A stretch of DNA of 64,000 bases from the NCBI GenBank assembly GCA_000403295.2, contig KE159609.1, forward strand, positions 252,142 to 316,141, in the 5' to 3' direction. Under the pieces are notes generated by a model. That model did not search any database. It saw nothing but the letters and a program-made list of their open reading frames with translations, and was not told the origin of the DNA. A program made the translations under genes and the position numbers. Source of the DNA: Lachnospiraceae bacterium M18-1 (GTDB lineage Bacteria > Bacillota > Clostridia > Lachnospirales > Lachnospiraceae). Shown piece by piece: positions 1-64,000 of the stretch. How positions within the stretch are numbered: position 1 is the stretch's first letter; each line of letters begins with the position of its first letter.

Positions 1-1620
1 ATTGTAAAAAACCATCCCTACCAGCTCTGCGACATGGCCGGGATTGGCTTCAAGACGGCAGACCATATTGCTATGAGCATGGGGTTTGACCAGCTATCGA
101 CTGAGCGTGTGGATGAAGGACTCCTGTATACGCTGGCGGATGCGGAAGCTAAAGGGCATCTCTGTATGGAGAAACATGAGTTTGTGAAAGCTTGTCTAAA
201 AATTCTGGATACGCCTGCACTGACTTCAGAAATGGTGGCGAATCGCGCCGCAAGGCTGGTTTTCAGCGGACAGTTGGTGTCGTATCAGGGCAATGTGTAT
301 AGGGCAAAAACTGTACATGTGGAAGAACAACTTGCCTCCGCCATTCATCAGCAGATGAAGCACCGGAAGATGCACAGCTATGGGGATTTGTATGCCGCCA
401 TAGATGCAGAGGAGCAGAAGCTGAAAATGAAGTTTGCACCGGAGCAGCGCGAAGCGGTAAAGATGGCTCTGACGCAGGGACTTTCCATTATCACTGGTGG
501 ACCTGGAACAGGAAAGACTTTGATACAACGTGCCATTTTAGATATTTATCAAAAAAACAATCCCAAAAGTGAAATCTGCTGTTGTGCTCCTACGGGTAGG
601 GCAGCAAGGAGGATGGAGCAGGCAACCGGGGTTCCGGCTTCAACCGTTCATAAAGCCCTTGGGCTGATGGCGGATGAGGACGGAGACTATGATGGACCCG
701 AAGCGCTTACTGCAGATCTGATTGTGGTAGATGAGATTTCCATGCTGGATGTTTATCTGGCCGGATATCTGTTTGATGCAGTGAAATATGGCGCACAGAT
801 GGTGCTGATTGGCGATGCAGATCAGCTACCCTCGGTGGGGCCCGGCGCAGTGCTCAGTGAGATGATTGCCAGCGGATGTATCCCAGTTGTGCGGTTGGAC
901 AAGGTATTTCGTCAGAATGCGGGAAGCCGCATCGCGACAAATGCGAAGCTGATCCGCCATGGGAATGTGGGTCTGGAGTATGGGGACGACTTTCAGTTTA
1001 TCAATTCTCCCAGACTCTCTGATTCTGCCAAACTCATTGTCGATCTCTATCTGCGGGAAACTGAGAAATATGGGGTCGATAACGTGGCGCTGCTTACGCC
1101 ATACCGGCAAAAGACGGAAACCGGAGTCAATGCGCTGAATGAGCACTTGCGTGAGAAGGTGAACCCGCCGGATGCACAGAAACCGGAGGTTGTTTTCGGA
1201 AATCGAAAATTTCGGTGTGGGGATAAGGTCATGCAGATCAAAAACCATGATGATGTCAATAACGGCGATATCGGCTATATCAGAAAAATTATCCGCATTG
1301 GCGATGACACTACAGTTCATGTGGACTTTGGTGACGGGCGCATGAAAGAGTACGATTCCAGTGGATTGGATATGTTGGATTTAGGTTATGCCTCTACTAT
1401 CCATAAATCGCAGGGATCGGAGTACCAGTCCGTCATCATCAATCTGCAGTGCGCCCATTCCATCATGCTGACAAGGCCTCTTATCTATACGGCAATTACA
1501 CGAGGAAAAGAGCGTGTAACCATTGTCGGGGAAAAAAGGGCGCTTTGTATTTCAATCAAAAGAACTGACACAGAAAAACGCGGCACCTGCCTCGCTAAGC
1601 GGCTGCAGGGGCTTGCTTGA
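1..1620 (+). CDS. RecD2-like ATP-dependent DNA helicase (5' partial)
   Basis: SF1B 5'-3' helicase, probably acting on element DNA during replication or transfer. The open frame runs in from the window edge, so the N-terminus is missing. The first visible residues (D-M-A-G-I-G-F-K-T-A) look like the helix-hairpin-helix region of RecD2. Walker A G-G-P-G-T-G-K-T lies at about 496-519, Walker B V-D-E-I-S at about 730, and the SF1 motif T-I-H-K-S-Q-G-S-E at about 1396-1422, followed by the motif VI region T-A-I-T-R. It ends 14 bases before the next gene and is probably in one operon with it. Chromosomal recD2 is an alternative, but the neighbours are element genes. Confidence 0.85.
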   Translation: MVKNHPYQLCDMAGIGFKTADHIAMSMGFDQLSTERVDEGLLYTLADAEAKGHLCMEKHEFVKACLKILDTPALTSEMVANRAARLVFSGQLVSYQGNVYRAKTVHVEEQLASAIHQQMKHRKMHSYGDLYAAIDAEEQKLKMKFAPEQREAVKMALTQGLSIITGGPGTGKTLIQRAILDIYQKNNPKSEICCCAPTGRAARRMEQATGVPASTVHKALGLMADEDGDYDGPEALTADLIVVDEISMLDVYLAGYLFDAVKYGAQMVLIGDADQLPSVGPGAVLSEMIASGCIPVVRLDKVFRQNAGSRIATNAKLIRHGNVGLEYGDDFQFINSPRLSDSAKLIVDLYLRETEKYGVDNVALLTPYRQKTETGVNALNEHLREKVNPPDAQKPEVVFGNRKFRCGDKVMQIKNHDDVNNGDIGYIRKIIRIGDDTTVHVDFGDGRMKEYDSSGLDMLDLGYASTIHKSQGSEYQSVIINLQCAHSIMLTRPLIYTAITRGKERVTIVGEKRALCISIKRTDTEKRGTCLAKRLQGLA

Positions 1621-1634
1621 AGAAAGGAGCAGCT

Positions 1635-2078
1635 ATGGCTACAATATTAGATCAATATCTTGAGAAACAGAATTCTATCAGGTCCCAGATTGCCGAGAAC
1701 AGTCTTCCGCCGGAAGATTTGCTGATTATGCAGGAACTGAATTACCGCATTTGCGTCTTGGAAACATTTCAGTCTTTTTGTAAGTCCGCGCCAATCACAA
1801 TGGATACAAAGGTCATGGGCTATCACTTTCAAATGGTAGATGCGTATGTACGTTTTACCTTAAATGAAAGACGATTCGGATTAAAAGCCGATGCAGAAGG
1901 CCAGAAGCGTCGTGAAACAGCACTCAGTTCTTTTGAGCGTGTTGTACAGGACGGCAGAAAGCGGTTTTCCAGCTTTAAGGCAGGGACACAGGAGCAGTAC
2001 AAAACAAGCATCAGTCAATATGTTCATACGATTCTGCCGGTTTGGATGCAGTATCGGAACACATATATCAATTTATAA
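1635..2078 (+). CDS. Conserved element protein, unknown function
   Basis: A 147-residue soluble protein I do not recognise beyond its element context. The start is the ATG preceded by AAGGAG at 1623-1628; an in-frame ATG at 1617 has no proper site. It is rich in charged and aromatic helices, without a signal peptide or membrane segment. It lies between the RecD-like helicase and the next gene with gaps of about 14 bases on either side, so it is most likely co-transcribed with DNA-processing genes. No catalytic motif can be pointed to. Confidence 0.6.
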   Translation: MATILDQYLEKQNSIRSQIAENSLPPEDLLIMQELNYRICVLETFQSFCKSAPITMDTKVMGYHFQMVDAYVRFTLNERRFGLKADAEGQKRRETALSSFERVVQDGRKRFSSFKAGTQEQYKTSISQYVHTILPVWMQYRNTYINL

Positions 2079-2091
2079 GGAGGCTATAATA

Positions 2092-2850
2092 ATGAGTCAG
2101 AATAACTCGAATGAGAAGGCGGCAATGCTCGCCAAAATCGAAACTATTCATCAGGTGGATGGATTTGATCCTACGCCGTTTGCTGTGGATTATACAGATT
2201 TGGGAACCGGAGAGGTGCGTAAGCGCCTACCGGTCATGATTCAGATGGCGTGGTTCCGTCTGAAATATCCGGAAGGACGCATTGCGGTACAGGTGAATTC
2301 TGCAAAGGATTGCTTTGTGGCAACAGCCCGCGTGTATCCAAACTATAAGGAGGCAGCAGACTGTTATCTGGCAGAAGCGACGGCATCCAGAGGATATTGT
2401 GAGGAGAAACCTTCGGTTTCACCACGGGAATGGGCACAGACTGCTGCTGTTGGAATTGCTCTACGAAATGCAGGCTTTGGACTTCAGTTTTCTATGGCAG
2501 GTGAAGATTTTGAGCCTTCTGCTGTGGATGAGCTGGGAATCTCCGCCGCTCAACCTCAAACAGAATCAGCAGAAAAACACGAGGTGTCAGAACCAAAACC
2601 GGAACCGGCACAAGAGGAATACACTGTAAATGAACCGGTGCAAAAGGAACTGACTCCAGAAGAAAAGCTGGCACAGGCAATGAATGTGCCTTGCCCAATC
2701 TCAAAATTCAGCGGGAAAACGCTTGGCGAGGTATTATCGCTGGATCCTGGTGCAATTAAATGGGTGGCAACGAAATTCACTGGCGGCGAGGAAATTAAAG
2801 CTGCCGCGAAGCTGATTTGTGAATTTTCCCTTCAACAGACAATTGCATAA
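2092..2850 (+). CDS. Conserved element protein with DUF3820-like tail
   Basis: A 252-residue protein with two parts. Residues 1-150 form a conserved domain (D-G-F-D-P-T-P, then W-F-R-L-K-Y-P and S-P-R-E-W-A-Q-T) of a type I associate with element genomes but cannot assign a reaction to. Residues 160-205 are a Glu/Pro-rich linker. The C-terminal 50 residues (P-I-S-K-F-S-G-K-T-L-G-E-V) resemble short exonuclease-associated tails of the DUF3820 kind. The start is ATG 2092 with AGGAGG at 2079-2084; the longer open frame upstream overlaps the previous gene in another frame and is not used. A role in DNA metabolism is inference from context. Confidence 0.6.
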   Translation: MSQNNSNEKAAMLAKIETIHQVDGFDPTPFAVDYTDLGTGEVRKRLPVMIQMAWFRLKYPEGRIAVQVNSAKDCFVATARVYPNYKEAADCYLAEATASRGYCEEKPSVSPREWAQTAAVGIALRNAGFGLQFSMAGEDFEPSAVDELGISAAQPQTESAEKHEVSEPKPEPAQEEYTVNEPVQKELTPEEKLAQAMNVPCPISKFSGKTLGEVLSLDPGAIKWVATKFTGGEEIKAAAKLICEFSLQQTIA

Positions 2851-2921
2851 CAGGCGCTAAAGACCAGGGGATTCATGCAGTCATCCCCTAACCGGGAACA
2901 AGACGAAAAGGAGGACAAAAA

Positions 2922-3299
2922 ATGTGTAAAAAAACAAAAAAGCTTCGTTTCAAATGGGAGTTTGGAGATGAAATGGTCTCGCTGCATGTCAATCAATATG
3001 CTTATGGCGGGCGGCTGCACATCGGTATGATCAATTACGGAGAAGATGGTCCGGAACCCTTTGCAGATATGACGGTCAACCTACAGGCCTATGATCTGGA
3101 GGATAACGAAGCATTTATTAACGGAGATATCAGCAAAGACCTGTTAAGGTTTATCAGGGAGAACAAGCTGGGAAAGGTGATGCCATATACCGTGAAATCT
3201 GGATACGGCAGATATGCGGCGGTGGCATTTGATCTGGAAAAGCTGGCGGAATACGATCCTACAGGGGTTGCGTCATTTAAGGAAAACTGTGGGTTATAA
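2922..3299 (+). CDS. DUF4313-like hypothetical protein
   Basis: A 125-residue protein starting at ATG 2922 after a good AAGGAGG. It has alternating beta-strand pattern and a conserved-looking L-H-V-N-Q-Y-A-Y-G-G-R-L-H-I-G-M block near residues 25-40, which is what I recall from DUF4313 proteins of conjugative elements. No enzyme motif, signal peptide or membrane segment. The preceding 71 bases carry a short GC-rich stretch between two T-poor segments, but no clear terminator. Function unknown. Confidence 0.55.
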   Translation: MCKKTKKLRFKWEFGDEMVSLHVNQYAYGGRLHIGMINYGEDGPEPFADMTVNLQAYDLEDNEAFINGDISKDLLRFIRENKLGKVMPYTVKSGYGRYAAVAFDLEKLAEYDPTGVASFKENCGL

Positions 3300-3372
3300 G
3301 GAAAACAGCAATGAGAAGAAGCGGGGGACAGCGTGCTGTTCCCCGCAAATTTGAAAAAGGAAAGGAGGCAGC

Positions 3373-4431
3373 ATGGAAATATTTCATATGAGCGATGTTG
3401 TTTCGTTGCTGGGAATCCCGATGCCGCCGTCTGGAAGAAGCTCCTATTATGTGCAGTGTCCCTGCTGTGACGAAAACCCACGGAAAAAGCATTTGAACAT
3501 CAATTTGAAAAAAGAAGTGTATCGCTGTCCGCGGTGCGGAATATATGGTGGTATATTTGATCTGTATTCCTTATATACCGGAGTTCCGCGTGACAAAGTG
3601 CGAAAAGCTCTGGTTGAGAAACTGGGAATGCCTGATCACCGGCCTAAACCCCAAAAGAGGATACAGCCGCAGGCAAAGCCTGAATGCCCAATAACGGATG
3701 TTGATACCCGTCATGCCACATACAGTGCGCTACTTGATAAGCTGACGCTGGCGGCAGACCATAAAGAGAACCTGCTTGGCAGAGGGCTGACGGAGGATGA
3801 TATTATTCGGCTTGGATATAGAACAACACCTGTGGTCGGTATGACAGCGATTGCCGATAAACTTCAATCTGAAGGGATGTACTTAGCTGGGGTTCCTGGT
3901 TTTTATAGGAATGAAAGCGGTACATGGACTTTTATTCATGAAGAGCGCGGTATCTTAATTCCAATGAGGGATCGGCAAGGAAGGATTCAGGGACTTCAGA
4001 TACGCAGAGATAAAGTGAAAAAGAGAAAATTTCGCTGGGTATCCAGTACGGAGCGACCGGATGGTTGCCCTGCAGAAGGGTGGACACATCTTGCAGGCCC
4101 GGTTAGGCCTATGCTGGTGCTGACAGAAGGTCCTATGAAAGCTGACGTGATTCATGCACTGACTGGTCTGACAGTGCTGGCGGTTCCTGGTGTTAATTCT
4201 CTGACACAGCTTGAAACAACCCTTAGCGATTTACGTGCAGAAGGGGTTGCAGAGATTAAGACTGCTTTTGATATGGATTTTGCGACCAACTACCATGTAC
4301 AAAACGGTTACAACAATCTTCTCAGTCTTCTTGGCAATATGGGATTTCAGTTCGGTACTTACCTGTGGGATCCACGCTATAAGGGACTGGATGATTATAT
4401 CTGGGAATATTGTTTTCAAAAGAGGCATTAA
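3373..4431 (+). CDS. CHC2 zinc-finger primase-like protein with Toprim-like domain
   Basis: Likely primes DNA synthesis of the mobile element. The N-terminal 65 residues hold a zinc-ribbon (C-P-C-C near residue 25 and C-P-R-C-G near residue 50) typical of CHC2-type primase fingers. The C-terminal half includes V-L-T-E-G-P-M-K-A-D, the acidic E-G-x-x-K-A-D motif of Toprim/DUF3854-type domains, followed by V-P-G-V-N and a D-M-D that could complete the metal site. The start is ATG 3373 with AAAGGAGG eight bases upstream. At 352 residues it is shorter than chromosomal DnaG and lacks its helicase-binding domain, as phage and plasmid primases do. Confidence 0.75.
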   Translation: MEIFHMSDVVSLLGIPMPPSGRSSYYVQCPCCDENPRKKHLNINLKKEVYRCPRCGIYGGIFDLYSLYTGVPRDKVRKALVEKLGMPDHRPKPQKRIQPQAKPECPITDVDTRHATYSALLDKLTLAADHKENLLGRGLTEDDIIRLGYRTTPVVGMTAIADKLQSEGMYLAGVPGFYRNESGTWTFIHEERGILIPMRDRQGRIQGLQIRRDKVKKRKFRWVSSTERPDGCPAEGWTHLAGPVRPMLVLTEGPMKADVIHALTGLTVLAVPGVNSLTQLETTLSDLRAEGVAEIKTAFDMDFATNYHVQNGYNNLLSLLGNMGFQFGTYLWDPRYKGLDDYIWEYCFQKRH

Positions 4432-4564
4432 AACTGGGGTGGAGCAAAAATGCTTCACCCTTTTTTCGCGCGTTTTTTGAATCGAATGCGTATAAAAGTT
4501 GTAAATGCGCATGGCGAATCGTGTAATGATAAATATAAGAATAATTTTTGCAGGAGGTATACAT

Positions 4565-5485
4565 ATGTTAATCGCAATCGACCACGGCAACTACGCCATT
4601 AAGACTACAAACCATTCTTTCATTTCCGGGCTTTCTGAGCACACGGTTAAGCCGCCCATGACAGATGAGATTTTGGAGTATGGAGGAAAATACTGGACTT
4701 TGAGTGGACGCCGTCTGAGTTATATGAGGGACAAAACCCAGGATGACCGTTATTTCATTCTGACATTATTTGCAATCGCCAAAGAGCTGGAGAACGGAGG
4801 CAATTATACGCCGGTCGAACAGGTTCAGCTGGCTGTTGGACTACCACCTGAGCATTTTGGTGCTTTAAAAGACAGATTCGCCAATTATTTCAAAAGAGAC
4901 GGAATTATTAAATTTGTTTATGGTGACAGGCCATACAGCATTAAGATAGACCGTGTTATGGTGTTCCCGCAGGCATATGCCGCTGTTATTCCCCAGAGCA
5001 GTCTGGTGGTTCATACGGTTCGTATGTTTATCGTTGATATTGGTGGTTATACCACCGATGTGCTGCTCTTGAAGAATGGAAAACCAGATTTGCAGTTTTG
5101 CCGGAGCCTGGAAACTGGTATTATTACTATGAACAATGAAATCATACGAAAGGTTGGTGCGCTTCATGATATGCGTATCGAAGATGAGCATATTAGTGCA
5201 GTGCTTCAGTGCGAGAATACCATTCTGCCGGAGGATGTCAAGGAGACAATTCGTGAAGCGACGAAGTTACATGCACAGGATATTCTGAACCAGCTTAGAG
5301 AATTGCAAGTGGATTTGCGTTCTAATCCGGCAGTTTTTATCGGAGGGGGAAGTATACTTTTAAGGCCTTTCCTGATAAATTCGCCTCTGGTAGCAAAGGC
5401 GGATTTTGTGGAATCTCCGAATGCGAATGCGCTGGGATATGAAATGTTGGGCAGGAAAACGCTTTCTCTTCGTCCACTTGGATAA
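4565..5485 (+). CDS. parM: ParM/StbA-like actin-family partition ATPase
   Basis: Filament-forming actin-like ATPase that would segregate the excised circular element. The 306-residue protein opens with I-A-I-D-H-G-N-Y-A-I-K, the phosphate-1 loop of the actin fold, and has the second phosphate loop V-D-I-G-G-Y-T-T-D-V near residue 160 and the adenosine motif F-I-G-G-G-S near residue 260. The start is ATG 4565 with AGGAGG eight bases upstream. A small gene follows after 19 bases, the normal order for a ParM-ParR pair. The upstream 130 bases are AT-rich with a promoter-like region. Confidence 0.8.
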   Translation: MLIAIDHGNYAIKTTNHSFISGLSEHTVKPPMTDEILEYGGKYWTLSGRRLSYMRDKTQDDRYFILTLFAIAKELENGGNYTPVEQVQLAVGLPPEHFGALKDRFANYFKRDGIIKFVYGDRPYSIKIDRVMVFPQAYAAVIPQSSLVVHTVRMFIVDIGGYTTDVLLLKNGKPDLQFCRSLETGIITMNNEIIRKVGALHDMRIEDEHISAVLQCENTILPEDVKETIREATKLHAQDILNQLRELQVDLRSNPAVFIGGGSILLRPFLINSPLVAKADFVESPNANALGYEMLGRKTLSLRPLG

Positions 5486-5504
5486 GGGACGGAGGGACAA
5501 TATA

Positions 5505-5867
5505 ATGAAAAAGGATGGAAAATACCGCTTCTCGCTTCAATTTAGCGCAGATTCAGAGGAACAGGTAAGGGCTGGAGAGTTGCTCGAAAGGCTGGGAAAC
5601 AGGAAAAGTGCGGTTGTTGTTGCAGCCTTGAATGATTATCTTGATTCTAACCCGAATTTACAGGATGCACATTGTAAAATAGAAGTCAAGCTAACACCTG
5701 GCTATAATCGAGATGGAATTGAGGAAATCATACGGCGCATTGTTGAGGAAAGACTTGCAGCGGTTCGCCGTGACGAACCCCAGATGGCTTTTTCAGAGGA
5801 GAGTAAGACAGATACTCTGGAGGCAGACATTGCACAGATGTTGGACAACCTGGATATGTTTTCATAG
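5505..5867 (+). CDS. Putative ParR-like centromere-binding partner
   Basis: A 120-residue protein directly downstream of the actin-like ATPase. The N-terminal 45 residues (Y-R-F-S-L-Q-F-S-A-D followed by two helices) fit a ribbon-helix-helix DNA-binding fold: one strand that would pair in a dimer, then helices around K-S-A-V-V-V-A-A-L-N-D-Y-L. The C-terminal part is acidic and helical, where ParR proteins contact ParM. The ParR call rests on order, size and this fold, not on a clear family motif. The start is ATG 5505 with GGAGG upstream. Confidence 0.6.
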   Translation: MKKDGKYRFSLQFSADSEEQVRAGELLERLGNRKSAVVVAALNDYLDSNPNLQDAHCKIEVKLTPGYNRDGIEEIIRRIVEERLAAVRRDEPQMAFSEESKTDTLEADIAQMLDNLDMFS

Positions 5868-5940
5868 ACCGAAAGTGCATTTAATAGGTTCAACAATGGC
5901 TTTTTAACGCTTGAAAATTAAAAAAGTCCATGTAAATGAG

Positions 5941-5978
5941 TTGATATTCCACTTATAGTGCGTATATTGGAATATCAA
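5941..5978. promoter_or_regulatory. AT-rich inverted repeat between partition genes and XRE regulator
   Basis: Perfect 10-bp arms TTGATATTCC (5941-5950) and GGAATATCAA (5969-5978) separated by 18 bases. It sits in the 169-base gap after the ParR-like gene and 58 bases before the XRE regulator. It could be that regulator's operator or part of a centromere; position alone cannot decide. Confidence 0.5.
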
Positions 5979-6036
5979 GTTCTTCAATTCCATTGTCAGA
6001 TTATATAAAATAGAAATGTAAGGAGAATGTAAAACC

Positions 6037-6381
6037 ATGGACTATGTTATTTTAGGCAAGAATATTCGGAAGTACCGACAAATGCGCGGAATGCGCCAGG
6101 AAGATTTGGCGGAGATCTGTGATTGCGGGAATAGCCATATCGGCCAAATAGAAAATGCGAGAGGGATTCCAAGTCTGGATATGATTGTACGGATTGCAAA
6201 TGCTCTTTCAGTAACAGTAGATCAATTGCTCAAAGAGTATTATTCAGAACCTGAGAAGGTCTATTTGCGAGAGATTGCGGAACGTATTGAGAAGTATCCG
6301 GTAAAGCAGCGTGTATACGCTTGCGAAGGTCTGGCTGAATTTTTGAATACCATTGAAAAATTCAGTCAAACAGATGAATAA
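6037..6381 (+). CDS. XRE-family helix-turn-helix regulator
   Basis: A 114-residue DNA-binding repressor-type protein. Residues 7-62 form a Cro/C1-type HTH (L-G-K-N-I-R-K-Y-R ... Q-E-D-L-A-E ... I-G-Q-I-E-N). The C-terminal 45 residues are helical and may dimerise. The start is ATG 6037 with AAGGAG upstream. It stands alone, with an inverted repeat at 5941-5978 in front and a hairpin behind, which suggests autoregulation and control of the partition or excision genes. Confidence 0.8.
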   Translation: MDYVILGKNIRKYRQMRGMRQEDLAEICDCGNSHIGQIENARGIPSLDMIVRIANALSVTVDQLLKEYYSEPEKVYLREIAERIEKYPVKQRVYACEGLAEFLNTIEKFSQTDE

Positions 6382-6538
6382 TGCGCATATAACCAAACAG
6401 AAAAAAGTTTACGCTTTATAGAACGGCTATGCTACACGAAAGTGCAGTATGGTCGTTTTTTGTTATCTGAATACAAGGAGGTGGTCCCATTGGATTAAAC
6501 CATTGACAGCTGCAAAAAGGTAACAAGTCGAGAAAATT

Positions 6539-6570
6539 AAGGCACGCCATCACGGCGTGCCTTGACTTTT
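6539..6570 (+). terminator. Strong hairpin, possible terminator
   Basis: Ten-base-pair perfect stem AAGGCACGCC/GGCGTGCCTT with a 5-base loop, followed by GACTTTTG. The T tract is short and it lies only 42 bases before the next start, so it may instead be a 5' leader structure of the sigma-like gene. Confidence 0.5.
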
Positions 6571-6604
6571 GCCCTGGTGGTGTGCCCCGTAAGGAGGTAC
6601 AAAG

Positions 6605-7015
6605 ATGAACCACCAGCAGAAGTCTGAACGTGACGAGCTGCGAGCCAGATTTACAGTTTGGCTGGAAACTACAGTTTACCGTGCCAGACTCAAATATTTG
6701 GAACGGGAGAAACCCAAGGTAGATACAGTTTCAATTGAAGAATTACCAGAGAGCGCTTTATCTGTTCTTGAACAAACCTCACATTGTGGAATATCAGGAT
6801 CTGCTTTTGATTTTGAAGAGGAACGGTTGGCAGAGGCGTTTGCAAAACTGCCAATAAAACGGCAGGAGATACTGACAATGCTGTTTGTGGAGGAGCGAAA
6901 ACCGGAGGAAATTGCCCGGCTATTAAATTGTTCTCCGCAGCATGTTTACGACCAGCGTTATCAGGCATTGAAGAAGCTGCGCATAGCATTGACAAAGGAC
7001 GGTGATAAATTTTGA
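6605..7015 (+). CDS. Sigma-70 region 4-like protein
   Basis: A 136-residue protein whose C-terminal 60 residues (A-F-A-K-L-P-I-K-R-Q-E-I-L-T-M-L-F ... P-E-E-I-A-R-L-L-N-C-S-P-Q-H-V) form a sigma-70 region 4 type HTH. Similar small sigma-like proteins precede the excision genes of Tn916-type elements. The start is ATG 6605 with AAGGAGG. The next gene overlaps its stop by four bases, so the two are translationally coupled. It probably helps regulate element genes; there is no region 2, so it is unlikely to act as a complete sigma factor. Confidence 0.7.
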   Translation: MNHQQKSERDELRARFTVWLETTVYRARLKYLEREKPKVDTVSIEELPESALSVLEQTSHCGISGSAFDFEEERLAEAFAKLPIKRQEILTMLFVEERKPEEIARLLNCSPQHVYDQRYQALKKLRIALTKDGDKF

Positions 7016-7203
7016 ATCGCATAGAATTTGAAAAGATGCTTCAGGCGGCAGTTTCCGGCAGTCATGAGGCTCTGGAGCAACTATTTTTGCTGTATGCACC
7101 GTTAATTGATAAACATAGTAAAATTGACGGTCAGATAGATGAAGATTTAAGACAGTATCTATTGATACATATCGCGCTCAATATTTCAAAATTTGTCATT
7201 TAG
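7012..7203 (+). CDS. Small helix-turn-helix conjugative-element protein
   Basis: A 63-residue acidic protein, start TTG at 7012 overlapping the previous stop. The sequence (F-E-K-M-L-Q-A-A-V-S-G-S-H-E-A-L-E-Q-L-F-L-L-Y-A-P-L-I) matches the short HTH-domain proteins that pair with sigma-like proteins in Tn916-like elements (Orf7/Orf8 arrangement), and also looks like the region 2 start of an ECF sigma factor. The pair could form a split sigma factor. A rho-independent terminator follows seven bases later. Confidence 0.65.
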   Translation: MNRIEFEKMLQAAVSGSHEALEQLFLLYAPLIDKHSKIDGQIDEDLRQYLLIHIALNISKFVI

Positions 7204-7209
7204 GCGAAG

Positions 7210-7239
7210 ACGGTCTCAGGTTTTTCTGAGGCCGTTTTC
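7210..7239 (+). terminator. Rho-independent terminator
   Basis: Stem ACGGTCTCAG/CTGAGGCCGT with one G-T pair and a 6-base loop, followed by TTTTC, directly after the sigma-like pair. Confidence 0.8.
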
Positions 7240-7581
7240 ATGTTTTTATAAATTCTGTTCGAGATTTGAGAGATGATGAGGCTTTTTATAGGTAAAGGCA
7301 TCCCCATGCCATGGCACCTTGACAACTTCATAGCTTCCAACTCTACGTTCCCGAACCGAGAAGCGGCTATCCGTTTGTGTGGCGAGCAAAACCATGAGCA
7401 CTGATATACGGGCGGCACCCGTATAACGCAATGATCCGGCCGGGGATAATGATACTTCCGTAATTCGCGGCCCGGCCATAAGGCAGGCGGGGAGATGAGA
7501 TATCTATGGATCTGCAGCCACAGACGGAGAAGGAGGCGGTTATTTTGAAATAAATTATTTTTTATAGTAAGGAGGCTGATT
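7240..7581. other. Leader region upstream of the Xis-like gene
   Basis: A 340-base stretch without a gene I can support. It contains GC-rich runs with local dyads (for example GGCCGGG ... CCCGGCC around 7437-7475). Short frames exist on both strands: a 42-codon plus-strand frame from about 7277 and a minus-strand frame of 77 codons at 7246-7479. Neither has a convincing ribosome binding site. It could be a remnant gene or a structured leader RNA. Confidence 0.4.
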
Positions 7582-7791
7582 ATGGGCTACAAAAGGAAAG
7601 ATGTAGAGCAGACGAAGCAGTATGCAAAAAAGTTTGTGCGCTACAAAGAAGGAGCGGAGAAATACAGCCTTGGACTGACAAAGTTTCAGGAACTCGCAAA
7701 GGAGGCAAAGGCTGTCTATAAGATTGATGGTATTGCTTTAGTTAATTGCGAAATTTTTGAAAAGTTTTTGGAGTCATTCCGAGAATTTTGA
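7582..7791 (+). CDS. Excisionase-like small DNA-binding protein (DUF6462-like)
   Basis: A 69-residue basic protein with two helices and a short wing (Y-S-L-G-L-T-K-F-Q-E-L-A-K-E-A-K-A-V-Y-K-I-D-G-I-A-L-V-N), the compact winged form of Xis-type proteins in these elements. The start is ATG 7582 with AAGGAGG. It lies 108 bases before the ribbon-helix-helix gene and 321 bases before the integrase, the normal place for Xis. It would bend DNA at the element end and favour excision. Confidence 0.7.
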   Translation: MGYKRKDVEQTKQYAKKFVRYKEGAEKYSLGLTKFQELAKEAKAVYKIDGIALVNCEIFEKFLESFREF

Positions 7792-7846
7792 AGTGGGTGG
7801 TGCTTTATGGCTTTTTTACATAAAGGGACTTTATGTGCTTTAGGGC

Positions 7847-7875
7847 TTGACTTTCTGTCTTACAATAAGTATAAT
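7847..7875 (+). promoter_or_regulatory. Sigma-A-type promoter for the RHH-integrase unit
   Basis: TTGACT at 7847-7852 and TATAAT at 7870-7875 with a 17-base spacer, 24 bases before the ATG of the ribbon-helix-helix gene. A short dyad (ACATAAAG/CTTTATGT, 7818-7837) lies just upstream. Confidence 0.8.
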
Positions 7876-7898
7876 AAAATACATGTGGAGGTAGCGGT

Positions 7899-8069
7899 AT
7901 GACAAAAATGGGTAGACCGAAGGTGGACAACGCAAAGCGTAAATCCATTACGGTTCGGTTATCAGACAAAACCTATGATGAGTTGACCAGGTATGCTGCT
8001 GAACACAAGATGACAAAGACAGAGGTTGCCCTGCGAAGTTTGGAAGAGTATTTGTCCAAGCAAAAATAA
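7899..8069 (+). CDS. Ribbon-helix-helix (CopG/Arc-type) regulator
   Basis: A 56-residue protein: a basic N-terminus, a strand K-S-I-T-V-R-L-S that would form the ribbon, then two helices (D-K-T-Y-D-E-L-T-R-Y-A-A-E ... K-T-E-V-A-L-R-S-L-E-E-Y). The start is ATG 7899 with GGAGG upstream, directly behind a near-consensus promoter. It is 42 bases ahead of the integrase and presumably controls its transcription. Confidence 0.8.
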   Translation: MTKMGRPKVDNAKRKSITVRLSDKTYDELTRYAAEHKMTKTEVALRSLEEYLSKQK

Positions 8070-8111
8070 GTGCTGTGAGTCCCTTCTTCATTATTGAAGG
8101 AGGTAACAGAC

Positions 8112-9344
8112 ATGGCAAAGACACGGAAAGATGAGCGGGGAAGAGCACTCAGGAAAGGAGAAGTACAGAGGGCATCAGACAAGCGGTATATGTACACCTA
8201 TACGGATCCATTGGGCAGGCGTAGGTCCATATACGCGCAGGATTTGGCAACGCTTCGAGAAAAAGAAAAGCAGCTGATGAAGGATCAACTGGATGGTTTG
8301 GATCTGTATGTTGCAGGTAAGGCCACCATAAATGATACCTATGATCGGTATATCTCTACGAAGTATGATTTGCGGGCGACTACACGCAGCAATTACGATT
8401 ACATGTATAATCGCTTTGTCAGACATACTTTCGGTAAGAAGAAAATCGCAGACATTAAGTATTCGGACGTACTCCAGTTTTACTGCTACTTGCTTAAAAA
8501 GGAAAAGTTATCGTTAGGGACGCTGGACTCAGTTCATACCCTGCTTCATCCGACATTCCAATTGGCGGTTCGAGATGAAATCATTCGGAAAAATCCGTCA
8601 GACGGAGTTATGAAGGAAGTCAGCAAGAAGGCAGATAAGACAAGAGGCGTGAGACATGCTTTAACGAGAGAGCAGCAAAGAGCATTTATGGAGTATATTT
8701 CCAATCACCCAGTGTATTATCATTGGTGGCCGTTATTTACGGTTTTGCTTGGAACTGGCTGCCGAATTGGAGAAGCACTGGGACTTCGATGGGATGATCT
8801 TGATTTTGATAATCGGATTCTGAGTATTAATCACAGTCTGGTTTATTACCCAGTTGGAGAATCGAGAAAGTCTGTTCTGCGGATATCAAAGCCGAAAACG
8901 GAGGCCGGTATCAGAACGATCCCTATGCTTGATATTGTACGTGATGCTTTTCACATGGAGCACGAGGAGCAGGAAGAAACAGGATTCAACGAGACCGAGA
9001 TTGATGGAATGACTGGTTTTGTATTTGTCAATCGTTTTGGCTCAGTTTTAAATCCGCAGGCTGTGAATCGTACTATCAAGCGAATTATCAGTGGGTATAA
9101 TGCGGAAGAGGTTATCAATGCTAAGCGTGAGCGGCGAGAGCCGATTATTCTTCCAGATTTCTCCTGTCATCACTTGAGGCATACCTTTTGTACAAGACTC
9201 TGTGAGCATGAAACAAATTTAAAAGTGATTCAGGCAATTATGGGCCATCGGAATATCGAAACGACGATGGATATCTATGCCGAGGCCACTGATCAAAAGA
9301 AGCAAGAATCTTTTGAAAACTTATCAAAATTAGACATCTTTTAG
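8112..9344 (+). CDS. int: Tyrosine site-specific integrase, Tn916 Int-like
   Basis: Catalyses integration and excision of element 1. The 410-residue protein has an N-terminal arm-binding domain (residues 1-60), a SAM-like core-binding domain (to about 170) and a catalytic domain with the first Arg in G-T-G-C-R-I-G-E, the H-x-x-R box H-H-L-R-H-T, the second His in G-H-R-N-I-E-T-T and the nucleophile in M-D-I-Y-A. The start is ATG 8112 with GGAGG; an ATG six codons upstream lacks spacing. All catalytic residues are present, so the enzyme looks active. Confidence 0.92.
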   Translation: MAKTRKDERGRALRKGEVQRASDKRYMYTYTDPLGRRRSIYAQDLATLREKEKQLMKDQLDGLDLYVAGKATINDTYDRYISTKYDLRATTRSNYDYMYNRFVRHTFGKKKIADIKYSDVLQFYCYLLKKEKLSLGTLDSVHTLLHPTFQLAVRDEIIRKNPSDGVMKEVSKKADKTRGVRHALTREQQRAFMEYISNHPVYYHWWPLFTVLLGTGCRIGEALGLRWDDLDFDNRILSINHSLVYYPVGESRKSVLRISKPKTEAGIRTIPMLDIVRDAFHMEHEEQEETGFNETEIDGMTGFVFVNRFGSVLNPQAVNRTIKRIISGYNAEEVINAKRERREPIILPDFSCHHLRHTFCTRLCEHETNLKVIQAIMGHRNIETTMDIYAEATDQKKQESFENLSKLDIF

Positions 9345-9368
9345 GAAGGGTTCTCAGCGTGAGAAGCT

Positions 9369-9406
9369 GACAACAAACTTTCTGCGAAGACAACAGTTTG
9401 ACAACA
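9369..9406. repeat. Three GACAACA direct repeats behind the integrase
   Basis: GACAACA occurs at 9369-9375, 9389-9395 and 9400-9406, starts spaced 20 and 11 bases, close to two and one helical turns. Phased short repeats beside an integrase are typical of arm-type binding sites. Confidence 0.55.
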
Positions 9407-9684
9407 ATTTTCTTTTTTCCCTGATGTAATACGAAGCATTGTGAAGAATGGGGAAGCAAGGAAATGAAAGGATTTGAACCGATATGATGGCATGTAAGTT
9501 GGGTGGAAAACTTTTCCCCACGATGAAAACTTTGGGTAAGGAAAGCCAGTAAAATCAAGGCTTCCGGCGATTTTGGTTTGTATTTTACAACATTTTTACA
9601 ACAAATTTACAACGCATAATACGTGATAATACTTTAAAATACGGTATTTGCGGTTTCTCTAAATCGAATAATTTTGTACTGCAA
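9407..9684. other. Probable attachment-site region and boundary of elements 1 and A
   Basis: No gene seen. It includes a second cluster of phased repeats, TTTTACAACA at 9583-9592 and 9594-9603 and ATTTACAAC at 9605-9613. Because the tyrosine integrase of element 1 ends just upstream and a different element starts just downstream, the att core should lie here. I cannot locate it without the other end of either element. Confidence 0.5.
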
Positions 9685-9727
9685 GGACATTTTTCTAAAA
9701 GAAATTTTAGGGAAGTGTCTTTTTTTG
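9685..9727 (+). terminator. Rho-independent terminator or leader hairpin
   Basis: Long stem formed by 9685-9700 (starting GGACATTTTTCTAAAA) and 9705-9719 with several G-T pairs, followed by a run of seven T. It lies 41 bases before the first gene of element A. Confidence 0.6.
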
Positions 9728-9767
9728 TTATGGTCAAAAGCAAATTAAAAGATTGGAGGAAAATGAA

Positions 9768-10235
9768 ATGGCAAACACAGCGACAAGCGCAGGAAAGAGA
9801 GATGCTCGCACAATTACTTTCAAGAATGAGGATCATAAGAAGTTTTTTAAGACGTATCTGCAGAAATGCAGATGCCAGGATGTATACCACAAGGCATTGG
9901 TATATTGTCTTGGAATTGACAGCAGTACCAGAACAAATGTGAATAGGATTTATGATTTTAAGACAGGGTGCGTGAAAACAGAGTGCCTTCGGGAAGGATG
10001 GATCACCAGCGGCAGTGCAAGGATTGTCCGTATGGCCTTTAATCTCTATTGTAACGGAACGCCAAGTGTCCTTGATATTGACGATGCGGACGAACAGCTT
10101 CGGGAGTGTCAGTGCTATACGGTGGAAGATTTATTCTGCTGTGGATATGCCAGGTATTTTTGGGAGGCAGTCAAGATCCGTTATCCGGAATATTGTTTTT
10201 ACGTGGATATGGAGGATTTATATGCTAAAGATTAG
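9768..10235 (+). CDS. DUF6075-like conserved element protein
   Basis: A 155-residue protein that starts conjugative-element gene clusters of this kind. It contains the block V-Y-H-K-A-L-V-Y-C-L-G-I and later F-K-T-G-C-V-K ... L-R-E-G-W-I-T-S-G-S-A-R-I-V-R-M-A-F-N-L-Y, which I recall from DUF6075 proteins. The start is ATG 9768 with GGAGG eight bases before; a TTG at 9753 overlaps that site. Many Cys residues and no membrane segment. The function is unknown. It overlaps the next gene by 14 bases. Confidence 0.65.
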   Translation: MANTATSAGKRDARTITFKNEDHKKFFKTYLQKCRCQDVYHKALVYCLGIDSSTRTNVNRIYDFKTGCVKTECLREGWITSGSARIVRMAFNLYCNGTPSVLDIDDADEQLRECQCYTVEDLFCCGYARYFWEAVKIRYPEYCFYVDMEDLYAKD

Positions 10236-10389
10236 GATGCAGGGGACGAGGAAGGACATTCACTGGTTCCGGCGGCTTATGGAACAGGATAAGGAAATCC
10301 GGGTACTTCGGGTTTCAGAGATTTTTGCAAACAAGGGAACAGATAAATATTTCCGTGCGTATGCGGAAGTGGAGAAAACAGAAAAATAG
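10222..10389 (+). CDS. Small conserved protein, DUF3970-like
   Basis: A 55-residue basic protein, start ATG 10222 inside the end of the previous gene, with GGAGG at 10211-10215. The pattern (I-R-M-Q-G-T-R-K-D-I-H-W-F and F-A-N-K-G-T-D-K-Y-F-R-A-Y-A-E) fits the short DUF3970 proteins found next to ParA in such elements. Overlap with the previous gene and an 18-base gap to parA suggest one operon. Function unknown. Confidence 0.6.
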   Translation: MLKIRMQGTRKDIHWFRRLMEQDKEIRVLRVSEIFANKGTDKYFRAYAEVEKTEK

Positions 10390-10407
10390 ATCAGGAGGAA
10401 AGTATAT

Positions 10408-11193
10408 ATGTGCAGAGTTATCGCAGTAGCAAACCAGAAAGGCGGAGTGGGTAAGACCACGACTTGTGTAAATTTAGGGATTGGACTGGCAAGAGCAGGT
10501 AAGAAAGTATTGTTGGTAGAGGCGGATGCGCAGGGTAGCATGGCGGTCAGTTTGGGGATTCCCGAACCGGACGAGTTGGATGTGACACTTGTGAACATTA
10601 TGGAAAAGGTGATCAATGACGAGGATGTAGAGCCGGGTGAGGGTATTATCCACCATGAGGAGGAAATTGATTTTATCCCGGCGAATATTGAGCTGGCAGG
10701 ACTGGAGACATCCCTGGTAAATGTTATGAGCAGGGAGACGATATTGCGGCAGTATCTGGACAGCGTAAAAGGGGAGTATAGTTATGTGATTATAGATTGC
10801 ATGCCCTCGCTCGGAATGATTACGATAAATGCCCTTGTTGCCGCTGACGATGTGCTGATACCCGTGGAAGCCGCCTATCTCCCGGTCAAGGGGTTACAGC
10901 AGTTGATCAAGACTATCAGCCGGGTACGAAGAAAGCTGAATCCGGCGCTTGACATTATGGGGATTCTGCTGACGAAGGTAGATCGGAGAACGAACTTTGC
11001 AAAGGATATTTCAGCGCAGATTCGGGAGGTATATGGGGAGAGAGTACATATTTTCGAGAACTGCATTCCATTATCCGTAAAGGCGGCGGAAACGACAGCA
11101 GAAGGCAAAAGCATTTATCTCCATGACCCGAAGGGGATTGTGGCGGGAGGCTATTTTTCACTGACACAGGAGGTGCTTGCTGATGAAGAATAA
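10408..11193 (+). CDS. parA: ParA-family partition ATPase
   Basis: Deviant Walker ATPase that with ParB would position and stabilise the excised circular form of element A. The 261-residue protein begins directly with the deviant Walker A K-G-G-V-G-K-T-T (residues 11-18), has the switch/Walker B stretch Y-V-I-I-D-C-M-P-S near residue 130 and the G-I-L-L-T-K-V-D motif near residue 195. It lacks an N-terminal HTH, as in the short ParA/Soj group. The start is ATG 10408 with AGGAGG. The stop overlaps the parB start. Confidence 0.92.
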   Translation: MCRVIAVANQKGGVGKTTTCVNLGIGLARAGKKVLLVEADAQGSMAVSLGIPEPDELDVTLVNIMEKVINDEDVEPGEGIIHHEEEIDFIPANIELAGLETSLVNVMSRETILRQYLDSVKGEYSYVIIDCMPSLGMITINALVAADDVLIPVEAAYLPVKGLQQLIKTISRVRRKLNPALDIMGILLTKVDRRTNFAKDISAQIREVYGERVHIFENCIPLSVKAAETTAEGKSIYLHDPKGIVAGGYFSLTQEVLADEE

Positions 11194-12091
11194 GAGTGCA
11201 GGAAAAGTAAAGCTGAAATCCTTTGACGATCTGTTTGGCACGGCTGAAGCTGTGGCAGGAGAAGGGGAAACGGTCACATCTGTTCCCCTTAACCAGCTAC
11301 ATACATTCAAGGATCATCCATTCCGTGTGCTGGATGATGAAAAAATGCAGGAGACGGTGGATAGTGTGAAGCGGTATGGAGTGCTGATTCCGGGGATTGT
11401 CCGTCCACATCCGAAAGGCGGCTATGAAGTAGTTGCAGGGCATAGGAGATGGCGGGCGTGTGAGCTTGCCGGACTGGATGAAATGCCTGTTCTGATCCGC
11501 AATCTGAATGACGATGAAGCTACGATTATTATGGTGGATACGAATATCCAACGGGAGGACATTCTGCCCAGCGAAAAGGCAAGGGCATACCGGATGAAGT
11601 ATGAGGCTATGAAACATCAGGGCAGCAAAGGGGACAAGCATACGGCGGATGCCATTGGCGAAGCCGCCGGGGATAGTGGGAGGACGGTACAGCGTTATAT
11701 CCGCCTGTCAGAGTTGGTGCAGGAATTACTGGATTACGTTGATGAAAACAAGATACCGATGGTAGTCGGCGAGAAATTGTCTTACCTGAAGGAAAACGAA
11801 CAGGCGTGGGTTGTGGATGCAGTCGGCAACAGCGGCATATTTCCTTCAAAGGTACAGGCAGAGCAGTTGAGAGAATCCAGTGAGGCGAAAGAACTGACAG
11901 AGGGAGGGGTATATGCCGTACTGGTCAGGAAAGAGAAGGAAGATGTGAAAGTGACGATCTCTGCAAAGAAGATACGGAACTATTTTCCGGAATCTTATTC
12001 CAGAGAGCAGATAGAGAGCGTGATTTATACGCTTTTAGAAGATTGGAGACAGAAGGAGGGAGGGACAACAGATGCAGGAACTACAGTTTGA
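11183..12091 (+). CDS. parB: ParB-family partition protein
   Basis: CTPase and DNA-binding partner of ParA. The 302-residue protein has the ParB/Srx nuclease-fold motif (V-A-G-H-R-R-W-R-A-C-E-L-A-G near residue 85) with the G-H-R-R signature of CTP-binding ParB proteins, T-N-I-Q-R-E-D-I-L-P-S-E, and a central HTH around R-T-V-Q-R-Y-I-R-L-S-E-L. The start is ATG 11183, nine bases after AGGAGG; a TTG six bases earlier is too close to that site. It overlaps parA by 11 bases and the rep gene by 20. The dispersed 25-bp palindromes of this element are candidate binding sites. Confidence 0.9.
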   Translation: MKNKSAGKVKLKSFDDLFGTAEAVAGEGETVTSVPLNQLHTFKDHPFRVLDDEKMQETVDSVKRYGVLIPGIVRPHPKGGYEVVAGHRRWRACELAGLDEMPVLIRNLNDDEATIIMVDTNIQREDILPSEKARAYRMKYEAMKHQGSKGDKHTADAIGEAAGDSGRTVQRYIRLSELVQELLDYVDENKIPMVVGEKLSYLKENEQAWVVDAVGNSGIFPSKVQAEQLRESSEAKELTEGGVYAVLVRKEKEDVKVTISAKKIRNYFPESYSREQIESVIYTLLEDWRQKEGGTTDAGTTV

Positions 12092-13229
12092 TTATTACCG
12101 TGGGATGGAAGCGGAACAGTATACATTTTATCGGATTCCAAAGGTGCTGTTTACTGCGGAGTGCTTCAAGTCCCTTTCCTGTGAGGCAAAGGTTTTATAC
12201 GGTCTTTTATTAGACCGTATGAGCCTTAGCATTAAGAACCGCTGGTTTGATGAAGAAGATAGGGTATATATTATCTTTACAGTGGAAGAAATTGCGGAAC
12301 TTATGAACTGCGGCACACAGAAAGCGGTAAGGCTTTTAAAAGAGCTGGATGCGGATAAAGGGATTGGATTGATTGAAAAAAGACGCTTGGGGCTTGGAAA
12401 GCCGAATGTAATCTATGTGAAAAACTTTATCATTCAGCAGACAGATGGCGGGGAAAAGGAAGAAAAAACAGCGGAAATGCCTGTAAATACACAGAATGGT
12501 GAAAATCACAATTCAAGAGTTGTGAAAACCACAATTCAAGAACTTCCAAAATCACAATTCAAGAATGGTGAAAATCACAATTCAGGAATGATGAAAACCA
12601 CAATTCAAGAATATCCAGAATCACAATTCAAGAATGGTGAAAATCATACTTCTGGAATAGTGAAAATCACAATTCAAGAATGTCCAAAATCACAATCTAA
12701 TAATACTGATATTAATGATACTGATTCTAGTGAGAATGAATATAGTGAGACAGAGTATAGCAAAACAGACATTAACGAGATAGAAGCTGGTGTGCCGGTT
12801 CCAATCTATCCCCATCGTATCCAGTCTAATCAGTCTATCAATGGTTCGATGCCGGATGTGATTGACGAGATGAACGCATACAGGGATATTATCCGGGAAC
12901 ATATCTCTTACGAGTGCTTTCAGGATGAACGCTATTACCGGAGGGATGAAGTGGATGAACTGGTTGAACTGATGGTGGAAGTCATGCTGTTGCCGGATAA
13001 CGGCACATTACGGATTGCGGGGGTGGAAAAGCCTGTGGCGCTTGTCAAAAATCGGTTTATGAAGCTGAACCAGATGCACATAGAGTATATCCTGACGAGT
13101 TTAGGAGCGAACACAACGAAGGTGGGCAATATCAAGGCATATCTGCTTACAACGCTTTACAATGCGCCGATGACCATAAGCAATTATTATACGGCAGAAG
13201 TGAACCATGACCTGTATGGGAGTGGATAA
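12072..13229 (+). CDS. RepA_N-type replication initiator
   Basis: Initiates replication of the excised element. The 385-residue protein has the RepA N-terminal domain (Y-R-I-P-K-V-L-F ... L-S-C-E-A-K-V-L-Y-G-L-L-L-D-R-M ... I-F-T-V-E-E-I-A-E-L-M-N-C-G, a winged helix, residues 17-110). A low-complexity repeat region (about 144-212) is followed by a C-terminal helical domain resembling DUF6017. The repeat region is encoded by nine DNA iterons, so the origin probably lies inside the gene, as in RepA_N plasmids. The start is ATG 12072 with GGAGGGAGGG. The overlap with parB makes par-rep one operon. Confidence 0.88.
   Translation: MQELQFDYYRGMEAEQYTFYRIPKVLFTAECFKSLSCEAKVLYGLLLDRMSLSIKNRWFDEEDRVYIIFTVEEIAELMNCGTQKAVRLLKELDADKGIGLIEKRRLGLGKPNVIYVKNFIIQQTDGGEKEEKTAEMPVNTQNGENHNSRVVKTTIQELPKSQFKNGENHNSGMMKTTIQEYPESQFKNGENHTSGIVKITIQECPKSQSNNTDINDTDSSENEYSETEYSKTDINEIEAGVPVPIYPHRIQSNQSINGSMPDVIDEMNAYRDIIREHISYECFQDERYYRRDEVDELVELMVEVMLLPDNGTLRIAGVEKPVALVKNRFMKLNQMHIEYILTSLGANTTKVGNIKAYLLTTLYNAPMTISNYYTAEVNHDLYGSG
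12501..12706 (+). repeat. Nine 23-bp iterons inside the rep gene (candidate oriV)
   Basis: The core AAAATCACAATTCAAGAAT, or close variants of it, recurs with CACAATTCA-type starts at 12507, 12530, 12553, 12576, 12599, 12622, 12645, 12668 and 12691, always exactly 23 bases apart. Copies seven and nine are the most diverged. Three iterons make 69 bases, or 23 codons, so the protein carries a 23-residue repeat (N-G-E-N-H-N-S ... K-S-Q-F-K). AT-rich sequence follows. Confidence 0.9.
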
Positions 13230-13326
13230 TGGAGATATGGCAGACAATCTAAATCATTGCCGGTAAGAAAATTATTCTGCCGTGCAAAGCGTGATATACT
13301 GAAAATATTACAGAACGGAGGAAGTT

Positions 13327-13686
13327 ATGAAGATAAGTGAATTGGTAAAATATGTCATTGTGCCAGTGCTGACAGCAATGTTTTTGGCGGCATTGTTCCG
13401 TCCGCTGTGCATGGAAAATGGAGAGTACGATTATCTGAAATTATGGTGGTTCATGGGGATTCCTTTCGGCATCCACCGAATGTTCCTGTGGGTGGTTCCG
13501 AAAGGTTATGATATAGGCGGTTCAATAGGCGTCCTTGTTATCAATGTGCTTATAGGCGGTGTGATTGGCGGGATCGTGCTTGTGTGGAGGCTGGCAGTAG
13601 CCACAGTATATTTGGTAAAAGCAGTTGTTTCAGGAAGTATCTGGATCATAAGAAAAGCAATAGGAAGAACTTATAAAATTCCGTAA
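13327..13686 (+). CDS. Small membrane protein, DUF6050-like
   Basis: A 119-residue integral membrane protein with about three hydrophobic segments: residues 7-26 (Y-V-I-V-P-V-L-T-A-M-F-L-A-A-L-F), about 36-56 and 60-85 (Gly-rich I-G-V-L-V-I-N-V-L-I-G-G). The basic tail should be cytoplasmic. The start is ATG 13327 with GGAGG. Such proteins (I recall DUF6050) lie near rep-par modules of conjugative elements. No known role. A terminator hairpin follows 58 bases later. Confidence 0.65.
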   Translation: MKISELVKYVIVPVLTAMFLAALFRPLCMENGEYDYLKLWWFMGIPFGIHRMFLWVVPKGYDIGGSIGVLVINVLIGGVIGGIVLVWRLAVATVYLVKAVVSGSIWIIRKAIGRTYKIP

Positions 13687-13743
13687 AGGTTTATAACAAG
13701 GGATGTAAAGAGATTAGGCGTAAATAGAATAGCAATCCGTAAA

Positions 13744-13770
13744 AACAGCTTGATTCAGGGCTGTTTTTTG
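13744..13770 (+). terminator. Rho-independent terminator
   Basis: Stem AACAGC/GCTGTT with a 10-base loop and six T in the tail, closing the par-rep-membrane protein unit. Confidence 0.65.
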
Positions 13771-13845
13771 TTGTTGGAAAAGTATCTGGAAGAAGCTGCT
13801 GCACTGGAGGCATACCTTTGTGCGGCGGCAAATTCTGTTGGTGAA

Positions 13846-13905
13846 ACTTTGCAACACGATGTCGCAAGGTGGGAAAGAGAACTTTACGACACGATGTCGC
13901 AAAGT
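13846..13905. repeat. Two copies of the 25-bp element-A palindrome (copies 1 and 2)
   Basis: Copy 1 at 13846-13870 is degenerate; copy 2 at 13881-13905 reads ACTTTACGACA-CGA-TGTCGCAAAGT. Consensus arms are ACTTTGCGACA and TGTCGCAAAGT around a 3-base centre. They lie 39-98 bases before the TTG start of the XRE regulator at 13944, an operator position. Copy starts are 35 bases apart. Confidence 0.9.
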
Positions 13906-13943
13906 TTTGGCAAGTGATTTTAAAATCGGTAAGGAGGTGCATA

Positions 13944-14300
13944 TTGGGCAATCGTGCAGGGTCGCAGGACTTGATAGATTTAGGGAACCGTATCCGTGAC
14001 CGGAGGCATGAGATCAGGCTCTCACAGGAGAATGTGGCGGAAATGGCAGGGATCAGCGCAAACACAGTCAGCCGGATTGAAGGCGGGCAGTCTGCGATGT
14101 CCATAGAGATTTTTATTAAAATGGTGCAGATACTTGGAGTGGATGCGAATGAGCTGCTTGGGGATAATGCCCTGGTGACGGGGGAAGATGGACAGTGCCA
14201 GGAGATGTTCTGCCGTATCCGGCATTTAAGGCGGAGTGAACAGACGGTGGTGCTGCAGACGGTGGAGGCGCTGGTAGATGGACTGCGACAATGCAGATGA
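13944..14300 (+). CDS. XRE-family regulator, TTG start
   Basis: A 118-residue Cro/C1-type regulator. The HTH lies at residues 11-65 (L-G-N-R-I-R-D-R-R-H-E-I-R-L-S-Q-E-N-V-A-E-M-A-G-I-S-A-N-T-V-S-R-I-E-G). The start is TTG 13944, six bases after AAGGAGG; the longer open frame upstream runs through the palindromes and is not likely translated. Two 25-bp palindromes lie directly upstream, so it may bind them and repress itself. Its C-terminal 50 residues form a helical domain (E-M-F-C-R-I-R-H-L-R-R-S-E-Q-T-V-V-L). Confidence 0.8.
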   Translation: MGNRAGSQDLIDLGNRIRDRRHEIRLSQENVAEMAGISANTVSRIEGGQSAMSIEIFIKMVQILGVDANELLGDNALVTGEDGQCQEMFCRIRHLRRSEQTVVLQTVEALVDGLRQCR

Positions 14301-14302
14301 TG

Positions 14303-14350
14303 GGAGATTCCACAAATATGGTGTCCTTTTCAGGAATCTCCACAAATATG
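14303..14350. promoter_or_regulatory. Inverted and direct repeats behind the XRE gene
   Basis: GGAGATTCC (14303-14311) and GGAATCTCC (14333-14341) form a 9-bp inverted repeat, and CCACAAATATG is repeated directly at 14310-14320 and 14340-14350, 30 bases apart. It lies just in front of a leader frame that starts at 14360. It looks like an operator. Confidence 0.55.
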
Positions 14351-14359
14351 ATGAGGTAA

Positions 14360-14560
14360 ATGCAGGCGAAGATTGTTAAACTGGATACATCAAAGGAAAG
14401 CAGTCGCAGGAATAGCGGAAAGGAGGATAAGGATAAACAAGAAAAGGTATTGGAATTGTCAGTAGATAAATCAGAAGAAAAGAATCTGCAGGGCAGTAAA
14501 AGGAGTTTCTGGCTCCCGTTAAAAAAAACGGGTGGGCCGGGAGCCATTTTTTACTGCCTT
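14360..14560 (+). other. Lysine/glutamate-rich leader frame across an attenuator
   Basis: An ATG at 14360 after GATGAGG opens a frame whose first 55 codons are plausible (K-L-D-T-S-K-E-S-S-R-R-N-S-G-K-E). The frame then runs through the terminator hairpin at 14510-14553 and on to 14902 as a shadow of the sigma-like gene. Only the first part could be a real peptide; I treat it as a possible leader rather than a gene. Confidence 0.3.
14510..14553 (+). terminator. Terminator with a competing inner hairpin (attenuator-like)
   Basis: TGGCTCCCG (14510-14518) pairs with CGGGAGCCA (14538-14546), followed by a run of T. Inside it CCCGTT (14515-14520) can instead pair with AACGGG (14527-14532). The two stems share CCCG and are mutually exclusive. 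It lies about 85 bases before the sigma-like gene. Confidence 0.65.
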
Positions 14561-14636
14561 GTTGCTGTAGATAAAATTCCTGTGATGCCGGACTTTCCAG
14601 GCCGCCCGCAGCCTACGGGCAGAAAGGCGGTCAGAT

Positions 14637-15293
14637 ATGCTGACATTACAGGAATTGAAACAAATATTGGAGATGCCGGAATGCAATGCAAAACTTCCGA
14701 CGGCAAAGCAGCTTCGGGAATCCGGATTAGTGATAGTAAAGGAAAAAATTGGTGTGGATTCAGAAATATTGGCATACCGAAATGGCTATGCGGTGTATTG
14801 CGTTGGGAATCATTCCACGGTATTTCCAATTCACTTATGTGGGGATTATTTATATCTGGAAGAATGCAATGCTATCCGGTTACCAGAACAGTTTTTTTGT
14901 GAAAAGGAATGGTATCTAAGGCTTGTCCTGGAGGGGGAAGACAGACTTAACCGGAACCATGAGGCGAAAGAGCAGAGCCGGAGTATCCCTTACCATGCCA
15001 TATCGGAAGATTGGGCAGAAATGGAGAATCCGGCAAAATCTGTGCTGGAATGTTTTCTGGTGCGGGAAACAGTATCAGAGATACTGCAGTTTTTGACGGA
15101 GCGGCAGAAATATATCATGGAGAGATATTATCTGCAGGAGGAGACGCAGGAGCAGATTTCAAAAGAACTTGGAATTAGCCAGCAGACAGTGTCGGCAGTT
15201 ATTTCCCATGCAATCCGAAATATTAGGAAAAAATATCAGGCTTCTCAGAAACCGTCCGGCAATCGGGAATGTTATACGGAGGGGCTGGTATGA
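14637..15293 (+). CDS. Sigma-70 region 4 protein
   Basis: A 218-residue protein. The C-terminal 70 residues are a sigma-70 region 4 (I-L-Q-F-L-T-E-R-Q-K-Y-I-M-E-R-Y-Y-L-Q-E-E-T-Q-E-Q-I-S-K-E-L-G-I-S-Q-Q-T-V-S). The N-terminal 100 residues (a-helical start, then strands with C-V-G-N-H-S-T-V-F-P) match no sigma domain I know and may sense something. The start is ATG 14637 with a weak AAAGGCGG. It overlaps the next gene by four bases (ATGA). Probably an element-specific transcription regulator. Confidence 0.7.
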   Translation: MLTLQELKQILEMPECNAKLPTAKQLRESGLVIVKEKIGVDSEILAYRNGYAVYCVGNHSTVFPIHLCGDYLYLEECNAIRLPEQFFCEKEWYLRLVLEGEDRLNRNHEAKEQSRSIPYHAISEDWAEMENPAKSVLECFLVRETVSEILQFLTERQKYIMERYYLQEETQEQISKELGISQQTVSAVISHAIRNIRKKYQASQKPSGNRECYTEGLV

Positions 15294-15745
15294 GAGGAAG
15301 AAAGCCAAAAGAACGTGACTCTTACATATTGCGGATGGCAGACGGGACGCTGGTGGAAGTAGGGAGGGAAATATATCTGGAATGGTACCAGGCACGACGG
15401 AGGGAAAAATACCAGAATGAGCGGAACCGTAAATATGGGGTCTGCAGCCTGAATGAATTGGAGGAAAAGGGGAATTTTTTGAGCGCTTTCATAGATGTGA
15501 AGGAAGGCGTGGAAGAAATAATCTTGAGGGATATTTTCCGAAATAAGGTGCAGGAGGTTTTGAAGAGCCTTCCTGCGGAAGATGTCAGGCTGGTAGAACT
15601 TTTATATTATGCCGAGGTAACGCTGACGGATGCGGCACGGATTTTCGGGTGCAGCAGAAGGACGATACAGAACCGAAAGAAACGGATATTGGATGAACTA
15701 TGCCAAAAGATGAAACAACAGGGGATACAGGGCGGGTATTTTTGA
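15290..15745 (+). CDS. Sigma-like HTH protein
   Basis: A 151-residue protein coupled to the previous gene through an ATGA overlap; the start is ATG 15290 with GGAGGGG. The C-terminal segment (L-K-S-L-P-A-E-D-V-R-L-V-E-L-L-Y-Y-A-E-V-T-L-T-D-A-A-R-I-F-G-C-S-R-R-T-I-Q-N-R-K-K-R) is a sigma-70 region 4-like HTH. The N-terminus (R-G-R-K-P-K-E-R-D-S-Y-I-L-R-M-A-D-G-T-L-V-E-V) is like that of element regulators. The pair probably acts together on transfer or adhesin genes. Confidence 0.7.
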   Translation: MRGRKPKERDSYILRMADGTLVEVGREIYLEWYQARRREKYQNERNRKYGVCSLNELEEKGNFLSAFIDVKEGVEEIILRDIFRNKVQEVLKSLPAEDVRLVELLYYAEVTLTDAARIFGCSRRTIQNRKKRILDELCQKMKQQGIQGGYF

Positions 15746-15760
15746 TAAGCCGTTACTACG

Positions 15761-15795
15761 CCTTTACTTTGCGACACGATGTCGCAAAGTAAAGG
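15761..15795. repeat. Palindrome copy 3 with extended 16-bp arms
   Basis: The 25-bp core at 15766-15790 is a perfect consensus copy (ACTTTGCGACA-CGA-TGTCGCAAAGT). Here the symmetry extends by CCTTT/AAAGG to 16-bp arms. It lies between the stop of the plus-strand sigma-like gene and the stop of the convergent minus-strand gene, so it could also work as a bidirectional terminator. Confidence 0.9.
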
Positions 15796-15811
15796 TATTT
15801 ATAGAAATCAT

Positions 15812-16222
15812 TTATTGAAGGGGCGGCATTTTGTCATAATACTGTGCCATGATTCGGATGGATTCTACGTCTACGCCAGATTCATCGGCTATTTCCTGCG
15901 GGGGTTTTCCTTCTATACAATAATTCTGATATACAAATGCAGCCATGTCACAGGACTGTGCAATCAGTATTCCTAACAATTTCCGCATCAGATCGGCGTA
16001 TTCCTGAATATCAGGATTTATTTCTGAATCAGATTCCTGCAGAATTTTTGCAAGCTCTGTTTCAGAAAGGCTCTTATTATGCTCTTTGAGATTTTCACGG
16101 ATAAAATTCCGGATCATTTCCTGTTCCTGTTTTGACAGATGCACATATAGCCATATCATTTCGAGAGTTTCTTTTGGCATGTTTAATGGAAGTGGCGGTA
16201 ATTGTATATATTGGGATTTCAT
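15812..16222 (-). CDS. Hypothetical protein with C-terminal HTH
   Basis: A 136-residue protein read leftward. The start is the ATG at 16222, nine bases after AAAGGAGG; the upstream ATG at 16246 overlaps that site. The C-terminal 40 residues (F-V-Y-Q-N-Y-C-I-E-G-K-P-P-Q-E-I-A-D-E-S-G-V-D-V-E-S-I-R-I-M-A) look like a sigma region 4-type HTH. The middle is helical with acidic stretches. It lies 31 bases downstream of the membrane-protein gene read in the same direction, so the two form a unit. Function unknown; a regulator of the membrane protein is one guess. Confidence 0.6.
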   Translation of the reverse strand: MKSQYIQLPPLPLNMPKETLEMIWLYVHLSKQEQEMIRNFIRENLKEHNKSLSETELAKILQESDSEINPDIQEYADLMRKLLGILIAQSCDMAAFVYQNYCIEGKPPQEIADESGVDVESIRIMAQYYDKMPPLQ

Positions 16223-16253
16223 TTTTGCGTGTGCCTCCTTTTTCATTTATGAA

Positions 16254-17078
16254 TTATTTCGTTATAGTTACAGGGGAAATAGATATTTCGTAACCGGTAT
16301 CTTGATAGTCGGTTTTCAGCTTATAATCTCCAATCTGTAATTCCATCCCACATTCTACCGGATAAAAAAGAGCATTCTCCGTATCAAGGATAACGATTTC
16401 TGTCATGGGTTTGTCTTGTACGGCTTCCAGCATGGCTTCGATACAGTGGTCACAGAACAGGCTTTTCATCCTATGGATACTGACAATACTATTTCCATGT
16501 TCGATTTCAGCGCTTCCCTGGTTTTCTCCCGGACTTTTGGAGATATGGATGCTGCTCTGGCTTATCTCGTCATAACCAAATGTCAGCTGTGTACTGCCCT
16601 GGTAATTTTCCGGTTCAATTCCTCGTTCAAATAAATCTAATGAATAGGAATCGCCGGTATTCAAGCTTACCAGAACGGCCTGTGCCGGATAGCTTCCTTC
16701 ACAGGCACGGCATATGTCAGATGTGTTGGGAATGTATTGGAGATACTTCTTTATATTTTTACTACGGTCAGTAAGCACCAGATCATGCCTTATTGTTTTC
16801 GCAATTTCATCATATTCGTCTGTTGTGGCGGATTCCATATAGGATGTGATAATATTTATGGCTTCTTCCATATCTGCATCATTCCTGCGGTTTATCCGAA
16901 GATTGTTGATTCCGGTCAGCAGAAGTACCAATGCAATTGTGCAAGTACCAATGATGAAGTTCCCATACAGGAGGAAACGCTTATCTGCCTGGCTTAAATG
17001 TTTTTTTGAATCATCATATTCATCCCCGATCCAGAAATAATCCCATTTCCATTTTATTCTGTTCCATAAATTTTTTAT
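16254..17078 (-). CDS. Membrane-anchored cysteine-motif protein with probable ATA start
   Basis: A 274-residue protein I do not recognise. The frame stays open upstream of the first TTG (16931) for 49 further codons that read as good protein (N-L-W-N-R-I-K-W-K-W-D-Y-F-W-I-G-D-E-Y) and includes one membrane segment (F-I-I-G-T-C-T-I-A-L-V-L-L-L-T-G). The only codon at the right distance (8 bases) from GGAGG is ATA at 17078. The long C-terminal domain carries C-R-A-C and C-D-H-C motifs, suggesting metal binding or redox chemistry. Orientation would place this domain outside the cell if the short N-terminus is inside. Divergent from a ribbon-helix-helix gene. Confidence 0.6.
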   Translation of the reverse strand: MKNLWNRIKWKWDYFWIGDEYDDSKKHLSQADKRFLLYGNFIIGTCTIALVLLLTGINNLRINRRNDADMEEAINIITSYMESATTDEYDEIAKTIRHDLVLTDRSKNIKKYLQYIPNTSDICRACEGSYPAQAVLVSLNTGDSYSLDLFERGIEPENYQGSTQLTFGYDEISQSSIHISKSPGENQGSAEIEHGNSIVSIHRMKSLFCDHCIEAMLEAVQDKPMTEIVILDTENALFYPVECGMELQIGDYKLKTDYQDTGYEISISPVTITK

Positions 17079-17137
17079 TTGTACGCACCTCCACTCTATA
17101 TATTAATAAATGGTAATTTATATTTTTTTCTCACTCT

Positions 17138-17177
17138 TATAATATAAAGTGATGTCACTAAACTGTCAAGTGACAGT
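17138..17177. promoter_or_regulatory. Operator dyads in the divergent promoter region
   Basis: GTGATGTCAC (17149-17158) and the perfect dyad ACTGTCA-AG-TGACAGT (17162-17177) lie next to a TATAAT-like stretch (17138-17144). They sit between the minus-strand membrane-protein gene and the ribbon-helix-helix gene. AAGTGCTATCACTT at 17455-17468, ahead of the second copy of that gene, shares the AGTG...CACT half-sites. Probable RHH operators. Confidence 0.65.
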
Positions 17178-17236
17178 ATATTATTTCCGGAAATTGGATT
17201 ACTATTTATCTATGCCAAAATAAGGAGGGCGGGAAT

Positions 17237-17407
17237 ATGGCAACCAATAAGCGTGTGTTTACCCTGCGTCTGCCAGATGAGGTATTTGATAAAATCGGTA
17301 TTCTGGCTACAAAAGAACGCCGTTCCATGACTAATTATATAGAGTATGTGTTAATCCGGCATTTGGATGAGATAGAAAAGGAGCAGGGGATAATCGAAAC
17401 AAAATAG
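17237..17407 (+). CDS. Ribbon-helix-helix protein, copy 1
   Basis: A 56-residue Arc/CopG-like protein: strand K-R-V-F-T-L-R-L-P followed by helices D-E-V-F-D-K-I-G-I-L-A-T-K-E-R-R-S and M-T-N-Y-I-E-Y-V-L-I-R-H-L. The start is ATG 17237 with AGGAGGG. It is nearly the same as the protein encoded at 17544, so the pair is a recent tandem duplication of about 307 bases. It probably binds the dyads at 17149-17177 and represses itself and the divergent gene. Confidence 0.85.
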   Translation: MATNKRVFTLRLPDEVFDKIGILATKERRSMTNYIEYVLIRHLDEIEKEQGIIETK

Positions 17408-17543
17408 ATAGAACAAAGATGCTTAACTATGGCAGAAGACTATGAACAGGATAAAAGTGCTATCACTTAGCAGTTTTGTGAATGTATTATTTTTATGGAT
17501 ATTGGTTTATCATAAATTTATCCCCAGAATGGAGGGCAGAGAT

Positions 17544-17720
17544 ATGGCAACCAATAAGCGTGTATTTACCCTGCGTCTGTCAGACGAGGTATTTGATAAG
17601 ATAGGTGTTCTGGCAACAAATGAACACCGTTCCATGACTAATTACATTGAATATGTGCTGATCCAACATTTGGAACAGATTGAGAAGGAACATGGAAAGA
17701 TAAAGACAGATAAGATATAA
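17544..17720 (+). CDS. Ribbon-helix-helix protein, copy 2
   Basis: A 58-residue paralogue of the upstream protein, identical over the first 12 residues (M-A-T-N-K-R-V-F-T-L-R-L) and differing mainly in the second helix and tail (Q-H-L-E-Q-I-E-K-E-H). The start is ATG 17544 with GGAGGGC; an ATG at 17442 in the same frame is upstream of the duplicated unit and would add unrelated sequence. Closed by a strong terminator. The two copies may form heterodimers or recognise slightly different operators. Confidence 0.85.
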   Translation: MATNKRVFTLRLSDEVFDKIGVLATNEHRSMTNYIEYVLIQHLEQIEKEHGKIKTDKI

Positions 17721-17729
17721 TAATGTGAG

Positions 17730-17764
17730 GGCAACAGCGGTTTATGCTGTTGCCTTTTCTTTTT
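17730..17764 (+). terminator. Rho-independent terminator
   Basis: Perfect 9-bp stem GGCAACAGC/GCTGTTGCC with a 7-base loop and the tail TTTTCTTTTT, after the second ribbon-helix-helix gene. The convergent flavodoxin gene ends 23 bases further on. Confidence 0.9.
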
Positions 17765-17786
17765 GGGCATAATCCCGTTAAAATCT

Positions 17787-18233
17787 TTAATGGAGAATAT
17801 GCGTTTCATAGAATCTAACAGCGCCGTCGATTTCATCCTGTGTCGGATGCCCTTTTGAAATGCCGCCTACCAGTTTAAAAGGACCATAAGTGTCAAAGCC
17901 GGGACAACCGTAAGAGCCAAGAATTTCACACTGCCTGCTTGATGCGGTCTTTGAGATGGATGCGGTGTATTTGCCGCTGTCTCTCCCACAGGTATAGAGA
18001 AAAAAGACTTTCTTGCTATGCGGCAGATGCTTCTGTGCAAACTGTTCCAGATTTTGATAGAATTTTCCAAATGCAATGCCGGATGCCAGGCCGATTACAT
18101 CATAGTTTCCTAAATCAATGCTGCAAGCTTCTGCTACTTTTACAGTTTCTATATCATACTTCCTCTTGATTGCATCTACTAATTTTTTTGTATTTTTATG
18201 GTGTTCGGATTCATAAATAATGATCGTTTTCAT
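17787..18233 (-). CDS. Flavodoxin-family protein
   Basis: A 148-residue FMN-binding electron carrier or small NAD(P)H-flavin oxidoreductase. It starts with the flavodoxin strand I-I-I-Y-E-S-E-H-H-K-N-T-K-K, a variant of the phosphate-binding loop with H-K-N-T, then V-I-G-L-A-S-G-I-A-F-G-K-F-Y and V-F-F-L-Y-T-C-G-R. The length matches the short-chain group. It lies 51 bases downstream of a cupin gene on the same strand, probably co-transcribed. Probable metabolic or stress cargo of the element. Confidence 0.8.
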   Translation of the reverse strand: MKTIIIYESEHHKNTKKLVDAIKRKYDIETVKVAEACSIDLGNYDVIGLASGIAFGKFYQNLEQFAQKHLPHSKKVFFLYTCGRDSGKYTASISKTASSRQCEILGSYGCPGFDTYGPFKLVGGISKGHPTQDEIDGAVRFYETHILH

Positions 18234-18284
18234 GTCTGTACTCCTTTATAACTGTTGGTTTTTCTGCTTCCCTGCAAATGAAAG

Positions 18285-18614
18285 TTATTGTTCCACTACA
18301 ACTGTTATTAAAACCAAGTCATCGTCGCCTGTATTGATTATACTATGCCCTGAACCCTTCTGACAGACATGGCAGACACCAGTTGCCAGTTCTTCTGTTT
18401 CGCCATCGCAGATTGCTTTTCCTATTCCAGAAATCACATAATTTATATCATCACTTGTATCATGGGTATGCAATCCAATAGAACCACCCTTATGAATGGA
18501 ACAGGGGATAATTTTACATTTTTTATCCATATACATTTTTGCAGTCATTTCACCGGTTCCGCCATTCATTCCCGGTGAAGTTCTTGCTGACATTTCATTA
18601 AAATTAATTAACAT
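18285..18614 (-). CDS. Cupin-domain protein
   Basis: A 109-residue single-domain beta-barrel. Cupin motif 1 is visible as G-S-I-G-L-H-T-H-D-T-S-D-D-I-N-Y-V-I-S-G and motif 2 as C-Q-K-G-S-G-H-S-I-I-N-T-G-D-D-D. The His residues (H-T-H, and the His in G-H-S) and an acidic residue would bind a metal. The start is ATG 18614 with GAGGTG upstream. The substrate cannot be inferred. It is the first gene of a leftward pair with the flavodoxin. Confidence 0.8.
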   Translation of the reverse strand: MLINFNEMSARTSPGMNGGTGEMTAKMYMDKKCKIIPCSIHKGGSIGLHTHDTSDDINYVISGIGKAICDGETEELATGVCHVCQKGSGHSIINTGDDDLVLITVVVEQ

Positions 18615-19232
18615 GTTTTACACCTCATACTATTTTAAAATCTCAATTAAATATCACATTTATTTTATCACATCTAAAAAATAGTGTCTATTTTATTTCA
18701 AGCTTCATTTTTTTTAAGAAAATTAAAAAATATTTCAAAATCATTTGTATTTCACCCTTTCCAGTCTGCTATTAGTGAAGGGGTTACATTTCTGAAAATA
18801 TCCAACCACAACATTTCAAAGATTTTCCCTTTCATCGTACCTTGAAAATTTCATAGCCTGCCCAGATTGATACCCGGTACTTGAGTGTGCATTTTGCGTG
18901 CCTTGCCGGAGAGAACGCTGCGGACAATGATAGCCGGGACAGGAACGGGTCTGGGGGGAACACAGGAAAACGCTCAAAGAAGATAAAGCCAGTCCGGGGA
19001 ACCGGGCTGGATAACAGTAGATGCCATGCAGGGAAGGATTTTCTGTTCAGATGCGATGCTTGTATCTGTATACAGGAACTTCCCTGTATTGATGTGCTGT
19101 TATCGGCTGGCAGTGCAAATGACGGGAGGGGAGGCAAATGCGTATGGGTACATAGAAGAAATCACAAGTAAGAACAGTATAGGATTATGGCAGCTTTAAG
19201 CTACGTAAAAAAGAAAGAGAGGTACAATTATA
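18615..19232. other. Intergenic region upstream of the adhesin gene
   Basis: 618 bases. The left 200 are AT-rich and hold the promoter of the leftward cupin-flavodoxin pair. The right part is GC-richer and contains an open frame of 96 codons (18881-19171) with Cys and Arg-rich, non-protein-like composition and no ribosome binding site; I do not call it. A dyad CCAGTCCGG ... CCGGGCTGG lies at about 18990-19012, perhaps a leader structure of the adhesin mRNA. Confidence 0.4.
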
Positions 19233-22200
19233 TTGAAGGGAAACGTAAAGAGGATTGTTTCCGGCTTGTTGTCAGCGGTCACGGTCTTATCCGCCTTTTT
19301 ACAGCCAGTAGCCGCCTATGCGGCAGAGGCAGAGCCTGCGGCATATGAAGCAGAGTATCCGGCGCTTGAAAAAGTGAGGGCAAGGCTTAATGAAGATGAA
19401 ATTGTGTCTGCAGAAGATTATGAGGTAGGGGTTGGCAGCGCTTTTGATGTGGAGCATGATTTTTCCGGCATAAAGTTTTCTGCAGATAAGGTAAAAATCA
19501 CATTCCATGAAGCGAAGAACAAAGCCGGACAGAAGTTTGACAGCGGTAAGGCAGATACCTGCAAAGCAGTCTATTTTGTGGAGCCTGCCAGCAGAAATGC
19601 ATCCTACCATATCAGCCGGAACATTACCGTGAAAGAAAAAACGTCCGTATCATCCTCCGGGAACCAGAAAACGGGCGGAGAGCGGAATGGAGCGGGCGGT
19701 TCAGGCGGTTCAGGAGCGCCTGCAGAGGAAGATGGGGAAGCTGGCCCATCGGATACGGAAGCCATCCCAAAGGAATCCATGACAGAAGCCGAGATGGAGG
19801 CAGTCATTGAGGGCATGGAGCAGGCAGAGGATACAAGGCAGGACGCAGAAATGATTGCAGAGGAAGAAGGGCTTTTGCTGTTTACGGAGAGTACGCAGAC
19901 AATGAGGGCGGCAAGGGCATCCGGTTCCGCAACACTGGTAAAAGGCCGGGATATTTATTATCCGGGCAACCTGGGGAATTATCTGACTTGTTTTTATACG
20001 GTAAATGGGAAGATTGCATACTGCCTGGAGTCTGCAAAGGCATCCCCGGACAGTGACAGTTATGCGGCACGTGTTTTAGAGGGAAACCCAAAGCTTCAGA
20101 AAGCGCTCTATTATGGCTACGGAGGCCCAGGGGATGTGACGGCAAGTTATATGCCATCCTTTGATGAAGATTTAAAGTATGTGTTCACCCATATCGCAGC
20201 CAGCTATTTCTACTGCGGCATGGATGGATTTGCAGGGTGTACAATGGATGATTTAAGGGACTGCGGGGTTCTTGGATGGATTGATTACCTGGAGAGCCTA
20301 CCTGCGCCGCCCGACCCGTATATCAGCCTTAGCAAGACATCTTTAAAAGCAAGCTATGATGGCTCCAAACAGGTGACAGGGACAACGAAGCTGAACGGGG
20401 ATTCCAGAAATACCATCACAATCAAGCTGCCGGATCATGTAACATTCCATAACAGCGGGAATGGAAGCACACAGACTGGCGGAAATGTCCGTGTCTCTGG
20501 CGGGACGAGCTTTTATTTCACTGCGCCGGTGACCGTCAATGGTGAGTGGCGTACCGGGGATATGAAGGGCAGCATCCGCAAGATTTGGAAAGCCCTTGTA
20601 GTATCGACAGGGAGCAGTCTGCAGGACATCGGAAGCCATTATGAGGAAGAAAGCGGCAGTTCCGTAAACCTGTATGTGGACTGGCTGGAACGGGCAAGGG
20701 TGAAGGTGATCAAAGTGGATTCCATTGCCAACGCAAAACTTTCCGGCGCTGTGTTTGGTATTTACCGGGATGAAGCGTGTACGGACCTGATCACAAGGAT
20801 GCCTGCGACAGATGCAAACGGCGCATCGGAGGCAGAGATTGTGATGACACAGGAAACGGTATACTTAAAGGAGATTACGGCTCCGACAGGATACCGCTAC
20901 AATGCAACCGCCTACCGTGTTACCTTAAAGCCGAACCAGACTACTTCTACGACGGTTCCGGATGTGGAGCAGCTTGGGAACCTGACCATTTACAAAGAGG
21001 GGGAAGTCTTAACAGGGGCTTCGTCAAATGAGAACGGCACCGTATTCCAGTATGGGAGCCGCAGGCAGAAAGGGGCGGTTTTCAATGTCTATGCGGCGAA
21101 GGATATTACAACGCCTTATGGCGCTGTGGTTTATAAAGCTGGGGAGCTTGTGGCGGAAAACCTTGTAACCGGGGACAATGGCTCGGTGACGCTAAAGAAA
21201 CTGCATCTTGGCACTTACCGGGTGGCAGAGGTACAGGCTCCGAAGAATTTCTATAACAAAGGGGAAACAAAGGATGTGGCGGTCACTTATGCCGGGCAGA
21301 TGGCAGAAACGGCATTTTCCGATACCACATTCTTAAATGACAGGCAGAAAGCAGAAGTCCGTGTAATTAAAAAAGACAAGGATACAGTGAACGGTCTGGC
21401 AGGCGGTATTTTCGGGTTATATGCTTCGGAAAATATTACGAATGCAGACGGGAATGTTGTCGTATCAAAAGGCGCACTGGTTGATAAGGTAACTACTAAT
21501 GCAGACGGAAACGCTTTGTTTTCCGCAGACCTTCCGATTGGGTTTGGATATGAAGTGAAGGAAATCCAGGCACCGGAGAATTACCTACGGAATACGGAGG
21601 ATGTGTATTCTTTCCGTTTTGATTACACCAATGACAGGGAACCAAAAGTATCTTTCTCCCATATCTTTGCAAATGAGCGTGTCAATGCAAGGGTCCGGTT
21701 GCAGAAGAAGGATAAGGAAACCAATAAAAATATCCCGCAGGGAGACGCCACGCTGGAACATGCGGTTTATGGGCTGTATGCAAGGAAAGACATTTCCCAT
21801 CCGGATAAAAAGACAGGGATACTTTACAAAGCCGGGGAGCAGGTAGGGACGCTGACTACGGATAAGGAAGGCAGGGCGGAGATTACGGATTTATACTTAG
21901 GGGAGTATTTTATCAAAGAGATCACGCCGCCTGCCGGGTATCTGGCGGATGAAACGGAGTATGACCTGGTATGCAGCTATGAGGGTGATCTGGTAGCTAC
22001 GGTAGAGCGTGACTGCACTTCGCCGGAACAGGTGAAAAAACAGCCGTTCCAGATCATCAAGGCGGCGGATAACGGGAAAACCGATGCGGATCTGCTTGCA
22101 GGGGTAGGCTTTACCGCCTACCTTGTATCTTCGCTGAAAACAAAGGAAAACGGCGGATATGATTTTGATTCCGCTGAACCTGTGGTGATCGGAGAGAACG

Positions 22201-25200
22201 GGGTAACGGAAATATTCACGGATGAAAGAGGCTATGCCTGCAGCATCCCGCTCCCGTTTGGGACGTATATCGTGAGGGAGACAACCACGCCGCACAATTA
22301 CACGCCGGTCAAAGACTTTATTGTGCGTGTGACCGAGCATAAGCCGGACACGCCGCAGGTGTGGCGGGTGCTTCTGGATGATGAATTTGAAGCGAAGCTG
22401 AAAATCGTAAAGCAGGACGATGAAACAAAAAAAGCGGTTCTTGCGGAAAATACGGAGTTCAAGGTGTATGACCTGGACAATGAAAAATATGTGGAGCAGG
22501 TAACGACTTATCCGACCGTGGTAACGCACAAGTCTTATTTTACAGACAGCCAGGGTTATCTGATCCTGCCGCAGAATCTGAAGATCGGGAATTACCGCAT
22601 TGAGGAAGCTACTGCCCCATTCGGATACACACTGAATGAGGATTATTATGAAGTGTCCGTGGATTCCGATACGCTGTACCAGATGGACGAAGTGTCCGGG
22701 GATGTGATCATTGACGTGGTATATGAAAACCATCCGGTCAAGGGTGAACTGAGCATTGTAAAAAAAGGTGAAGTTCTGAATGGATATAAGGATAATTTCA
22801 TTTATAAGACGGAAAACCTGGAGGGTGCAGAGTTTCAGGTATATGCGGCAGAGGATATTTATACTGCAGATTTCCAGAAGGACGAAAACGGGAACCGTAT
22901 TTTAGAGTATGCGTCCGGGGAACTGGTAGGAACATTGACCACGGATCAGGATGGGAAAGTCATACTTGAGAACCTTCCGCTTGGCACATACCGGGTGGTG
23001 GAGACGAAAGCGCCGGAAGGCTATGTGCTGAATGAAGCAGAACAGACAGTTACATTTTCCTATAAAGACCAGGATACGCCGGTCATCGAGCAGACAGCGG
23101 CATTTGAAAATGACCGCCAGAAGGTGGAGATTGCCGTTGTGAAAAAAGATGCGGAGAATGATTCTGTGGTAGAGGGCGCAGTCTTTGGGTTGTATGCGAA
23201 AAATGATATTCAGGCGCATGGAGAGGTAATTGTGAAAGCGGATGCGCTGCTTGGAGAAGCCGTGTCCGGGGAAGATGGACACGCAGCCTTTGACCTGGAC
23301 GTGCCGTTCGGTGAATATTACATCCGTGAGCAAAAAGCGCCTGCAGGCTATGTATCCTCCGATGAAGTGATCGAAGTGTCTGCCGCATACCAGGGGCAGG
23401 ATGTGAAGGTTGCGGCATATTCGTCCGGCTTCAAGAATGAGCCGACTACGGTTTCCGTAAAAAAGACAGACCTTGCGACTGGCGTGGAACTGGAAGGCGC
23501 AACGCTGACAGTGTTTGATAAAGGCGGAAATGTGGTGGATACATGGAAATCCGTCAAAGGGGAGGGACATATCATAAAGCGCCTGACCGTAGGGGAAACC
23601 TATACGCTCCGTGAGGAATTAGCGCCGTATGGCTACCTTAAGGCAGAAGAAATCACGTTTACCGTGGAAGATACTGCAGAAATCCAGAAGGTGGAGATGA
23701 AGGACGATGTGCCGACAGGAACGCTCCTGATCAATAAAAAAGGAGAGTTTTTAGAGGATGTATCTTTACTGGACAGCATAGGAGGCTGGATCGCACATCT
23801 ATTTGAGTATATCACCGGTTCGTTAAAAGAAGTCACTTTTGAAGTGTATGCGCTTGAGGATATAAAAGCCGCAGACGGTGAGAGCGATGACTATTTCAAA
23901 AAAGATGAGCTGGTGGATACCATCATTACGGATGATACCGGGGTTGCGAAGCTTGAGAACCTGCCTCTTGGAAAATATTATGTGAAGGAGAAAGAGACGG
24001 CAGAGGGATATGTCCTGGACGCTGAAATCCGGGAGGTTGACCTGACCTACCGTGACCAGGATACAAAAGTGGTTACATTTTCCACGGACTGGCAGAACAG
24101 CCGCCAGAAAGCGGAGATTAACGTAGTAAAGACAGAGAAGGATTCTAACCGTGTGGTGGAAGGGACTGTGTTTGCCCTGTGCGCAAAGGAAGATATTACC
24201 AATGCAGAGGGTGCGGTAATCATGGACGCAGATACGGTGATTGAGGAAAAAGCCACGGATCAGGAAGGGAAAGCGGCATTTGAAGCTGACCTGCCTATCG
24301 GGTTTTCCTATTATGTGAAAGAGACTGCCCCGGCTCCGGGATTTACCAGTGAGGGCGAGGTGCAGGAATTTGATTTCACCTACGAAGATGCAGAAAATGC
24401 AAGCATTTCTTATGACTTTGCGTTTGAGAACCAAACTACTGTATTTGAATTTAGCAAGGTATCTCTTACAGATGGAAAAGAAGTGGAGGGGGCGAAGCTT
24501 CAGGTGACGGATGAGGACGGCAATCTTGTGGATGAATGGGTTTCCGGAAAGGAACCGCATATCATTAAGGAACTGGTTGTAGGCAGAAAGTACACCATGA
24601 CGGAGACACAGCCTGCAGACGGCTATGTGACTGCGGAGAGCATTGAATTTACCGTAGAAAATACGGGCGAAGTGCAGAAGGTGGAAATGAAGGATGATGT
24701 GACAAAAGTGGAAATTTCCAAGACAGACATTGCCGGGAAGGAACTGCCGGGCGCAAAACTCACGATCCTTGATAAAGAGGGAAAGGAAGTGGAAAGCTGG
24801 ATTTCCGGGGATAAGCCGCATTATATGGAAATGCTGCCAATCGGGGAATATACGCTCCATGAGGAAAGTGCGCCGGACGGTTATCTGGTAGCGGAGGATG
24901 TAAAATTTGAAGTGAAGGATACCGGGGAAATCCAGAAAGCAGTTATGGAAGATGATGTGACAAAGGTGGAGATTTCCAAACAGGATATTTCCGGGAAAGA
25001 ACTGCCAGGTGCAAAGCTCACGATTCTTGATAAGAACGGAAAAAAAGTGGAAAGCTGGACTTCGGAGGACAAGCCGCATTATATGGAAATGCTGCCAGTT
25101 GGGGAATACACGCTGCATGAAGAAAGTGCGCCGGACGGCTATCTGATAGCGGAGGATGTGAAGTTTGAAGTGAAAGATACCGGGGAAATCCAAAAGGTTG

Positions 25201-25400
25201 TAATGGTGGATGAAGCAAAGCCGGAGGAACCGAAGGAGACACCAAAGCCGGAGATGCCATCTACACCGTCTGCAGGGACACCGAAAACAGGCGATGACAG
25301 GCCGTTCTGGTTATGGATTGCCTTAGCCGGGATCGCTGTCTGCGGCATTGCAGGTTCCGTGATCTTATTCCGCAAGAGAAGGAGGCAGGACTTGCAGTAG
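19233..25400 (+). CDS. Giant SpaA/Cna-B-type cell-wall-anchored adhesin
   Basis: Surface protein of 2055 residues. Signal peptide: residues 1-31 (hydrophobic L-L-S-A-V-T-V-L-S-A-F-L, cut near A-Y-A-A-E). Residues 220-360 resemble a thioester-type head (A-Y-C-L-E-S-A-K), but where TQxA domains have Thr-Gln this protein reads F-T-H-I-A, so a thioester is doubtful. About 14 SpaA-type repeats follow from residue 490 to 1990, each opening with V-K-K-D-like and closing near E-x-x-A-P-x-G-Y; their Lys/Glu pattern predicts isopeptide bonds. Wall-sorting signal P-K-T-G at 2017-2020, hydrophobic segment, R-K-R-R-R tail. The start is TTG 19233 after AGAGAGG. The sortase at 38695 is the likely partner. 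Probably helps mating contact or host adhesion. Confidence 0.9.
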   Translation: MKGNVKRIVSGLLSAVTVLSAFLQPVAAYAAEAEPAAYEAEYPALEKVRARLNEDEIVSAEDYEVGVGSAFDVEHDFSGIKFSADKVKITFHEAKNKAGQKFDSGKADTCKAVYFVEPASRNASYHISRNITVKEKTSVSSSGNQKTGGERNGAGGSGGSGAPAEEDGEAGPSDTEAIPKESMTEAEMEAVIEGMEQAEDTRQDAEMIAEEEGLLLFTESTQTMRAARASGSATLVKGRDIYYPGNLGNYLTCFYTVNGKIAYCLESAKASPDSDSYAARVLEGNPKLQKALYYGYGGPGDVTASYMPSFDEDLKYVFTHIAASYFYCGMDGFAGCTMDDLRDCGVLGWIDYLESLPAPPDPYISLSKTSLKASYDGSKQVTGTTKLNGDSRNTITIKLPDHVTFHNSGNGSTQTGGNVRVSGGTSFYFTAPVTVNGEWRTGDMKGSIRKIWKALVVSTGSSLQDIGSHYEEESGSSVNLYVDWLERARVKVIKVDSIANAKLSGAVFGIYRDEACTDLITRMPATDANGASEAEIVMTQETVYLKEITAPTGYRYNATAYRVTLKPNQTTSTTVPDVEQLGNLTIYKEGEVLTGASSNENGTVFQYGSRRQKGAVFNVYAAKDITTPYGAVVYKAGELVAENLVTGDNGSVTLKKLHLGTYRVAEVQAPKNFYNKGETKDVAVTYAGQMAETAFSDTTFLNDRQKAEVRVIKKDKDTVNGLAGGIFGLYASENITNADGNVVVSKGALVDKVTTNADGNALFSADLPIGFGYEVKEIQAPENYLRNTEDVYSFRFDYTNDREPKVSFSHIFANERVNARVRLQKKDKETNKNIPQGDATLEHAVYGLYARKDISHPDKKTGILYKAGEQVGTLTTDKEGRAEITDLYLGEYFIKEITPPAGYLADETEYDLVCSYEGDLVATVERDCTSPEQVKKQPFQIIKAADNGKTDADLLAGVGFTAYLVSSLKTKENGGYDFDSAEPVVIGENGVTEIFTDERGYACSIPLPFGTYIVRETTTPHNYTPVKDFIVRVTEHKPDTPQVWRVLLDDEFEAKLKIVKQDDETKKAVLAENTEFKVYDLDNEKYVEQVTTYPTVVTHKSYFTDSQGYLILPQNLKIGNYRIEEATAPFGYTLNEDYYEVSVDSDTLYQMDEVSGDVIIDVVYENHPVKGELSIVKKGEVLNGYKDNFIYKTENLEGAEFQVYAAEDIYTADFQKDENGNRILEYASGELVGTLTTDQDGKVILENLPLGTYRVVETKAPEGYVLNEAEQTVTFSYKDQDTPVIEQTAAFENDRQKVEIAVVKKDAENDSVVEGAVFGLYAKNDIQAHGEVIVKADALLGEAVSGEDGHAAFDLDVPFGEYYIREQKAPAGYVSSDEVIEVSAAYQGQDVKVAAYSSGFKNEPTTVSVKKTDLATGVELEGATLTVFDKGGNVVDTWKSVKGEGHIIKRLTVGETYTLREELAPYGYLKAEEITFTVEDTAEIQKVEMKDDVPTGTLLINKKGEFLEDVSLLDSIGGWIAHLFEYITGSLKEVTFEVYALEDIKAADGESDDYFKKDELVDTIITDDTGVAKLENLPLGKYYVKEKETAEGYVLDAEIREVDLTYRDQDTKVVTFSTDWQNSRQKAEINVVKTEKDSNRVVEGTVFALCAKEDITNAEGAVIMDADTVIEEKATDQEGKAAFEADLPIGFSYYVKETAPAPGFTSEGEVQEFDFTYEDAENASISYDFAFENQTTVFEFSKVSLTDGKEVEGAKLQVTDEDGNLVDEWVSGKEPHIIKELVVGRKYTMTETQPADGYVTAESIEFTVENTGEVQKVEMKDDVTKVEISKTDIAGKELPGAKLTILDKEGKEVESWISGDKPHYMEMLPIGEYTLHEESAPDGYLVAEDVKFEVKDTGEIQKAVMEDDVTKVEISKQDISGKELPGAKLTILDKNGKKVESWTSEDKPHYMEMLPVGEYTLHEESAPDGYLIAEDVKFEVKDTGEIQKVVMVDEAKPEEPKETPKPEMPSTPSAGTPKTGDDRPFWLWIALAGIAVCGIAGSVILFRKRRRQDLQ
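24701..25216 (+). repeat. Tandem 258-bp repeat encoding the last two SpaA domains
   Basis: The units begin at 24701 and 24959 (GACAAA(A/G)GTGGA(A/G)ATTTCC) and encode almost the same 86 residues (V-E-I-S-K ... K-E-L-P-G-A-K-L-T-I-L-D-K). Differences are mostly silent. The third-last domain (from about 24440) is a more distant relative. Copy number is likely to vary by recombination. Confidence 0.85.
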
Positions 25401-25783
25401 CTGAAAATATCTTGATAGTGTTGAATTTTAGAAGTTCAGATTGAAGGTGATTGTAGAAAAGAAAATAAAGCGGCATGGCGGCGTTTATGTGTTGACCGAC
25501 ACGTTATTTGGATCAAAAATAATCAAATTAAAATATCCAATCTGTGTTGGGGGACTTCCTCCCCCAAACCCCTGGAATCCTTGTCAGAAGCTGAATTGAA
25601 AAGATAATTCATCTCCTAACAAGGCTGGTATTTCAGCTATTTTAATTTGTGGAATTCTGCAAATTATTGGTGCAAATAAAGTGTCGAATAACATTTATGG
25701 AGAAGATTCTGTAAACGCTTTTTTCATGCCGCCATATATGGGACTGATCTTATAGAAGTTCCGAATGGAAGGGGTGAAGCAAA
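25401..25783. other. Intergenic region behind the adhesin gene
   Basis: 383 bases, AT-rich, with no gene. The hairpin TTGGGGG/CCCCCAA (25547-25567) is a possible terminator without a T run. ATTTGTGGAATT and similar AT-rich stretches follow before the next ribosome binding site. Nothing else stands out. Confidence 0.4.
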
Positions 25784-25924
25784 ATGAAAGGGATCATTGC
25801 CGCCGCAGGTGTATTTGCGGCGGTCATTCTGTACTGCTGTATCCGGATCGGAGCGCAGGAGGACAGATGGATGGAGGAAATGCAAAGGAGAGGGGAAACG
25901 GATGCAGGCAGGAACGGGAGATAG
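25784..25924 (+). CDS. Short single-pass membrane peptide
   Basis: A 46-residue product, start ATG 25784 after GGGGTGAAGC. Residues 2-22 are hydrophobic (I-I-A-A-A-G-V-F-A-A-V-I-L-Y-C-C-I), then a charged tail (E-D-R-W-M-E-E-M-Q-R-R-G-E). The next gene starts inside its tail in another frame, so translation is coupled. Short peptides like this are common ahead of the coupling-protein genes of these elements. No known function. Confidence 0.55.
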   Translation: MKGIIAAAGVFAAVILYCCIRIGAQEDRWMEEMQRRGETDAGRNGR

Positions 25925-26252
25925 CCAAAATCCTGTGCGTAGGACAGATCAGAGGTATGCGCCGGACAAGCCAAAGGAATGTAAGCACTGCTATTTCTGG
26001 AAAGGGAAGCGGAAAGGCTGCAGCCAGAAAGAGTGCTATTATCTTCTTCCGGAGGACAGCAAAGAACCGGAAACAGTGCAGGGGGATCTGCCAATTCCGG
26101 AATCCGGGGGAACCGGGAGCTGCCTGGGATGTCCATACGGCAGGCATTCCCCATGTATCGGCTACTGCCTGCGGAAAATCATGCAGGAAATGAGGGAGAA
26201 GAAGCAGGCCGCAGGGAAGGAGGGAAACGGCATTGCAGGACGAAGTAAATGA
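25902..26252 (+). CDS. Cysteine-rich putative zinc-binding protein
   Basis: A 116-residue protein with ten Cys: C-K-H-C-Y-F-W-K-G-K-R-K-G-C, a further C near residue 49, and C-L-G-C-P-Y-G-R-H-S-P-C-I-G-Y-C. This forms two clusters of four or more ligands, consistent with two zinc or iron-sulfur sites. The start is ATG 25902 with AAAGGAGAGG; the open frame upstream is a shadow of the membrane peptide. The next gene, pcfB-like, begins 20 bases before its stop. A role beside the coupling protein is suggested by position only. Confidence 0.65.
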   Translation: MQAGTGDSQNPVRRTDQRYAPDKPKECKHCYFWKGKRKGCSQKECYYLLPEDSKEPETVQGDLPIPESGGTGSCLGCPYGRHSPCIGYCLRKIMQEMREKKQAAGKEGNGIAGRSK

Positions 26253-26751
26253 GAAAACCGTATCGTTATGCATTAACGGCGGTAAAATTTCCGCAAGGAT
26301 TCTGAAAAACGCTATGCTGAAAGCACTGGCGAAAATGGAACAGGAGAGACGGAACGGGAAGCAGAAGCATATGGAAAAGAGGACAGGGAAGGAGGATACG
26401 ATTTACCATGGGAAGCAGAGCATGGAGAAGCTGATGAAGCAAAACTGCCAGCTTTCCAATATTGAAGTGACAGACGGAAATATCAAATCGTTTGAGAAAT
26501 GCGCCCGGAAATACGGGGTTGATTTCAGCCTGAAAAAAGATACGTCCATATCCCCTCCACGTTATTTTGTGTTTTTTAAGGCACAGGATGCGGATGTCAT
26601 GACTGCCGCTTTTAAAGAGTACACCGGAAAATCCCTGAATAAGAGCAAGAAACCGTCTATCCGCAAGAAGCTGGAGCAGGCAAAGGAGCGTACTGCAAAG
26701 CACAGGGAACGGGAAAAGACGAAACAGAAGGATCGGGGGCCGGAGCATTGA
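26233..26751 (+). CDS. PcfB-family (DUF3801) transfer accessory protein
   Basis: A 172-residue protein, TTG start at 26233 overlapping the previous gene. It matches PcfB: N-terminal V-S-L-C-I-N-G-G-K-I-S-A-R-I-L-K-N-A-M-L-K-A-L, a central V-D-F-S-L-K-K-D ... R-Y-F-V-F-F-K-A-Q-D-A-D-V-M-T-A-A-F and a basic coiled C-terminal tail. In known conjugation systems PcfB/PcfC-type pairs link relaxosome and coupling protein. Its stop overlaps the start of the VirD4 gene by four bases. Confidence 0.8.
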   Translation: MQDEVNEKTVSLCINGGKISARILKNAMLKALAKMEQERRNGKQKHMEKRTGKEDTIYHGKQSMEKLMKQNCQLSNIEVTDGNIKSFEKCARKYGVDFSLKKDTSISPPRYFVFFKAQDADVMTAAFKEYTGKSLNKSKKPSIRKKLEQAKERTAKHREREKTKQKDRGPEH

Positions 26752-28712
26752 ACAGGAAGCAGGTAAAGAAAAAGAAAGCTGTGGCAAAGCCGGAATCTAC
26801 GCCGTTGTTTAAAAGACTTAAGGGTATGATCGGTGAAAAAATGCCTGTTGTAGACACGAAGCGTCTGGTTATGTTGAATATCCCCTATGTGATTGTACTT
26901 TATCTGGTGGATAAGGTTGCTTGGCTGTACCGTCACTGCATCGGGGATTCCTTGATAGCGAAAGCGGGGGTATTGTTCTTAAATTTTCAGATTGCATTTG
27001 AAAATCCGCTGCCAAGCTTACATGGATATGATCTGCTGGCGGGTATCGCTGGCGCTGTCGGTGTAAAGCTGATCGTATATATGAAAGGCAAAAATGCAAA
27101 GAAATACCGGCAGGGGGAAGAATATGGTTCTGCCCGGTGGGGTACGCCGAAAGACATTGCCCCGTTCATTGATCCGGTATTTGAGAATAATATCCTGCTG
27201 ACACAAACGGAACGGCTGACCATGAACAGCAGGCCGAAGCTGCCAAAGTATGCCAGGAATAAGAATGTCATCATCATCGGCGGCTCAGGTTCCGGAAAAA
27301 CACGGTTCTATGTAAAGCCGCAGCTTATGCAGATGACGCCGGGTGTCAGCTATGTTGTCACAGATCCGAAAGGTACAATCTTAGTCGAATGCGGGGAGAT
27401 GCTGAAACGTGGCACACCAAAGATGAAGGATGGAAAAACAGTGCATGACAGGAATGGGAAGGTGGTATATGAGCCGTATAAGATTAAGGTTCTGAATACC
27501 ATCAATTTCAAAAAAAGTATGCATTATAACCCATTCCGGTATATCCGCTCTGAAAAGGATATATTGAAACTGGTGAATACGATCATCGCAAATACCAAAG
27601 GAGAGGGAGAAAAATCTTCCGAAGATTTTTGGGTGAAAGCCGAGAGGCTTCTGTATTGTGCGCTGATTGGCTACATCTATTATGAAGCGCCGGAGGAAGA
27701 ACAGAACTTCTCTACACTGCTTGAATTTATCAATGCATCCGAAGCCAGGGAGGACGACGAGGAATTTAAAAATGCCGTGGACGAATTGTTTGAGGAATTA
27801 GAGAGGGAAAAGCCGGAACACTTTGCAGTGCGGCAATATAAAAAATACAAATTGGCGGCGGGCAAAACTGCGAAGTCGATTTTAATTAGCTGCGGCGCAA
27901 GGCTGGCTCCGTTCGACATTGCAGAACTGCGTGAGCTGACTTCTTATGATGAAATGGAACTGGATATGATTGGGGATCAGCGCACGGCAATGTTTATCAT
28001 TATTTCCGACACGGACGATACATTTAATTTCGTTGTAGCTATAATGTATACCCAGCTCTTCAATCTTTTGTGTGACCGTGCGGACGATGTGCATGGGGGC
28101 AGGCTGCCTTATCATGTAAGGCTCCTGCTAGACGAGTTCAGCAATATCGGGCAGATCCCGAAGTTTGACAAGCTGATTGCAACCATACGGAGCCGGGAGA
28201 TTTCAGCGTCGATCATTTTACAGTCGCAGAGCCAGTTGAAAACCATCTATAAAGATGCAGCCGAAACGATACTCGGCAACTGCGATACGATGTTGTTTCT
28301 TGGCGGTAAGGAAGGGTCTACGCTGAAAGAAATCTCCGAAAATCTCGGAAAGGAGACCATAGATCTTTACAACACGTCGGATACCCGTGGGCAGAGCCGT
28401 TCATATGGATTAAATTATCAGAAAACCGGAAAGGAACTGATGAGCAGAGATGAGCTTGCCGTCATGGATGGGAATAAGTGTATCCTGCAGCTTCGTGGGG
28501 TACGCCCATTCCTAAGTGACAAGTTCGATATAACCCGGCATAAACGGTACAAAGAATTATCAGATTATGACAAGAAAAATGCCTTTGATGTGGAGGCATA
28601 CATGAAACATCAGTTAAAAATCAGGATGAGGGAGGAATTTGATTTATATGAAGTAGATGGGAGTGAAGCAGATACAGGGGAAACAGTAAAACAAAATGGT
28701 GAACAAGAATAA
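26748..28712 (+). CDS. VirD4/TraG/PcfC-type coupling protein
   Basis: Hexameric ATPase that brings the DNA-relaxase complex to the secretion channel. The 654-residue protein has two N-terminal membrane segments (about residues 40-60 and 90-110), the domain start Y-G-S-A-R-W-G-T, Walker A G-G-S-G-S-G-K-T at about 27280-27303, and Walker B L-L-L-D-E-F-S-N-I-G near 28120. The C-terminal acidic tail may bind relaxosome proteins. Start TTG 26748, translationally coupled to the pcfB-like gene. Complete and in frame. Confidence 0.93.
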   Translation: MNRKQVKKKKAVAKPESTPLFKRLKGMIGEKMPVVDTKRLVMLNIPYVIVLYLVDKVAWLYRHCIGDSLIAKAGVLFLNFQIAFENPLPSLHGYDLLAGIAGAVGVKLIVYMKGKNAKKYRQGEEYGSARWGTPKDIAPFIDPVFENNILLTQTERLTMNSRPKLPKYARNKNVIIIGGSGSGKTRFYVKPQLMQMTPGVSYVVTDPKGTILVECGEMLKRGTPKMKDGKTVHDRNGKVVYEPYKIKVLNTINFKKSMHYNPFRYIRSEKDILKLVNTIIANTKGEGEKSSEDFWVKAERLLYCALIGYIYYEAPEEEQNFSTLLEFINASEAREDDEEFKNAVDELFEELEREKPEHFAVRQYKKYKLAAGKTAKSILISCGARLAPFDIAELRELTSYDEMELDMIGDQRTAMFIIISDTDDTFNFVVAIMYTQLFNLLCDRADDVHGGRLPYHVRLLLDEFSNIGQIPKFDKLIATIRSREISASIILQSQSQLKTIYKDAAETILGNCDTMLFLGGKEGSTLKEISENLGKETIDLYNTSDTRGQSRSYGLNYQKTGKELMSRDELAVMDGNKCILQLRGVRPFLSDKFDITRHKRYKELSDYDKKNAFDVEAYMKHQLKIRMREEFDLYEVDGSEADTGETVKQNGEQE

Positions 28713-28759
28713 GGGCATGGTTAAGGACGATGCTCTTTTTTCGTTTTTGTTAAGATGAA

Positions 28760-29032
28760 ACTTTGCGACACGATGTCGTAAAGTCGGAATTATGCAGGAT
28801 GGATTCATTAAAGCTATGCAAGAGCAAACTTTGCGACATGATGTCGCAAAGCCAGATTTACGCAGAGCAGATTCATTGAAAACCGATAAAGGAAAACTTT
28901 GCGACATGATGTCGTAAAGTTGGAATCAAGCAGGAGTGAACTTTGCGACACGATGTCGCAAAGTGAGATTCAAGCAGGGCAGATTCATTGAAATCAGGTA
29001 AGAAAAAACTTTACGACACGATGTCGCAAAGT
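28760..29032. repeat. Cluster of five 25-bp palindromes (copies 4-8)
   Basis: Copies at 28760-28784, 28828-28852, 28896-28920, 28940-28964 and 29008-29032, starts 68, 68, 44 and 68 bases apart. Between them a second motif recurs, G-rich with CAGATTCATTGAAA or GGATTCATTAAAG (around 28800, 28869 and 28981). The array lies between the VirD4 stop and the Maff2-VirB6-VirB4 genes. It could be an operator array or a centromere (parS) cluster. It is not a CRISPR: units are palindromes with similar spacers and there are no cas genes. Confidence 0.92.
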
Positions 29033-29048
29033 TCAGAGGGGAGTGTAT

Positions 29049-29165
29049 ATGGGTTTAGAAGCAGTTAAAATGGGGAGGCAGCGGCGTACTCTGCCGCCTA
29101 TCCGGGCAGAGCCTTATAGATGCAGCAAACAGCCTACTGCACAATCACAACAAACTAAAAATTAA
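29049..29165 (+). CDS. Possible 38-residue peptide ahead of Maff2
   Basis: ATG 29049 with GAGGGGAG about eight bases upstream opens a 38-codon frame: M-G-L-E-A-V-K-M-G-R-Q-R-R-T-L-P-P-I-R, then a Gln/Lys-rich tail. It starts right after the last palindrome. It is basic and Pro-rich, with no membrane segment. It may be a leader peptide or a small regulatory protein; I cannot rule out that it is not translated. Confidence 0.35.
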   Translation: MGLEAVKMGRQRRTLPPIRAEPYRCSKQPTAQSQQTKN

Positions 29166-29199
29166 AAAGAAGGAGGGAAATCCAACAAGAAAGGGCGGA

Positions 29200-29231
29200 C
29201 CGTCAGAGTATTCTGGCGGTTTTTCTTTTTG
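29200..29231 (+). terminator. Terminator or attenuator before Maff2
   Basis: Stem CCGTCAGA/TCTGGCGG (8 pairs, one G-T) with a 4-base loop, then a long T-rich tail. It lies between the palindrome array and the secretion genes, so part of the transcripts from upstream should stop here. Confidence 0.75.
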
Positions 29232-29288
29232 TGCAGGAGCAGGATAAAGGAATCCTATTCATTTCTGGTTTGGGTTTCGAAGAAATTT

Positions 29289-29504
29289 ATGGCATTTTTT
29301 ACATCAGCAATCGGGATTTTGAAAACGCTTGTCGTGGCCATTGGAGCCGGACTTGCGGTATGGGGAGTGATCAATCTTCTGGAAGGATACGGCAACGACA
29401 ACCCAGGTGCCAAAAGCCAGGGCATTAAACAATTAATGGCCGGAGGCGGGGTCGTCCTGATCGGCACACAGCTAGTCCCGCTTCTTGCAAATCTGTTCGG
29501 CTAA
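29289..29504 (+). CDS. Maff2-family small membrane protein
   Basis: A 71-residue protein with the Maff2 pattern: hydrophobic helix (L-K-T-L-V-V-A-I-G-A-G-L-A-V-W-G-V-I-N-L-L), G-Y-G-N-D-N-P-G-A-K-S-Q-G-I-K-Q-L-M, and a second helix (G-V-V-L-I-G-T-Q-L-V). Its two-helix form resembles VirB2/pilin-like or VirB3-like subunits of type IV systems. I place the start at ATG 29289, where homologues begin; the upstream TTG (29229) would overlap the terminator tail. Confidence 0.8.
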   Translation: MAFFTSAIGILKTLVVAIGAGLAVWGVINLLEGYGNDNPGAKSQGIKQLMAGGGVVLIGTQLVPLLANLFG

Positions 29505-29525
29505 TAGAAGAAAGGGGATTCATTC

Positions 29526-30398
29526 ATGTTCGATGGCATTTTTGAAGCAATCGAGGAGTGGATGAGGGAGCTTTTGACCGGGATGGTAACGTCCAACCTG
29601 ACAACAATGTTTACCGACGTCAATGAGAAAACGGGGGAGATTGCTGCGCAGGTTGGACAAACGCCGCAGGGATGGAACGGGAGTATTTTCAGCCTGATAC
29701 AGAATCTTTCCAATTCAGTAATTGTGCCGATTGCAGGCATGATCATTACGTTTGTCCTCTGCTATGAGTTGATTTCCATGCTGACCGAGAAAAACAGTAT
29801 GCACGAGATAGATACCTGGATGTTCTTCAAGTATTTCTTCAAAATGTGGGTGGCTGTATATATGGTCAGCAATACTTTTACGATAACGATGGCGGTTTTT
29901 GACGTCGGGCAGCATGTGGTGAGCGCCGCAGGAGGCGCTATCAATTCGCAGACTGCCATCAACATTGATTCCATGATAGAGGCGATGGAAACTGCGATGG
30001 AATCAATGGAGGTCGGGGAACTTGTGGTGTTAGCTTTGGAAACCATGCTGGTCAGCCTGTGCATGAAGATTATGTCTGTAGTGATTACGGTTCTTCTGTA
30101 TGGGCGTATGATAGAGATTTACCTTTACACTTCGGTTGCGCCAATCCCGTTTGCCACATTCTCCAACCGGGAATGGGGGCAGGTGGGGAACAACTATTTT
30201 CGTGGGCTTCTGGCGCTTGGGTTCCAGGGGTTCTTTATGATGGTATGCGTCGGCATTTATGCGGTGCTGGTGTCTACCATACGGATTTCAGATAACATGC
30301 ACTCAGCGTTGTTCGGGGTGGCGGCATATACCGTGATGCTCTGCTTTAGCCTGATGAAAACAAGCGGTCTTAGTAAGGCTATATTTAATGCGCATTAA
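29526..30398 (+). CDS. VirB6/TrbL-like channel membrane protein
   Basis: A 290-residue polytopic protein of the type IV secretion channel. At least five membrane segments are visible: about residues 62-84 (V-I-V-P-I-A-G-M-I-I-T-F-V-L), 105-128, 170-190, 235-255 and 262-280. The N-terminal 55 residues are soluble and amphipathic. The order Maff2-VirB6-PrgI-VirB4 is that of Gram-positive conjugation loci. The start is ATG 29526 with AAAGGGG. Confidence 0.85.
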   Translation: MFDGIFEAIEEWMRELLTGMVTSNLTTMFTDVNEKTGEIAAQVGQTPQGWNGSIFSLIQNLSNSVIVPIAGMIITFVLCYELISMLTEKNSMHEIDTWMFFKYFFKMWVAVYMVSNTFTITMAVFDVGQHVVSAAGGAINSQTAINIDSMIEAMETAMESMEVGELVVLALETMLVSLCMKIMSVVITVLLYGRMIEIYLYTSVAPIPFATFSNREWGQVGNNYFRGLLALGFQGFFMMVCVGIYAVLVSTIRISDNMHSALFGVAAYTVMLCFSLMKTSGLSKAIFNAH

Positions 30399-30408
30399 GG
30401 GGGGATTT

Positions 30409-31071
30409 ATGGATAAGAAATACAACATTATTTATGCAGATCCGCCGTGGAAATACGATATGAAAAGGGGGCAGGGCGTAGCAGAAAACCATTATCAGAC
30501 GATGGGTATACAAGAAATATGCAGCCTGCCGGTCCATAAGATTACAGACGAGGATGCGGTATTGTTTTTATGGGTAACTTTCCCGCAACTGCCGGAAGCC
30601 TTTAAGGTGATGGAAGCCTGGGGATTTTCTTATAAAACGGCTGCGTTTGTCTGGGTGAAGCAGAACAAAACAGGGAAAGGCTTCTTTTTTGGATTGGGAT
30701 ACTGGACACGTGCCAATGCCGAGATTTGTCTGCTTGGCGTAAAAGGGCATCCAAAGCGTATCTCAAACAAAGTATTTCAGCTTATTGTCAGTCCATTAGA
30801 ACGGCATAGCAAAAAACCGGAAGAGGTAAGGAGAAGAATTGTAGAATTGATGGGCAACCTGCCGAGGATTGAATTGTTTGCAAGGCAGGAATCACCGGGT
30901 TGGGATGTTTGGGGGAATGAAGTTGCAAATTCCCTGGAAGTTCAGGGTTTAGAAGAAAGGGAAAGAAAGGAGGAGCCGGAAATCGGTGGAGAAAACCGCT
31001 GTGATAATTCCGGCATGAAGCAGGATGGCATTTGTCAGCGTACCAAAGGATTTGACAAAGATAAAAAATAA
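30409..31071 (+). CDS. MT-A70-family adenine methyltransferase
   Basis: SAM-dependent N6-adenine DNA methyltransferase. The 220-residue protein has the catalytic D-P-P-W at residues 10-13 (Y-A-D-P-P-W-K-Y), the H-Y-Q-T-M motif, F-L-W-V-T and the R-H-S-K-K-P box near residue 145. The start is ATG 30409 with GGGGGG. The C-terminal 45 residues are charged and overlap the next gene by 47 bases. It sits inside the secretion operon between VirB6 and PrgI and probably modifies element DNA against host restriction. Confidence 0.88.
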   Translation: MDKKYNIIYADPPWKYDMKRGQGVAENHYQTMGIQEICSLPVHKITDEDAVLFLWVTFPQLPEAFKVMEAWGFSYKTAAFVWVKQNKTGKGFFFGLGYWTRANAEICLLGVKGHPKRISNKVFQLIVSPLERHSKKPEEVRRRIVELMGNLPRIELFARQESPGWDVWGNEVANSLEVQGLEERERKEEPEIGGENRCDNSGMKQDGICQRTKGFDKDKK

Positions 31072-31402
31072 AGTGGTATTGAACCTTACCAAACGGCAGC
31101 TTATCTGCCTTGTGATTGCGGCGGCTGTGGGGCTGCCATTTTATTTCCTCACAAAGAATTATATCGGGACAAGCAATGCGGCTACGGGCATGGTGCTCCT
31201 GATGCTCCCGGCATTTTTGTTTGCTATGTATGAGAAGGACGGGATGCCGCTTGAAAAAGTTCTCTGGAACATGATCAATGTGAAGCTGAAAAAGTCGGCA
31301 GTCCGTAAATATGAGGTGAAAAATATCTATGAGCTGGAGGAAAGCACAGCACCAAAACAGAAGAAAGGGGGAGGAAAACGTGGGAAGAAAAAGAGACGCT
31401 AA
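31025..31402 (+). CDS. PrgI-family (VirB3-like) membrane protein
   Basis: A 125-residue protein with an N-terminal amphipathic P-K-D-L-T-K-I-K-N-K-V, two close membrane segments (L-I-C-L-V-I-A-A-A-V-G-L-P-F-Y-F and M-V-L-L-M-L-P-A-F-L-F-A-M-Y) and a very basic tail (K-K-G-G-G-K-R-G-K-K-K-R-R). This is the PrgI/TcpE type that replaces VirB3 in Gram-positive systems. Its start is inside the methyltransferase gene, and its end overlaps the VirB4 start by 23 bases. Confidence 0.85.
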   Translation: MAFVSVPKDLTKIKNKVVLNLTKRQLICLVIAAAVGLPFYFLTKNYIGTSNAATGMVLLMLPAFLFAMYEKDGMPLEKVLWNMINVKLKKSAVRKYEVKNIYELEESTAPKQKKGGGKRGKKKRR

Positions 31403-33200
31403 TCGTCAGCGGCATATGACGGGAAAGGAAGATGCGGTTTTTCTGGATGACTGGCTGGACGAACCGGAAGACGATTATATAGATTTTGAAAACAATCCTG
31501 CATATTCCGGTACGGGTGCCAGGGGAATCAGACGTGAGCTTACACGCCGTGAGAAAAAAGCAATGGAAAAAGCGGCAAAGGAGGCAGAAAAACTAAGGAA
31601 GATCCAGGAGGAAGCAGACCGGAAGGCAGAGGCGAAAGCCGCCCGTGAAGCACAAAAGGAAGCAAAGCGGGAAGTGGCAAGGAAGAAAGCGGAAAAAAGA
31701 AAAGCGGCTTCTAAGAAGAAACCATATCCGGCGGCATCCGTAAAAAAAACCGGTACTGGAAAGGCAGGGTTCAGTAAGTCTGACGACCACCAGAAACAAA
31801 GGAAAGCAAAAGAAAAGCAGATCTCCGCACAGCAGTCTATCCCTTACCGGGAAATGGCGAAGGACGGAATCTGCCGGGTGCAGGATAAATATTATTCTAA
31901 ATCTATCCGTTTTTACGATATCAATTACCAGTTGGCACAGAATGAGGATAAGAACGCTATTTTTGAAAACTGGTGCGACTTCCTCAATTATTTTGACAGC
32001 ACGATACATTTTCAGTTGTCGTTCGTCAATCACCATAGCAACATGAAAGAATTTGAATCCATTATCCAGATCAAGCCGCAGAACGACGCTTTTGACGATG
32101 TGCGGATGGAGTATGCGCAGATGCTGAAAAATCAGCTTGCCAAAGGGAACAATGGGCTTGTCCGTACCAAATATATCACATTCGGGATTGAAGCCGACAA
32201 TATCCGGGAGGCAAAGCCGAAGCTGGAACGGATCGAGGCAGATATCCTGAATAATTTTAAAGTGCTTGGGGTGTCTGCATATCCGCTGAATGGGGAGGAA
32301 CGTCTGCAGGTATTGTATGAAACATTCAACCCGGAGGAAAAGACGCCGTTTAAGTTCTCCTATGACAATGTGCTGCGTACCGGGATGGGGACGAAAGATT
32401 TCATTGCGCCTACCAGCTTTGTATTTAAGAATGGAAAAGAATTTCAGATGGGGGATACGATAGGGGCGGCGTCTTATCTGCAGATACTGGCTCCGGAGCT
32501 GACGGATAAAATGCTTGCGGAATTTCTGGATATGGACAGGAATCTAATGGTAAACCTGCATATCCAGTCCTTAGACCAGATGAAAGCGATCAAGCTGGTA
32601 AAAAGCAAGGTGACGGACATTAACCGGATGAAAATTGAAGAACAGAAGAAAGCGGTCCGCTCAGGATACGATATGGACATCATTCCGTCTGACCTCAATA
32701 CTTACGGCGGAGAAGCGAAGCGGCTGCTGGAAGATCTGCAGTCAAGAAATGAGAGGATGTTCCTTGTGACCATAATCTTCCTGAATACTGCAAAAACGAA
32801 ACAGGAGCTTGACAACGCCGTATTCCAGACAGCGGGCATTGCGCAGAAATATAATTGTTCGCTCCGGCGGTTAGACTATATGCAGGAGCAGGGGCTGATG
32901 AGCAGCGTTCCGTTGGGATTGAATTTAATTCCGATCAAAAGGGCGCTGACGACTACATCCACCGCTATTTTTGTGCCGTTCACCACACAGGAGTTATTTA
33001 TGGATGGGGAATCTTTGTATTACGGCTTAAATGCCCTGAGCAACAACATGATCATGGTAGACCGCAAAAAACTGAAAAATCCGAACGGCCTGATACTTGG
33101 TACGCCAGGTTCCGGTAAATCTTTCTCGGCAAAGCGTGAGATTACCAATGCTTTTTTCGCCACGCAGGACGATATCATTATTGGAGATCCGGAGGGCGAG
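31380..33200 (+). CDS. virB4: VirB4-like ATPase, exon 1 (before the group II intron)
   Basis: Energises type IV secretion. The start is GTG 31380 with GGGGGAGG; the open frame before it is a shadow of PrgI. Residues 1-150 are a basic, Ala/Lys-rich coiled tail, then the VirB4 N-terminal domain, then Walker A G-T-P-G-S-G-K-S at about 33099-33122. The reading frame is interrupted at codon 608 by an intron beginning GTGCG at 33201. Without splicing, translation would add five residues and stop at 33221. The spliced gene (with 35515-36450) encodes 918 residues. Confidence 0.9.
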
Positions 33201-33749
33201 GTGCGACAAGAAGTCGCATAATAAATTGCTGGTCGTCAGCTACCCTATCCATTTGGGGTAATCCTACCACAATCTGCGTGGATGGTAACGTTCAGGTGGG
33301 AAGCTTGTGGGACAATATGGGAAACCTGACAGCCTAAGTCGGGCGTACTGTTAGGATAAGAGTGCTATGACGAATGTAATGTGAACCATTGTAAGAGTCG
33401 TTACAGGGAATAAGTGAAATAAGGCTGATACACTTACACCAAAAGGTGCGGAGGTGGTTGCGGTGACTTTCGCGACGCCGTAACAAATGGACGTGATTCC
33501 TCCCGGCTCAAAGATGGCGTCTAAGGCATTCATAATTATTTATTATGCGGAACTTGGTAAGCCCTATGTGTTCCTTATTTAAGGTATCGACCCCGCAAGG
33601 GGAAGAAATGACGCAGAGGGTAAAGGAATGGGATAAAAAGCGAATGGCTCTGCTGTAATGGCGGAGTATAGGGGTTCAAGATTTGCCCTGACCTGAAAGG
33701 GTGCAGACTTATCCCACGGTATTTCATGACAAGGAATGGAGGTAAACCT

Positions 33750-35429
33750 ATGAACGGTAATAATTCAACGACGGAAACGCCAGTTTCTGAGAGATTATCG
33801 GACAGCAAACAGCTTTCTATGCAGTGGAAAACTATTGACTGGAAGAAAGCGGAGCAGGAAATTAATAGGCTGCAAGTCAGGATTGTCAAGGCAACTCAGG
33901 AAAAGAAATGGAACACAGTGAAGCGGCTTCAGTATTTATTGACGCATTCGTTCTATGCAAAAGCGCTCGCCGTAAGGCGGGTGACCACGAACAAAGGAAA
34001 GAAAACCGCAGGAGTAGACGGAGAAATCTGGTCAACGCCTGCAATGAAGATGAGGGCTGTCCTATCATTGACAGACAAAAACTACAAAGCAAAACCGTTA
34101 AGACGTGTCTATATCGAGAAGAAAGATAAGAAAAAGAAACGTCCGTTAGGAATTCCAACTATGTATGACAGAGCAATGCAGGCGTTATACTCTTTAGCAT
34201 TAGAGCCAGTGGCAGAAACAACCGCCGACACGAAATCATTTGGTTTCAGGAAAGGACGGTGCTGTCAGGACGCTTGCGAATATATCTTTACGGCACTATC
34301 ACGCAAGGTATCGCCCGAATGGGTATTAGAAGGCGACATTAAAGGCTGTTTTGACAACATCAGTCACGAATGGCTGGTCGAGAATATCCTTATGGATAAA
34401 TCTGTTCTGAAACAATTCCTCAAAGCAGGATTTATTTTCAAGGGAGAACTGTTCCCGACAGAGGACGGCACTCCGCAGGGCGGCGTTATATCGCCGATTC
34501 TTGCAAATATGGCATTGGACGGTATGCAGAAAGTGTTATCGGACAGATTCCACACCAACAGGCTTGGAAAGGTGGACTTGAGGTTCAAAAACGCCCATAA
34601 GGTCAATCTGGTGCGTTATGCTGACGATTTCGTCGTCACAGCGGCAACAGAAGAAATCGCCTTAGAAGCAAAAGAGCTGATAAAGGATTTCCTGAAAACA
34701 AGAGGTTTGGAATTATCTGATGAGAAAACGGTAGTCACCCACATCAATGACGGATTCGATATGTTAGGCTGGACATTCCGAAAGTTTAAAGGAAAGCTGA
34801 TTGTGAAGCCGTCAAAGAAATCCATACAGGCAATCGTGAGGAACTTATCTGATACGATATTGAAACGTGGAAAAGCATGGAATCAGGATGTGCTGATTAT
34901 GAAACTGAATCAACAAATCCGAGGATGGACGAATTACCACCAGTCCGTAGTGGCAAGCGAAGCATTTGCACATCTGGACTATATCCTCTACGAATTATTG
35001 TGGAGATGGGCGAAAAGACGGCATCCGAAGAAAGGGCAATGGTGGATTTCCACGAGGTATTGGCATCGCAGGGAAAACCGAAACTGGGTGTTCGCTACGG
35101 ACACAAAGGAGCTGATACGGGTAGACCATACGCCGATTGTCCGACACACAAAAGTAAGGGAAGCAGCCAACCCATTCCTTGATACGGAATATTTCAAACA
35201 ACGCAAGTTCAATCAGGGAATGAAGAAACTGACAGGACGCTTCAAGCTAATCTGGAAGAATCAAGACGGCTGTTGCTATCACTGTGGAATGCCACTGGAT
35301 ATTTTGGACGAGAGGGAGATTTTCTTCAAAGTGCCGAAGTCCTGTGGCGGAAAAGAGGAAGTGGCAAATATGGCGTATGTTCACGCTGACTGCCAAAGAA
35401 TCTATCTTGAGAGCCGCTCGAAAGAGTGA
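33750..35429 (+). CDS. ltrA: Group II intron maturase/reverse transcriptase with HNH domain
   Basis: Promotes intron splicing and retrohoming. The 559-residue protein has reverse-transcriptase blocks (R-P-L-G-I-P-T-M, F-G-F-R-K-G-R, G-T-P-Q-G-G-V-I-S-P-I-L-A-N, the catalytic R-Y-A-D-D-F-V), a maturase X domain (I-R-G-W-T-N-Y-H) and a C-terminal HNH-type endonuclease with C-Y-H-C-G and a late H-A-D-C. The start is ATG 33750 with GGAGG; ATG 33726 lies upstream of that site. It resembles LtrA-type proteins of chloroplast-like or class B introns. It looks intact. Confidence 0.93.
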   Translation: MNGNNSTTETPVSERLSDSKQLSMQWKTIDWKKAEQEINRLQVRIVKATQEKKWNTVKRLQYLLTHSFYAKALAVRRVTTNKGKKTAGVDGEIWSTPAMKMRAVLSLTDKNYKAKPLRRVYIEKKDKKKKRPLGIPTMYDRAMQALYSLALEPVAETTADTKSFGFRKGRCCQDACEYIFTALSRKVSPEWVLEGDIKGCFDNISHEWLVENILMDKSVLKQFLKAGFIFKGELFPTEDGTPQGGVISPILANMALDGMQKVLSDRFHTNRLGKVDLRFKNAHKVNLVRYADDFVVTAATEEIALEAKELIKDFLKTRGLELSDEKTVVTHINDGFDMLGWTFRKFKGKLIVKPSKKSIQAIVRNLSDTILKRGKAWNQDVLIMKLNQQIRGWTNYHQSVVASEAFAHLDYILYELLWRWAKRRHPKKGQWWISTRYWHRRENRNWVFATDTKELIRVDHTPIVRHTKVREAANPFLDTEYFKQRKFNQGMKKLTGRFKLIWKNQDGCCYHCGMPLDILDEREIFFKVPKSCGGKEEVANMAYVHADCQRIYLESRSKE

Positions 35430-35439
35430 TGAAATGCTT

Positions 35440-35514
35440 GAGCCGTATGAGCGGAAACGCTCACGTACGGTTCTTAGGCGAGAAAGGGCGAGTAATCGCC
35501 CCGACTTAGCCGAC
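35440..35514 (+). ncRNA. Group II intron domains V and VI
   Basis: Domain V is the 34-base hairpin at 35440-35473: GAGCCGTATGAGC, GAAA tetraloop, GCTCACGTACGGTTC, with the AGC catalytic triad position and the two-base bulge region. Domain VI follows at 35474-35514 with inner stem GGGCGA/TCGCCC. The branch-point A should be the unpaired A in the GACTTAGCC arm near 35505. The intron ends with AC. Confidence 0.88.
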
Positions 35515-36450
35515 TATTATCCCCTTGTCCATGCGCTCGGTGGGCAGGTTATCCATATCTCCGCAACAAGCCGTGACTATATTAATCCGATGGACATTAA
35601 CATGGACTATTCGGACGATGATAACCCGTTAGGCGTAAAAAGTGATTTTATCTTATCTCTGTGTGAGCTGATCATGGGAGCAAGGAATGGGATTGAAGCG
35701 GAAGAAAAGTCTGTGATTGACCGATGCCTGCCGATTGTATATCAGAAATATTTTGAGAATCCTGTGCCGGAAAATATGCCGGTGCTTGGTGATCTGTATG
35801 AATGCCTGCGTGAGCAGAAGGAAGTGCAGGCACAACGGATAGCGACGGCGTTGGAGATTTACGTGAATGGTTCGTTGAAAGTGTTTAATCACCGGACTAA
35901 TGTGGAACTTGAAAACCGTATTATCTGTTTTGACATTAAGGATCTGGGGAAACAGTTGAAAAAGCTGGGGATGCTCGTTGTTCAGGATCAGGTGTGGAAC
36001 CGTGTGACCGTCAACCGTGCCGCGCGGAAGTCTACCAGATATTACATAGACGAATTCCACCTCCTCTTGAAAGAGGAACAGACAGCGGCGTATTCGGTGG
36101 AGATCTGGAAGCGATTCCGAAAATGGGGCGGCATCCCAACAGGCATTACGCAGAACATAAAGGATTTATTGTCAAGCCGGGAGATTGAGAATATTTTTGA
36201 GAACTCGGATTTCATATATATGCTGAACCAGGCGGCAGGGGACAGGCAGATTCTGGCGAAGCAGCTTAATATCTCACCGCACCAGCTATCGTATGTGACA
36301 AACAGTGGGGAGGGTGAAGGGTTGATTTTTTATGGAAGTACCATTATCCCTTTTAAAGACAAGTTTGACCGTTCGTTACGGCTCTATGCTTTAATGACAA
36401 CCAAACCGTCTGAGATGGAGAAAAGCCAGAAAAAATCCTCTATTGACTGA
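35515..36450 (+). CDS. virB4: VirB4-like ATPase, exon 2 (after the intron)
   Basis: The remaining 311 residues of VirB4. It begins Y-Y-P-L-V-H-A-L-G-G-Q-V-I-H-I, continues with the D-I-N-M-D-Y insert, R-I-A-T-A-L-E-I-Y and the Walker B segment R-Y-Y-I-D-E-F-H-L-L-L near residue 180 of this exon, then the G-I-T-Q-N motif. The exon has no start codon of its own at its beginning, so it depends on splicing. The open frame that extends upstream to 35284 is intron sequence. Confidence 0.9.
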   Translation, partial: YYPLVHALGGQVIHISATSRDYINPMDINMDYSDDDNPLGVKSDFILSLCELIMGARNGIEAEEKSVIDRCLPIVYQKYFENPVPENMPVLGDLYECLREQKEVQAQRIATALEIYVNGSLKVFNHRTNVELENRIICFDIKDLGKQLKKLGMLVVQDQVWNRVTVNRAARKSTRYYIDEFHLLLKEEQTAAYSVEIWKRFRKWGGIPTGITQNIKDLLSSREIENIFENSDFIYMLNQAAGDRQILAKQLNISPHQLSYVTNSGEGEGLIFYGSTIIPFKDKFDRSLRLYALMTTKPSEMEKSQKKSSID

Positions 36451-36542
36451 TAAATAAGTTTCATAATGCCGGAAATACTGGGATTTTTATAAGAAAGTCC
36501 CATAAAATCCGGCAGGAATTTGTCAGGTATCTTTTGTCACGG

Positions 36543-36953
36543 TTATTTATATTGGATTTTAAATTCATCGGGATTGTCTTTGATATTATTTTGCATATCA
36601 ACATTCTCCGTATTGAAATCCGTAACGTAATCAAAGGAATAAGCAGTCTTCCCTCTTTGAAAATCTTTTTCAGAAGTAAAGACATCTACAGCGACCTCAT
36701 TTGGATATCCGTTTAGGTCATACGAAAAGCGTATGCTGTGGAAATCGTTGTCAAGGACGTGCTGTATAATCTCATGAGAGCAGGCGTCTTTGTCTGATAT
36801 GGTATCTTTATCAGCAATAACATTTATGCTGAGTTCGTACCAGTTGCCGGAAGTTGAATTATGGGATGATAGAACATCCATTTCAACAGATTCGTTTGTG
36901 CATCCGGATAACAGGATGCATGATAGTAAAGCCCATGTTCCTAACAGTTTCAT
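36543..36953 (-). CDS. Small lipoprotein
   Basis: A 136-residue protein on the minus strand with a lipoprotein signal: basic start, L-L-G-T-W-A-L-L-S-C-I-L, lipobox L-L-S-G-C with Cys at residue 18. The mature part is acidic with D-K-D repeats and an aromatic tail. The start is ATG 36953 with GGAGG; the longer frame up to 37010 runs through the XRE operator. It is divergent from the first XRE gene and shares its operator region. It could be an exclusion or surface protein, but I have no family for it. Confidence 0.7.
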   Translation of the reverse strand: MKLLGTWALLSCILLSGCTNESVEMDVLSSHNSTSGNWYELSINVIADKDTISDKDACSHEIIQHVLDNDFHSIRFSYDLNGYPNEVAVDVFTSEKDFQRGKTAYSFDYVTDFNTENVDMQNNIKDNPDEFKIQYK

Positions 36954-36975
36954 TAAATTTATCCTCCATATACCT

Positions 36976-37050
36976 AACCAAATGGTTCGGTTTTGAATAA
37001 AGTATAACATTGAATGGTATGATTTAAAAGAAGAAATCTAACCAAACGGT
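36976..37050. promoter_or_regulatory. Operator pair in front of XRE copy 1
   Basis: AACCAAATGGTTCGGTT at 36976-36992 is a partial dyad, and TAACCAAACGGT at 37039-37050 repeats one half-site right at the ribosome binding site. The same arrangement occurs before XRE copy 2. Confidence 0.7.
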
Positions 37051-37060
37051 GAGGTGGATG

Positions 37061-37279
37061 ATGTATTACAGGCGGATCAGAGATTTAAGGGCAGACAATG
37101 ATCTGCGACAGGTGGATGTAGCTGAATTCTTGGGATGCCATGAAGGAGTATATAGAAGATATGAGAATGGCCGGCGGGAGATACCTTTATGGGCGCTGCT
37201 GAAACTGGCGGAGCGGTATGATGTCAGTGTTGATTATATACTTGGAATTACAGACAATAAAAGAAGGTTTGGTGAATAG
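37061..37279 (+). CDS. XRE-family regulator, copy 1
   Basis: A 72-residue, single-domain Cro/C1-type protein (I-R-D-L-R-A-D-N-D-L-R-Q-V-D-V-A-E-F-L-G-C-H-E-G-V-Y-R-R-Y-E-N-G). I choose ATG 37061 to match copy 2, although ATG 37058 and a GTG at 37049 are in frame. It is very similar to the product at 37462. A shared operator region with the divergent lipoprotein gene suggests it represses both. Confidence 0.85.
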   Translation: MYYRRIRDLRADNDLRQVDVAEFLGCHEGVYRRYENGRREIPLWALLKLAERYDVSVDYILGITDNKRRFGE

Positions 37280-37377
37280 GGTTGTGGTACTTGATTTTTT
37301 CATACCATAACCTTTTTATATTCCGGTATTATAAAGGCGCTTTCGGTTTTGCTTCTATACCATATCCATTATTTACC

Positions 37378-37452
37378 TAACCAAATAGTTTGGTTTTGAA
37401 TGATTTATCTTATCCAATGATAAGATTTAACATACAAATCTAACCAAATGGT
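37378..37452. promoter_or_regulatory. Operator pair in front of XRE copy 2
   Basis: TAACCAAATAGTTTGGTT at 37378-37395 is a near-perfect dyad, and TAACCAAATGGT at 37441-37452 repeats a half-site at the ribosome binding site. The distance between the two parts (63 bases) is the same as in copy 1. Confidence 0.75.
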
Positions 37453-37461
37453 GAGGGCGAT

Positions 37462-37680
37462 ATGTATTACAAACGGATAAGGGATTTAAGATGTGACAAT
37501 GATTTAAGGCAAGTAGATGTGGCTGATTTTTTAGGATGCCATGAAGGTGTATATAGAAGATATGAAAATGGCTCAAGGGAAATACCAATATGGGCGTTGC
37601 TGAAACTGGCGGAGCGGTATGATGTCAGTGTTGATTATATATTGGAGGTTACAGACCATAAAAGAAAATTTGGAGAGTAA
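37462..37680 (+). CDS. XRE-family regulator, copy 2
   Basis: A 72-residue paralogue of copy 1, differing at about 10 positions, for example in A-D-F versus A-E-F and N-G-S-R-E versus N-G-R-R-E. The start is ATG 37462, ten bases behind GTGAGGG. Promoter and operator were duplicated along with the gene (repeat length about 401 bases). It is followed by a strong terminator. Cross-regulation between the two copies is likely because their operators are nearly the same. Confidence 0.85.
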   Translation: MYYKRIRDLRCDNDLRQVDVADFLGCHEGVYRRYENGSREIPIWALLKLAERYDVSVDYILEVTDHKRKFGE

Positions 37681-37724
37681 GAGACGATAGAACAAAAATG
37701 GAATATTGGGGATAAACAAAGAAG

Positions 37725-37757
37725 GCAACCGTAATAAGAGCGGTTGCTTTTTCTTTT
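37725..37757 (+). terminator. Rho-independent terminator
   Basis: GCAACCG/CGGTTGC stem, 9-base loop, tail TTTTTCTTTT. It closes the XRE copy 2 transcript 34 bases upstream of the region that leads into the methyltransferase. Confidence 0.88.
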
Positions 37758-37813
37758 AGGGAAAATTGAAAAATATTTAAAATGAGTGATTATGAAAGGT
37801 TTGGTGAGGATAC

Positions 37814-38722
37814 ATAAGACGATTAACACATTTCAGCCTGTTCGCAGGAATCGGGGGCATTGACCTGGCCGCCGAAGCAGCAGGCTTTACAACGATTGGT
37901 CAGTGTGAATGGGCAGATTATCCATCTGCTATCTTGGAAAAGCACTGGCCGGACATACGACATTTTAAAGATATTCATACAGTGACAAAGGAGGATTTTA
38001 TTGAACAGACAGGAGAAATCGAACTTACATTGCTTTCAGGGGGATTTCCATGCCAGCCGTTCTCATCCATCGGAAGCAGGAAGGGGTTTGCAGACGCCCG
38101 TTATCTCTGGCCGGAAATGTGCCGTATTATTAAGGGATTGCGTCCCCGTTACGTGCTTGGCGAAAATGTTGCTAACTTCGTCAATATGGGGCTCGACAAA
38201 ACGCTTTCTGACTTGGAAAAGGCGGGATACGAAGTGTGGGCGTTCGTACTTCCTGCTTGCGCCGTCGGTACGTGGCATGAGCGAAAGCGAACTTTCATCG
38301 TGGGGATTGATGCTTCCTACGCCCCTTGCATCCGATGCCGGCGCAAGGGCGGCTGTATCAAGAGTGATCATGACACCCAGGGGCGCTTTTCGTGGAATGA
38401 GGAAAAACGGAGGAAAATGGGCGGCGGGGCTGCCGGAAGTAATTTATTTTCTGGAACAGGAGGCAGCGCCGGATTTACGGATCAACCCGGAGTGGGTGGA
38501 ATGGATGATGGGATTCCCGAAGGGATGGACGGAAAGTCCATCTGGCGTATAGAACCGCCGGATATTCCACGCCTATGCCATGATGTAAAAGACAGGGCAA
38601 AGAGGCTTCATGCATTAGGAAATGCGGTTGTCCCGGCACAGGTATATCCAATCCTGAAATATATGGCGGATATAGAGACAGGGAGGTGTACGCAGTGGTG
38701 CGTATGGAAAGGCGAAGCATGA
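37814..38722 (+). CDS. C5-cytosine DNA methyltransferase, probable ATA start, disturbed middle
   Basis: SAM-dependent 5-methylcytosine methyltransferase of 302 codons. Motif I S-L-F-A-G-I-G-G-I-D-L, motif IV G-G-F-P-C-Q-P-F with the catalytic Cys, motif VI E-N-V-A-N-F, and the C-terminal motif R-L-H-A-L-G-N-A-V-V-P are present. The frame is closed by TGA at 37805, and the only codon that gives the normal N-terminus (R-R-L-T-H-F-S-L-F) is ATA 37814, which overlaps the TAA of a short upstream frame. Between about 38305 and 38537 the other plus frame (38001-38552) reads like methyltransferase (P-T-P-L-A-S-D and N-P-E-W-V-E-W-M-M-G-F-P), so two compensating frameshifts are likely. Activity is uncertain. 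Confidence 0.75.
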   Translation: MRRLTHFSLFAGIGGIDLAAEAAGFTTIGQCEWADYPSAILEKHWPDIRHFKDIHTVTKEDFIEQTGEIELTLLSGGFPCQPFSSIGSRKGFADARYLWPEMCRIIKGLRPRYVLGENVANFVNMGLDKTLSDLEKAGYEVWAFVLPACAVGTWHERKRTFIVGIDASYAPCIRCRRKGGCIKSDHDTQGRFSWNEEKRRKMGGGAAGSNLFSGTGGSAGFTDQPGVGGMDDGIPEGMDGKSIWRIEPPDIPRLCHDVKDRAKRLHALGNAVVPAQVYPILKYMADIETGRCTQWCVWKGEA

Positions 38723-39507
38723 GGGGCAGGATTGCAGTGGTAATATTGATTGTTTCGATGATTTTATTAGGGGTCAGCGGATATTTCCTGACAGATCTGT
38801 TTTTGCAGGAGCGTAAAGATGATGTGCTGCAGGAGCAGCTAAAGGAAATCTATGAAGATGATGATACAGAGGAAGCAGGGAATGAGCCAATGGAAGGGGG
38901 AGAGGATGAAAGCGGCCGGTCGGCCTCTTCTGCTGTCCATCCGGGTCTATTTGCCTTACATAGAGAAAACCCGGACTGTATCGGATGGATTCGGATTGAG
39001 GGTACAGTGATTGATTATCCGGTCATGTACCGTCCGGCAGAGGAAAACTATTATCTTCACCGGGATTTTTATGGGGAGTATTCTGCAAATGGCTGTCTGT
39101 TTCTTTCAGAGCTGTGCGACCCGGATACAAGCGATAACCTGATTATCTATGGGCATCATATGAACAGTGGGAAGATGTTTGCGGCACTGGATCAGTATAA
39201 GGATCATGCGTTTTATCTGAAACATCCGCTGATTTCCTACAATACTCTGCATGGGGAGGAAACTTACCAGATCTTTGCGGTTTTCTGTACTCCGGTCTAT
39301 ACGGGCAGTGACTTCCCGTATTATACATTCACAAAAGCAAAGGATGTGGCAGATTATCAGGGATATATCAGGGCAGTTAAAGAACGTGCGCTTTACGATA
39401 CCGGAATCGGTGCTGTTTATGGCGATAAGCTATTGACCTTATCTACCTGTGAATATTCCCAGAAAAACGGAAGGGTTGTGGTAATGGCAAAGAAGATCAG
39501 CCAGTAA
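38695..39507 (+). CDS. Class B-type sortase
   Basis: Transpeptidase that links surface proteins to peptidoglycan. The 270-residue protein has an N-terminal membrane anchor (residues 10-32, V-V-I-L-I-V-S-M-I-L-L-G-V-S-G-Y-F), an acidic linker, and the sortase domain with catalytic His in Y-G-H-H-M, Cys in L-S-T-C-E-Y and a late Arg in N-G-R-V. The start is GTG 38695, eight bases after GGGAGG. It overlaps the methyltransferase end. The adhesin at 19233, with a P-K-T-G signal, is the obvious substrate in this element. Confidence 0.9.
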   Translation: MVRMERRSMRGRIAVVILIVSMILLGVSGYFLTDLFLQERKDDVLQEQLKEIYEDDDTEEAGNEPMEGGEDESGRSASSAVHPGLFALHRENPDCIGWIRIEGTVIDYPVMYRPAEENYYLHRDFYGEYSANGCLFLSELCDPDTSDNLIIYGHHMNSGKMFAALDQYKDHAFYLKHPLISYNTLHGEETYQIFAVFCTPVYTGSDFPYYTFTKAKDVADYQGYIRAVKERALYDTGIGAVYGDKLLTLSTCEYSQKNGRVVVMAKKISQ

Positions 39508-39530
39508 AAAGCAGATTTGTATATTTTGGA

Positions 39531-39555
39531 ACTTTGCGACATCGTGTCGCAAAGT
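39531..39555. repeat. 25-bp palindrome, copy 9 (reversed centre)
   Basis: Perfect arms ACTTTGCGACA/TGTCGCAAAGT with the centre TCG, the reverse complement of the CGA found in most other copies. It lies between the sortase stop and the hydrolase start (39577), an operator position. Confidence 0.92.
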
Positions 39556-39576
39556 TTTACAGTGAAAGGAATCGTG

Positions 39577-42159
39577 ATGGAACAGGAATATAAAGCAAGG
39601 GATAAAACAGTAACGAAGATGAGCCGGGATGGTCTGGTGGAGGAAAATCTGCAGAGTCAAGATTCAGTAAGGGTAAGCCGGAGGGAACTGGACAGTCTTA
39701 GTCTCCCCGGACAGGCTGCGGATTCGTTTGAGTTGCAGAAAGGGAAAACCTATGCCGGACGACAGAATAGCATGGAAAAAAGTCTCTCGGATACAAAAAA
39801 TCCAACGAAAGCAAAACAACGGAGGATGCAGACGGGACAGCGCAGGCAGTTATATGAAGCGCAGGAGGGAAATCTCCACACAGAACCAGCAGAAAATAAA
39901 CCGTCTGGATTATCCATGCAGTCCGGGCAGGAGAATGTTTCGGAGGACAGGGCGCAGATAACGCAGGATTTCGATATGGTAAGGGAAAGCGGTATTCCCG
40001 GTATGGAATCAGCCAGGGGACTGTCGGAGCATTCCTCACGCATGGGGAGTATCCGGGGGCATCCGTCCAAAGCGTGGCAGTATGCACAGGCGGCTGTGGA
40101 AACAAGCCATAGCCGGAAGAAAAAACTGGTGCAGGCACACTTTAGAAAAGAGAACGGCGGATTGTCAGCGAATGAGGGCGGTACAAAGGATTCTGAACAG
40201 AGGGATTTCTGTTTTCGGAAAAGACCGGAAGACACCGGAGAAACTTCGGATTCTGCCCGTGAGGGAATCCGAAAAAAGAGGAAACGGGAGCAGTTACAGA
40301 AAGAACAGAAAAAGCAGGCGTCCCGTCTTTCCTTTGATGACGGGGACGGCGGCATGGTGCGTGGCGCAGGGATTGTAAAGAAATCTGTGTCTGCGGCAAC
40401 CCATTCCGTGTCGGCTTATACACATGGGAAGGTGCATGAAGCAGAGCAGGAAAATTCAGCGGCGGAGGGCGCACACCGGGCGGAGATCATGGCGGAGCGT
40501 TCCCTCCGGTCTGCCATGCGAACGTCCAGGCGGATGGTGCAGCGCAGGCTTTCCAGGTGGCGGGAATCCCCGGCAGAAACAGGGGAAAAGAACCGTCTGC
40601 AATTTGAACCAATACAGGAAACGGCAAAAGAGACAGGGAAACAGGCAGCGGAAGCAGGGCAGGCAGAGAAAAAAGCCCGGAACCATTTTTTACAGAAGCT
40701 GCGGATCAAGAAATCCTATCAGGCGGCGAAGCGGGGAGAAAGTACAACGGCAGATGCAGTAAAAGTTACGCAGTCTGTGTTTGATAAAGTAAAAAGCACG
40801 GCAGCATCGGTCATAAAAAATAATAAAGGGATTTTAGGTGCAGCGGCAGTCTTCGGGCTGCTTTTTTTGATGTTCTCGGCAGGGCTTTCAAGCTGCAGCG
40901 CTATGATAGAGGGGGCATCGTCGAGCATTATCGGGACAACCTACCCCAGCACGGATGAAGATATTTATGATACGGAAAATGCGTATGCTGCGCTGGAGGC
41001 GGCATTAAACCGCCAGATCAACAACATGGAATCCACCCATCCGGGGTACGACGAATACTGGTATCAGGTAGACGAGATCACCCATAATCCTTACCATCTG
41101 ATTTCCTATTTTACTGCAAAATACGGGGAGTTTACTTACCGTCAGGTAAAAGATGAAGTGGAAGAAATCTTCCGGGAGCAGTACAGTTTGTATGTAGATG
41201 AAGTCAACGATACGGTAACAGAGACGAAAACCGTCCGTGTCGGGGAATCCCTGGGGCAGGTGGTCACAAGCGGCTACTGTAACTGTTCTATCTGCTGTGG
41301 GCAGTGGGCGGGTGGGGCAACGGCCAGCGGCGCTTACCCCACAGCAAACCATACGATAGCGGTGGATGCGTCTAACCCGTTCGTGCCAATGGGGACAAAG
41401 GTTGTTATGAACGGTGTGGAGTATGTGGTGGAGGATACCGGGGCATTTGCCCGTTATGGGGTACAGTTTGACGTTTATTATGACAGCCATGCGGCTGCAT
41501 CTGCCCACGGGCATAAAACATGGGAAGCGTTTATTGCGGATGATAACGGAGATCAGGAAGTGGAAGTGACAACGACGGAAGTTGTCAACCGCCTTGAAGT
41601 GCAGCTGACGAACCATGACCTGGACACAGTGCTGCGCAGCCGGATGGATGCTGATGAAGAAAAACGCTATGACTTATATAACACCACTTACGGCAACCGG
41701 AATTACCTGTTTGACGTAGGAAGCCTGCCGGGAGGTGCGGATGGATTTGGGTATGAGATCCCGTCAGAGGCATTGTCCGATGAAAAATTCGCAAAAATGA
41801 TCCGGGAAGCGGAAAAATATCTGGGAAGGCCTTATGTGTGGGGCGGCGCTTCACCGAGTACCGGTTTTGACTGTTCCGGTTTTGTGAGCTGGGTCATCAA
41901 TAACTGTGGAAATGGATGGAATGTAGGCAGGCAGACGGCGGAAGGATTAAGGGGATGCTGCGCTTATGTTTCTCCTGCAGAAGCGAAGCCGGGAGATTTG
42001 GTCTTCTTCCAGAATACCTATCCGACATCCGGTGCAAGCCACGTGGGGATTTATGTAGGCAATAACATGATGATACACTGCGGCGACCCAATCCAATATA
42101 CGAACGTAAGTTCGCAATATTGGAAGCAACATCTGCTCGGATTCGGGAGACTGCCGTAA
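39577..42159 (+). CDS. Peptidoglycan hydrolase with 3D and NlpC/P60 domains
   Basis: Opens the cell wall for the secretion channel. The 860-residue protein has a long basic, repetitive cytoplasmic N-terminus (about 1-410), a membrane segment (G-I-L-G-A-A-A-V-F-G-L-L-F-L-M-F, about 418-440), a helical stalk and a 3D domain (Y-C-N-C-S-I-C-C ... D-V-Y-Y-D-S-H) with conserved Asp residues. The C-terminal NlpC/P60 peptidase has the catalytic Cys in D-C-S-G-F and His in A-S-H-V-G. The start is ATG 39577; the frame before it crosses the palindrome. It corresponds to the Tn916 Orf14-type hydrolase in position and role. Confidence 0.9.
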   Translation: MEQEYKARDKTVTKMSRDGLVEENLQSQDSVRVSRRELDSLSLPGQAADSFELQKGKTYAGRQNSMEKSLSDTKNPTKAKQRRMQTGQRRQLYEAQEGNLHTEPAENKPSGLSMQSGQENVSEDRAQITQDFDMVRESGIPGMESARGLSEHSSRMGSIRGHPSKAWQYAQAAVETSHSRKKKLVQAHFRKENGGLSANEGGTKDSEQRDFCFRKRPEDTGETSDSAREGIRKKRKREQLQKEQKKQASRLSFDDGDGGMVRGAGIVKKSVSAATHSVSAYTHGKVHEAEQENSAAEGAHRAEIMAERSLRSAMRTSRRMVQRRLSRWRESPAETGEKNRLQFEPIQETAKETGKQAAEAGQAEKKARNHFLQKLRIKKSYQAAKRGESTTADAVKVTQSVFDKVKSTAASVIKNNKGILGAAAVFGLLFLMFSAGLSSCSAMIEGASSSIIGTTYPSTDEDIYDTENAYAALEAALNRQINNMESTHPGYDEYWYQVDEITHNPYHLISYFTAKYGEFTYRQVKDEVEEIFREQYSLYVDEVNDTVTETKTVRVGESLGQVVTSGYCNCSICCGQWAGGATASGAYPTANHTIAVDASNPFVPMGTKVVMNGVEYVVEDTGAFARYGVQFDVYYDSHAAASAHGHKTWEAFIADDNGDQEVEVTTTEVVNRLEVQLTNHDLDTVLRSRMDADEEKRYDLYNTTYGNRNYLFDVGSLPGGADGFGYEIPSEALSDEKFAKMIREAEKYLGRPYVWGGASPSTGFDCSGFVSWVINNCGNGWNVGRQTAEGLRGCCAYVSPAEAKPGDLVFFQNTYPTSGASHVGIYVGNNMMIHCGDPIQYTNVSSQYWKQHLLGFGRLP

Positions 42160-42227
42160 AAACGCTATTTTGGAGTGACAATAAAGTTTGATAATTTTGA
42201 AATCAACGGAGAAATGAGGTGGTAACT

Positions 42228-42599
42228 ATGAACCGGAAACTGCACCGGGTATTAGATGAAATCCAGAAAACGGAAGAAAAGATTGCCGTATGGCAGGAGC
42301 ATTTAGGGGAGCTGAATGTCCAGAAAGAAATGTTAGAGGATGCGGAGATCATAAAAAGCATCCGTTCCATGAGGCTTGGAAGCCGGGAATTACTGGAAGT
42401 CCTGGAGGGCGTACAGGCCGGGACGATCCTGCTTTCAAACCATGAAACGGAGGAAGAACCGGAACAGAATGAAAGCAGGGAGTTTATGGAACCGGAACAT
42501 ACAGAGAATGACGGTACAGCAGAGCTGGCCGCAGGAAATGGGATGCCGCAGGGCATGGAATCAGAAAGAGAGGATTTGGAAAATGAAAGAGAAAATTAA
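42228..42599 (+). CDS. DUF4315-family protein
   Basis: A 123-residue coiled-coil protein (N-R-K-L-H-R-V-L-D-E-I-Q-K-T-E-E-K-I-A ... L-N-V-Q-K-E-M-L-E-D-A-E-I) with an acidic, Glu-rich tail. This is the DUF4315 type found between the hydrolase and TopB in Tn1549-like elements. The start is ATG 42228 with GAGGTGG; GTG 42219 overlaps that site. It overlaps the next gene by 17 bases. The role in conjugation is not known. Confidence 0.8.
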   Translation: MNRKLHRVLDEIQKTEEKIAVWQEHLGELNVQKEMLEDAEIIKSIRSMRLGSRELLEVLEGVQAGTILLSNHETEEEPEQNESREFMEPEHTENDGTAELAAGNGMPQGMESEREDLENEREN

Positions 42600-43350
42600 A
42601 AAGTATCTTATGGTGTTTGTAATGGTCGCAGGCATGTTTTTATCTGCAGCGATGCCTGCGTTTGCATATACCGGAAATACGGATCAGGAAACGGGTGCGG
42701 CGGATGCAGGCGTAGGAACCGTTACCGGGACTATTAGCACAGAAACAGAACATACAGAGGATGCGCCTGTTACGGAGGAAGCGTCCGATTCGGAAGATGG
42801 ATCAGAGGAAGAAGAAACGCCGGGCAGGGTAAACGGAACGACTTTTTCCGTTCCGGGAAACGGGGAGTTGGTGGATGATCTGCCGGAGGATGAATCAAAG
42901 CAGTTCCTGACCATCCAGACAAAGAACGGCAATACCTTTTTTATGGTATTAGACCGCTCCAATAATACGGAGAATGTTTATATGCTGTCTATGATCGATG
43001 AAAATGACCTGGCAGAGTTTATCGGTGACGGCGGGGAGCAGAAAGAGAAGGAACAGGTGCAGCCCTCGGTAGTGATTCCGGAGACGGAAAATCCGTCTGT
43101 ATCTACGGAACAGGAAACAGAGACGAAAGATGCGCCGGAGGACGAAGAAAAGAAAGGCGGCATGAGTACCGGCACGTTGCTTGCTGTTGTTCTGCTCCTG
43201 GCAGGTGGCATCGGCGGTTTTTACTATTTTAAGGTATGGAAGCCGAAACAGGATGAGGATGAATCTGATGAGGAAGGCATGGAGTTTTATGACGGCGGTG
43301 CATATATCAATGAAGAGCAGGATGATTCTGACGAAGAGGAGGACGAATGA
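42583..43350 (+). CDS. DUF4366-family membrane-anchored surface protein
   Basis: A 255-residue protein with a signal peptide (residues 1-28, M-V-F-V-M-V-A-G-M-F-L-S-A-A-M-P-A-F-A), a Glu/Thr/Ser-rich extracellular part with a compact domain F-L-T-I-Q-T-K-N-G-N-T-F-F-M-V-L-D-R, a membrane segment (T-L-L-A-V-V-L-L-L-A-G-G-I-G-G-F) and a very acidic cytoplasmic tail. The start is ATG 42583, inside the end of the DUF4315 gene. It overlaps topB by four bases. Probably an accessory of the conjugation machinery. Confidence 0.82.
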   Translation: MKEKIKKYLMVFVMVAGMFLSAAMPAFAYTGNTDQETGAADAGVGTVTGTISTETEHTEDAPVTEEASDSEDGSEEEETPGRVNGTTFSVPGNGELVDDLPEDESKQFLTIQTKNGNTFFMVLDRSNNTENVYMLSMIDENDLAEFIGDGGEQKEKEQVQPSVVIPETENPSVSTEQETETKDAPEDEEKKGGMSTGTLLAVVLLLAGGIGGFYYFKVWKPKQDEDESDEEGMEFYDGGAYINEEQDDSDEEEDE

Positions 43351-45449
43351 TGTATTTAGTGATTGCGGAAAAACCCAGTGTCTCGCAGACGTTGGCGAAG
43401 ATTCTTTCAGCCGGGGAGCGTGAAGACGGGTATTTCAAAGGGAAAGACTGTATCGTGAGCTGGTGCCTGGGGCATCTGGCGGAGTACGTTTCACCGGAGG
43501 CTTATGATTCCAGATATGAAAAATGGCAGTTTTCGGATCTGCCTATTTTCCCGGAGGACTGGCGGCTTGCGGTGGCAAAGGATAAGAAAGCGCAGTTTGC
43601 CGTCCTGAAAAAGCTGCTGAACCGTAAGGATTTGGATTATGTGGTCAATGCCTGTGATGCCGGGAGGGAAGGGGAATTGATCTTCAAGCGTGTATATGAC
43701 ATGTCCGGCAGCAAAATCCCGGTAAAGCGGTTATGGATCAGCTCGATGGAGGACCGTGCGATCCGGGAAGGGTTTGCCAATCTGCGAGACGGCAGGGAGT
43801 ATGCAGACCTTTGTGAAGCCGCCGTATGCAGGGCGAAGGCAGACTGGCTGATCGGTATGAACGCAACCAGGGCGTTTACCACAAAATATTATAAGCGCCT
43901 TACCGTGGGGCGTGTCCAGACACCGACGCTGGCTATGCTTGTGGAGCGGCAGGATGCGATTGACGGATTTGTAAAGGAAGCCTATTACAAGGTAACGGTT
44001 GAGGGAGGTGGGATTTGTGCCGTATCGGAGAATATCAGCAAAGAAGCCGACAGTCTCGCCCTTGCGGAACAGTGCAGCGAGAAGTATGCGGTGGTTTCTT
44101 CCATAAAAAAAATCCGGAAGAAAAATAAACCGCCGAAGCTCTATGACCTTACTACCCTGCAGAGGGAGGCGAACCGTTTCTTCGGATATACCGCACAGGA
44201 GACATTGAAAGAATTGCAGGCATTGTATGAAGCAAGGCTTGTCACCTATCCCCGGACGGACAGCCAGTACATTACGGCGGATATGGAGCAGACGGCTGTG
44301 GAGCTGTTGGAATTATTGCCGGAGATGCTGCCATTCCTGCAAAAGGAATCTGTTGGGAGAAATATAGGACGTATCATTAACAATGACAAGGTTAGTGACC
44401 ATCATGCATTGCTGCCTACCAAGGAGGCTGTAAAGCAGGATTTTGAAGAATTGTCTGAAAAACAGCGGAATATCTTCTGGCTGATCGGGCAGAGGCTGGC
44501 GCAGGCCGTATCGGAGGAATGTGTTTCTGAGGATGCGGTGGTGACTCTGCTCTGTGAGGGGCATGAGTTTGTTGCGAAAGGAAAAGCCATTATCCAATCA
44601 GGATATAAAGAGGTTGAAAATGCGTTCCGTCATGCGGTGCAGAAAGGAAAACCAGCAGGCCAGGATCAGACAGAAGATACGCTTTCTATTCCGGAAGGAC
44701 TATGTGAGGGAATGGAGATTTCAGAAGTTACGGCAGAAAGCAGCAGGCATTTCACTTCCCCGCCGAAAGCATACAGCGAAGATACTTTACTCGCTGCAAT
44801 GGAGCGGGCAGGCAAAGAAGAATTTGAGGATGATACAGAGAAAAAAGGGCTTGGAACCCCGGCAACCAGAGCGTCCATCATAGAAAAGCTGGTTTCTTCC
44901 GGGTATGCGAAACGGAGCGGGAAGCAGATCATCCCCACTGCAGACGGAAAAGCACTGATCGCTGTTCTTCCAGAATATTTAAAATCCGCCGCTATGACTG
45001 CGGAATGGGAGAACCGCCTGCTTCTGATGGAAAAAGGGCAGACAGGCAGCGCTGAATTTCTGCAGGGGATTACAGACCTGATAGAAAAAATGTTGAAGGA
45101 GTGCAGCGGAATATCCGGGGAAGAACAGCAGCGTTTTAACCGGAGAGAAGAAATCGGTGTCTGCCCGGTATGCGGAAATCCTGTATATGAAGGGAAGAAA
45201 AATTTTTACTGTGGGAGCCGGGAGTGTTCCTTTTCCCTATGGAAAGAGAACCGTTATCTGGCCAGTATGAAAAAACTGGTTGATAAAAAGATGGCGGCAG
45301 ACCTGCTAAAGAAAGGGCGTACCCATGTGAATGATCTGTATTCGCAGAGAACGGGGAAAATCTTTGCGGCGGATCTGTTAATAGCAGTAGAGGATGGACG
45401 TGCCAGCTTCAGTCTGGAATTTCCAAAGAAAAAAGGTAAGGGAAAATAG
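43347..45449 (+). CDS. topB: DNA topoisomerase III (type IA)
   Basis: Resolves single-stranded DNA intermediates during element transfer. The 700-residue protein has the Toprim start V-I-A-E-K-P-S-V, D-A-G-R-E-G-E near residue 104, the active-site Tyr in V-T-Y-P-R-T-D-S-Q-Y, the K-G-L-G-T-P-A-T-R-A box and a C-terminal zinc ribbon (C-P-V-C-G ... C-G-S-R-E-C). The start could be ATG 43347 or 43350; the first overlaps the previous stop. It is the plasmid-type TopB of conjugative elements and looks complete. Confidence 0.93.
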   Translation: MMYLVIAEKPSVSQTLAKILSAGEREDGYFKGKDCIVSWCLGHLAEYVSPEAYDSRYEKWQFSDLPIFPEDWRLAVAKDKKAQFAVLKKLLNRKDLDYVVNACDAGREGELIFKRVYDMSGSKIPVKRLWISSMEDRAIREGFANLRDGREYADLCEAAVCRAKADWLIGMNATRAFTTKYYKRLTVGRVQTPTLAMLVERQDAIDGFVKEAYYKVTVEGGGICAVSENISKEADSLALAEQCSEKYAVVSSIKKIRKKNKPPKLYDLTTLQREANRFFGYTAQETLKELQALYEARLVTYPRTDSQYITADMEQTAVELLELLPEMLPFLQKESVGRNIGRIINNDKVSDHHALLPTKEAVKQDFEELSEKQRNIFWLIGQRLAQAVSEECVSEDAVVTLLCEGHEFVAKGKAIIQSGYKEVENAFRHAVQKGKPAGQDQTEDTLSIPEGLCEGMEISEVTAESSRHFTSPPKAYSEDTLLAAMERAGKEEFEDDTEKKGLGTPATRASIIEKLVSSGYAKRSGKQIIPTADGKALIAVLPEYLKSAAMTAEWENRLLLMEKGQTGSAEFLQGITDLIEKMLKECSGISGEEQQRFNRREEIGVCPVCGNPVYEGKKNFYCGSRECSFSLWKENRYLASMKKLVDKKMAADLLKKGRTHVNDLYSQRTGKIFAADLLIAVEDGRASFSLEFPKKKGKGK

Positions 45450-45520
45450 AAAAATAAGAAAATAGTCTGTTTCTGGCAGAGTTTTTTCTGCCAGGGACAG
45501 GATTTTATGGAGGGTAATAT

Positions 45521-48500
45521 ATGGCAATGATTAATGAAATCCGTGGGCTTGCGGATTTTAAGGCAAAGGAAATCACCAGTTCCCCGCGGGACTGGATGAA
45601 ATATCTGGATACGGCGGCGAAGCTGTACCGCTATTCGTTTTCCGATACGCTCCTGATCCATGCGCAGCGCCCGGATGCGACGGCCTGTGCGTCGCTGGAG
45701 CTGTGGAATGAAAAGATGAACCGGTGGGTAAACCGTGGGGCGAAGGGGATCGCACTGATTGACGATACCGGGCCGAGACGGAGATTACGGTATGTATTTG
45801 ACATATCCGACACGCATCTGGGGAGGGGCGGCAGGACGCCGAACCTCTGGCGGATGGAGGACGTACAGAAAGAAGCGGTGCTTGACCATCTGGCGGATGC
45901 TTATGGGTTATCGGAGAGCGACGCTTCCAGTCTGCCCGCCGCACTGTCCGCAATCGCTTACCAGATGACGGAAGAAAACCTGGAAGAAGCAATGGACGGG
46001 CTTTTATATGAAATGGAAGGGACATTTCTGGAGGGGCTGGATGCGGATACCATCCGGGTAGAGTTTCGGAGGCTCTTGATGAACAGCGCATTTTATGCAT
46101 TGTCTGTCCGTTGCGGGGCTGACCCGATGGAATTCCTGGAGGAAGAAGATTTTTCCGGGATTACCGATTACAATGCTCTGTCTGTGCTGACGTTTCTTGG
46201 GAACGCCACGAGCCAGCTTGTGGAGCCGGTGCTTGTGGATATTGGGCGGACGGTGCGCAGGATTTTAATAGAAGAATCCCAGAAAGCGGTTGCAAAAGAA
46301 ACGGATATCGGTTATAATAAATTTAACACTTTAAAGCGCGAAAGCGAAGAAAGAGAAGGAGGAAATGAAAATGGAGCTGACTTACCACCGCAAAGGGGAC
46401 TACCTGTTTCCGAACCTGACCATAGAGGAACCGGAAGTGACAATCGGGAAATACGGGATGCTGCGCCGGACCTATCTGAAGGAGAACCGGAAGGGCTGGT
46501 ATCAGAGCATGATGCTGACAGGGAAACTGGACAGCCATCTGCTGGAGATCGAGAAAGCGGCTACGGAGAGAATGGAAGTATTGATGAAAGGGCTGCTTCA
46601 GAAATACCCGGCCCCGGACAAGGAGAAAGACCAGATGGCGTGGGCGGCGCATATGAATGGGTTGACGGCAATGGCGGAAGAGAGCATCTTGAAGGAATTG
46701 GTGTACAGTTAAATGAAGAAACAACAGAACAGGATTTGAGTGAAGCAGAGGAAGAGACAGCCTCTGCTTTATCTTTGCCCGATCTGCCGACGGTGGAGCA
46801 GCAGAAACGTGGGATTGAGGAACGGATGCAGGCGCTGTATGCCGGGGAGATTGCGATCCCTGCGGATGTGGTGGATGAGGTGCTGCGGGGCGGCGGCAAC
46901 AGGAATGGGAGCCAGCTACGCATCATTTATAATTTTATGATCGACCAGACGCCGGAAGAATACACGGAGTTTGTCCGCAGGGAATACGGCAGGGGCGGGA
47001 TCGGCCTGACCATCCGTGGAACGGAATACTCTGTCTGGTATGACGAGCTGGGGATGCAGATTGCAGTCGGACATACGGTGACAGACCGGATTCTGGATAA
47101 GGCTTTCCTGTCATGGGAGGATGTGAGCGGGCGTATCCACCAGTTATTAAAACAGGGAGAGTATGCGCCGCAGGTCGTACTGGATGCCGCAAGGGAGAAC
47201 GCACTGGAAGAACATGCGAACGCTTTGGCGTTTATGGAGCATGATATGGAGGATGGCGTTGCGGAGCTTGTATTTGAAGATAGGTCAGTTTTCCGGGGCG
47301 GCTTTCCGGAGACAGTGGAAAGATTAAAGGGGCTGATCGCACAGCCGGAATACCTGTCAGAATTGTTGGAGCGTCTGGAAGGACTGAACGAAGCATATGA
47401 GGAAGATCCGTCAATCATGCGGTTTAAATATTATAACCCGACGAAAGTATTGGAGCAGTTTCAAAAGTTTGCGAAGGAAGCCGTGCCATTTCAGGCGAGG
47501 GAAGGATTTGCATGGGAAGAACATCCGGTATTTATTACGGAAGATGAGATTGATGCGTTTTTGCAGGGCGGCGGCGCATATTCTGACGGGCGGCTGTCTA
47601 CTTATGCATTTTTTATTCAGGACAGGAGCGATAAAGAAAAAACGGATTTCATAAAGAACAGCTATGGAATCGGCGGGTGCAGCCATGCGCTGTCCGGCGC
47701 TGACAATTCCCATGCGGATTACAGTGGGAAAGGGCTGAAGCTGGCAAGGGGAAGCTATGGAAGCCCGGATACGGAAGTCCTGCTGAAATGGCCGAAGGTG
47801 GCAAAACGTGTAGCGTTTCTAATTCAGAATGACAATTATTTAAAACCGTCTGATTATTCCCGTATGCCTGATTATGAGCGGGAAGTCATGGCAGGCTGGG
47901 TGGTTCATTTTTATCACCATCTCCCGAACCATATCATGCGCCCATGGGAAGGGAATCCGGATATGTTTACCCATCGGGATGATGTGGTGAGCCTGCTCCG
48001 TAATCCGGATGGGCAGGAAGGTCTGCTGCGGCATATGGATGAAGCAATCGCTGAACTTCCGCTGGATTTTGAGGATTACGAAGAAAGAGTACAGATCCTT
48101 ACGGATCTGCATGGATATGTGGAGGGGACATACACAATCTTCCCGAAAAAGAAAAAGGAAGAAATCCGGATTGAGAATGGCGGGCAGCTTTCGATTTTTG
48201 ATTTTATGAAAACTTCTGCGGCAGAGACAGAAACTCAGGCTAAGGAAAGTGATAAAGACATACCAGAATCACAAAAACTATACAGCCGTAATGTTGGAGA
48301 ATTTGTTTATCTTTATGATGATGCTTTGTGTATAGTGGAACGAACAGACGACCAAAATGTGTATTTATTGGATACAGAGCGGCGTAGTATTAGAGAAAGG
48401 ATAGTATCACAAAAAGAGTATGATGAAATGCTTGCGGAAACGCCGCTCAATAACCATCTTCGGGCGGGAAATCCTCCATTGCAAAAAGATTCCCGGTGCA

Positions 48501-51500
48501 TTTATAAGGAGTGTCTCTATACAGCGTTTTCCATTTTCCGTGAAAGTAAAGAATATGAACTGATTCATTCAGGGGAAATGGGAGATGAAACAGGTCTTGC
48601 GGTTATCCAGAGGAAATTGGATCGTCTAATGGCGAAGAATCGAGAAAACGCTCCAGTTATGGCGGAAGCTTATGATAATTGGGAGAACTTCAGGAACTGG
48701 ATGGCAGAGGATATATTTCAGTGGACATACAATGATTTTAATGTGATCAGGAAGGACAGTGTATTCCTGCATAGGCTTGACTCGAAACTACCAGAGTGGG
48801 CAAAAGGCATGGTAATAGAGGCAGAATTTCAGAAGATTATGACGGATTCTCCGAAAGCACAAGAAACGGTAAAAGGTACTGCGCTTATATTTGAATATCA
48901 TGGTTTTCATTTTGAAGCTGCAGGATATTTGCCGGCGGGTTCAGAGATGCATGAGATAATGGGAAATACGGTATCGAAGAATGAGCTGGGCATGTCAGAC
49001 TATGAAGATGGAAAACTTCCATATTCGTATGGTAGCTTTTATGAAGCAAGCACAGCAAAAACGGCAGATGTTTTCCGATGTATAGAAACAGGAAAATATT
49101 ATCTTCCCGGAGAGCATGAATTGCTTGAATATGTCGGTGAATTTGTTCCGTATTTGCAAAAAGAAACAGAGATTTCAGAACCGGAGGAATCAAAACCAGG
49201 GGAAGAAAAGGCAGAAAAACCAATAGCAGAAGAACCTCCGAAAGAGGAAACAAAGCCGGAAGAACTTACGGAAGAGGAACCGGATCAAACTGTGCCGACA
49301 CAGGATGATACGGAGAGTACAGAACCGGAATCTTTGCAGGAGAAACAGGAAGCAGAGGAAGAATCCCTGATTGAAAACCGACTGTTTCTGGCAATGGAGG
49401 AAGCAGACGTATATCTGGAGGATTTTTCGCCGGAGCAGGTGGATGTCATTTATGAAGCGGCAGAAAAAGGTTTGAACCTTGTGCCGATGCTGAACCCGGA
49501 GTTTTCGCCGGAGCAGATGCAGCTGATCGCTGACGTGATAGAGCGCATGGCGGCGAATGAGCAGGCGGTGTTTGGGAATGAGATCAATCCGATCACAAAC
49601 CATGTAATGAATCCGGAAGAAATCAACAACATCCGGAAAGAACGACGGCTTCCCTTAGAGCCTGCTCAGACAGATGGATTTGGCGGGATTGAGCGACCAG
49701 ATAACGTGCAGCCTGTTCCGGGGCGGCAGGCAGGGCAGAGAGATATAGCAGGTGAGCCGATACAGCAGTCAGCCGGACAGGAAAGAATCAATTTCCATAT
49801 CACCGATGATGATTTAGGCGCAGGCGGGCCGAAGCAGAAATTTCGTGCCAACATGGATGCAGTCTTATTATTGAAAGAACTGGAAGCTGAAAACCGCCTT
49901 GCCACACCGGAAGAACAGGAGACTTTATCACGGTTCGTCGGATGGGGCGGAATCCCTGCGGCGTTTGATGAAAAAAATGAAGCATGGGCGGCGGAGTATG
50001 CGGAGCTTAGGCAGGCGCTGACACCAGAGGAATACCGGGAGGCAAGGGCATCAACCCTGAATGCGTTTTACACTTCCCCCACTGTCATCAAGGCAATGTA
50101 TGAAGCGTTGGGGAACATGGGGTTACAGCAGGGCAATGTATTGGAACCGTCCTGCGGGATCGGGAACTTCATGGGGCTTCTCCCGGATACAATGGACGGG
50201 TTGAAGATGTACGGTGTGGAGCTGGACGGCATATCGGGGAAGATTGCGAAGCAGCTCTACCAGAAGAACCATATTTCCGTGCAGGGATTTGAAACGGCAG
50301 AGTACCCGGACAGCTTTTTTGACTGTGTGATTGGAAATGTACCGTTCGGCGCTTATAAGGTAGCGGACCGGAAGTATGACCGCTATAATTTTATGATCCA
50401 TGATTATTTTATAGCGAAATCCCTTGACCTGGTACGTCCGGGCGGCGTAGTTGCGGTGGTGACATCCAGCGGGACGATGGACAAACAGAACCCGAACGTG
50501 CGCCAGTATATCGCCAACCGTGCAGACCTGCTTGGTGCAGTCCGTCTCCCCAACAATGCGTTCCAGAAGAACGCCGGGACAAACGTGGTGGCGGATATTT
50601 TATTTTTCCAAAAGCGTGACCGTGCATCCATAGAGCAGCCGGATTGGGTGGAGCTTGGGACAACGGCGGAGGGATATTCCGTCAATTCCTATTTTGCGGA
50701 GCATCCGGAAATGGTGTTAGGGGAATTTACTACGGAAAGCACACAGTATGGGAAGCAGGAAGTAACGGTGAAGCCTGCCCAGGGGGCAGTCCTCTCCGAA
50801 CAGTTGAAAGAAGCGGTTGGCCATATCCGGGGAACCATTACGGAGATAGAGATAGAAGATTCGGAATTAGAGGAAGTGGATACGTCTATCCTTGCCGATC
50901 CGTCTGTTAAAAATTTCAGTTTTGCCAACGTAGACGGGAAAGTATATTACCGGGAAAATTCCCGGATGAACTTAATGGAGCTTCCGAAAATGACGACGGA
51001 GCGTGTGCTTGGAATGATTGAGCTTCGGAACCTGACGCAGGAGCTTTTGCAGTGCCAGATGGAGGACGGCAGCGATGCGGAAGTAGCCGTGCTGCAGCAG
51101 AAGCTGAATACGCAGTATGACCGCTTTACCGCACAGTATGGACTAATCAGCAGTAACGCCAACCGGAGGGCATTTTCCCAGGACAGCAGCTATTGCCTGT
51201 TAGCGTCTTTGGAATTGGTAGACGAGGAAGGAAACCTGAAACGGAAAGCGGATATTTTTACAAAGCGCACCATCCGGAAGGCAGTGCCGGTGACAAGCGT
51301 GGATACCGCCAGTGAAGCCCTTGCTGTTTCCATCGGGGAGCAGGCAAAGGTGGATGTGCCGTTTATGGCGGAATTGTCTGGAAAGACGGAGGATGAAGTT
51401 ACAGAGGAACTGGCGGGGGTAATCTTTAAGAATCCACTGACAGATCGGTGGGAAGCGTCGGATGAATACTTATCCGGCAATGTCAGGGAGAAGCTGGAGG

Positions 51501-53692
51501 TTGCAAGGCAGTTTGCAGAAAATAATCCGGAATATAGTATCAATGTGCAGGCATTGGAGCGGGTGCAGCCGAAAGACCTAGAGGCATCAGAGATAGAGGT
51601 GCGTCTGGGGGCAACCTGGGTAAAGCCGGAATATATCACGGAGTTTATGGGGGAGCTGTTCCATACGCCGAAGCATCTGCTTGGAAAGCAGATTGATGTA
51701 AAATATGCGAAGGTCAATGGGCAGTGGAATATTTCCGGGAAAAATGCGGATGTTCGTGGAAATTCGCTGGTGACTGCCACTTACGGGACACAGCGGGCGA
51801 ATGCCTACCGTCTGCTGGAGGATGCGCTGAACCTGCGTGACACGAAGATTTTTGATACGGTCGTGGAGGACGGCAAGGAGAAGAGGGTCCTGAATAAAAA
51901 GGAAACCATGATCGCACAGCAGAAGCAGGAGATGATAAAGGAAGCCTATAAGGAGTGGATTTTCCGTGATCTTGACCGGAGGGAGGATTTGTGCCGGACG
52001 TACAATGATCTGTTTAACAGCATCCGTCCCCGTGAGTATGACGGGAGCCATATCCAGTTTACAGGCATGACGCCGGAGATCACGCTGATGCCCCACCAGA
52101 AAAATGCAGTGGCGCATATATTATATGGAAATAATACCTTGCTTGCGCACTGTGTGGGAGCCGGGAAGACGTTTCAGATGATTGCGGCCGGGATGGAGAG
52201 CCGGAGGCTTGGGCTGGCGCAGAAAAATCTTTATGTTGTGCCAAACCATTTGACGGAGCAGTGGGGCAGTGATTTCCTGCGCCTGTATCCGGGCGCAAAT
52301 GTCCTAGTCGCTACCAAAAAGGATTTTGAGCCTGCCAACCGGAAGAAGTTCTGTTCCCGTATCGCAACCGGGGATTACGATGCCGTAATCATTGGGCACA
52401 GCCAGTTTGAGCGCATTCCCCTTTCCAGGGAACGGCAGATAGCGGCCATTGAGCGGCAGATGCATGACATTACAACGGCGATAGCAGAGCTGGCGGAAGA
52501 AGAGGGGACACGTTACACCATCAAACAGATGGAAAAGACAAGGAAATCGCTGCAGGCACGGCTTGACAAGCTGAACGACCAGAGCCGGAAAGACGATGTG
52601 GTGACGTTTGAGCAGTTGGGCGTGGACAGGCTGTTTGTAGACGAGAGCCATTTTTATAAAAATATGTTCCTATACACAAAAATGCGTAACGTAGCCGGGA
52701 TTTCCCAGACTGACGCACAGAAAAGTTCGGATATGTTTATGAAGTGCCAGTATCTGGACGAGCTGACCGGAGGGAAAGGGGTCACTTTTGCAACGGGTAC
52801 GCCCGTGTCAAATAGTATGGTAGAATTATATACCATTATGCGTTATCTACAGTATGATACCCTCCAGAAGCTGGGTCTGGGGCATTTCGATTCCTGGGCG
52901 GCGGCGTTTGGTGAAACTGTCACAAGCATAGAATTAAGTCCTGAAGGCACAGGATACCGAGCAAAAACAAGGTTCGCCCGGTTTTTTAACCTCCCGGAGT
53001 TGATCGCATTATTTAAGGAGAGCGCCGACATCCAGACGGCGGATATGTTGGATCTCCCAGTTCCCGAAGCGGAATATATCAATGAAGTGCTGAAACCGAG
53101 CGGAGAGCAGCAGGATTTAGTCAGCTCTTTTGCAGAGCGGGCGGAGATCGTCCGTGCCGGGAATGTAGACCCGTCACGGGATAATATGTTGAAGATTACG
53201 AACGACGGCAGAAAGTGCGCCCTTGACCAGCGATTGATCAACGATATGCTTCCGGATGCGGAGGAAAGCAAGGTCAACCGCTGTGTAAATAATGCGTTTG
53301 ATATCTGGAAAAGGACTTCTGCAGATAAGGGGACACAATTAATTTTTTGCGACCTGTCTACGCCGAAGAATGACGGCACATTCAATGTCTATGACGATGT
53401 GCGGGAAAAATTGGTGGCAAAGGGAATCCCCAGGGAGGAAGTGGCGTTTATCCATGAAGCAGGGACGGAAACGAAGAAAGCGGAATTATTTTCAAAGGTG
53501 CGCTCCGGGCAGGTGCGTATCCTGCTTGGCTCTACGCCGAAGTTGGGTGCCGGGACAAATATCCAGGACAGGCTTGTTGCCTTACACCACCTTGATGCGC
53601 CTTGGAAACCTGCCGATGTAGGACGGATTTTGCGGACATTCAAAATAAAAAAGAATGTGGAGGTAACAGACAATGGCAAAATCATTATTTGA
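45521..53692 (+). CDS. Giant helicase-methylase (LtrC/SNF2-type), 3' truncated by element B
   Basis: Multidomain DNA-processing protein of element A, 2723 codons in the open frame but only about 2700 are its own. Visible in order: an N-terminal ArdC-like region (about 1-130), a low-complexity linker (residues 275-400) that overlaps a tnpV-like gene, further DUF domains, a methylase domain ([10 protein letters not shown] and the N-P-P-like motif G-N-V-P-F-G-A, about residues 1545-1615) and an SF2 helicase (G-A-G-K-T near 52150, V-D-E-S-H near 52635). It is cut near 53621 within helicase motif VI: D-V is followed by G-R-I-L-R-T-F without the Q-R-E part. The end of the frame to 53692 is element B sequence. 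Helicase function is probably lost. Confidence 0.85.
46365..46712 (+). CDS. TnpV-like gene embedded in the helicase gene (+1 frame)
   Basis: A 115-residue product (or 113 from ATG 46371) read in the +1 frame inside the helicase gene. It has AAGGAGG at 46354-46360, 4 to 10 bases before the candidate ATGs. The product ([12 protein letters not shown] ... [13 protein letters not shown] ... [12 protein letters not shown]) aligns along its length with the TnpV at 53673. The helicase frame over the same bases is a Gly/Glu/Asp/Arg-rich linker without domain character. So this is probably a true overlapping gene, and the linker is the overprinted frame. TnpV function is unknown. Confidence 0.7.
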
Positions 53693-54047
53693 GGAACTGG
53701 GCGGCAAATACGAAAGGCAAGGGGATTATTTGATACCGTGCTTAACTGTACCCGCCGAAGAAGAACAGGCAATAGGCATCTGGGGGCAACGGCATTTAGA
53801 TTATCTAAAACAGTACCGTAAAGTTACATACACCAATCTTCTTACAAGCGGCAGGCTAAACGCCTACCTTGCCGACATCAACAGACAGGCACAGGAACGC
53901 TTTGAAAGGCTCATAGAGGGTATGAAACAGGCACAGGGCATAACGGAACAGCTAAAGGCAGAAAACGCCTTAGAATGGACAGGATGCCTCAATAACATAA
54001 GGGCTTGTGCGAGGGAGATTGTGGAAAAGGAAATTATTTTTGCATAA
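53673..54047 (+). CDS. tnpV: TnpV-family transposon protein
   Basis: A 124-residue basic protein, start ATG 53673 with GGAGG at 53658-53662. It has the family pattern [25 protein letters not shown] and [12 protein letters not shown], ending I-V-E-K-E-I-I-F-A. TnpV was named from Tn4451/Tn4453 and its role is unknown. It is about 50 bases from the left junction of element B and is followed by a terminator, so it is a separate transcript from tet(O). Confidence 0.88.
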
Positions 54048-54060
54048 ACAGATGATTAGT

Positions 54061-54086
54061 GGCAGGGGGAAATCCTGCCGCTTTTT
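54061..54086 (+). terminator. Rho-independent terminator behind tnpV
   Basis: GGCAGG/CCTGCC stem with a 7-base loop, extended by flanking G-C pairs, then CTTTTT. It isolates tnpV from tet(O). Confidence 0.85.
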
Positions 54087-54104
54087 CTGCTTTAGTTTGT
54101 CAGC

Positions 54105-54133
54105 TTGACAAATAAAGGGTTAAGGAATATAAT
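54105..54133 (+). promoter_or_regulatory. Consensus sigma-A promoter of tet(O)
   Basis: TTGACA at 54105-54110 and TATAAT at 54128-54133 with a 17-base spacer: a perfect match to both boxes. Confidence 0.93.
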
Positions 54134-54413
54134 TAGATTCAGTATTATACAAGGAGTTAATAAATATGCGGCAAGGTATTCTTAAATAAACTGTCAATTT
54201 GATAGTGGGAACAAAAAGTAGCAGTCCCGTTTCACTTTTAATATGGGGCTTAGTTTTTTGTACCCAGTTTAAGAATACTTTTATCATGTAATTTTATATG
54301 CCCGAAAACATATAAGTGTTTTGGGGCTATTGGAGTTATTTACCCAGTGATAGGAGTATTTATCACTGGGTATTTTTATGCCCTTTTTTGGGTGTTGATA
54401 GGAGGAAAATCAC
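54134..54413 (+). promoter_or_regulatory. tet(O) attenuator leader
   Basis: 280-base leader. A 7-codon peptide M-R-Q-G-I-L-K (54166-54189) follows AAGGAG. Its 3' part, GTATTCTTAAA plus AAACTG, can pair with CAGTTTAAGAATAC at 54265-54278. A second hairpin, TACCCAGTGATA/TATCACTGGGTA (54341-54372), is followed by TTTTTATG and is a terminator. This is the layout of tet(M)/tet(O) leaders, in which ribosome stalling by tetracycline favours read-through. Confidence 0.85.
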
Positions 54414-56333
54414 ATGAAAATAATTAACTTAGGCATTCTGGCTCACGTTGACGCAGGAAAGACAACATTAACGGAAAGTTTATTGTATACCAGTGGTGCA
54501 ATTGCAGAACTAGGGAGCGTAGATGAAGGCACAACAAGGACAGATACAATGAATTTGGAGCGTCAAAGGGGAATCACTATCCAGACAGCAGTGACATCTT
54601 TTCAGTGGGAGGATGTAAAAGTCAACATTATAGATACGCCAGGCCATATGGATTTTTTGGCGGAAGTATACCGTTCTTTATCCGTATTAGACGGAGCAGT
54701 ATTATTAGTTTCTGCAAAGGATGGCATACAGGCACAGACCCGTATACTGTTTCATGCACTACAGATAATGAAGATTCCGACAATTTTTTTCATCAATAAA
54801 ATTGACCAAGAGGGGATTGATTTGCCAATGGTATATCGGGAAATGAAAGCAAAGCTTTCTTCGGAAATTATAGTGAAGCAAAAGGTTGGGCAGCATCCCC
54901 ATATAAATGTAACGGACAATGACGATATGGAACAGTGGGATGCGGTAATTATGGGAAACGATGAACTATTAGAGAAATATATGTCAGGGAAACCGTTTAA
55001 AATGTCAGAACTGGAACAGGAAGAAAACAGGAGATTCCAAAACGGAACGTTATTTCCCGTTTATCACGGAAGCGCTAAAAACAATCTGGGGATTCGGCAG
55101 CTTATAGAAGTAATTGCCAGTAAATTTTATTCATCAACGCCTGAAGGTCAATCTGAACTATGCGGGCAGGTTTTTAAGATTGAATATTCAGAGAAAAGGC
55201 GGCGTTTTGTTTATGTGCGTATATATAGCGGAACATTGCATTTGAGGGATGTTATTAGAATATCTGAAAAAGAGAAAATAAAAATCACAGAGATGTGTGT
55301 TCCGACAAACGGTGAATTATATTCATCCGATACAGCCTGCTCTGGTGATATTGTAATTTTACCAAATGATGTTTTGCAGCTAAACAGTATTTTGGGGAAC
55401 GAAATACTGTTGCCGCAGAGAAAATTTATTGAAAATCCTCTCCCTATGCTCCAAACAACGATTGCAGTAAAGAAATCTGAACAGCGGGAAATATTGCTTG
55501 GGGCACTTACAGAAATTTCAGATGGCGACCCTCTTTTAAAATATTATGTGGATACTACAACGCATGAGATTATACTTTCTTTTTTGGGGAATGTGCAGAT
55601 GGAAGTCATTTGTGCCATCCTTGAGGAAAAATATCATGTGGAGGCAGAAATAAAAGAGCCTACTGTTATATATATGGAAAGACCGCTTAGAAAAGCAGAA
55701 TATACCATCCACATAGAAGTCCCGCCAAATCCTTTCTGGGCTTCTGTCGGGTTGTCCATAGAGCCGCTCCCTATTGGAAGCGGAGTGCAGTATGAAAGCA
55801 GAGTTTCACTTGGATATTTAAATCAATCGTTCCAAAATGCGGTTATGGAGGGGGTTCTTTATGGCTGCGAGCAGGGGCTGTATGGATGGAAAGTGACAGA
55901 CTGTAAAATCTGTTTTGAATATGGATTGTATTATAGTCCTGTAAGTACCCCCGCAGACTTTCGGCTGCTTTCCCCTATCGTATTGGAGCAGGCTTTAAAA
56001 AAAGCAGGGACAGAACTATTAGAGCCATATCTCCACTTTGAAATTTATGCACCGCAGGAATATCTCTCACGGGCGTATCATGATGCTCCAAGGTATTGTG
56101 CAGATATTGTAAGTACTCAGATAAAGAATGACGAGGTCATTCTGAAAGGAGAAATCCCTGCTAGATGTATTCAAGAATACAGGAACGATTTAACTTATTT
56201 CACAAATGGGCAGGGAGTCTGCTTGACAGAGTTAAAAGGATACCAGCCAGCTATTGGTAAATTTATTTGCCAACCCCGCCGCCCGAATAGCCGTATAGAT
56301 AAGGTTCGGCATATGTTCCACAAGTTAGCTTAA
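54414..56333 (+). CDS. tet(O): Tetracycline resistance ribosomal protection protein Tet(O)
   Basis: GTPase related to EF-G that removes tetracycline from the ribosome. The 639 residues match Tet(O) in length and sequence as I recall it, including the start [17 protein letters not shown] and [24 protein letters not shown], and the end [11 protein letters not shown]. Tet(W) differs at many of these positions (for example E-P-G-S-V-E-K-G). The start is ATG 54414 with AGGAGG. Lower GC and different codon use from the neighbours show separate acquisition. Confidence 0.97.
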
Positions 56334-56384
56334 CAGCTTGCAAAAGTCATATAAAATGAGATTTGAAAGGATTAGAGACTAATT

Positions 56385-56558
56385 ATGATGAAATGCGAAT
56401 GGATATTGTGTCCTGTTTGTGGGAGCAAAACCCGTAATAAAATTAGGAAGGACACTGTTTTGGAGAATTATCCCCTTTATTGTCCAAAATGCAGACAAGA
56501 AAGATTGATTAAAGTTGACAACTTGAAGATAACTGTCATCAAAGAGCCAGACGCTTAA
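56385..56558 (+). CDS. Cysteine-rich KTR-domain small protein
   Basis: A 57-residue zinc-ribbon protein: C-P-V-C-G-S-K-T-R-N-K-I-R ... C-P-K-C-R-Q-E-R. Proteins with this C-x-x-C-x-x-K-T-R pattern regularly follow tet(M), tet(O) and tet(W) genes. Candidate start ATG 56385 (or the adjacent ATG 56388); the ribosome binding site is weak (GAAAGGATTAG). It lies 51 bases behind tet(O), before its terminator, so it is co-transcribed with it. Function not known. Confidence 0.8.
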   Translation: MMKCEWILCPVCGSKTRNKIRKDTVLENYPLYCPKCRQERLIKVDNLKITVIKEPDA

Positions 56559-56564
56559 GACGCA

Positions 56565-56610
56565 GAGCCGATGAAATTGTGGAACAATTCACGAATCATC
56601 GGCTCTTTTT
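56565..56610 (+). terminator. Terminator of the tet(O) transcript
   Basis: GAGCCGATGA (56565-56574) pairs with TCATCGGCTC (56596-56605), followed by TTTTTG. A second small stem AATTGT/ACAATT lies in the loop. Confidence 0.9.
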
Positions 56611-56726
56611 GTTTCGTATTTGAAAGAACAAACTCACCAAATAAAAAAAACGATATTCGGGTGGGTTATTTTGTTATACCCTAAATTACCCTCTGAATTT
56701 GTTTTTAAATTTGGAGGGATTTTTTT
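56611..56726. other. AT-rich gap behind the tet(O) terminator
   Basis: A very AT-rich stretch with AAATTTGG and runs of A and T. No gene seen. It may hold the promoter for the following small genes. Confidence 0.35.
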
Positions 56727-56855
56727 ATGTCCTTTTTTCGGGCAGTTATCTATCTGCTCATACGAAGCAAAATTTATCAATACATAGCATATCAGAGAAC
56801 GGCAGGAAACCAGTTAAAAAAATTTCTGCCAGTGCAACGGTACTTCTCACCTTGA
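56727..56855 (+). CDS. Putative 42-residue basic peptide
   Basis: ATG 56727 follows GGAGGG by 7 bases. The product (M-S-F-F-R-A-V-I-Y-L-L-I-R-S-K-I-Y-Q-Y-I, then K-K-F-L-P-V-Q-R-Y-F-S-P) is amphipathic and basic and could sit on a membrane. The good ribosome binding site supports it, but I know no family. It is followed by a terminator 46 bases on. Confidence 0.45.
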   Translation: MSFFRAVIYLLIRSKIYQYIAYQRTAGNQLKKFLPVQRYFSP

Positions 56856-56900
56856 AAGTAGAAGTACAATCTCCATACAATAGAATTACTATTTCCTATA

Positions 56901-56935
56901 ACCGTAAAGGTCACAGAGCCTTTGCGGTTTTTCTT
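56901..56935 (+). terminator. Rho-independent terminator
   Basis: ACCGTAAAGG/CCTTTGCGGT stem with one G-T pair, 8-base loop, tail TTTTCTTTT. Confidence 0.85.
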
Positions 56936-57045
56936 TTGTCGATTTTTGTTGGAAAGTGCCGTAGGGCTGTTTCTGATATGCGGTGTCGTTCTCCGCCTCT
57001 CCATCTGGATTTTTTACATTTCAAAAATTCAGATGGGAGGTATTT

Positions 57046-57558
57046 ATGGTGAAATATGCACCAAGAAAGGTATATATCAGAGAAAGTGGCGGCTATGTGG
57101 AATTATCCTACACGGAGTTCTGCCGTTGCAGGGAATCCGACCAGACCTATATGGACAAGCTGTTTATCCCCATTCAAGGCTGTCTGCTTGAAGTCGTGAG
57201 GGAGCAATACACAGACTTCTACCGTGACAAGGAACGGTGGCGTTATCTGCAAAAATTAGATACAAAGAATAGACTGCTATCTCTCGACGGATTTACGGAC
57301 AGCGAGGGGAATCCTCTGGACTTTATCACTGATGAAGCGGTGGACATTGCAGAAACCGTTGTCAATGCGGTCATGGTGGACAGGCTGAAAGCCGCCCTGC
57401 CTTTGCTGTCGGATAGTGAACAGGAGCTGATACAGGCAATCTTTTTTGACGGACTTTCCGAGCGTGAAGTCGGGGCGAGGTTGGGCATAACCCAGAGCGT
57501 TGTAAACAAACGCAAAGCCAGAATCCTAATAAAACTAAGAAAGATAATAGAAAATTAA
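57046..57558 (+). CDS. Sigma-70 region 4 family protein
   Basis: A 170-residue protein with C-terminal HTH (L-P-L-L-S-D-S-E-Q-E-L-I-Q-A-I-F-F-D-G-L-S-E-R-E-V-G-A-R-L-G-I-T-Q-S-V-V-N-K-R). The N-terminal part (Y-A-P-R-K-V-Y-I-R ... Y-V-E-L-S-Y-T-E-F) is a short strand-rich region seen in element sigma-like proteins. The start is ATG 57046 with GGGAGG; the frame further upstream is a shadow. Likely regulates transfer genes of element B. Confidence 0.8.
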   Translation: MVKYAPRKVYIRESGGYVELSYTEFCRCRESDQTYMDKLFIPIQGCLLEVVREQYTDFYRDKERWRYLQKLDTKNRLLSLDGFTDSEGNPLDFITDEAVDIAETVVNAVMVDRLKAALPLLSDSEQELIQAIFFDGLSEREVGARLGITQSVVNKRKARILIKLRKIIEN

Positions 57559-57572
57559 AATTTAAGGCGTTC

Positions 57573-57614
57573 AGCCCCCTTGTTTTTTCCTTTGGGAAGA
57601 TGAGGGGGCTTTTC
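57573..57614 (+). terminator. Rho-independent terminator
   Basis: AGCCCCCT/AGGGGGCT stem with a 22-base loop, followed by TTTTCTC. Confidence 0.75.
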
Positions 57615-57652
57615 TCTGCCCTCTCAATCAATTCTGATTGGAGGAAGTAAGA

Positions 57653-58078
57653 ATGGCATACAACCACGGACGGGAGGACAGGAAATGGCGTATCTGGAAA
57701 GAAGCGGAGGAAAAGCTGCTGCGTGAGTGCGGCGTTGATGAAGCGACCATTGAGCAGATACGCATGGCGGACAGGGCAGACTTCAATTCCAACAGGCGGT
57801 TTTACCGATGGACGAATGACGTTGCGGAATATCTTGAGGACATGGCAGGCAGGGAGCGGCAGGCGGAAGTGGGTACGGTTGCGGAGTTACTGGAAGAGAT
57901 TGAGAGCGAAAATCTCTATCAAGTATTAGTCACGGTGGACGGGCGTACCTTGAAAATCGTCCTGCTGAAAATGCAGGGGTATTCCACAAAGGAGATTGCC
58001 CCGCTTGTGCATTTGACGACTGGTGCCATCTATGCGAGGTTAGACCATCTGCGGAAGAAGCTGCGGAAAATTTTATAG
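57653..58078 (+). CDS. Sigma-like HTH protein
   Basis: A 141-residue protein. The N-terminal half is helical with R-K-W-R-I-W-K-E-A-E-E-K-L-L-R-E-C and F-Y-R-W-T-N-D-V-A-E-Y-L-E-D; the C-terminal 50 residues form a sigma region 4-like HTH (L-L-K-M-Q-G-Y-S-T-K-E-I-A-P-L-V-H-L-T-T-G-A-I-Y-A-R). The start is ATG 57653 with GGAGG. A second regulatory protein in a row of three similar small genes in element B, each separated by a terminator hairpin. Confidence 0.7.
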   Translation: MAYNHGREDRKWRIWKEAEEKLLRECGVDEATIEQIRMADRADFNSNRRFYRWTNDVAEYLEDMAGRERQAEVGTVAELLEEIESENLYQVLVTVDGRTLKIVLLKMQGYSTKEIAPLVHLTTGAIYARLDHLRKKLRKIL

Positions 58079-58113
58079 CTTCTAAAACAGCCTGCCATCC
58101 TGCGGGCTACTGG

Positions 58114-58145
58114 GTGAGGGATGGAAATCCCCTCACTCATTTTTT
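58114..58145 (+). terminator. Rho-independent terminator
   Basis: GTGAGGG/CCCTCAC stem around a 9-base loop, with a TCATTTTTTG tail. It ends 16 bases before the next start, so it is also part of that gene's leader. Confidence 0.7.
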
Positions 58146-58161
58146 GCAGGAGGACAACAGG

Positions 58162-58914
58162 ATGGCATACAGGGTTAAGGCATACACGCTTCGGGAGGAA
58201 TCCACGGAAAGCGGCACAAGGTATTTTATCAGCTTTAAGGACGGGCAGGGCAAATCCCACGAGTTGGAAGTGTCGGAACAGTTCTTTATGGAGTTTCGGC
58301 AGATGGAGCGCAGGAACAGGAATCTTTTCTAATGGGACGAGCGGCACAGGGAGTTTAACGAGGTATGGGACGAAACCCTTTACAGACGGGCGTTGCGTGT
58401 GCCTAAGAGCCTTGATGAACGCATGGTTGAGGAAGAACGGAATGAAACGCTCTATAAGGCGGTTGGGAGCCTTCCAGAGATACAAAGGCGGCGTTTCCTG
58501 CTCTACTACGAGTATGAGTTCAATTTTTACCAAATCGCCGCTATGGAGCATTGCACCGCTTCGGCAATACAGAAATCTGTTGCGATTGCAAAGGAGAAAG
58601 TAAAGGCGGAAATTGAAGAAATATCTCCAACCGTGACCGACACCGCCCGAAAAAGAAATCTGTTTTTTATTTGTGTGGGATTGGCGGCATTACATACTCT
58701 CACTTTTTTCCGTGGGAGTAAATCTATTTTTAAGGAGGTCAACGCCTATGTGCAACGAAAACAAAGACACCGCCCGAAAGGAGGAAAGCCATGCAGAAGT
58801 TACAGACAGTCAACGCCGAAACGCTCCTTTATGAACCGCTTGAGAAACCATCCTTTGTGGTGGACAGCCTTATCCCGACAGGCTTATCGCTGTTCTGCGG
58901 CTCACAGAAGATAG
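58162..58914 (+). pseudogene. Sigma-factor-like gene with an in-frame TAA
   Basis: The frame starts at ATG 58162 with CAGGAGG. It codes for 56 residues ending ...E-R-R-N-R-N-L-F, meets TAA at 58330-58332, and continues in the same frame as W-D-E-R-H-R-E-F-N-E-V-W-D-E-T-L-Y-R-R-A, followed by a sigma region 4 HTH (L-P-E-I-Q-R-R-R-F-L-L-Y-Y-E ... Q-I-A-A-M-E-H-C-T-A-S-A-I-Q). The parts read as one protein of a family I know to run through this point, so a CAA-to-TAA nonsense change is likely. The last 45 or so codons before 58914 overlap the ATPase gene and are probably not family sequence. Confidence 0.7.
58748..58834 (+). CDS. Possible 28-residue leader peptide before the ATPase
   Basis: ATG 58748 with AAGGAGG nine bases upstream opens a 28-codon frame (M-C-N-E-N-K-D-T-A-R-K-E-E-S-H-A). 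It ends 43 bases inside the ATPase gene in another frame, so it may couple translation to that gene. The strong ribosome binding site is the main support. Confidence 0.4.
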   Translation: MCNENKDTARKEESHAEVTDSQRRNAPL

Positions 58915-59816
58915 GCAAAAGCTGGCTCATGCTGAAGCTATGCTTATGCGTGTCGCAGGGAATCCCTTTATGGGATATGCCGACAATGGAGGGCGATGTG
59001 CTTTACCTCTGCCTTGAGGACACGTTCTGCCGCATACAGGACAGGTTATTTCGTTTGACGGACGAAGCAAGCGGGCGGCTCCACTTTGCCGTGGCAAGCT
59101 GCAAGCTGTCAGACGGTCTTATCGTGCAGCTTGAAGATTATCTGAAAGATTACCCAGACAGCAGGCTCATTGTCATTGATACCTTGCAGAAAGTCCGTAC
59201 AGCTTCAAAAGACAATGCCTATGCAAGCGACTATGGGGACATCTCCCTCATCAAAGACTTTGCCGACAGGCACTCTCTGGCGGTCATTGTCGTACACCAC
59301 ATCCGAAAGCAGAATGACAGCGACGTGTTCAACAAGGTGTCTGGGACGACAGGATTAACGGGGAGTGCGGACGCTACCTTTGTTCTGGAAAAGGAGAAAC
59401 GTGCGTCTGACACCGCCAAGCTGTATGTGACGGGCAGGGACACGCCTTATCAGGAATACACGCTGCGTTTCCGTGATTGCCGTTGGGAGCTTGTGGAGCG
59501 GAAAACGCAGGAGCAGCTTGCGAAAGAAACGATACCAGATGTCCTTTTTCGGTTGGTGGATTTTATGAGGGATAAGGAAGAATGGATAGGCACGGCAACG
59601 GAACTGTTAGCCGCTATGGGGGAAACGGAAACCATACCCACGGTGATTACGAAATGGCTGAATGAATACCGCACCACATTTTTAAGCGAGAACCGTATCT
59701 GCTACCAGTACAGCCGCAGGAAAGACGGCAGGCGGATTGCCCTTGCAAGGAGGGCGGGTGACAGCGGTGATGGTGGTGACAGCGATATTAGGATACCCCC
59801 CTGTTACTGTCATTGA
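58791..59816 (+). CDS. RepA/RecA-like AAA ATPase (replicative helicase type)
   Basis: A 341-residue hexameric-helicase-type ATPase. Walker A G-S-Q-K-I-G-K-S near residue 37, the L-C-L-E-D-T motif near residue 75, Walker B L-I-V-I-D-T-L near residue 128 and V-V-H-H-I-R-K near residue 165 fit plasmid RepA-like RecA-fold proteins. The C-terminal 90 residues form a winged-helix-like domain. Start ATG 58791 with AAAGGAGG. The last 20 residues (A-G-D-S-G-D-G-G-D-S-D) are encoded by an origin-like DNA repeat. It probably supports replication of excised element B. Confidence 0.82.
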   Translation: MQKLQTVNAETLLYEPLEKPSFVVDSLIPTGLSLFCGSQKIGKSWLMLKLCLCVSQGIPLWDMPTMEGDVLYLCLEDTFCRIQDRLFRLTDEASGRLHFAVASCKLSDGLIVQLEDYLKDYPDSRLIVIDTLQKVRTASKDNAYASDYGDISLIKDFADRHSLAVIVVHHIRKQNDSDVFNKVSGTTGLTGSADATFVLEKEKRASDTAKLYVTGRDTPYQEYTLRFRDCRWELVERKTQEQLAKETIPDVLFRLVDFMRDKEEWIGTATELLAAMGETETIPTVITKWLNEYRTTFLSENRICYQYSRRKDGRRIALARRAGDSGDGGDSDIRIPPCYCH

Positions 59817-60300
59817 CGCTTAAAGCCATGTAAAGCTGGCGGCTCTGCCCTGCGGGTGACAGCAGTGACGGTGGTGACAGTGATTTTAGGATACCCTGCC
59901 GCTGTCATCCCTACGGGAGAACACCCCGTAAACGCAAAATGCAGGCGTGAGATTTACTCGCCCTTTTCGGTCGTGTAAAACCACCCCTGCGGTCAGAAAA
60001 ATCATTCCGATTTTTCCGACTGCGTTTACAGGGTGTAACACACTACACTTTGCCCTGCAAAGTCGTGTGCCAGACGTTCCCTCTGGACTCCCTTAAGGCA
60101 GGGCTGTGCCCTGCTATCCTACGCCTTACGGCTTCGGATAAAAGAATGGCGGCATGACGGTGACGGCTCTTGCGAGGGGGGTATCCCAAAAACACCGTCA
60201 TCATCGACATGACCGTCATGCAGGGGGTGAGGGTGACAGTTGCGGCAGTCGGCAGGGGGTATCCCAAAACTGCTGTCACCACCGTCACCGCTGTCACCCC
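59756..60300. repeat. Long inverted and direct repeats between ATPase and relaxase (oriT/oriV candidate)
   Basis: A 46-bp unit rich in GGTGAC (GGGTGACAGCGGTGA, then GGTGGTGACAGC, then TAGGATACCCCCC) occurs at 59756-59801 and, slightly changed, at 59854-59896. It occurs inverted at 60255-60300 (GGGGGTATCCC to GCTGTCACCCC) and in a weaker form at about 60176-60230. The middle 280 bases hold no gene. Position directly ahead of a relaxase gene suggests oriT or a replication origin. Confidence 0.75.
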
Positions 60301-60340
60301 AAAGGACGGTCACCCGCCGAAAGAAAGGAGGAATCCGCCT

Positions 60341-61306
60341 ATGCCTTATGCAATCCTGCGTTTCCAGAAACGAAAAGCGGGCGGCGTTGCGGCTTGTGAA
60401 CGCCACAACGAGCGGAAGAAAGAAGCCTACAAAAGCAACCCAGATATAGATATGGAACGCTCTAAAAACAATTACCATCTCATAGCACCACCAAAGTACA
60501 CCTACAAGAAAGAGATTAACCGCATGGTAGCCGAAGCGGGGTGCAGGACAAGGAAAGACAGCGTGATGATGGTGGAAACGCTCATCACAGCTTCACCAGA
60601 ATTTATGAACCAGTTACCGCCCGAAGAACAAAAAGCGTATTTCCAGACGGCTCTTGACTTCATTTCGGAGCGTGTTGGAAAGCAGAATATCCTCTCCGCT
60701 GTCGTCCATATGGACGAGAGAACGCCCCATATGCACCTCTGCTTTGTGCCGATTACGCCAGACAATAAGCTGTCAGCGAAAGCTATCTTAGGCAACCAGA
60801 AATCATTATCCGAGTGGCAGACCGCCTACCATGAGCGGATGTCCTCACGGTGGAATCAGCTTGAACGGGGGCAGTCCTCAATGGAAACCAAGCGGAAACA
60901 CGTCCCCACATGGCTCTATAAATTAGGCGGCAGGCTTGATAAACAGTATGAAGAAATCGTGTCTGCCCTATCCGACATCAACGCCTTTAACGCAGGGAAG
61001 AAAAGGGATAAAGCGTTAGATTTACTCTCTGCATGGCTGCCAGACGTGGAGAAATTCTCTAAGGAAATCGGGAAACAGCAGGCGTATATCGACAGTTTGA
61101 AAGAGAGAATTGGGCAGGAATCAGACTATGCGGGGCGTATGCGTGATGAAAAGTACGAGCAGGAACTAAAGGTGCAGAAAGCGAATCAGAAGATATTTGA
61201 ATTGCAGAGAACCAACGAGCAGATGGGGCGGCTGCTGTCAAAAATACCGCCCGAAGTGTTGGAAGAATTGCAGAAAAATCATAGAAGCAGAGCGAAAGAA
61301 AGGTAG
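60341..61306 (+). CDS. MobV-family (Pre/Mob) relaxase
   Basis: Nicks oriT and leads the strand during mobilization. The 321-residue protein starts M-P-Y-A-I-L-R-F-Q-K and has the metal-binding three-His motif in V-V-H-M-D-E-R-T-P-H-M-H-L (residues about 123-135), as in Mob_Pre (MOBV) relaxases. The N-terminal R-H-N-E-R-K and C-terminal coiled coil (A-Y-I-D-S-L-K-E-R-I-G) also fit. Start ATG 60341 with AAAGGAGG; the longer frame upstream runs through the repeats. No coupling protein is in element B, so it would rely on another system. Confidence 0.88.
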   Translation: MPYAILRFQKRKAGGVAACERHNERKKEAYKSNPDIDMERSKNNYHLIAPPKYTYKKEINRMVAEAGCRTRKDSVMMVETLITASPEFMNQLPPEEQKAYFQTALDFISERVGKQNILSAVVHMDERTPHMHLCFVPITPDNKLSAKAILGNQKSLSEWQTAYHERMSSRWNQLERGQSSMETKRKHVPTWLYKLGGRLDKQYEEIVSALSDINAFNAGKKRDKALDLLSAWLPDVEKFSKEIGKQQAYIDSLKERIGQESDYAGRMRDEKYEQELKVQKANQKIFELQRTNEQMGRLLSKIPPEVLEELQKNHRSRAKER

Positions 61307-61314
61307 ATATGTGA

Positions 61315-62169
61315 ATGAAGAAACAGGATTTTAAGGTGTTAAAGACCAAAGACTTGTACCCGTTCCCCGACAATCCGTTTCATGTGGCAGAAGATGAAAC
61401 ACTGTCAGAGTTAGCGGAAAGCATCAAGGAATTTGGCATTGTCACGCCGATAATCACACGCCCGAAAGAGGACGGGGACGGTTATGAAGTGATTGCAGGA
61501 CAGCGGCGTGTCCGTGCTTCTGAACTTGCAGGGATAAATACCGTGCCTGCGTTTGTCCTGCCCTTAGACCGTGACCGAGCCATCATCACCCTTGTAGACA
61601 GCAATTTGCAGCGTGAGAATATCCTGCCATCGGAGCGGGCGTTTGCTTACAAGATGAAATCCGAAGCCATGAAGCGGCAGGGTTTCCGCACAGACTTAAC
61701 CTCGTCACAAGTTGTGACGAAGTTGCGGACGGACGACAAGGTGGCACAGGGCTTCGGCGTGGGCAGGATGACCGTGCAGCGTTTTATCCGCCTGACGGAA
61801 CTGATACCGCCGATTTTGCAGATGGTGGACGAGGGGAAAATCGCCCTCACGCCTGCGGTGGAACTGTCCTTCTTGAAGAAAGACGAGCAGGAAAACCTCT
61901 TTGCCACGATGGAGAGCGAAGAAGCAACGCCCTCACTCTCACAGGCACAGCGGATGAAACAGTTAAGCCAGAGCGGGCGGCTTGACATGGATACGATATT
62001 TGCGATTATGACGGAGGAAAAGGGCAACCAGAAAGAAACCTTGAAAATCAACACAAGCAAGCTGAAAAAATACTTTCCGAAGAACACAACGCCGAAGCAG
62101 ATGGAGGAAACCATCATCAAACTTTTGGAGCGTGAGTTGCAGAGGAAACGCAACCGTGACAGCCGCTAA
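61315..62169 (+). CDS. ParB-family protein without a ParA partner
   Basis: A 284-residue ParB-type protein with V-I-A-G-Q-R-R-V-R-A-S-E-L-A-G (here G-Q-R-R in place of G-H-R-R), S-N-L-Q-R-E-N-I-L-P-S-E and an HTH (F-G-V-G-R-M-T-V-Q-R-F-I-R-L). It is related to but distinct from the ParB at 11183. Start ATG 61315, eight bases after the relaxase stop. Without ParA it may act as a regulator of the element or use a host factor. Confidence 0.85.
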   Translation: MKKQDFKVLKTKDLYPFPDNPFHVAEDETLSELAESIKEFGIVTPIITRPKEDGDGYEVIAGQRRVRASELAGINTVPAFVLPLDRDRAIITLVDSNLQRENILPSERAFAYKMKSEAMKRQGFRTDLTSSQVVTKLRTDDKVAQGFGVGRMTVQRFIRLTELIPPILQMVDEGKIALTPAVELSFLKKDEQENLFATMESEEATPSLSQAQRMKQLSQSGRLDMDTIFAIMTEEKGNQKETLKINTSKLKKYFPKNTTPKQMEETIIKLLERELQRKRNRDSR

Positions 62170-62214
62170 TCTTCTTTTTTCGGGAAGTAAATACAGAGAG
62201 TTGAGGTATGGAGA

Positions 62215-62445
62215 ATGAGAGAAATCCAGTATGAAATCGTAAAGGAAATCGCAGTATTGTCTACGGGCGACAGTGGCTACACAAAGGAAATCAATCTCAT
62301 TTCATGGAATGGGAAAGAGCCGAAGTATGACATCCGCAGCTTTTCCCCGAACCGTGAAAAGTGCGGCAAGGGAATCACGCTGAACGCTGATGAAGCGGCG
62401 GCACTCCTTAAAGCATTACAGAAAGAATTAAACAGCGAGGATTAA
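62215..62445 (+). CDS. YdbC/PC4-like single-stranded DNA-binding protein
   Basis: A 76-residue protein with the YdbC pattern: E-I-V-K-E-I-A-V-L-S-T-G-D-S-G-Y-T-K-E-I-N-L-I-S-W-N-G, then P-K-Y-D-I-R-S-F-S-P and a final helix. These small proteins have a PC4-like fold that binds single-stranded DNA. Start ATG 62215 with GAGG. It could protect transferred or replicating single strands. Its stop overlaps the next start (TAATG). Confidence 0.75.
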   Translation: MREIQYEIVKEIAVLSTGDSGYTKEINLISWNGKEPKYDIRSFSPNREKCGKGITLNADEAAALLKALQKELNSED

Positions 62446-62708
62446 TGGTATCTGATTGGCAGGGCGGGGACATTTCCAAACTCTTCCCTGCCCTGTCTGG
62501 AAAGGAAGATTTAAGTATGGGCGAGGATAAGAAAGCAGATAAAAAGAGAAAGCGTATCGTGCCAAAAGCACCAGTGCAGATGATAATCAGCCGTGAATAT
62601 GTCGGCACACAGACCGTTACAGAAGCGTTTGTCCCGATTATCTCCGAGGATATTCGGAAGAAGATTGCCGAGGGCGACACCTTCGACAATGAGGGGCTGT
62701 CCGCTTAG
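62445..62708 (+). CDS. Conserved small element protein
   Basis: An 87-residue protein, start ATG 62445 coupled to the previous stop. Residues 9-18 read D-I-S-K-L-F-P-A-L-S, a short motif I associate with this family, then a Lys-rich linker and V-Q-M-I-I-S-R-E-Y-V-G-T-Q-T-V-T-E-A-F. I know it only as a protein that sits before the recombinase in Tn4451-like elements. An alternative start at ATG 62517 would drop the motif. Function unknown. Confidence 0.6.
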   Translation: MVSDWQGGDISKLFPALSGKEDLSMGEDKKADKKRKRIVPKAPVQMIISREYVGTQTVTEAFVPIISEDIRKKIAEGDTFDNEGLSA

Positions 62709-62762
62709 AATGTACGCAATGGGACATGAAAACAGATAGGACAGATACGGAGGTTTTACAGT

Positions 62763-62969
62763 ATGGCAGGAATCAAAGAAGAAAAGAAAATCTATTTAGT
62801 CGGCATTTATTGCCGCTTATCTAAAGACGATGGTACGGATAACGAGAGTGCGAGCATTGCGACACAGAAATCCATCCTCACGGATTATGTGAAAAAGCAG
62901 GGATGGCACATAGCAAAAACGTATGTGGACGATGGTTATTCTGGTACAAATTTTGTTGAGGTAAGATAA
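62763..62969 (+). pseudogene. Serine recombinase of element B, truncated after the N-terminal part
   Basis: Only the first 65 or so residues remain: I-Y-C-R-L-S-K-D-D with the catalytic Ser in R-L-S, S-I-A-T-Q-K-S-I-L and D-D-G-Y-S-G-T-N-F. After N-F the family would continue N-R-P; here it breaks into V-E-V-R and a stop at 62969, where the hairpin of element C begins. The start is ATG 62763 with GGAGG. Element B has thus lost its own recombinase, and moving it would need another enzyme. Confidence 0.88.
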
Positions 62970-63009
62970 CGATACCTTTTTTGCAGAGGGTGTTATCTTA
63001 CCTCTTTTT
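62958..63009. terminator. Perfect 13-bp inverted repeat at the end of element C
   Basis: GAGGTAAGATAAC (62958-62970) and GTTATCTTACCTC (62992-63004), 21-base loop, followed by TTTTTG on the plus strand. On the minus strand it follows the recombinase stop by 14 bases. It can act as a terminator for the recombinase and may also be the element's end. Confidence 0.75.
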
Positions 63010-63017
63010 GATGTATG

Positions 63018-64000
63018 TTAGATAGCATAACTCTTTACGTCGGCTCCTATCTGTCTGAAATAGGAGATACTTTCAGTAGGCTTGTCGCCTGTATCAACTC
63101 TGCCGACAAAGCTATAAAAGATTTCGATTTTGCGGGTGTTCGTTTCCTTATCCAGTTCGTGAATAAGAATACGGTCAATAAATTCATGGACGTTTTCGTA
63201 GGTCAGTTCTTCAATCGCTGTGTATCTGCGTACCAGTGCGACAAACCTTTTTACGTCCGCGCTGCGCTCGGTGGCGTTGTCGATTTCCTGTGACAGCTCC
63301 GCAATCCTCCGGGTCAGCGTCTTTTTTTCTTCATCATAGCCGGAAGTCAGAAAAGCAAATTGTTCATCTGAAAGTTTCCCTAAAGCGTTGTCCTCGTAGA
63401 GCTTGCGGAATAAGATGTTCAGCTCGTTAATACGGTTCTGCGCCTTGTCAAGTTCTTTCCGCTGCTGTGTCAGCGTCTTTTGTACTGCCTTTGCGCTGCA
63501 CTCGTTGGCGGTTTCGATAAACTCCTGTTCATGCTCTTTCACATAAGACGTTACTCGCTGCAAGTCTGCAAGGACAAGTTCTTTCAATACGCTTTTGCGG
63601 ATATAATGCGTAGTGCAGAGCATATCATTTCTTGCCCGGTTGCGGTAGTTGCCGCAAGTGTAGGCGTGTTTCCGTTCAAGCGTCCCGGCTCCGCGTACTG
63701 CATACATTTTGTAGCCGCAGTCCCCACAAAAGAGCAGCCCGGAAAACAGGTCAATTTCATCAACCTTTGTCGGGCGTTGCCGGGTGGCAATCCGCTTCTG
63801 TGCAAGTTCAAAGGTTTCTTCATCAATCAAAGGTTCGTGAGTGTTGGGGAAGAAATACCTTTTTTCCTCCGGGTTCTTTTTCGTCTTTTTCGACTTATAA
63901 GATACCTTGTAGGTTTTCCCGGTTATGGTATGCCCTAAATACTCTTTCCTTGTCAGAATGTCGTACAGTGTCTTATCCGGCCAGTTGTACCATGCGTTGA
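63018..64000 (-). CDS. Large serine recombinase of element C (partial, 5' end beyond the window)
   Basis: The last 327 residues of a TndX/TnpX-type large serine recombinase. The frame enters at the window edge with W-Y-N-W-P-D-K-T-L-Y-D-I-L-T-R-K-E-Y-L-G-H-T, the recombinase domain, continues with a zinc ribbon (F-C-G-D-C-G-Y-K-M ... Y-T-C-G-N-Y), a coiled coil (about 63250-63500) and a DUF4368-type tail (F-I-D-R-I-L-I-H-E-L-D ... I-E-I-F-Y-S-F-V-G). The catalytic N-terminus is not in the window. It probably carried out the insertion of element C. Confidence 0.9.
   Translation of the reverse strand, partial: NAWYNWPDKTLYDILTRKEYLGHTITGKTYKVSYKSKKTKKNPEEKRYFFPNTHEPLIDEETFELAQKRIATRQRPTKVDEIDLFSGLLFCGDCGYKMYAVRGAGTLERKHAYTCGNYRNRARNDMLCTTHYIRKSVLKELVLADLQRVTSYVKEHEQEFIETANECSAKAVQKTLTQQRKELDKAQNRINELNILFRKLYEDNALGKLSDEQFAFLTSGYDEEKKTLTRRIAELSQEIDNATERSADVKRFVALVRRYTAIEELTYENVHEFIDRILIHELDKETNTRKIEIFYSFVGRVDTGDKPTESISYFRQIGADVKSYAI

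Follow-up and report, generated by a model that had tools for sequence, protein, structure and literature searches.

A probable tnpV gene nested in another frame of a giant helicase gene

Can the bases that encode the linker of a giant helicase also encode, in another frame of the same strand, a second complete protein? Long nested genes of bacteria tend to be isolated examples for which proof is difficult. The question is raised by the window analysed here (64,000 nucleotides of contig KE159609.1 of Lachnospiraceae bacterium M18-1), in which the first-pass annotation had seen a TnpV-like gene at 46365..46712, hidden in the +1 frame of a helicase gene. Since a curated protein family lies out of frame in nearly all the helicases sampled, the overlap can be tested by statistics and not on one strain.

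The helicase gene and its nested frame

45521..53692, + strand: giant helicase ORF of 2,723 codons, its 3' part broken at about 53,630
45521..46360, + strand: helicase N-terminal domain, source of the search profile A1
46356..46362, + strand: internal Shine-Dalgarno sequence AAGGAGG of nested tnpV, 8 nt ahead of the ATG
46370..46711, + strand: helicase linker codons overlapping tnpV, with no stop, no Cys and no sequence constraint detected among relatives
46371..46712, + strand: probable nested tnpV gene, 113 amino acids plus stop (PF14198 match, start taken from relatives, purifying selection)

The helicase ORF encodes, in this order, an ArdC-like N domain, a linker, an Eco57I-type methyltransferase and an SNF2 helicase, with Pfam matches to PF07669 (adenine methyltransferase; 27.9 bits, cut-off 25.3) and PF00176 (SNF2; 30.3 bits, cut-off 24.9). 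Nothing in Pfam scored above cut-off for the N domain, whose ArdC-like label comes from the RefSeq names of partial relatives (ssDNA-binding), and the helicase-frame reading of the tnpV bases matched no Pfam family. Because a topoisomerase III and a CD1108-family mobile element protein are encoded 5' of the helicase gene, we infer that the region is a conjugative element.

The nested ORF (46365-46712, + strand, 115 codons) is fully contained in the helicase ORF on the same strand, in its +1 frame, codon position 1 of TnpV falling on position 2 of the helicase. It matches the Pfam TnpV family (PF14198) with 113.4 bits (cut-off 27, E 6.7e-33) over profile positions 1-111 of 111; NCBIfam gave no TnpV model match for this ORF. 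With a whole-profile match and 35% identity to the ORF at 53673, the initial view of the nested protein as a full-length relative of the TnpV encoded there holds, and the AAGGAGG attributed to the frame is indeed found at 46356-46362. What has to be amended is the start, which most likely lies at 46371, 6 nt later than 46365 (113 amino acids), because close relatives start there and 8 nt then separate the Shine-Dalgarno sequence from the ATG; the rejected start at 46365 stands just 2 nt from AAGGAGG.

Conservation and taxonomic reach of the overlap

Homologous helicases were sought with profile A1 of the N domain, for which the window sequence was combined with 14 loci that TnpV had led to; TnpV itself was not used in the search, and the make-up of the profile biases the surveys towards close relatives of nested helicases. 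The samples of genome contigs, of the phylum and of relatives partly overlap. Among the genome contigs (the best 80 of 588 A1 matches), 72 of 80 encode a complete TnpV in the +1 frame while the helicase frame runs across it uninterrupted. Three of the remaining eight end too soon, and the five exceptions (L040, L090, L104, L106 and L110), in which the helicase frame either breaks inside the N domain or closes no more than about 120 codons from it, are broken genes. In 398 genomes of the phylum the N domain was matched over at least 240 of 253 positions at 24 places, with nested TnpV in 23 of the 24; the other copy (L187) lies near a contig end, a TnpV match being nevertheless present. The 61 relatives held 23 complete N domains, all in open frames of at least 735 codons and all with the nested frame (23/23), in 21 as a TnpV match just downstream at +1 offset (coordinates compared by hand) and in two as a diverged relative. 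As for viral contigs, 9 of 29 show nested TnpV, 17 are without a complete N domain, two end too soon and one is without TnpV (L114, whose helicase frame stops one codon past the N domain).

Among the helicases examined, every one whose N domain is complete and whose own frame runs open across the linker also has the nested frame. Translating many homologous helicases in the +1 frame, a check suggested at the outset, yielded TnpV or a diverged relative in nearly all, and the frame is not broken in most of the homologues examined. No near match was found in E. coli genomes.

The phylum sample comprised, besides the 24 full-length places, five partial ones, of which L199 has TnpV and L200 to L203 do not. 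Nested TnpV accompanies the partial N-domain match of L199 and also that of L243. It was found neither in L201 to L203, long ORFs with a short ArdC-like match alone, nor in L200, a distant helicase with a partial N-domain match and a short linker. The idea that L200 hides an unrecognised nested TnpV was dropped, as its +1 ORF is unlike TnpV. A part of the helicase family at large probably acquired the nested gene, or else lost it.

Fourteen plasmid records were also examined (5 of 19, 6 of 40 listed and 3 of 7; chosen, not exhaustive), and 11 of them have the nested arrangement: Virgibacillus (L140), Cohnella (L141), Ruminococcus albus (L206), Enterococcus (L240), Listeria seeligeri and L. welshimeri (L205, L207), Streptococcus agalactiae (L204), Anaerococcus (L239), Aerococcus (L238, with a helicase frame closing soon after) and Monoglobus (L208 and L142, the latter having its helicase N domain cut by a stop). 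Stand-alone TnpV occurs in two of the other three (L143, L144) and an N-domain protein without TnpV in the third (L209). Nested tnpV is present in Clostridia and Bacilli. Seven of nine diverged nested relatives pass the 27-bit Pfam TnpV cut-off (L140, L141, L205, L206, L207, L208 and L240), those of Anaerococcus L239 (24.9 bits) and Streptococcus L204 (15.9 bits) falling below it. In hhalign profile comparisons with TnpV, the Listeria-Enterococcus-Virgibacillus-Ruminococcus group reached E 7e-24 and the Streptococcus-Anaerococcus group E 2.1e-7 (probability 94%). A longer diverged nested version, of 136-144 amino acids in the five aligned, was seen in L204, L210, L198, L238, L239, L241 and L242; it is not listed in the annotation of L204, L238 and L239, the three annotated records.

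Annotation is apt to retain a single gene of the pair. In the 11 plasmid records with the arrangement both full genes are listed in none (the PLSDB gene table being incomplete), the helicase only in six, TnpV without a full helicase in three (including L142) and neither in two; the overlap would explain why the annotated records examined retain either tnpV or the helicase. It may also distort helicase annotation, as in L208, for which RefSeq lists TnpV (3294-3626) and a helicase from 5543 only, an open N-domain frame having no listed gene. The overlap had been proposed to be ancient and widely missed, and its persistence in nearly all copies of the three samples agrees with this, but some nested copies do carry their name: among the best 120 of 503 protein-database relatives of the nested protein, some are called TnpV by NCBI, e.g., P0016.

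Start signals, selection and composition in the two frames

The following comparisons draw on 143 nested rows (duplicate loci included, chosen for an open helicase frame), which gave 116 distinct genes for the start signals, 112 complete loci yielding 40 disjoint pairs for the selection test, and 110 unique coding sequences for the recoding trials and for the count of wobble bases that would create a helicase stop. Loci with N domain and TnpV in which the helicase frame is not open (L040, L090, L104, L110 and L120) stand outside the 143.

All but one of the distinct nested genes start with ATG (115/116). A match of at least 5 nt to TAAGGAGGTGA accompanies 111 of the 116, against about 10% of control positions, the former figure being somewhat inflated because the start codon was partly chosen by Shine-Dalgarno length; the match recurs in 31 of the 33 genes of a diverse subset. 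Ribosomes would initiate within the helicase message at AAGGAGG...ATG and release free TnpV. Instead of initiating internally, ribosomes could leave the helicase frame by programmed frameshifting and yield a fusion of N domain and TnpV; compatible with this are seven of 116 genes whose TnpV frame extends open over more than 60 codons ahead of the ATG (maximum 115, in L094). That frame is closed within 15 codons upstream in 85/116, however, and within 5 codons in 23/116, and a fusion would render superfluous a conserved ATG and a Shine-Dalgarno sequence spaced 8 or 9 nt from it in 98/116, so that we consider a frameshift quite unlikely.

The selection test compared the 40 disjoint pairs of relatives, with changes classed by their effect in both frames. 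Within the overlap, TnpV gave a dNN/dNS of 0.20 (0.18-0.23) and the helicase a dNN/dSN of 1.04 (0.90-1.19), while in the flanks the same test returned 0.15 upstream and 0.14 downstream for the helicase and 0.78 and 0.73, respectively, for a pseudo-nested frame. The contrast between 0.20 and 1.04 indicates that the amino acids of TnpV are kept and those of the linker are not. Selection acting only on the helicase frame had been named in advance as an outcome that would speak against a nested gene, and the reverse is seen. It likewise contradicts the notion of the +1 frame as an accidental ORF, or as the functionless remains of a transposon insertion, which might be entertained from the name TnpV, suggestive of a transposon gene, and from the six annotated records listing the helicase alone; with conserved start signals and a distribution over Clostridia and Bacilli also against it, this notion keeps next to no credibility.

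The undetected constraint on the linker (1.04) would also suit a situation in which TnpV alone is real, the helicase halves are separate proteins and the frame between them is open by accident. Yet it is open in the 72/80 contigs (best 80 of 588) and 23/24 phylum copies mentioned above, whereas the equivalent frame is open over the domain in 0/22 stand-alone TnpV genes with no helicase domain nearby. The third frame is open over the TnpV domain in 0/143 nested rows, and when the nested proteins were recoded with their own codon usage the helicase frame stayed open in 304 of 5,500 trials. The open helicase frame over tnpV exceeds chance.

Codon choice in tnpV bears on the same issue. NNY codons end in T in 0 of 1,007 cases where a helicase stop would result and in 1,132 of 2,995 elsewhere, a contrast that arises partly by construction, the set deriving from rows selected for openness. 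A wobble T that would give the helicase a Cys, a count on which the choice of open frames has no bearing, is used in 0/152 nested vs 62/102 stand-alone cases; for Trp the counts are 47/301 vs 42/79, for Tyr 101/413 vs 94/160 and for Phe 54/183 vs 55/81, but for Ser they are 704/1,569 (45%) vs 102/223 (46%) and for Leu 226/377 vs 70/108, and it is this contrast between classes, not the totals, that carries the argument, overall wobble T being 9% in nested and 24% in stand-alone genes and the sequences sharing ancestry. The diverse nested subset gave 0/53 for Cys, 12/92 for Trp and 218/449 for Ser. In this line, the linker has no Cys in 12,979 residues from 112 loci, compared with 170 in 22,400 residues encoded by the 600 nt upstream. 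Because codons for Cys, Trp, Tyr and Phe are avoided and those for Ser and Leu are not, the linker frame seems to be translated, and an accidentally open linker appears very improbable. In the translated linker, the helicase would select for a soluble, Cys-free spacer and not for a sequence, which amounts to a division of labour between the frames, one setting the residues and the other the composition only. Ribosomes translating the helicase would read the tnpV bases as a disordered spacer from the ArdC-like N domain to the rest of the protein.

Altogether, by its complete containment, coding selection and own start signals, tnpV is a nested same-strand overlapping gene, and, as judged from sequence comparisons, 46371-46712 is very probably a real, translated gene within the helicase gene of a conjugative element.

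Origin and role of TnpV

The nested gene has travelled with its host: the distances between nested TnpVs track those between N domains, with r 0.905 over 88 loci, a value reached by 0 of 999 permutations. TnpV can also exist without the helicase, and stand-alone TnpVs are common; of 82 TnpV matches in the 61 relatives, 21 stand just after a full N domain and 61 are without demonstrated nesting. A midpoint-rooted tree with 76 nested and 34 stand-alone TnpVs, which rests on few columns, has some long branches and counts a broken nested locus (L104) among the 34, shows 10 switches between the two labels; well-supported branches require at least 8 of them, and the stand-alone TnpVs fall in several groups among the nested ones. 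Since repeated re-entry at the same place and in the same frame is unlikely, the simpler reading is that stand-alone genes escaped from the helicase linker, and the nested arrangement may be an older state than the TnpV of transposons. Less certainly, the stand-alone TnpV genes of small transposons would be such escaped copies.

The second TnpV of the window, which groups with stand-alone TnpVs in that tree, lies at the broken end of the helicase gene:

53628-56333: probable insertion of a mobilizable element in the helicase gene (11-bp site, then tnpV, then Tet gene)
53673-54047: stand-alone tnpV of the insertion
54414-56333: TetM/TetW/TetO/TetS-family ribosomal protection gene

An exact copy of the published 11-bp snf2 site TTTTGCGGACA occupies 53628-53638, where the helicase sequence is presumably interrupted, judging by known helicase motifs. 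This 11-bp sequence has been reported at snf2-inserted cargoes with tnpV and resistance genes (PMC9815147, available in part), and for Roseburia a tnpV that immediately precedes tet(O) has been described (PMC11913394, available in part). Given the 11-bp site, the helicase break, the neighbouring Tet gene and the Roseburia report, the TnpV at 53673 is most likely part of a later, separate insertion and no duplicate of the nested gene. A one-mismatch copy of the motif at 63593-63603 is possibly the far end of the insertion, two window matches being within chance at one-mismatch tolerance; 10 other loci that were examined lack the motif. Two helicase genes of different organisms (L076, 5979-12051; L079, 5973-11772) share an end point, their last residues being DDVICCEL, and have a stand-alone tnpV domain 188 nt past the helicase end, the 11-bp motif being absent; this end point is perhaps another insertion site in the same helicase gene.

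As to what TnpV does, the protein would, less certainly than it is made, partner the helicase, with its amount tied to the latter through the shared message, as for MobB and MobA in RSF1010. We favour a partner role because of the co-inheritance with the N domain and the precedent of RSF1010 mobB, while rating it at slightly less than an even chance. The alternative is a passenger in the linker, unrelated to the helicase, that serves the element as an Xis-like excision factor or as a DNA-binding regulator. The TnpV of Tn4451, presented as a transposon gene, has a role in excision proposed by likeness to lambda Xis, and the Tn6104 homologue (ORF 1745) is numbered next to a TnpX-like serine recombinase (ORF 1744) (PMC3158075, available in part). 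TnpV lies, too, over or beside a recombinase in three Campylobacter plasmids. Excisionases like lambda Xis have a winged-helix DNA-binding fold. The structure model of TnpV (pLDDT 90) shows a beta hairpin and four helices, for which sequence and fold searches of the PDB found no convincing match, and the tight co-inheritance with the N domain suits a partner better; an Xis-like passenger is possible, though we would not expect it. The best predicted viral fold match of the model is an uncharacterised siphovirus protein (A0A8S5PVI1; TM 0.64, probability 1.00, E 0.12), a possible distant TnpV-like phage protein.

Returning to the partner role, it can be joined with the other lines into one reading, to which we give slightly less than even odds: the linker would be the ancestral home of TnpV, of single origin and Bacillota-wide, TnpV an obligatory, dose-tied partner of the helicase, free copies repeated escapes, and selection one-sided. 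If so, the free copies would include the TnpV of Tn4451-like and snf2-targeting elements, and the nested protein would fix the sequence while the host protein selects for composition only. The overlap also gives a definite starting point for finding out what TnpV does in resistance-bearing conjugative elements.

Several known systems invite comparison. The TnpV family (PF14198), with members in Tn4451- and Tn6104-type elements, is homologous to nested TnpV over the whole profile; there it is a transposon gene, with no overlap mentioned in the part of PMC3158075 available, whereas in the window it lies out of frame in a helicase gene. The SNF2/COG4646 genes of Tn5252- and Tn1549-type ICEs, which join a methylase and an SNF2 helicase of conjugative elements and resemble the window gene by domains, are described as targets of mobilizable elements (PMC7168690, PMC9815147 and PMC12942858, each available in part); the main texts of all three contain no word starting with 'overlap', and no paper on a TnpV-helicase overlap was among the literature matches listed, most subscription papers being outside their coverage. 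A likeness is found in RSF1010, where mobB lies within mobA/repB in another frame, a small mobile-element gene inside a large DNA-processing gene, and MobA, MobB and MobC are essential for mobilization (PMC2200642, available in part); it differs in its proteins and hosts, and is one plasmid as opposed to a helicase family widespread in Bacillota. Similarly, comS of Bacillus subtilis is a small functional gene inside the giant srfAB, in a distinct frame (PMC12915044, available in part), ComS being a small competence protein encoded in a surfactin synthetase gene, whereas TnpV has 113 amino acids and belongs to a family with stand-alone members.
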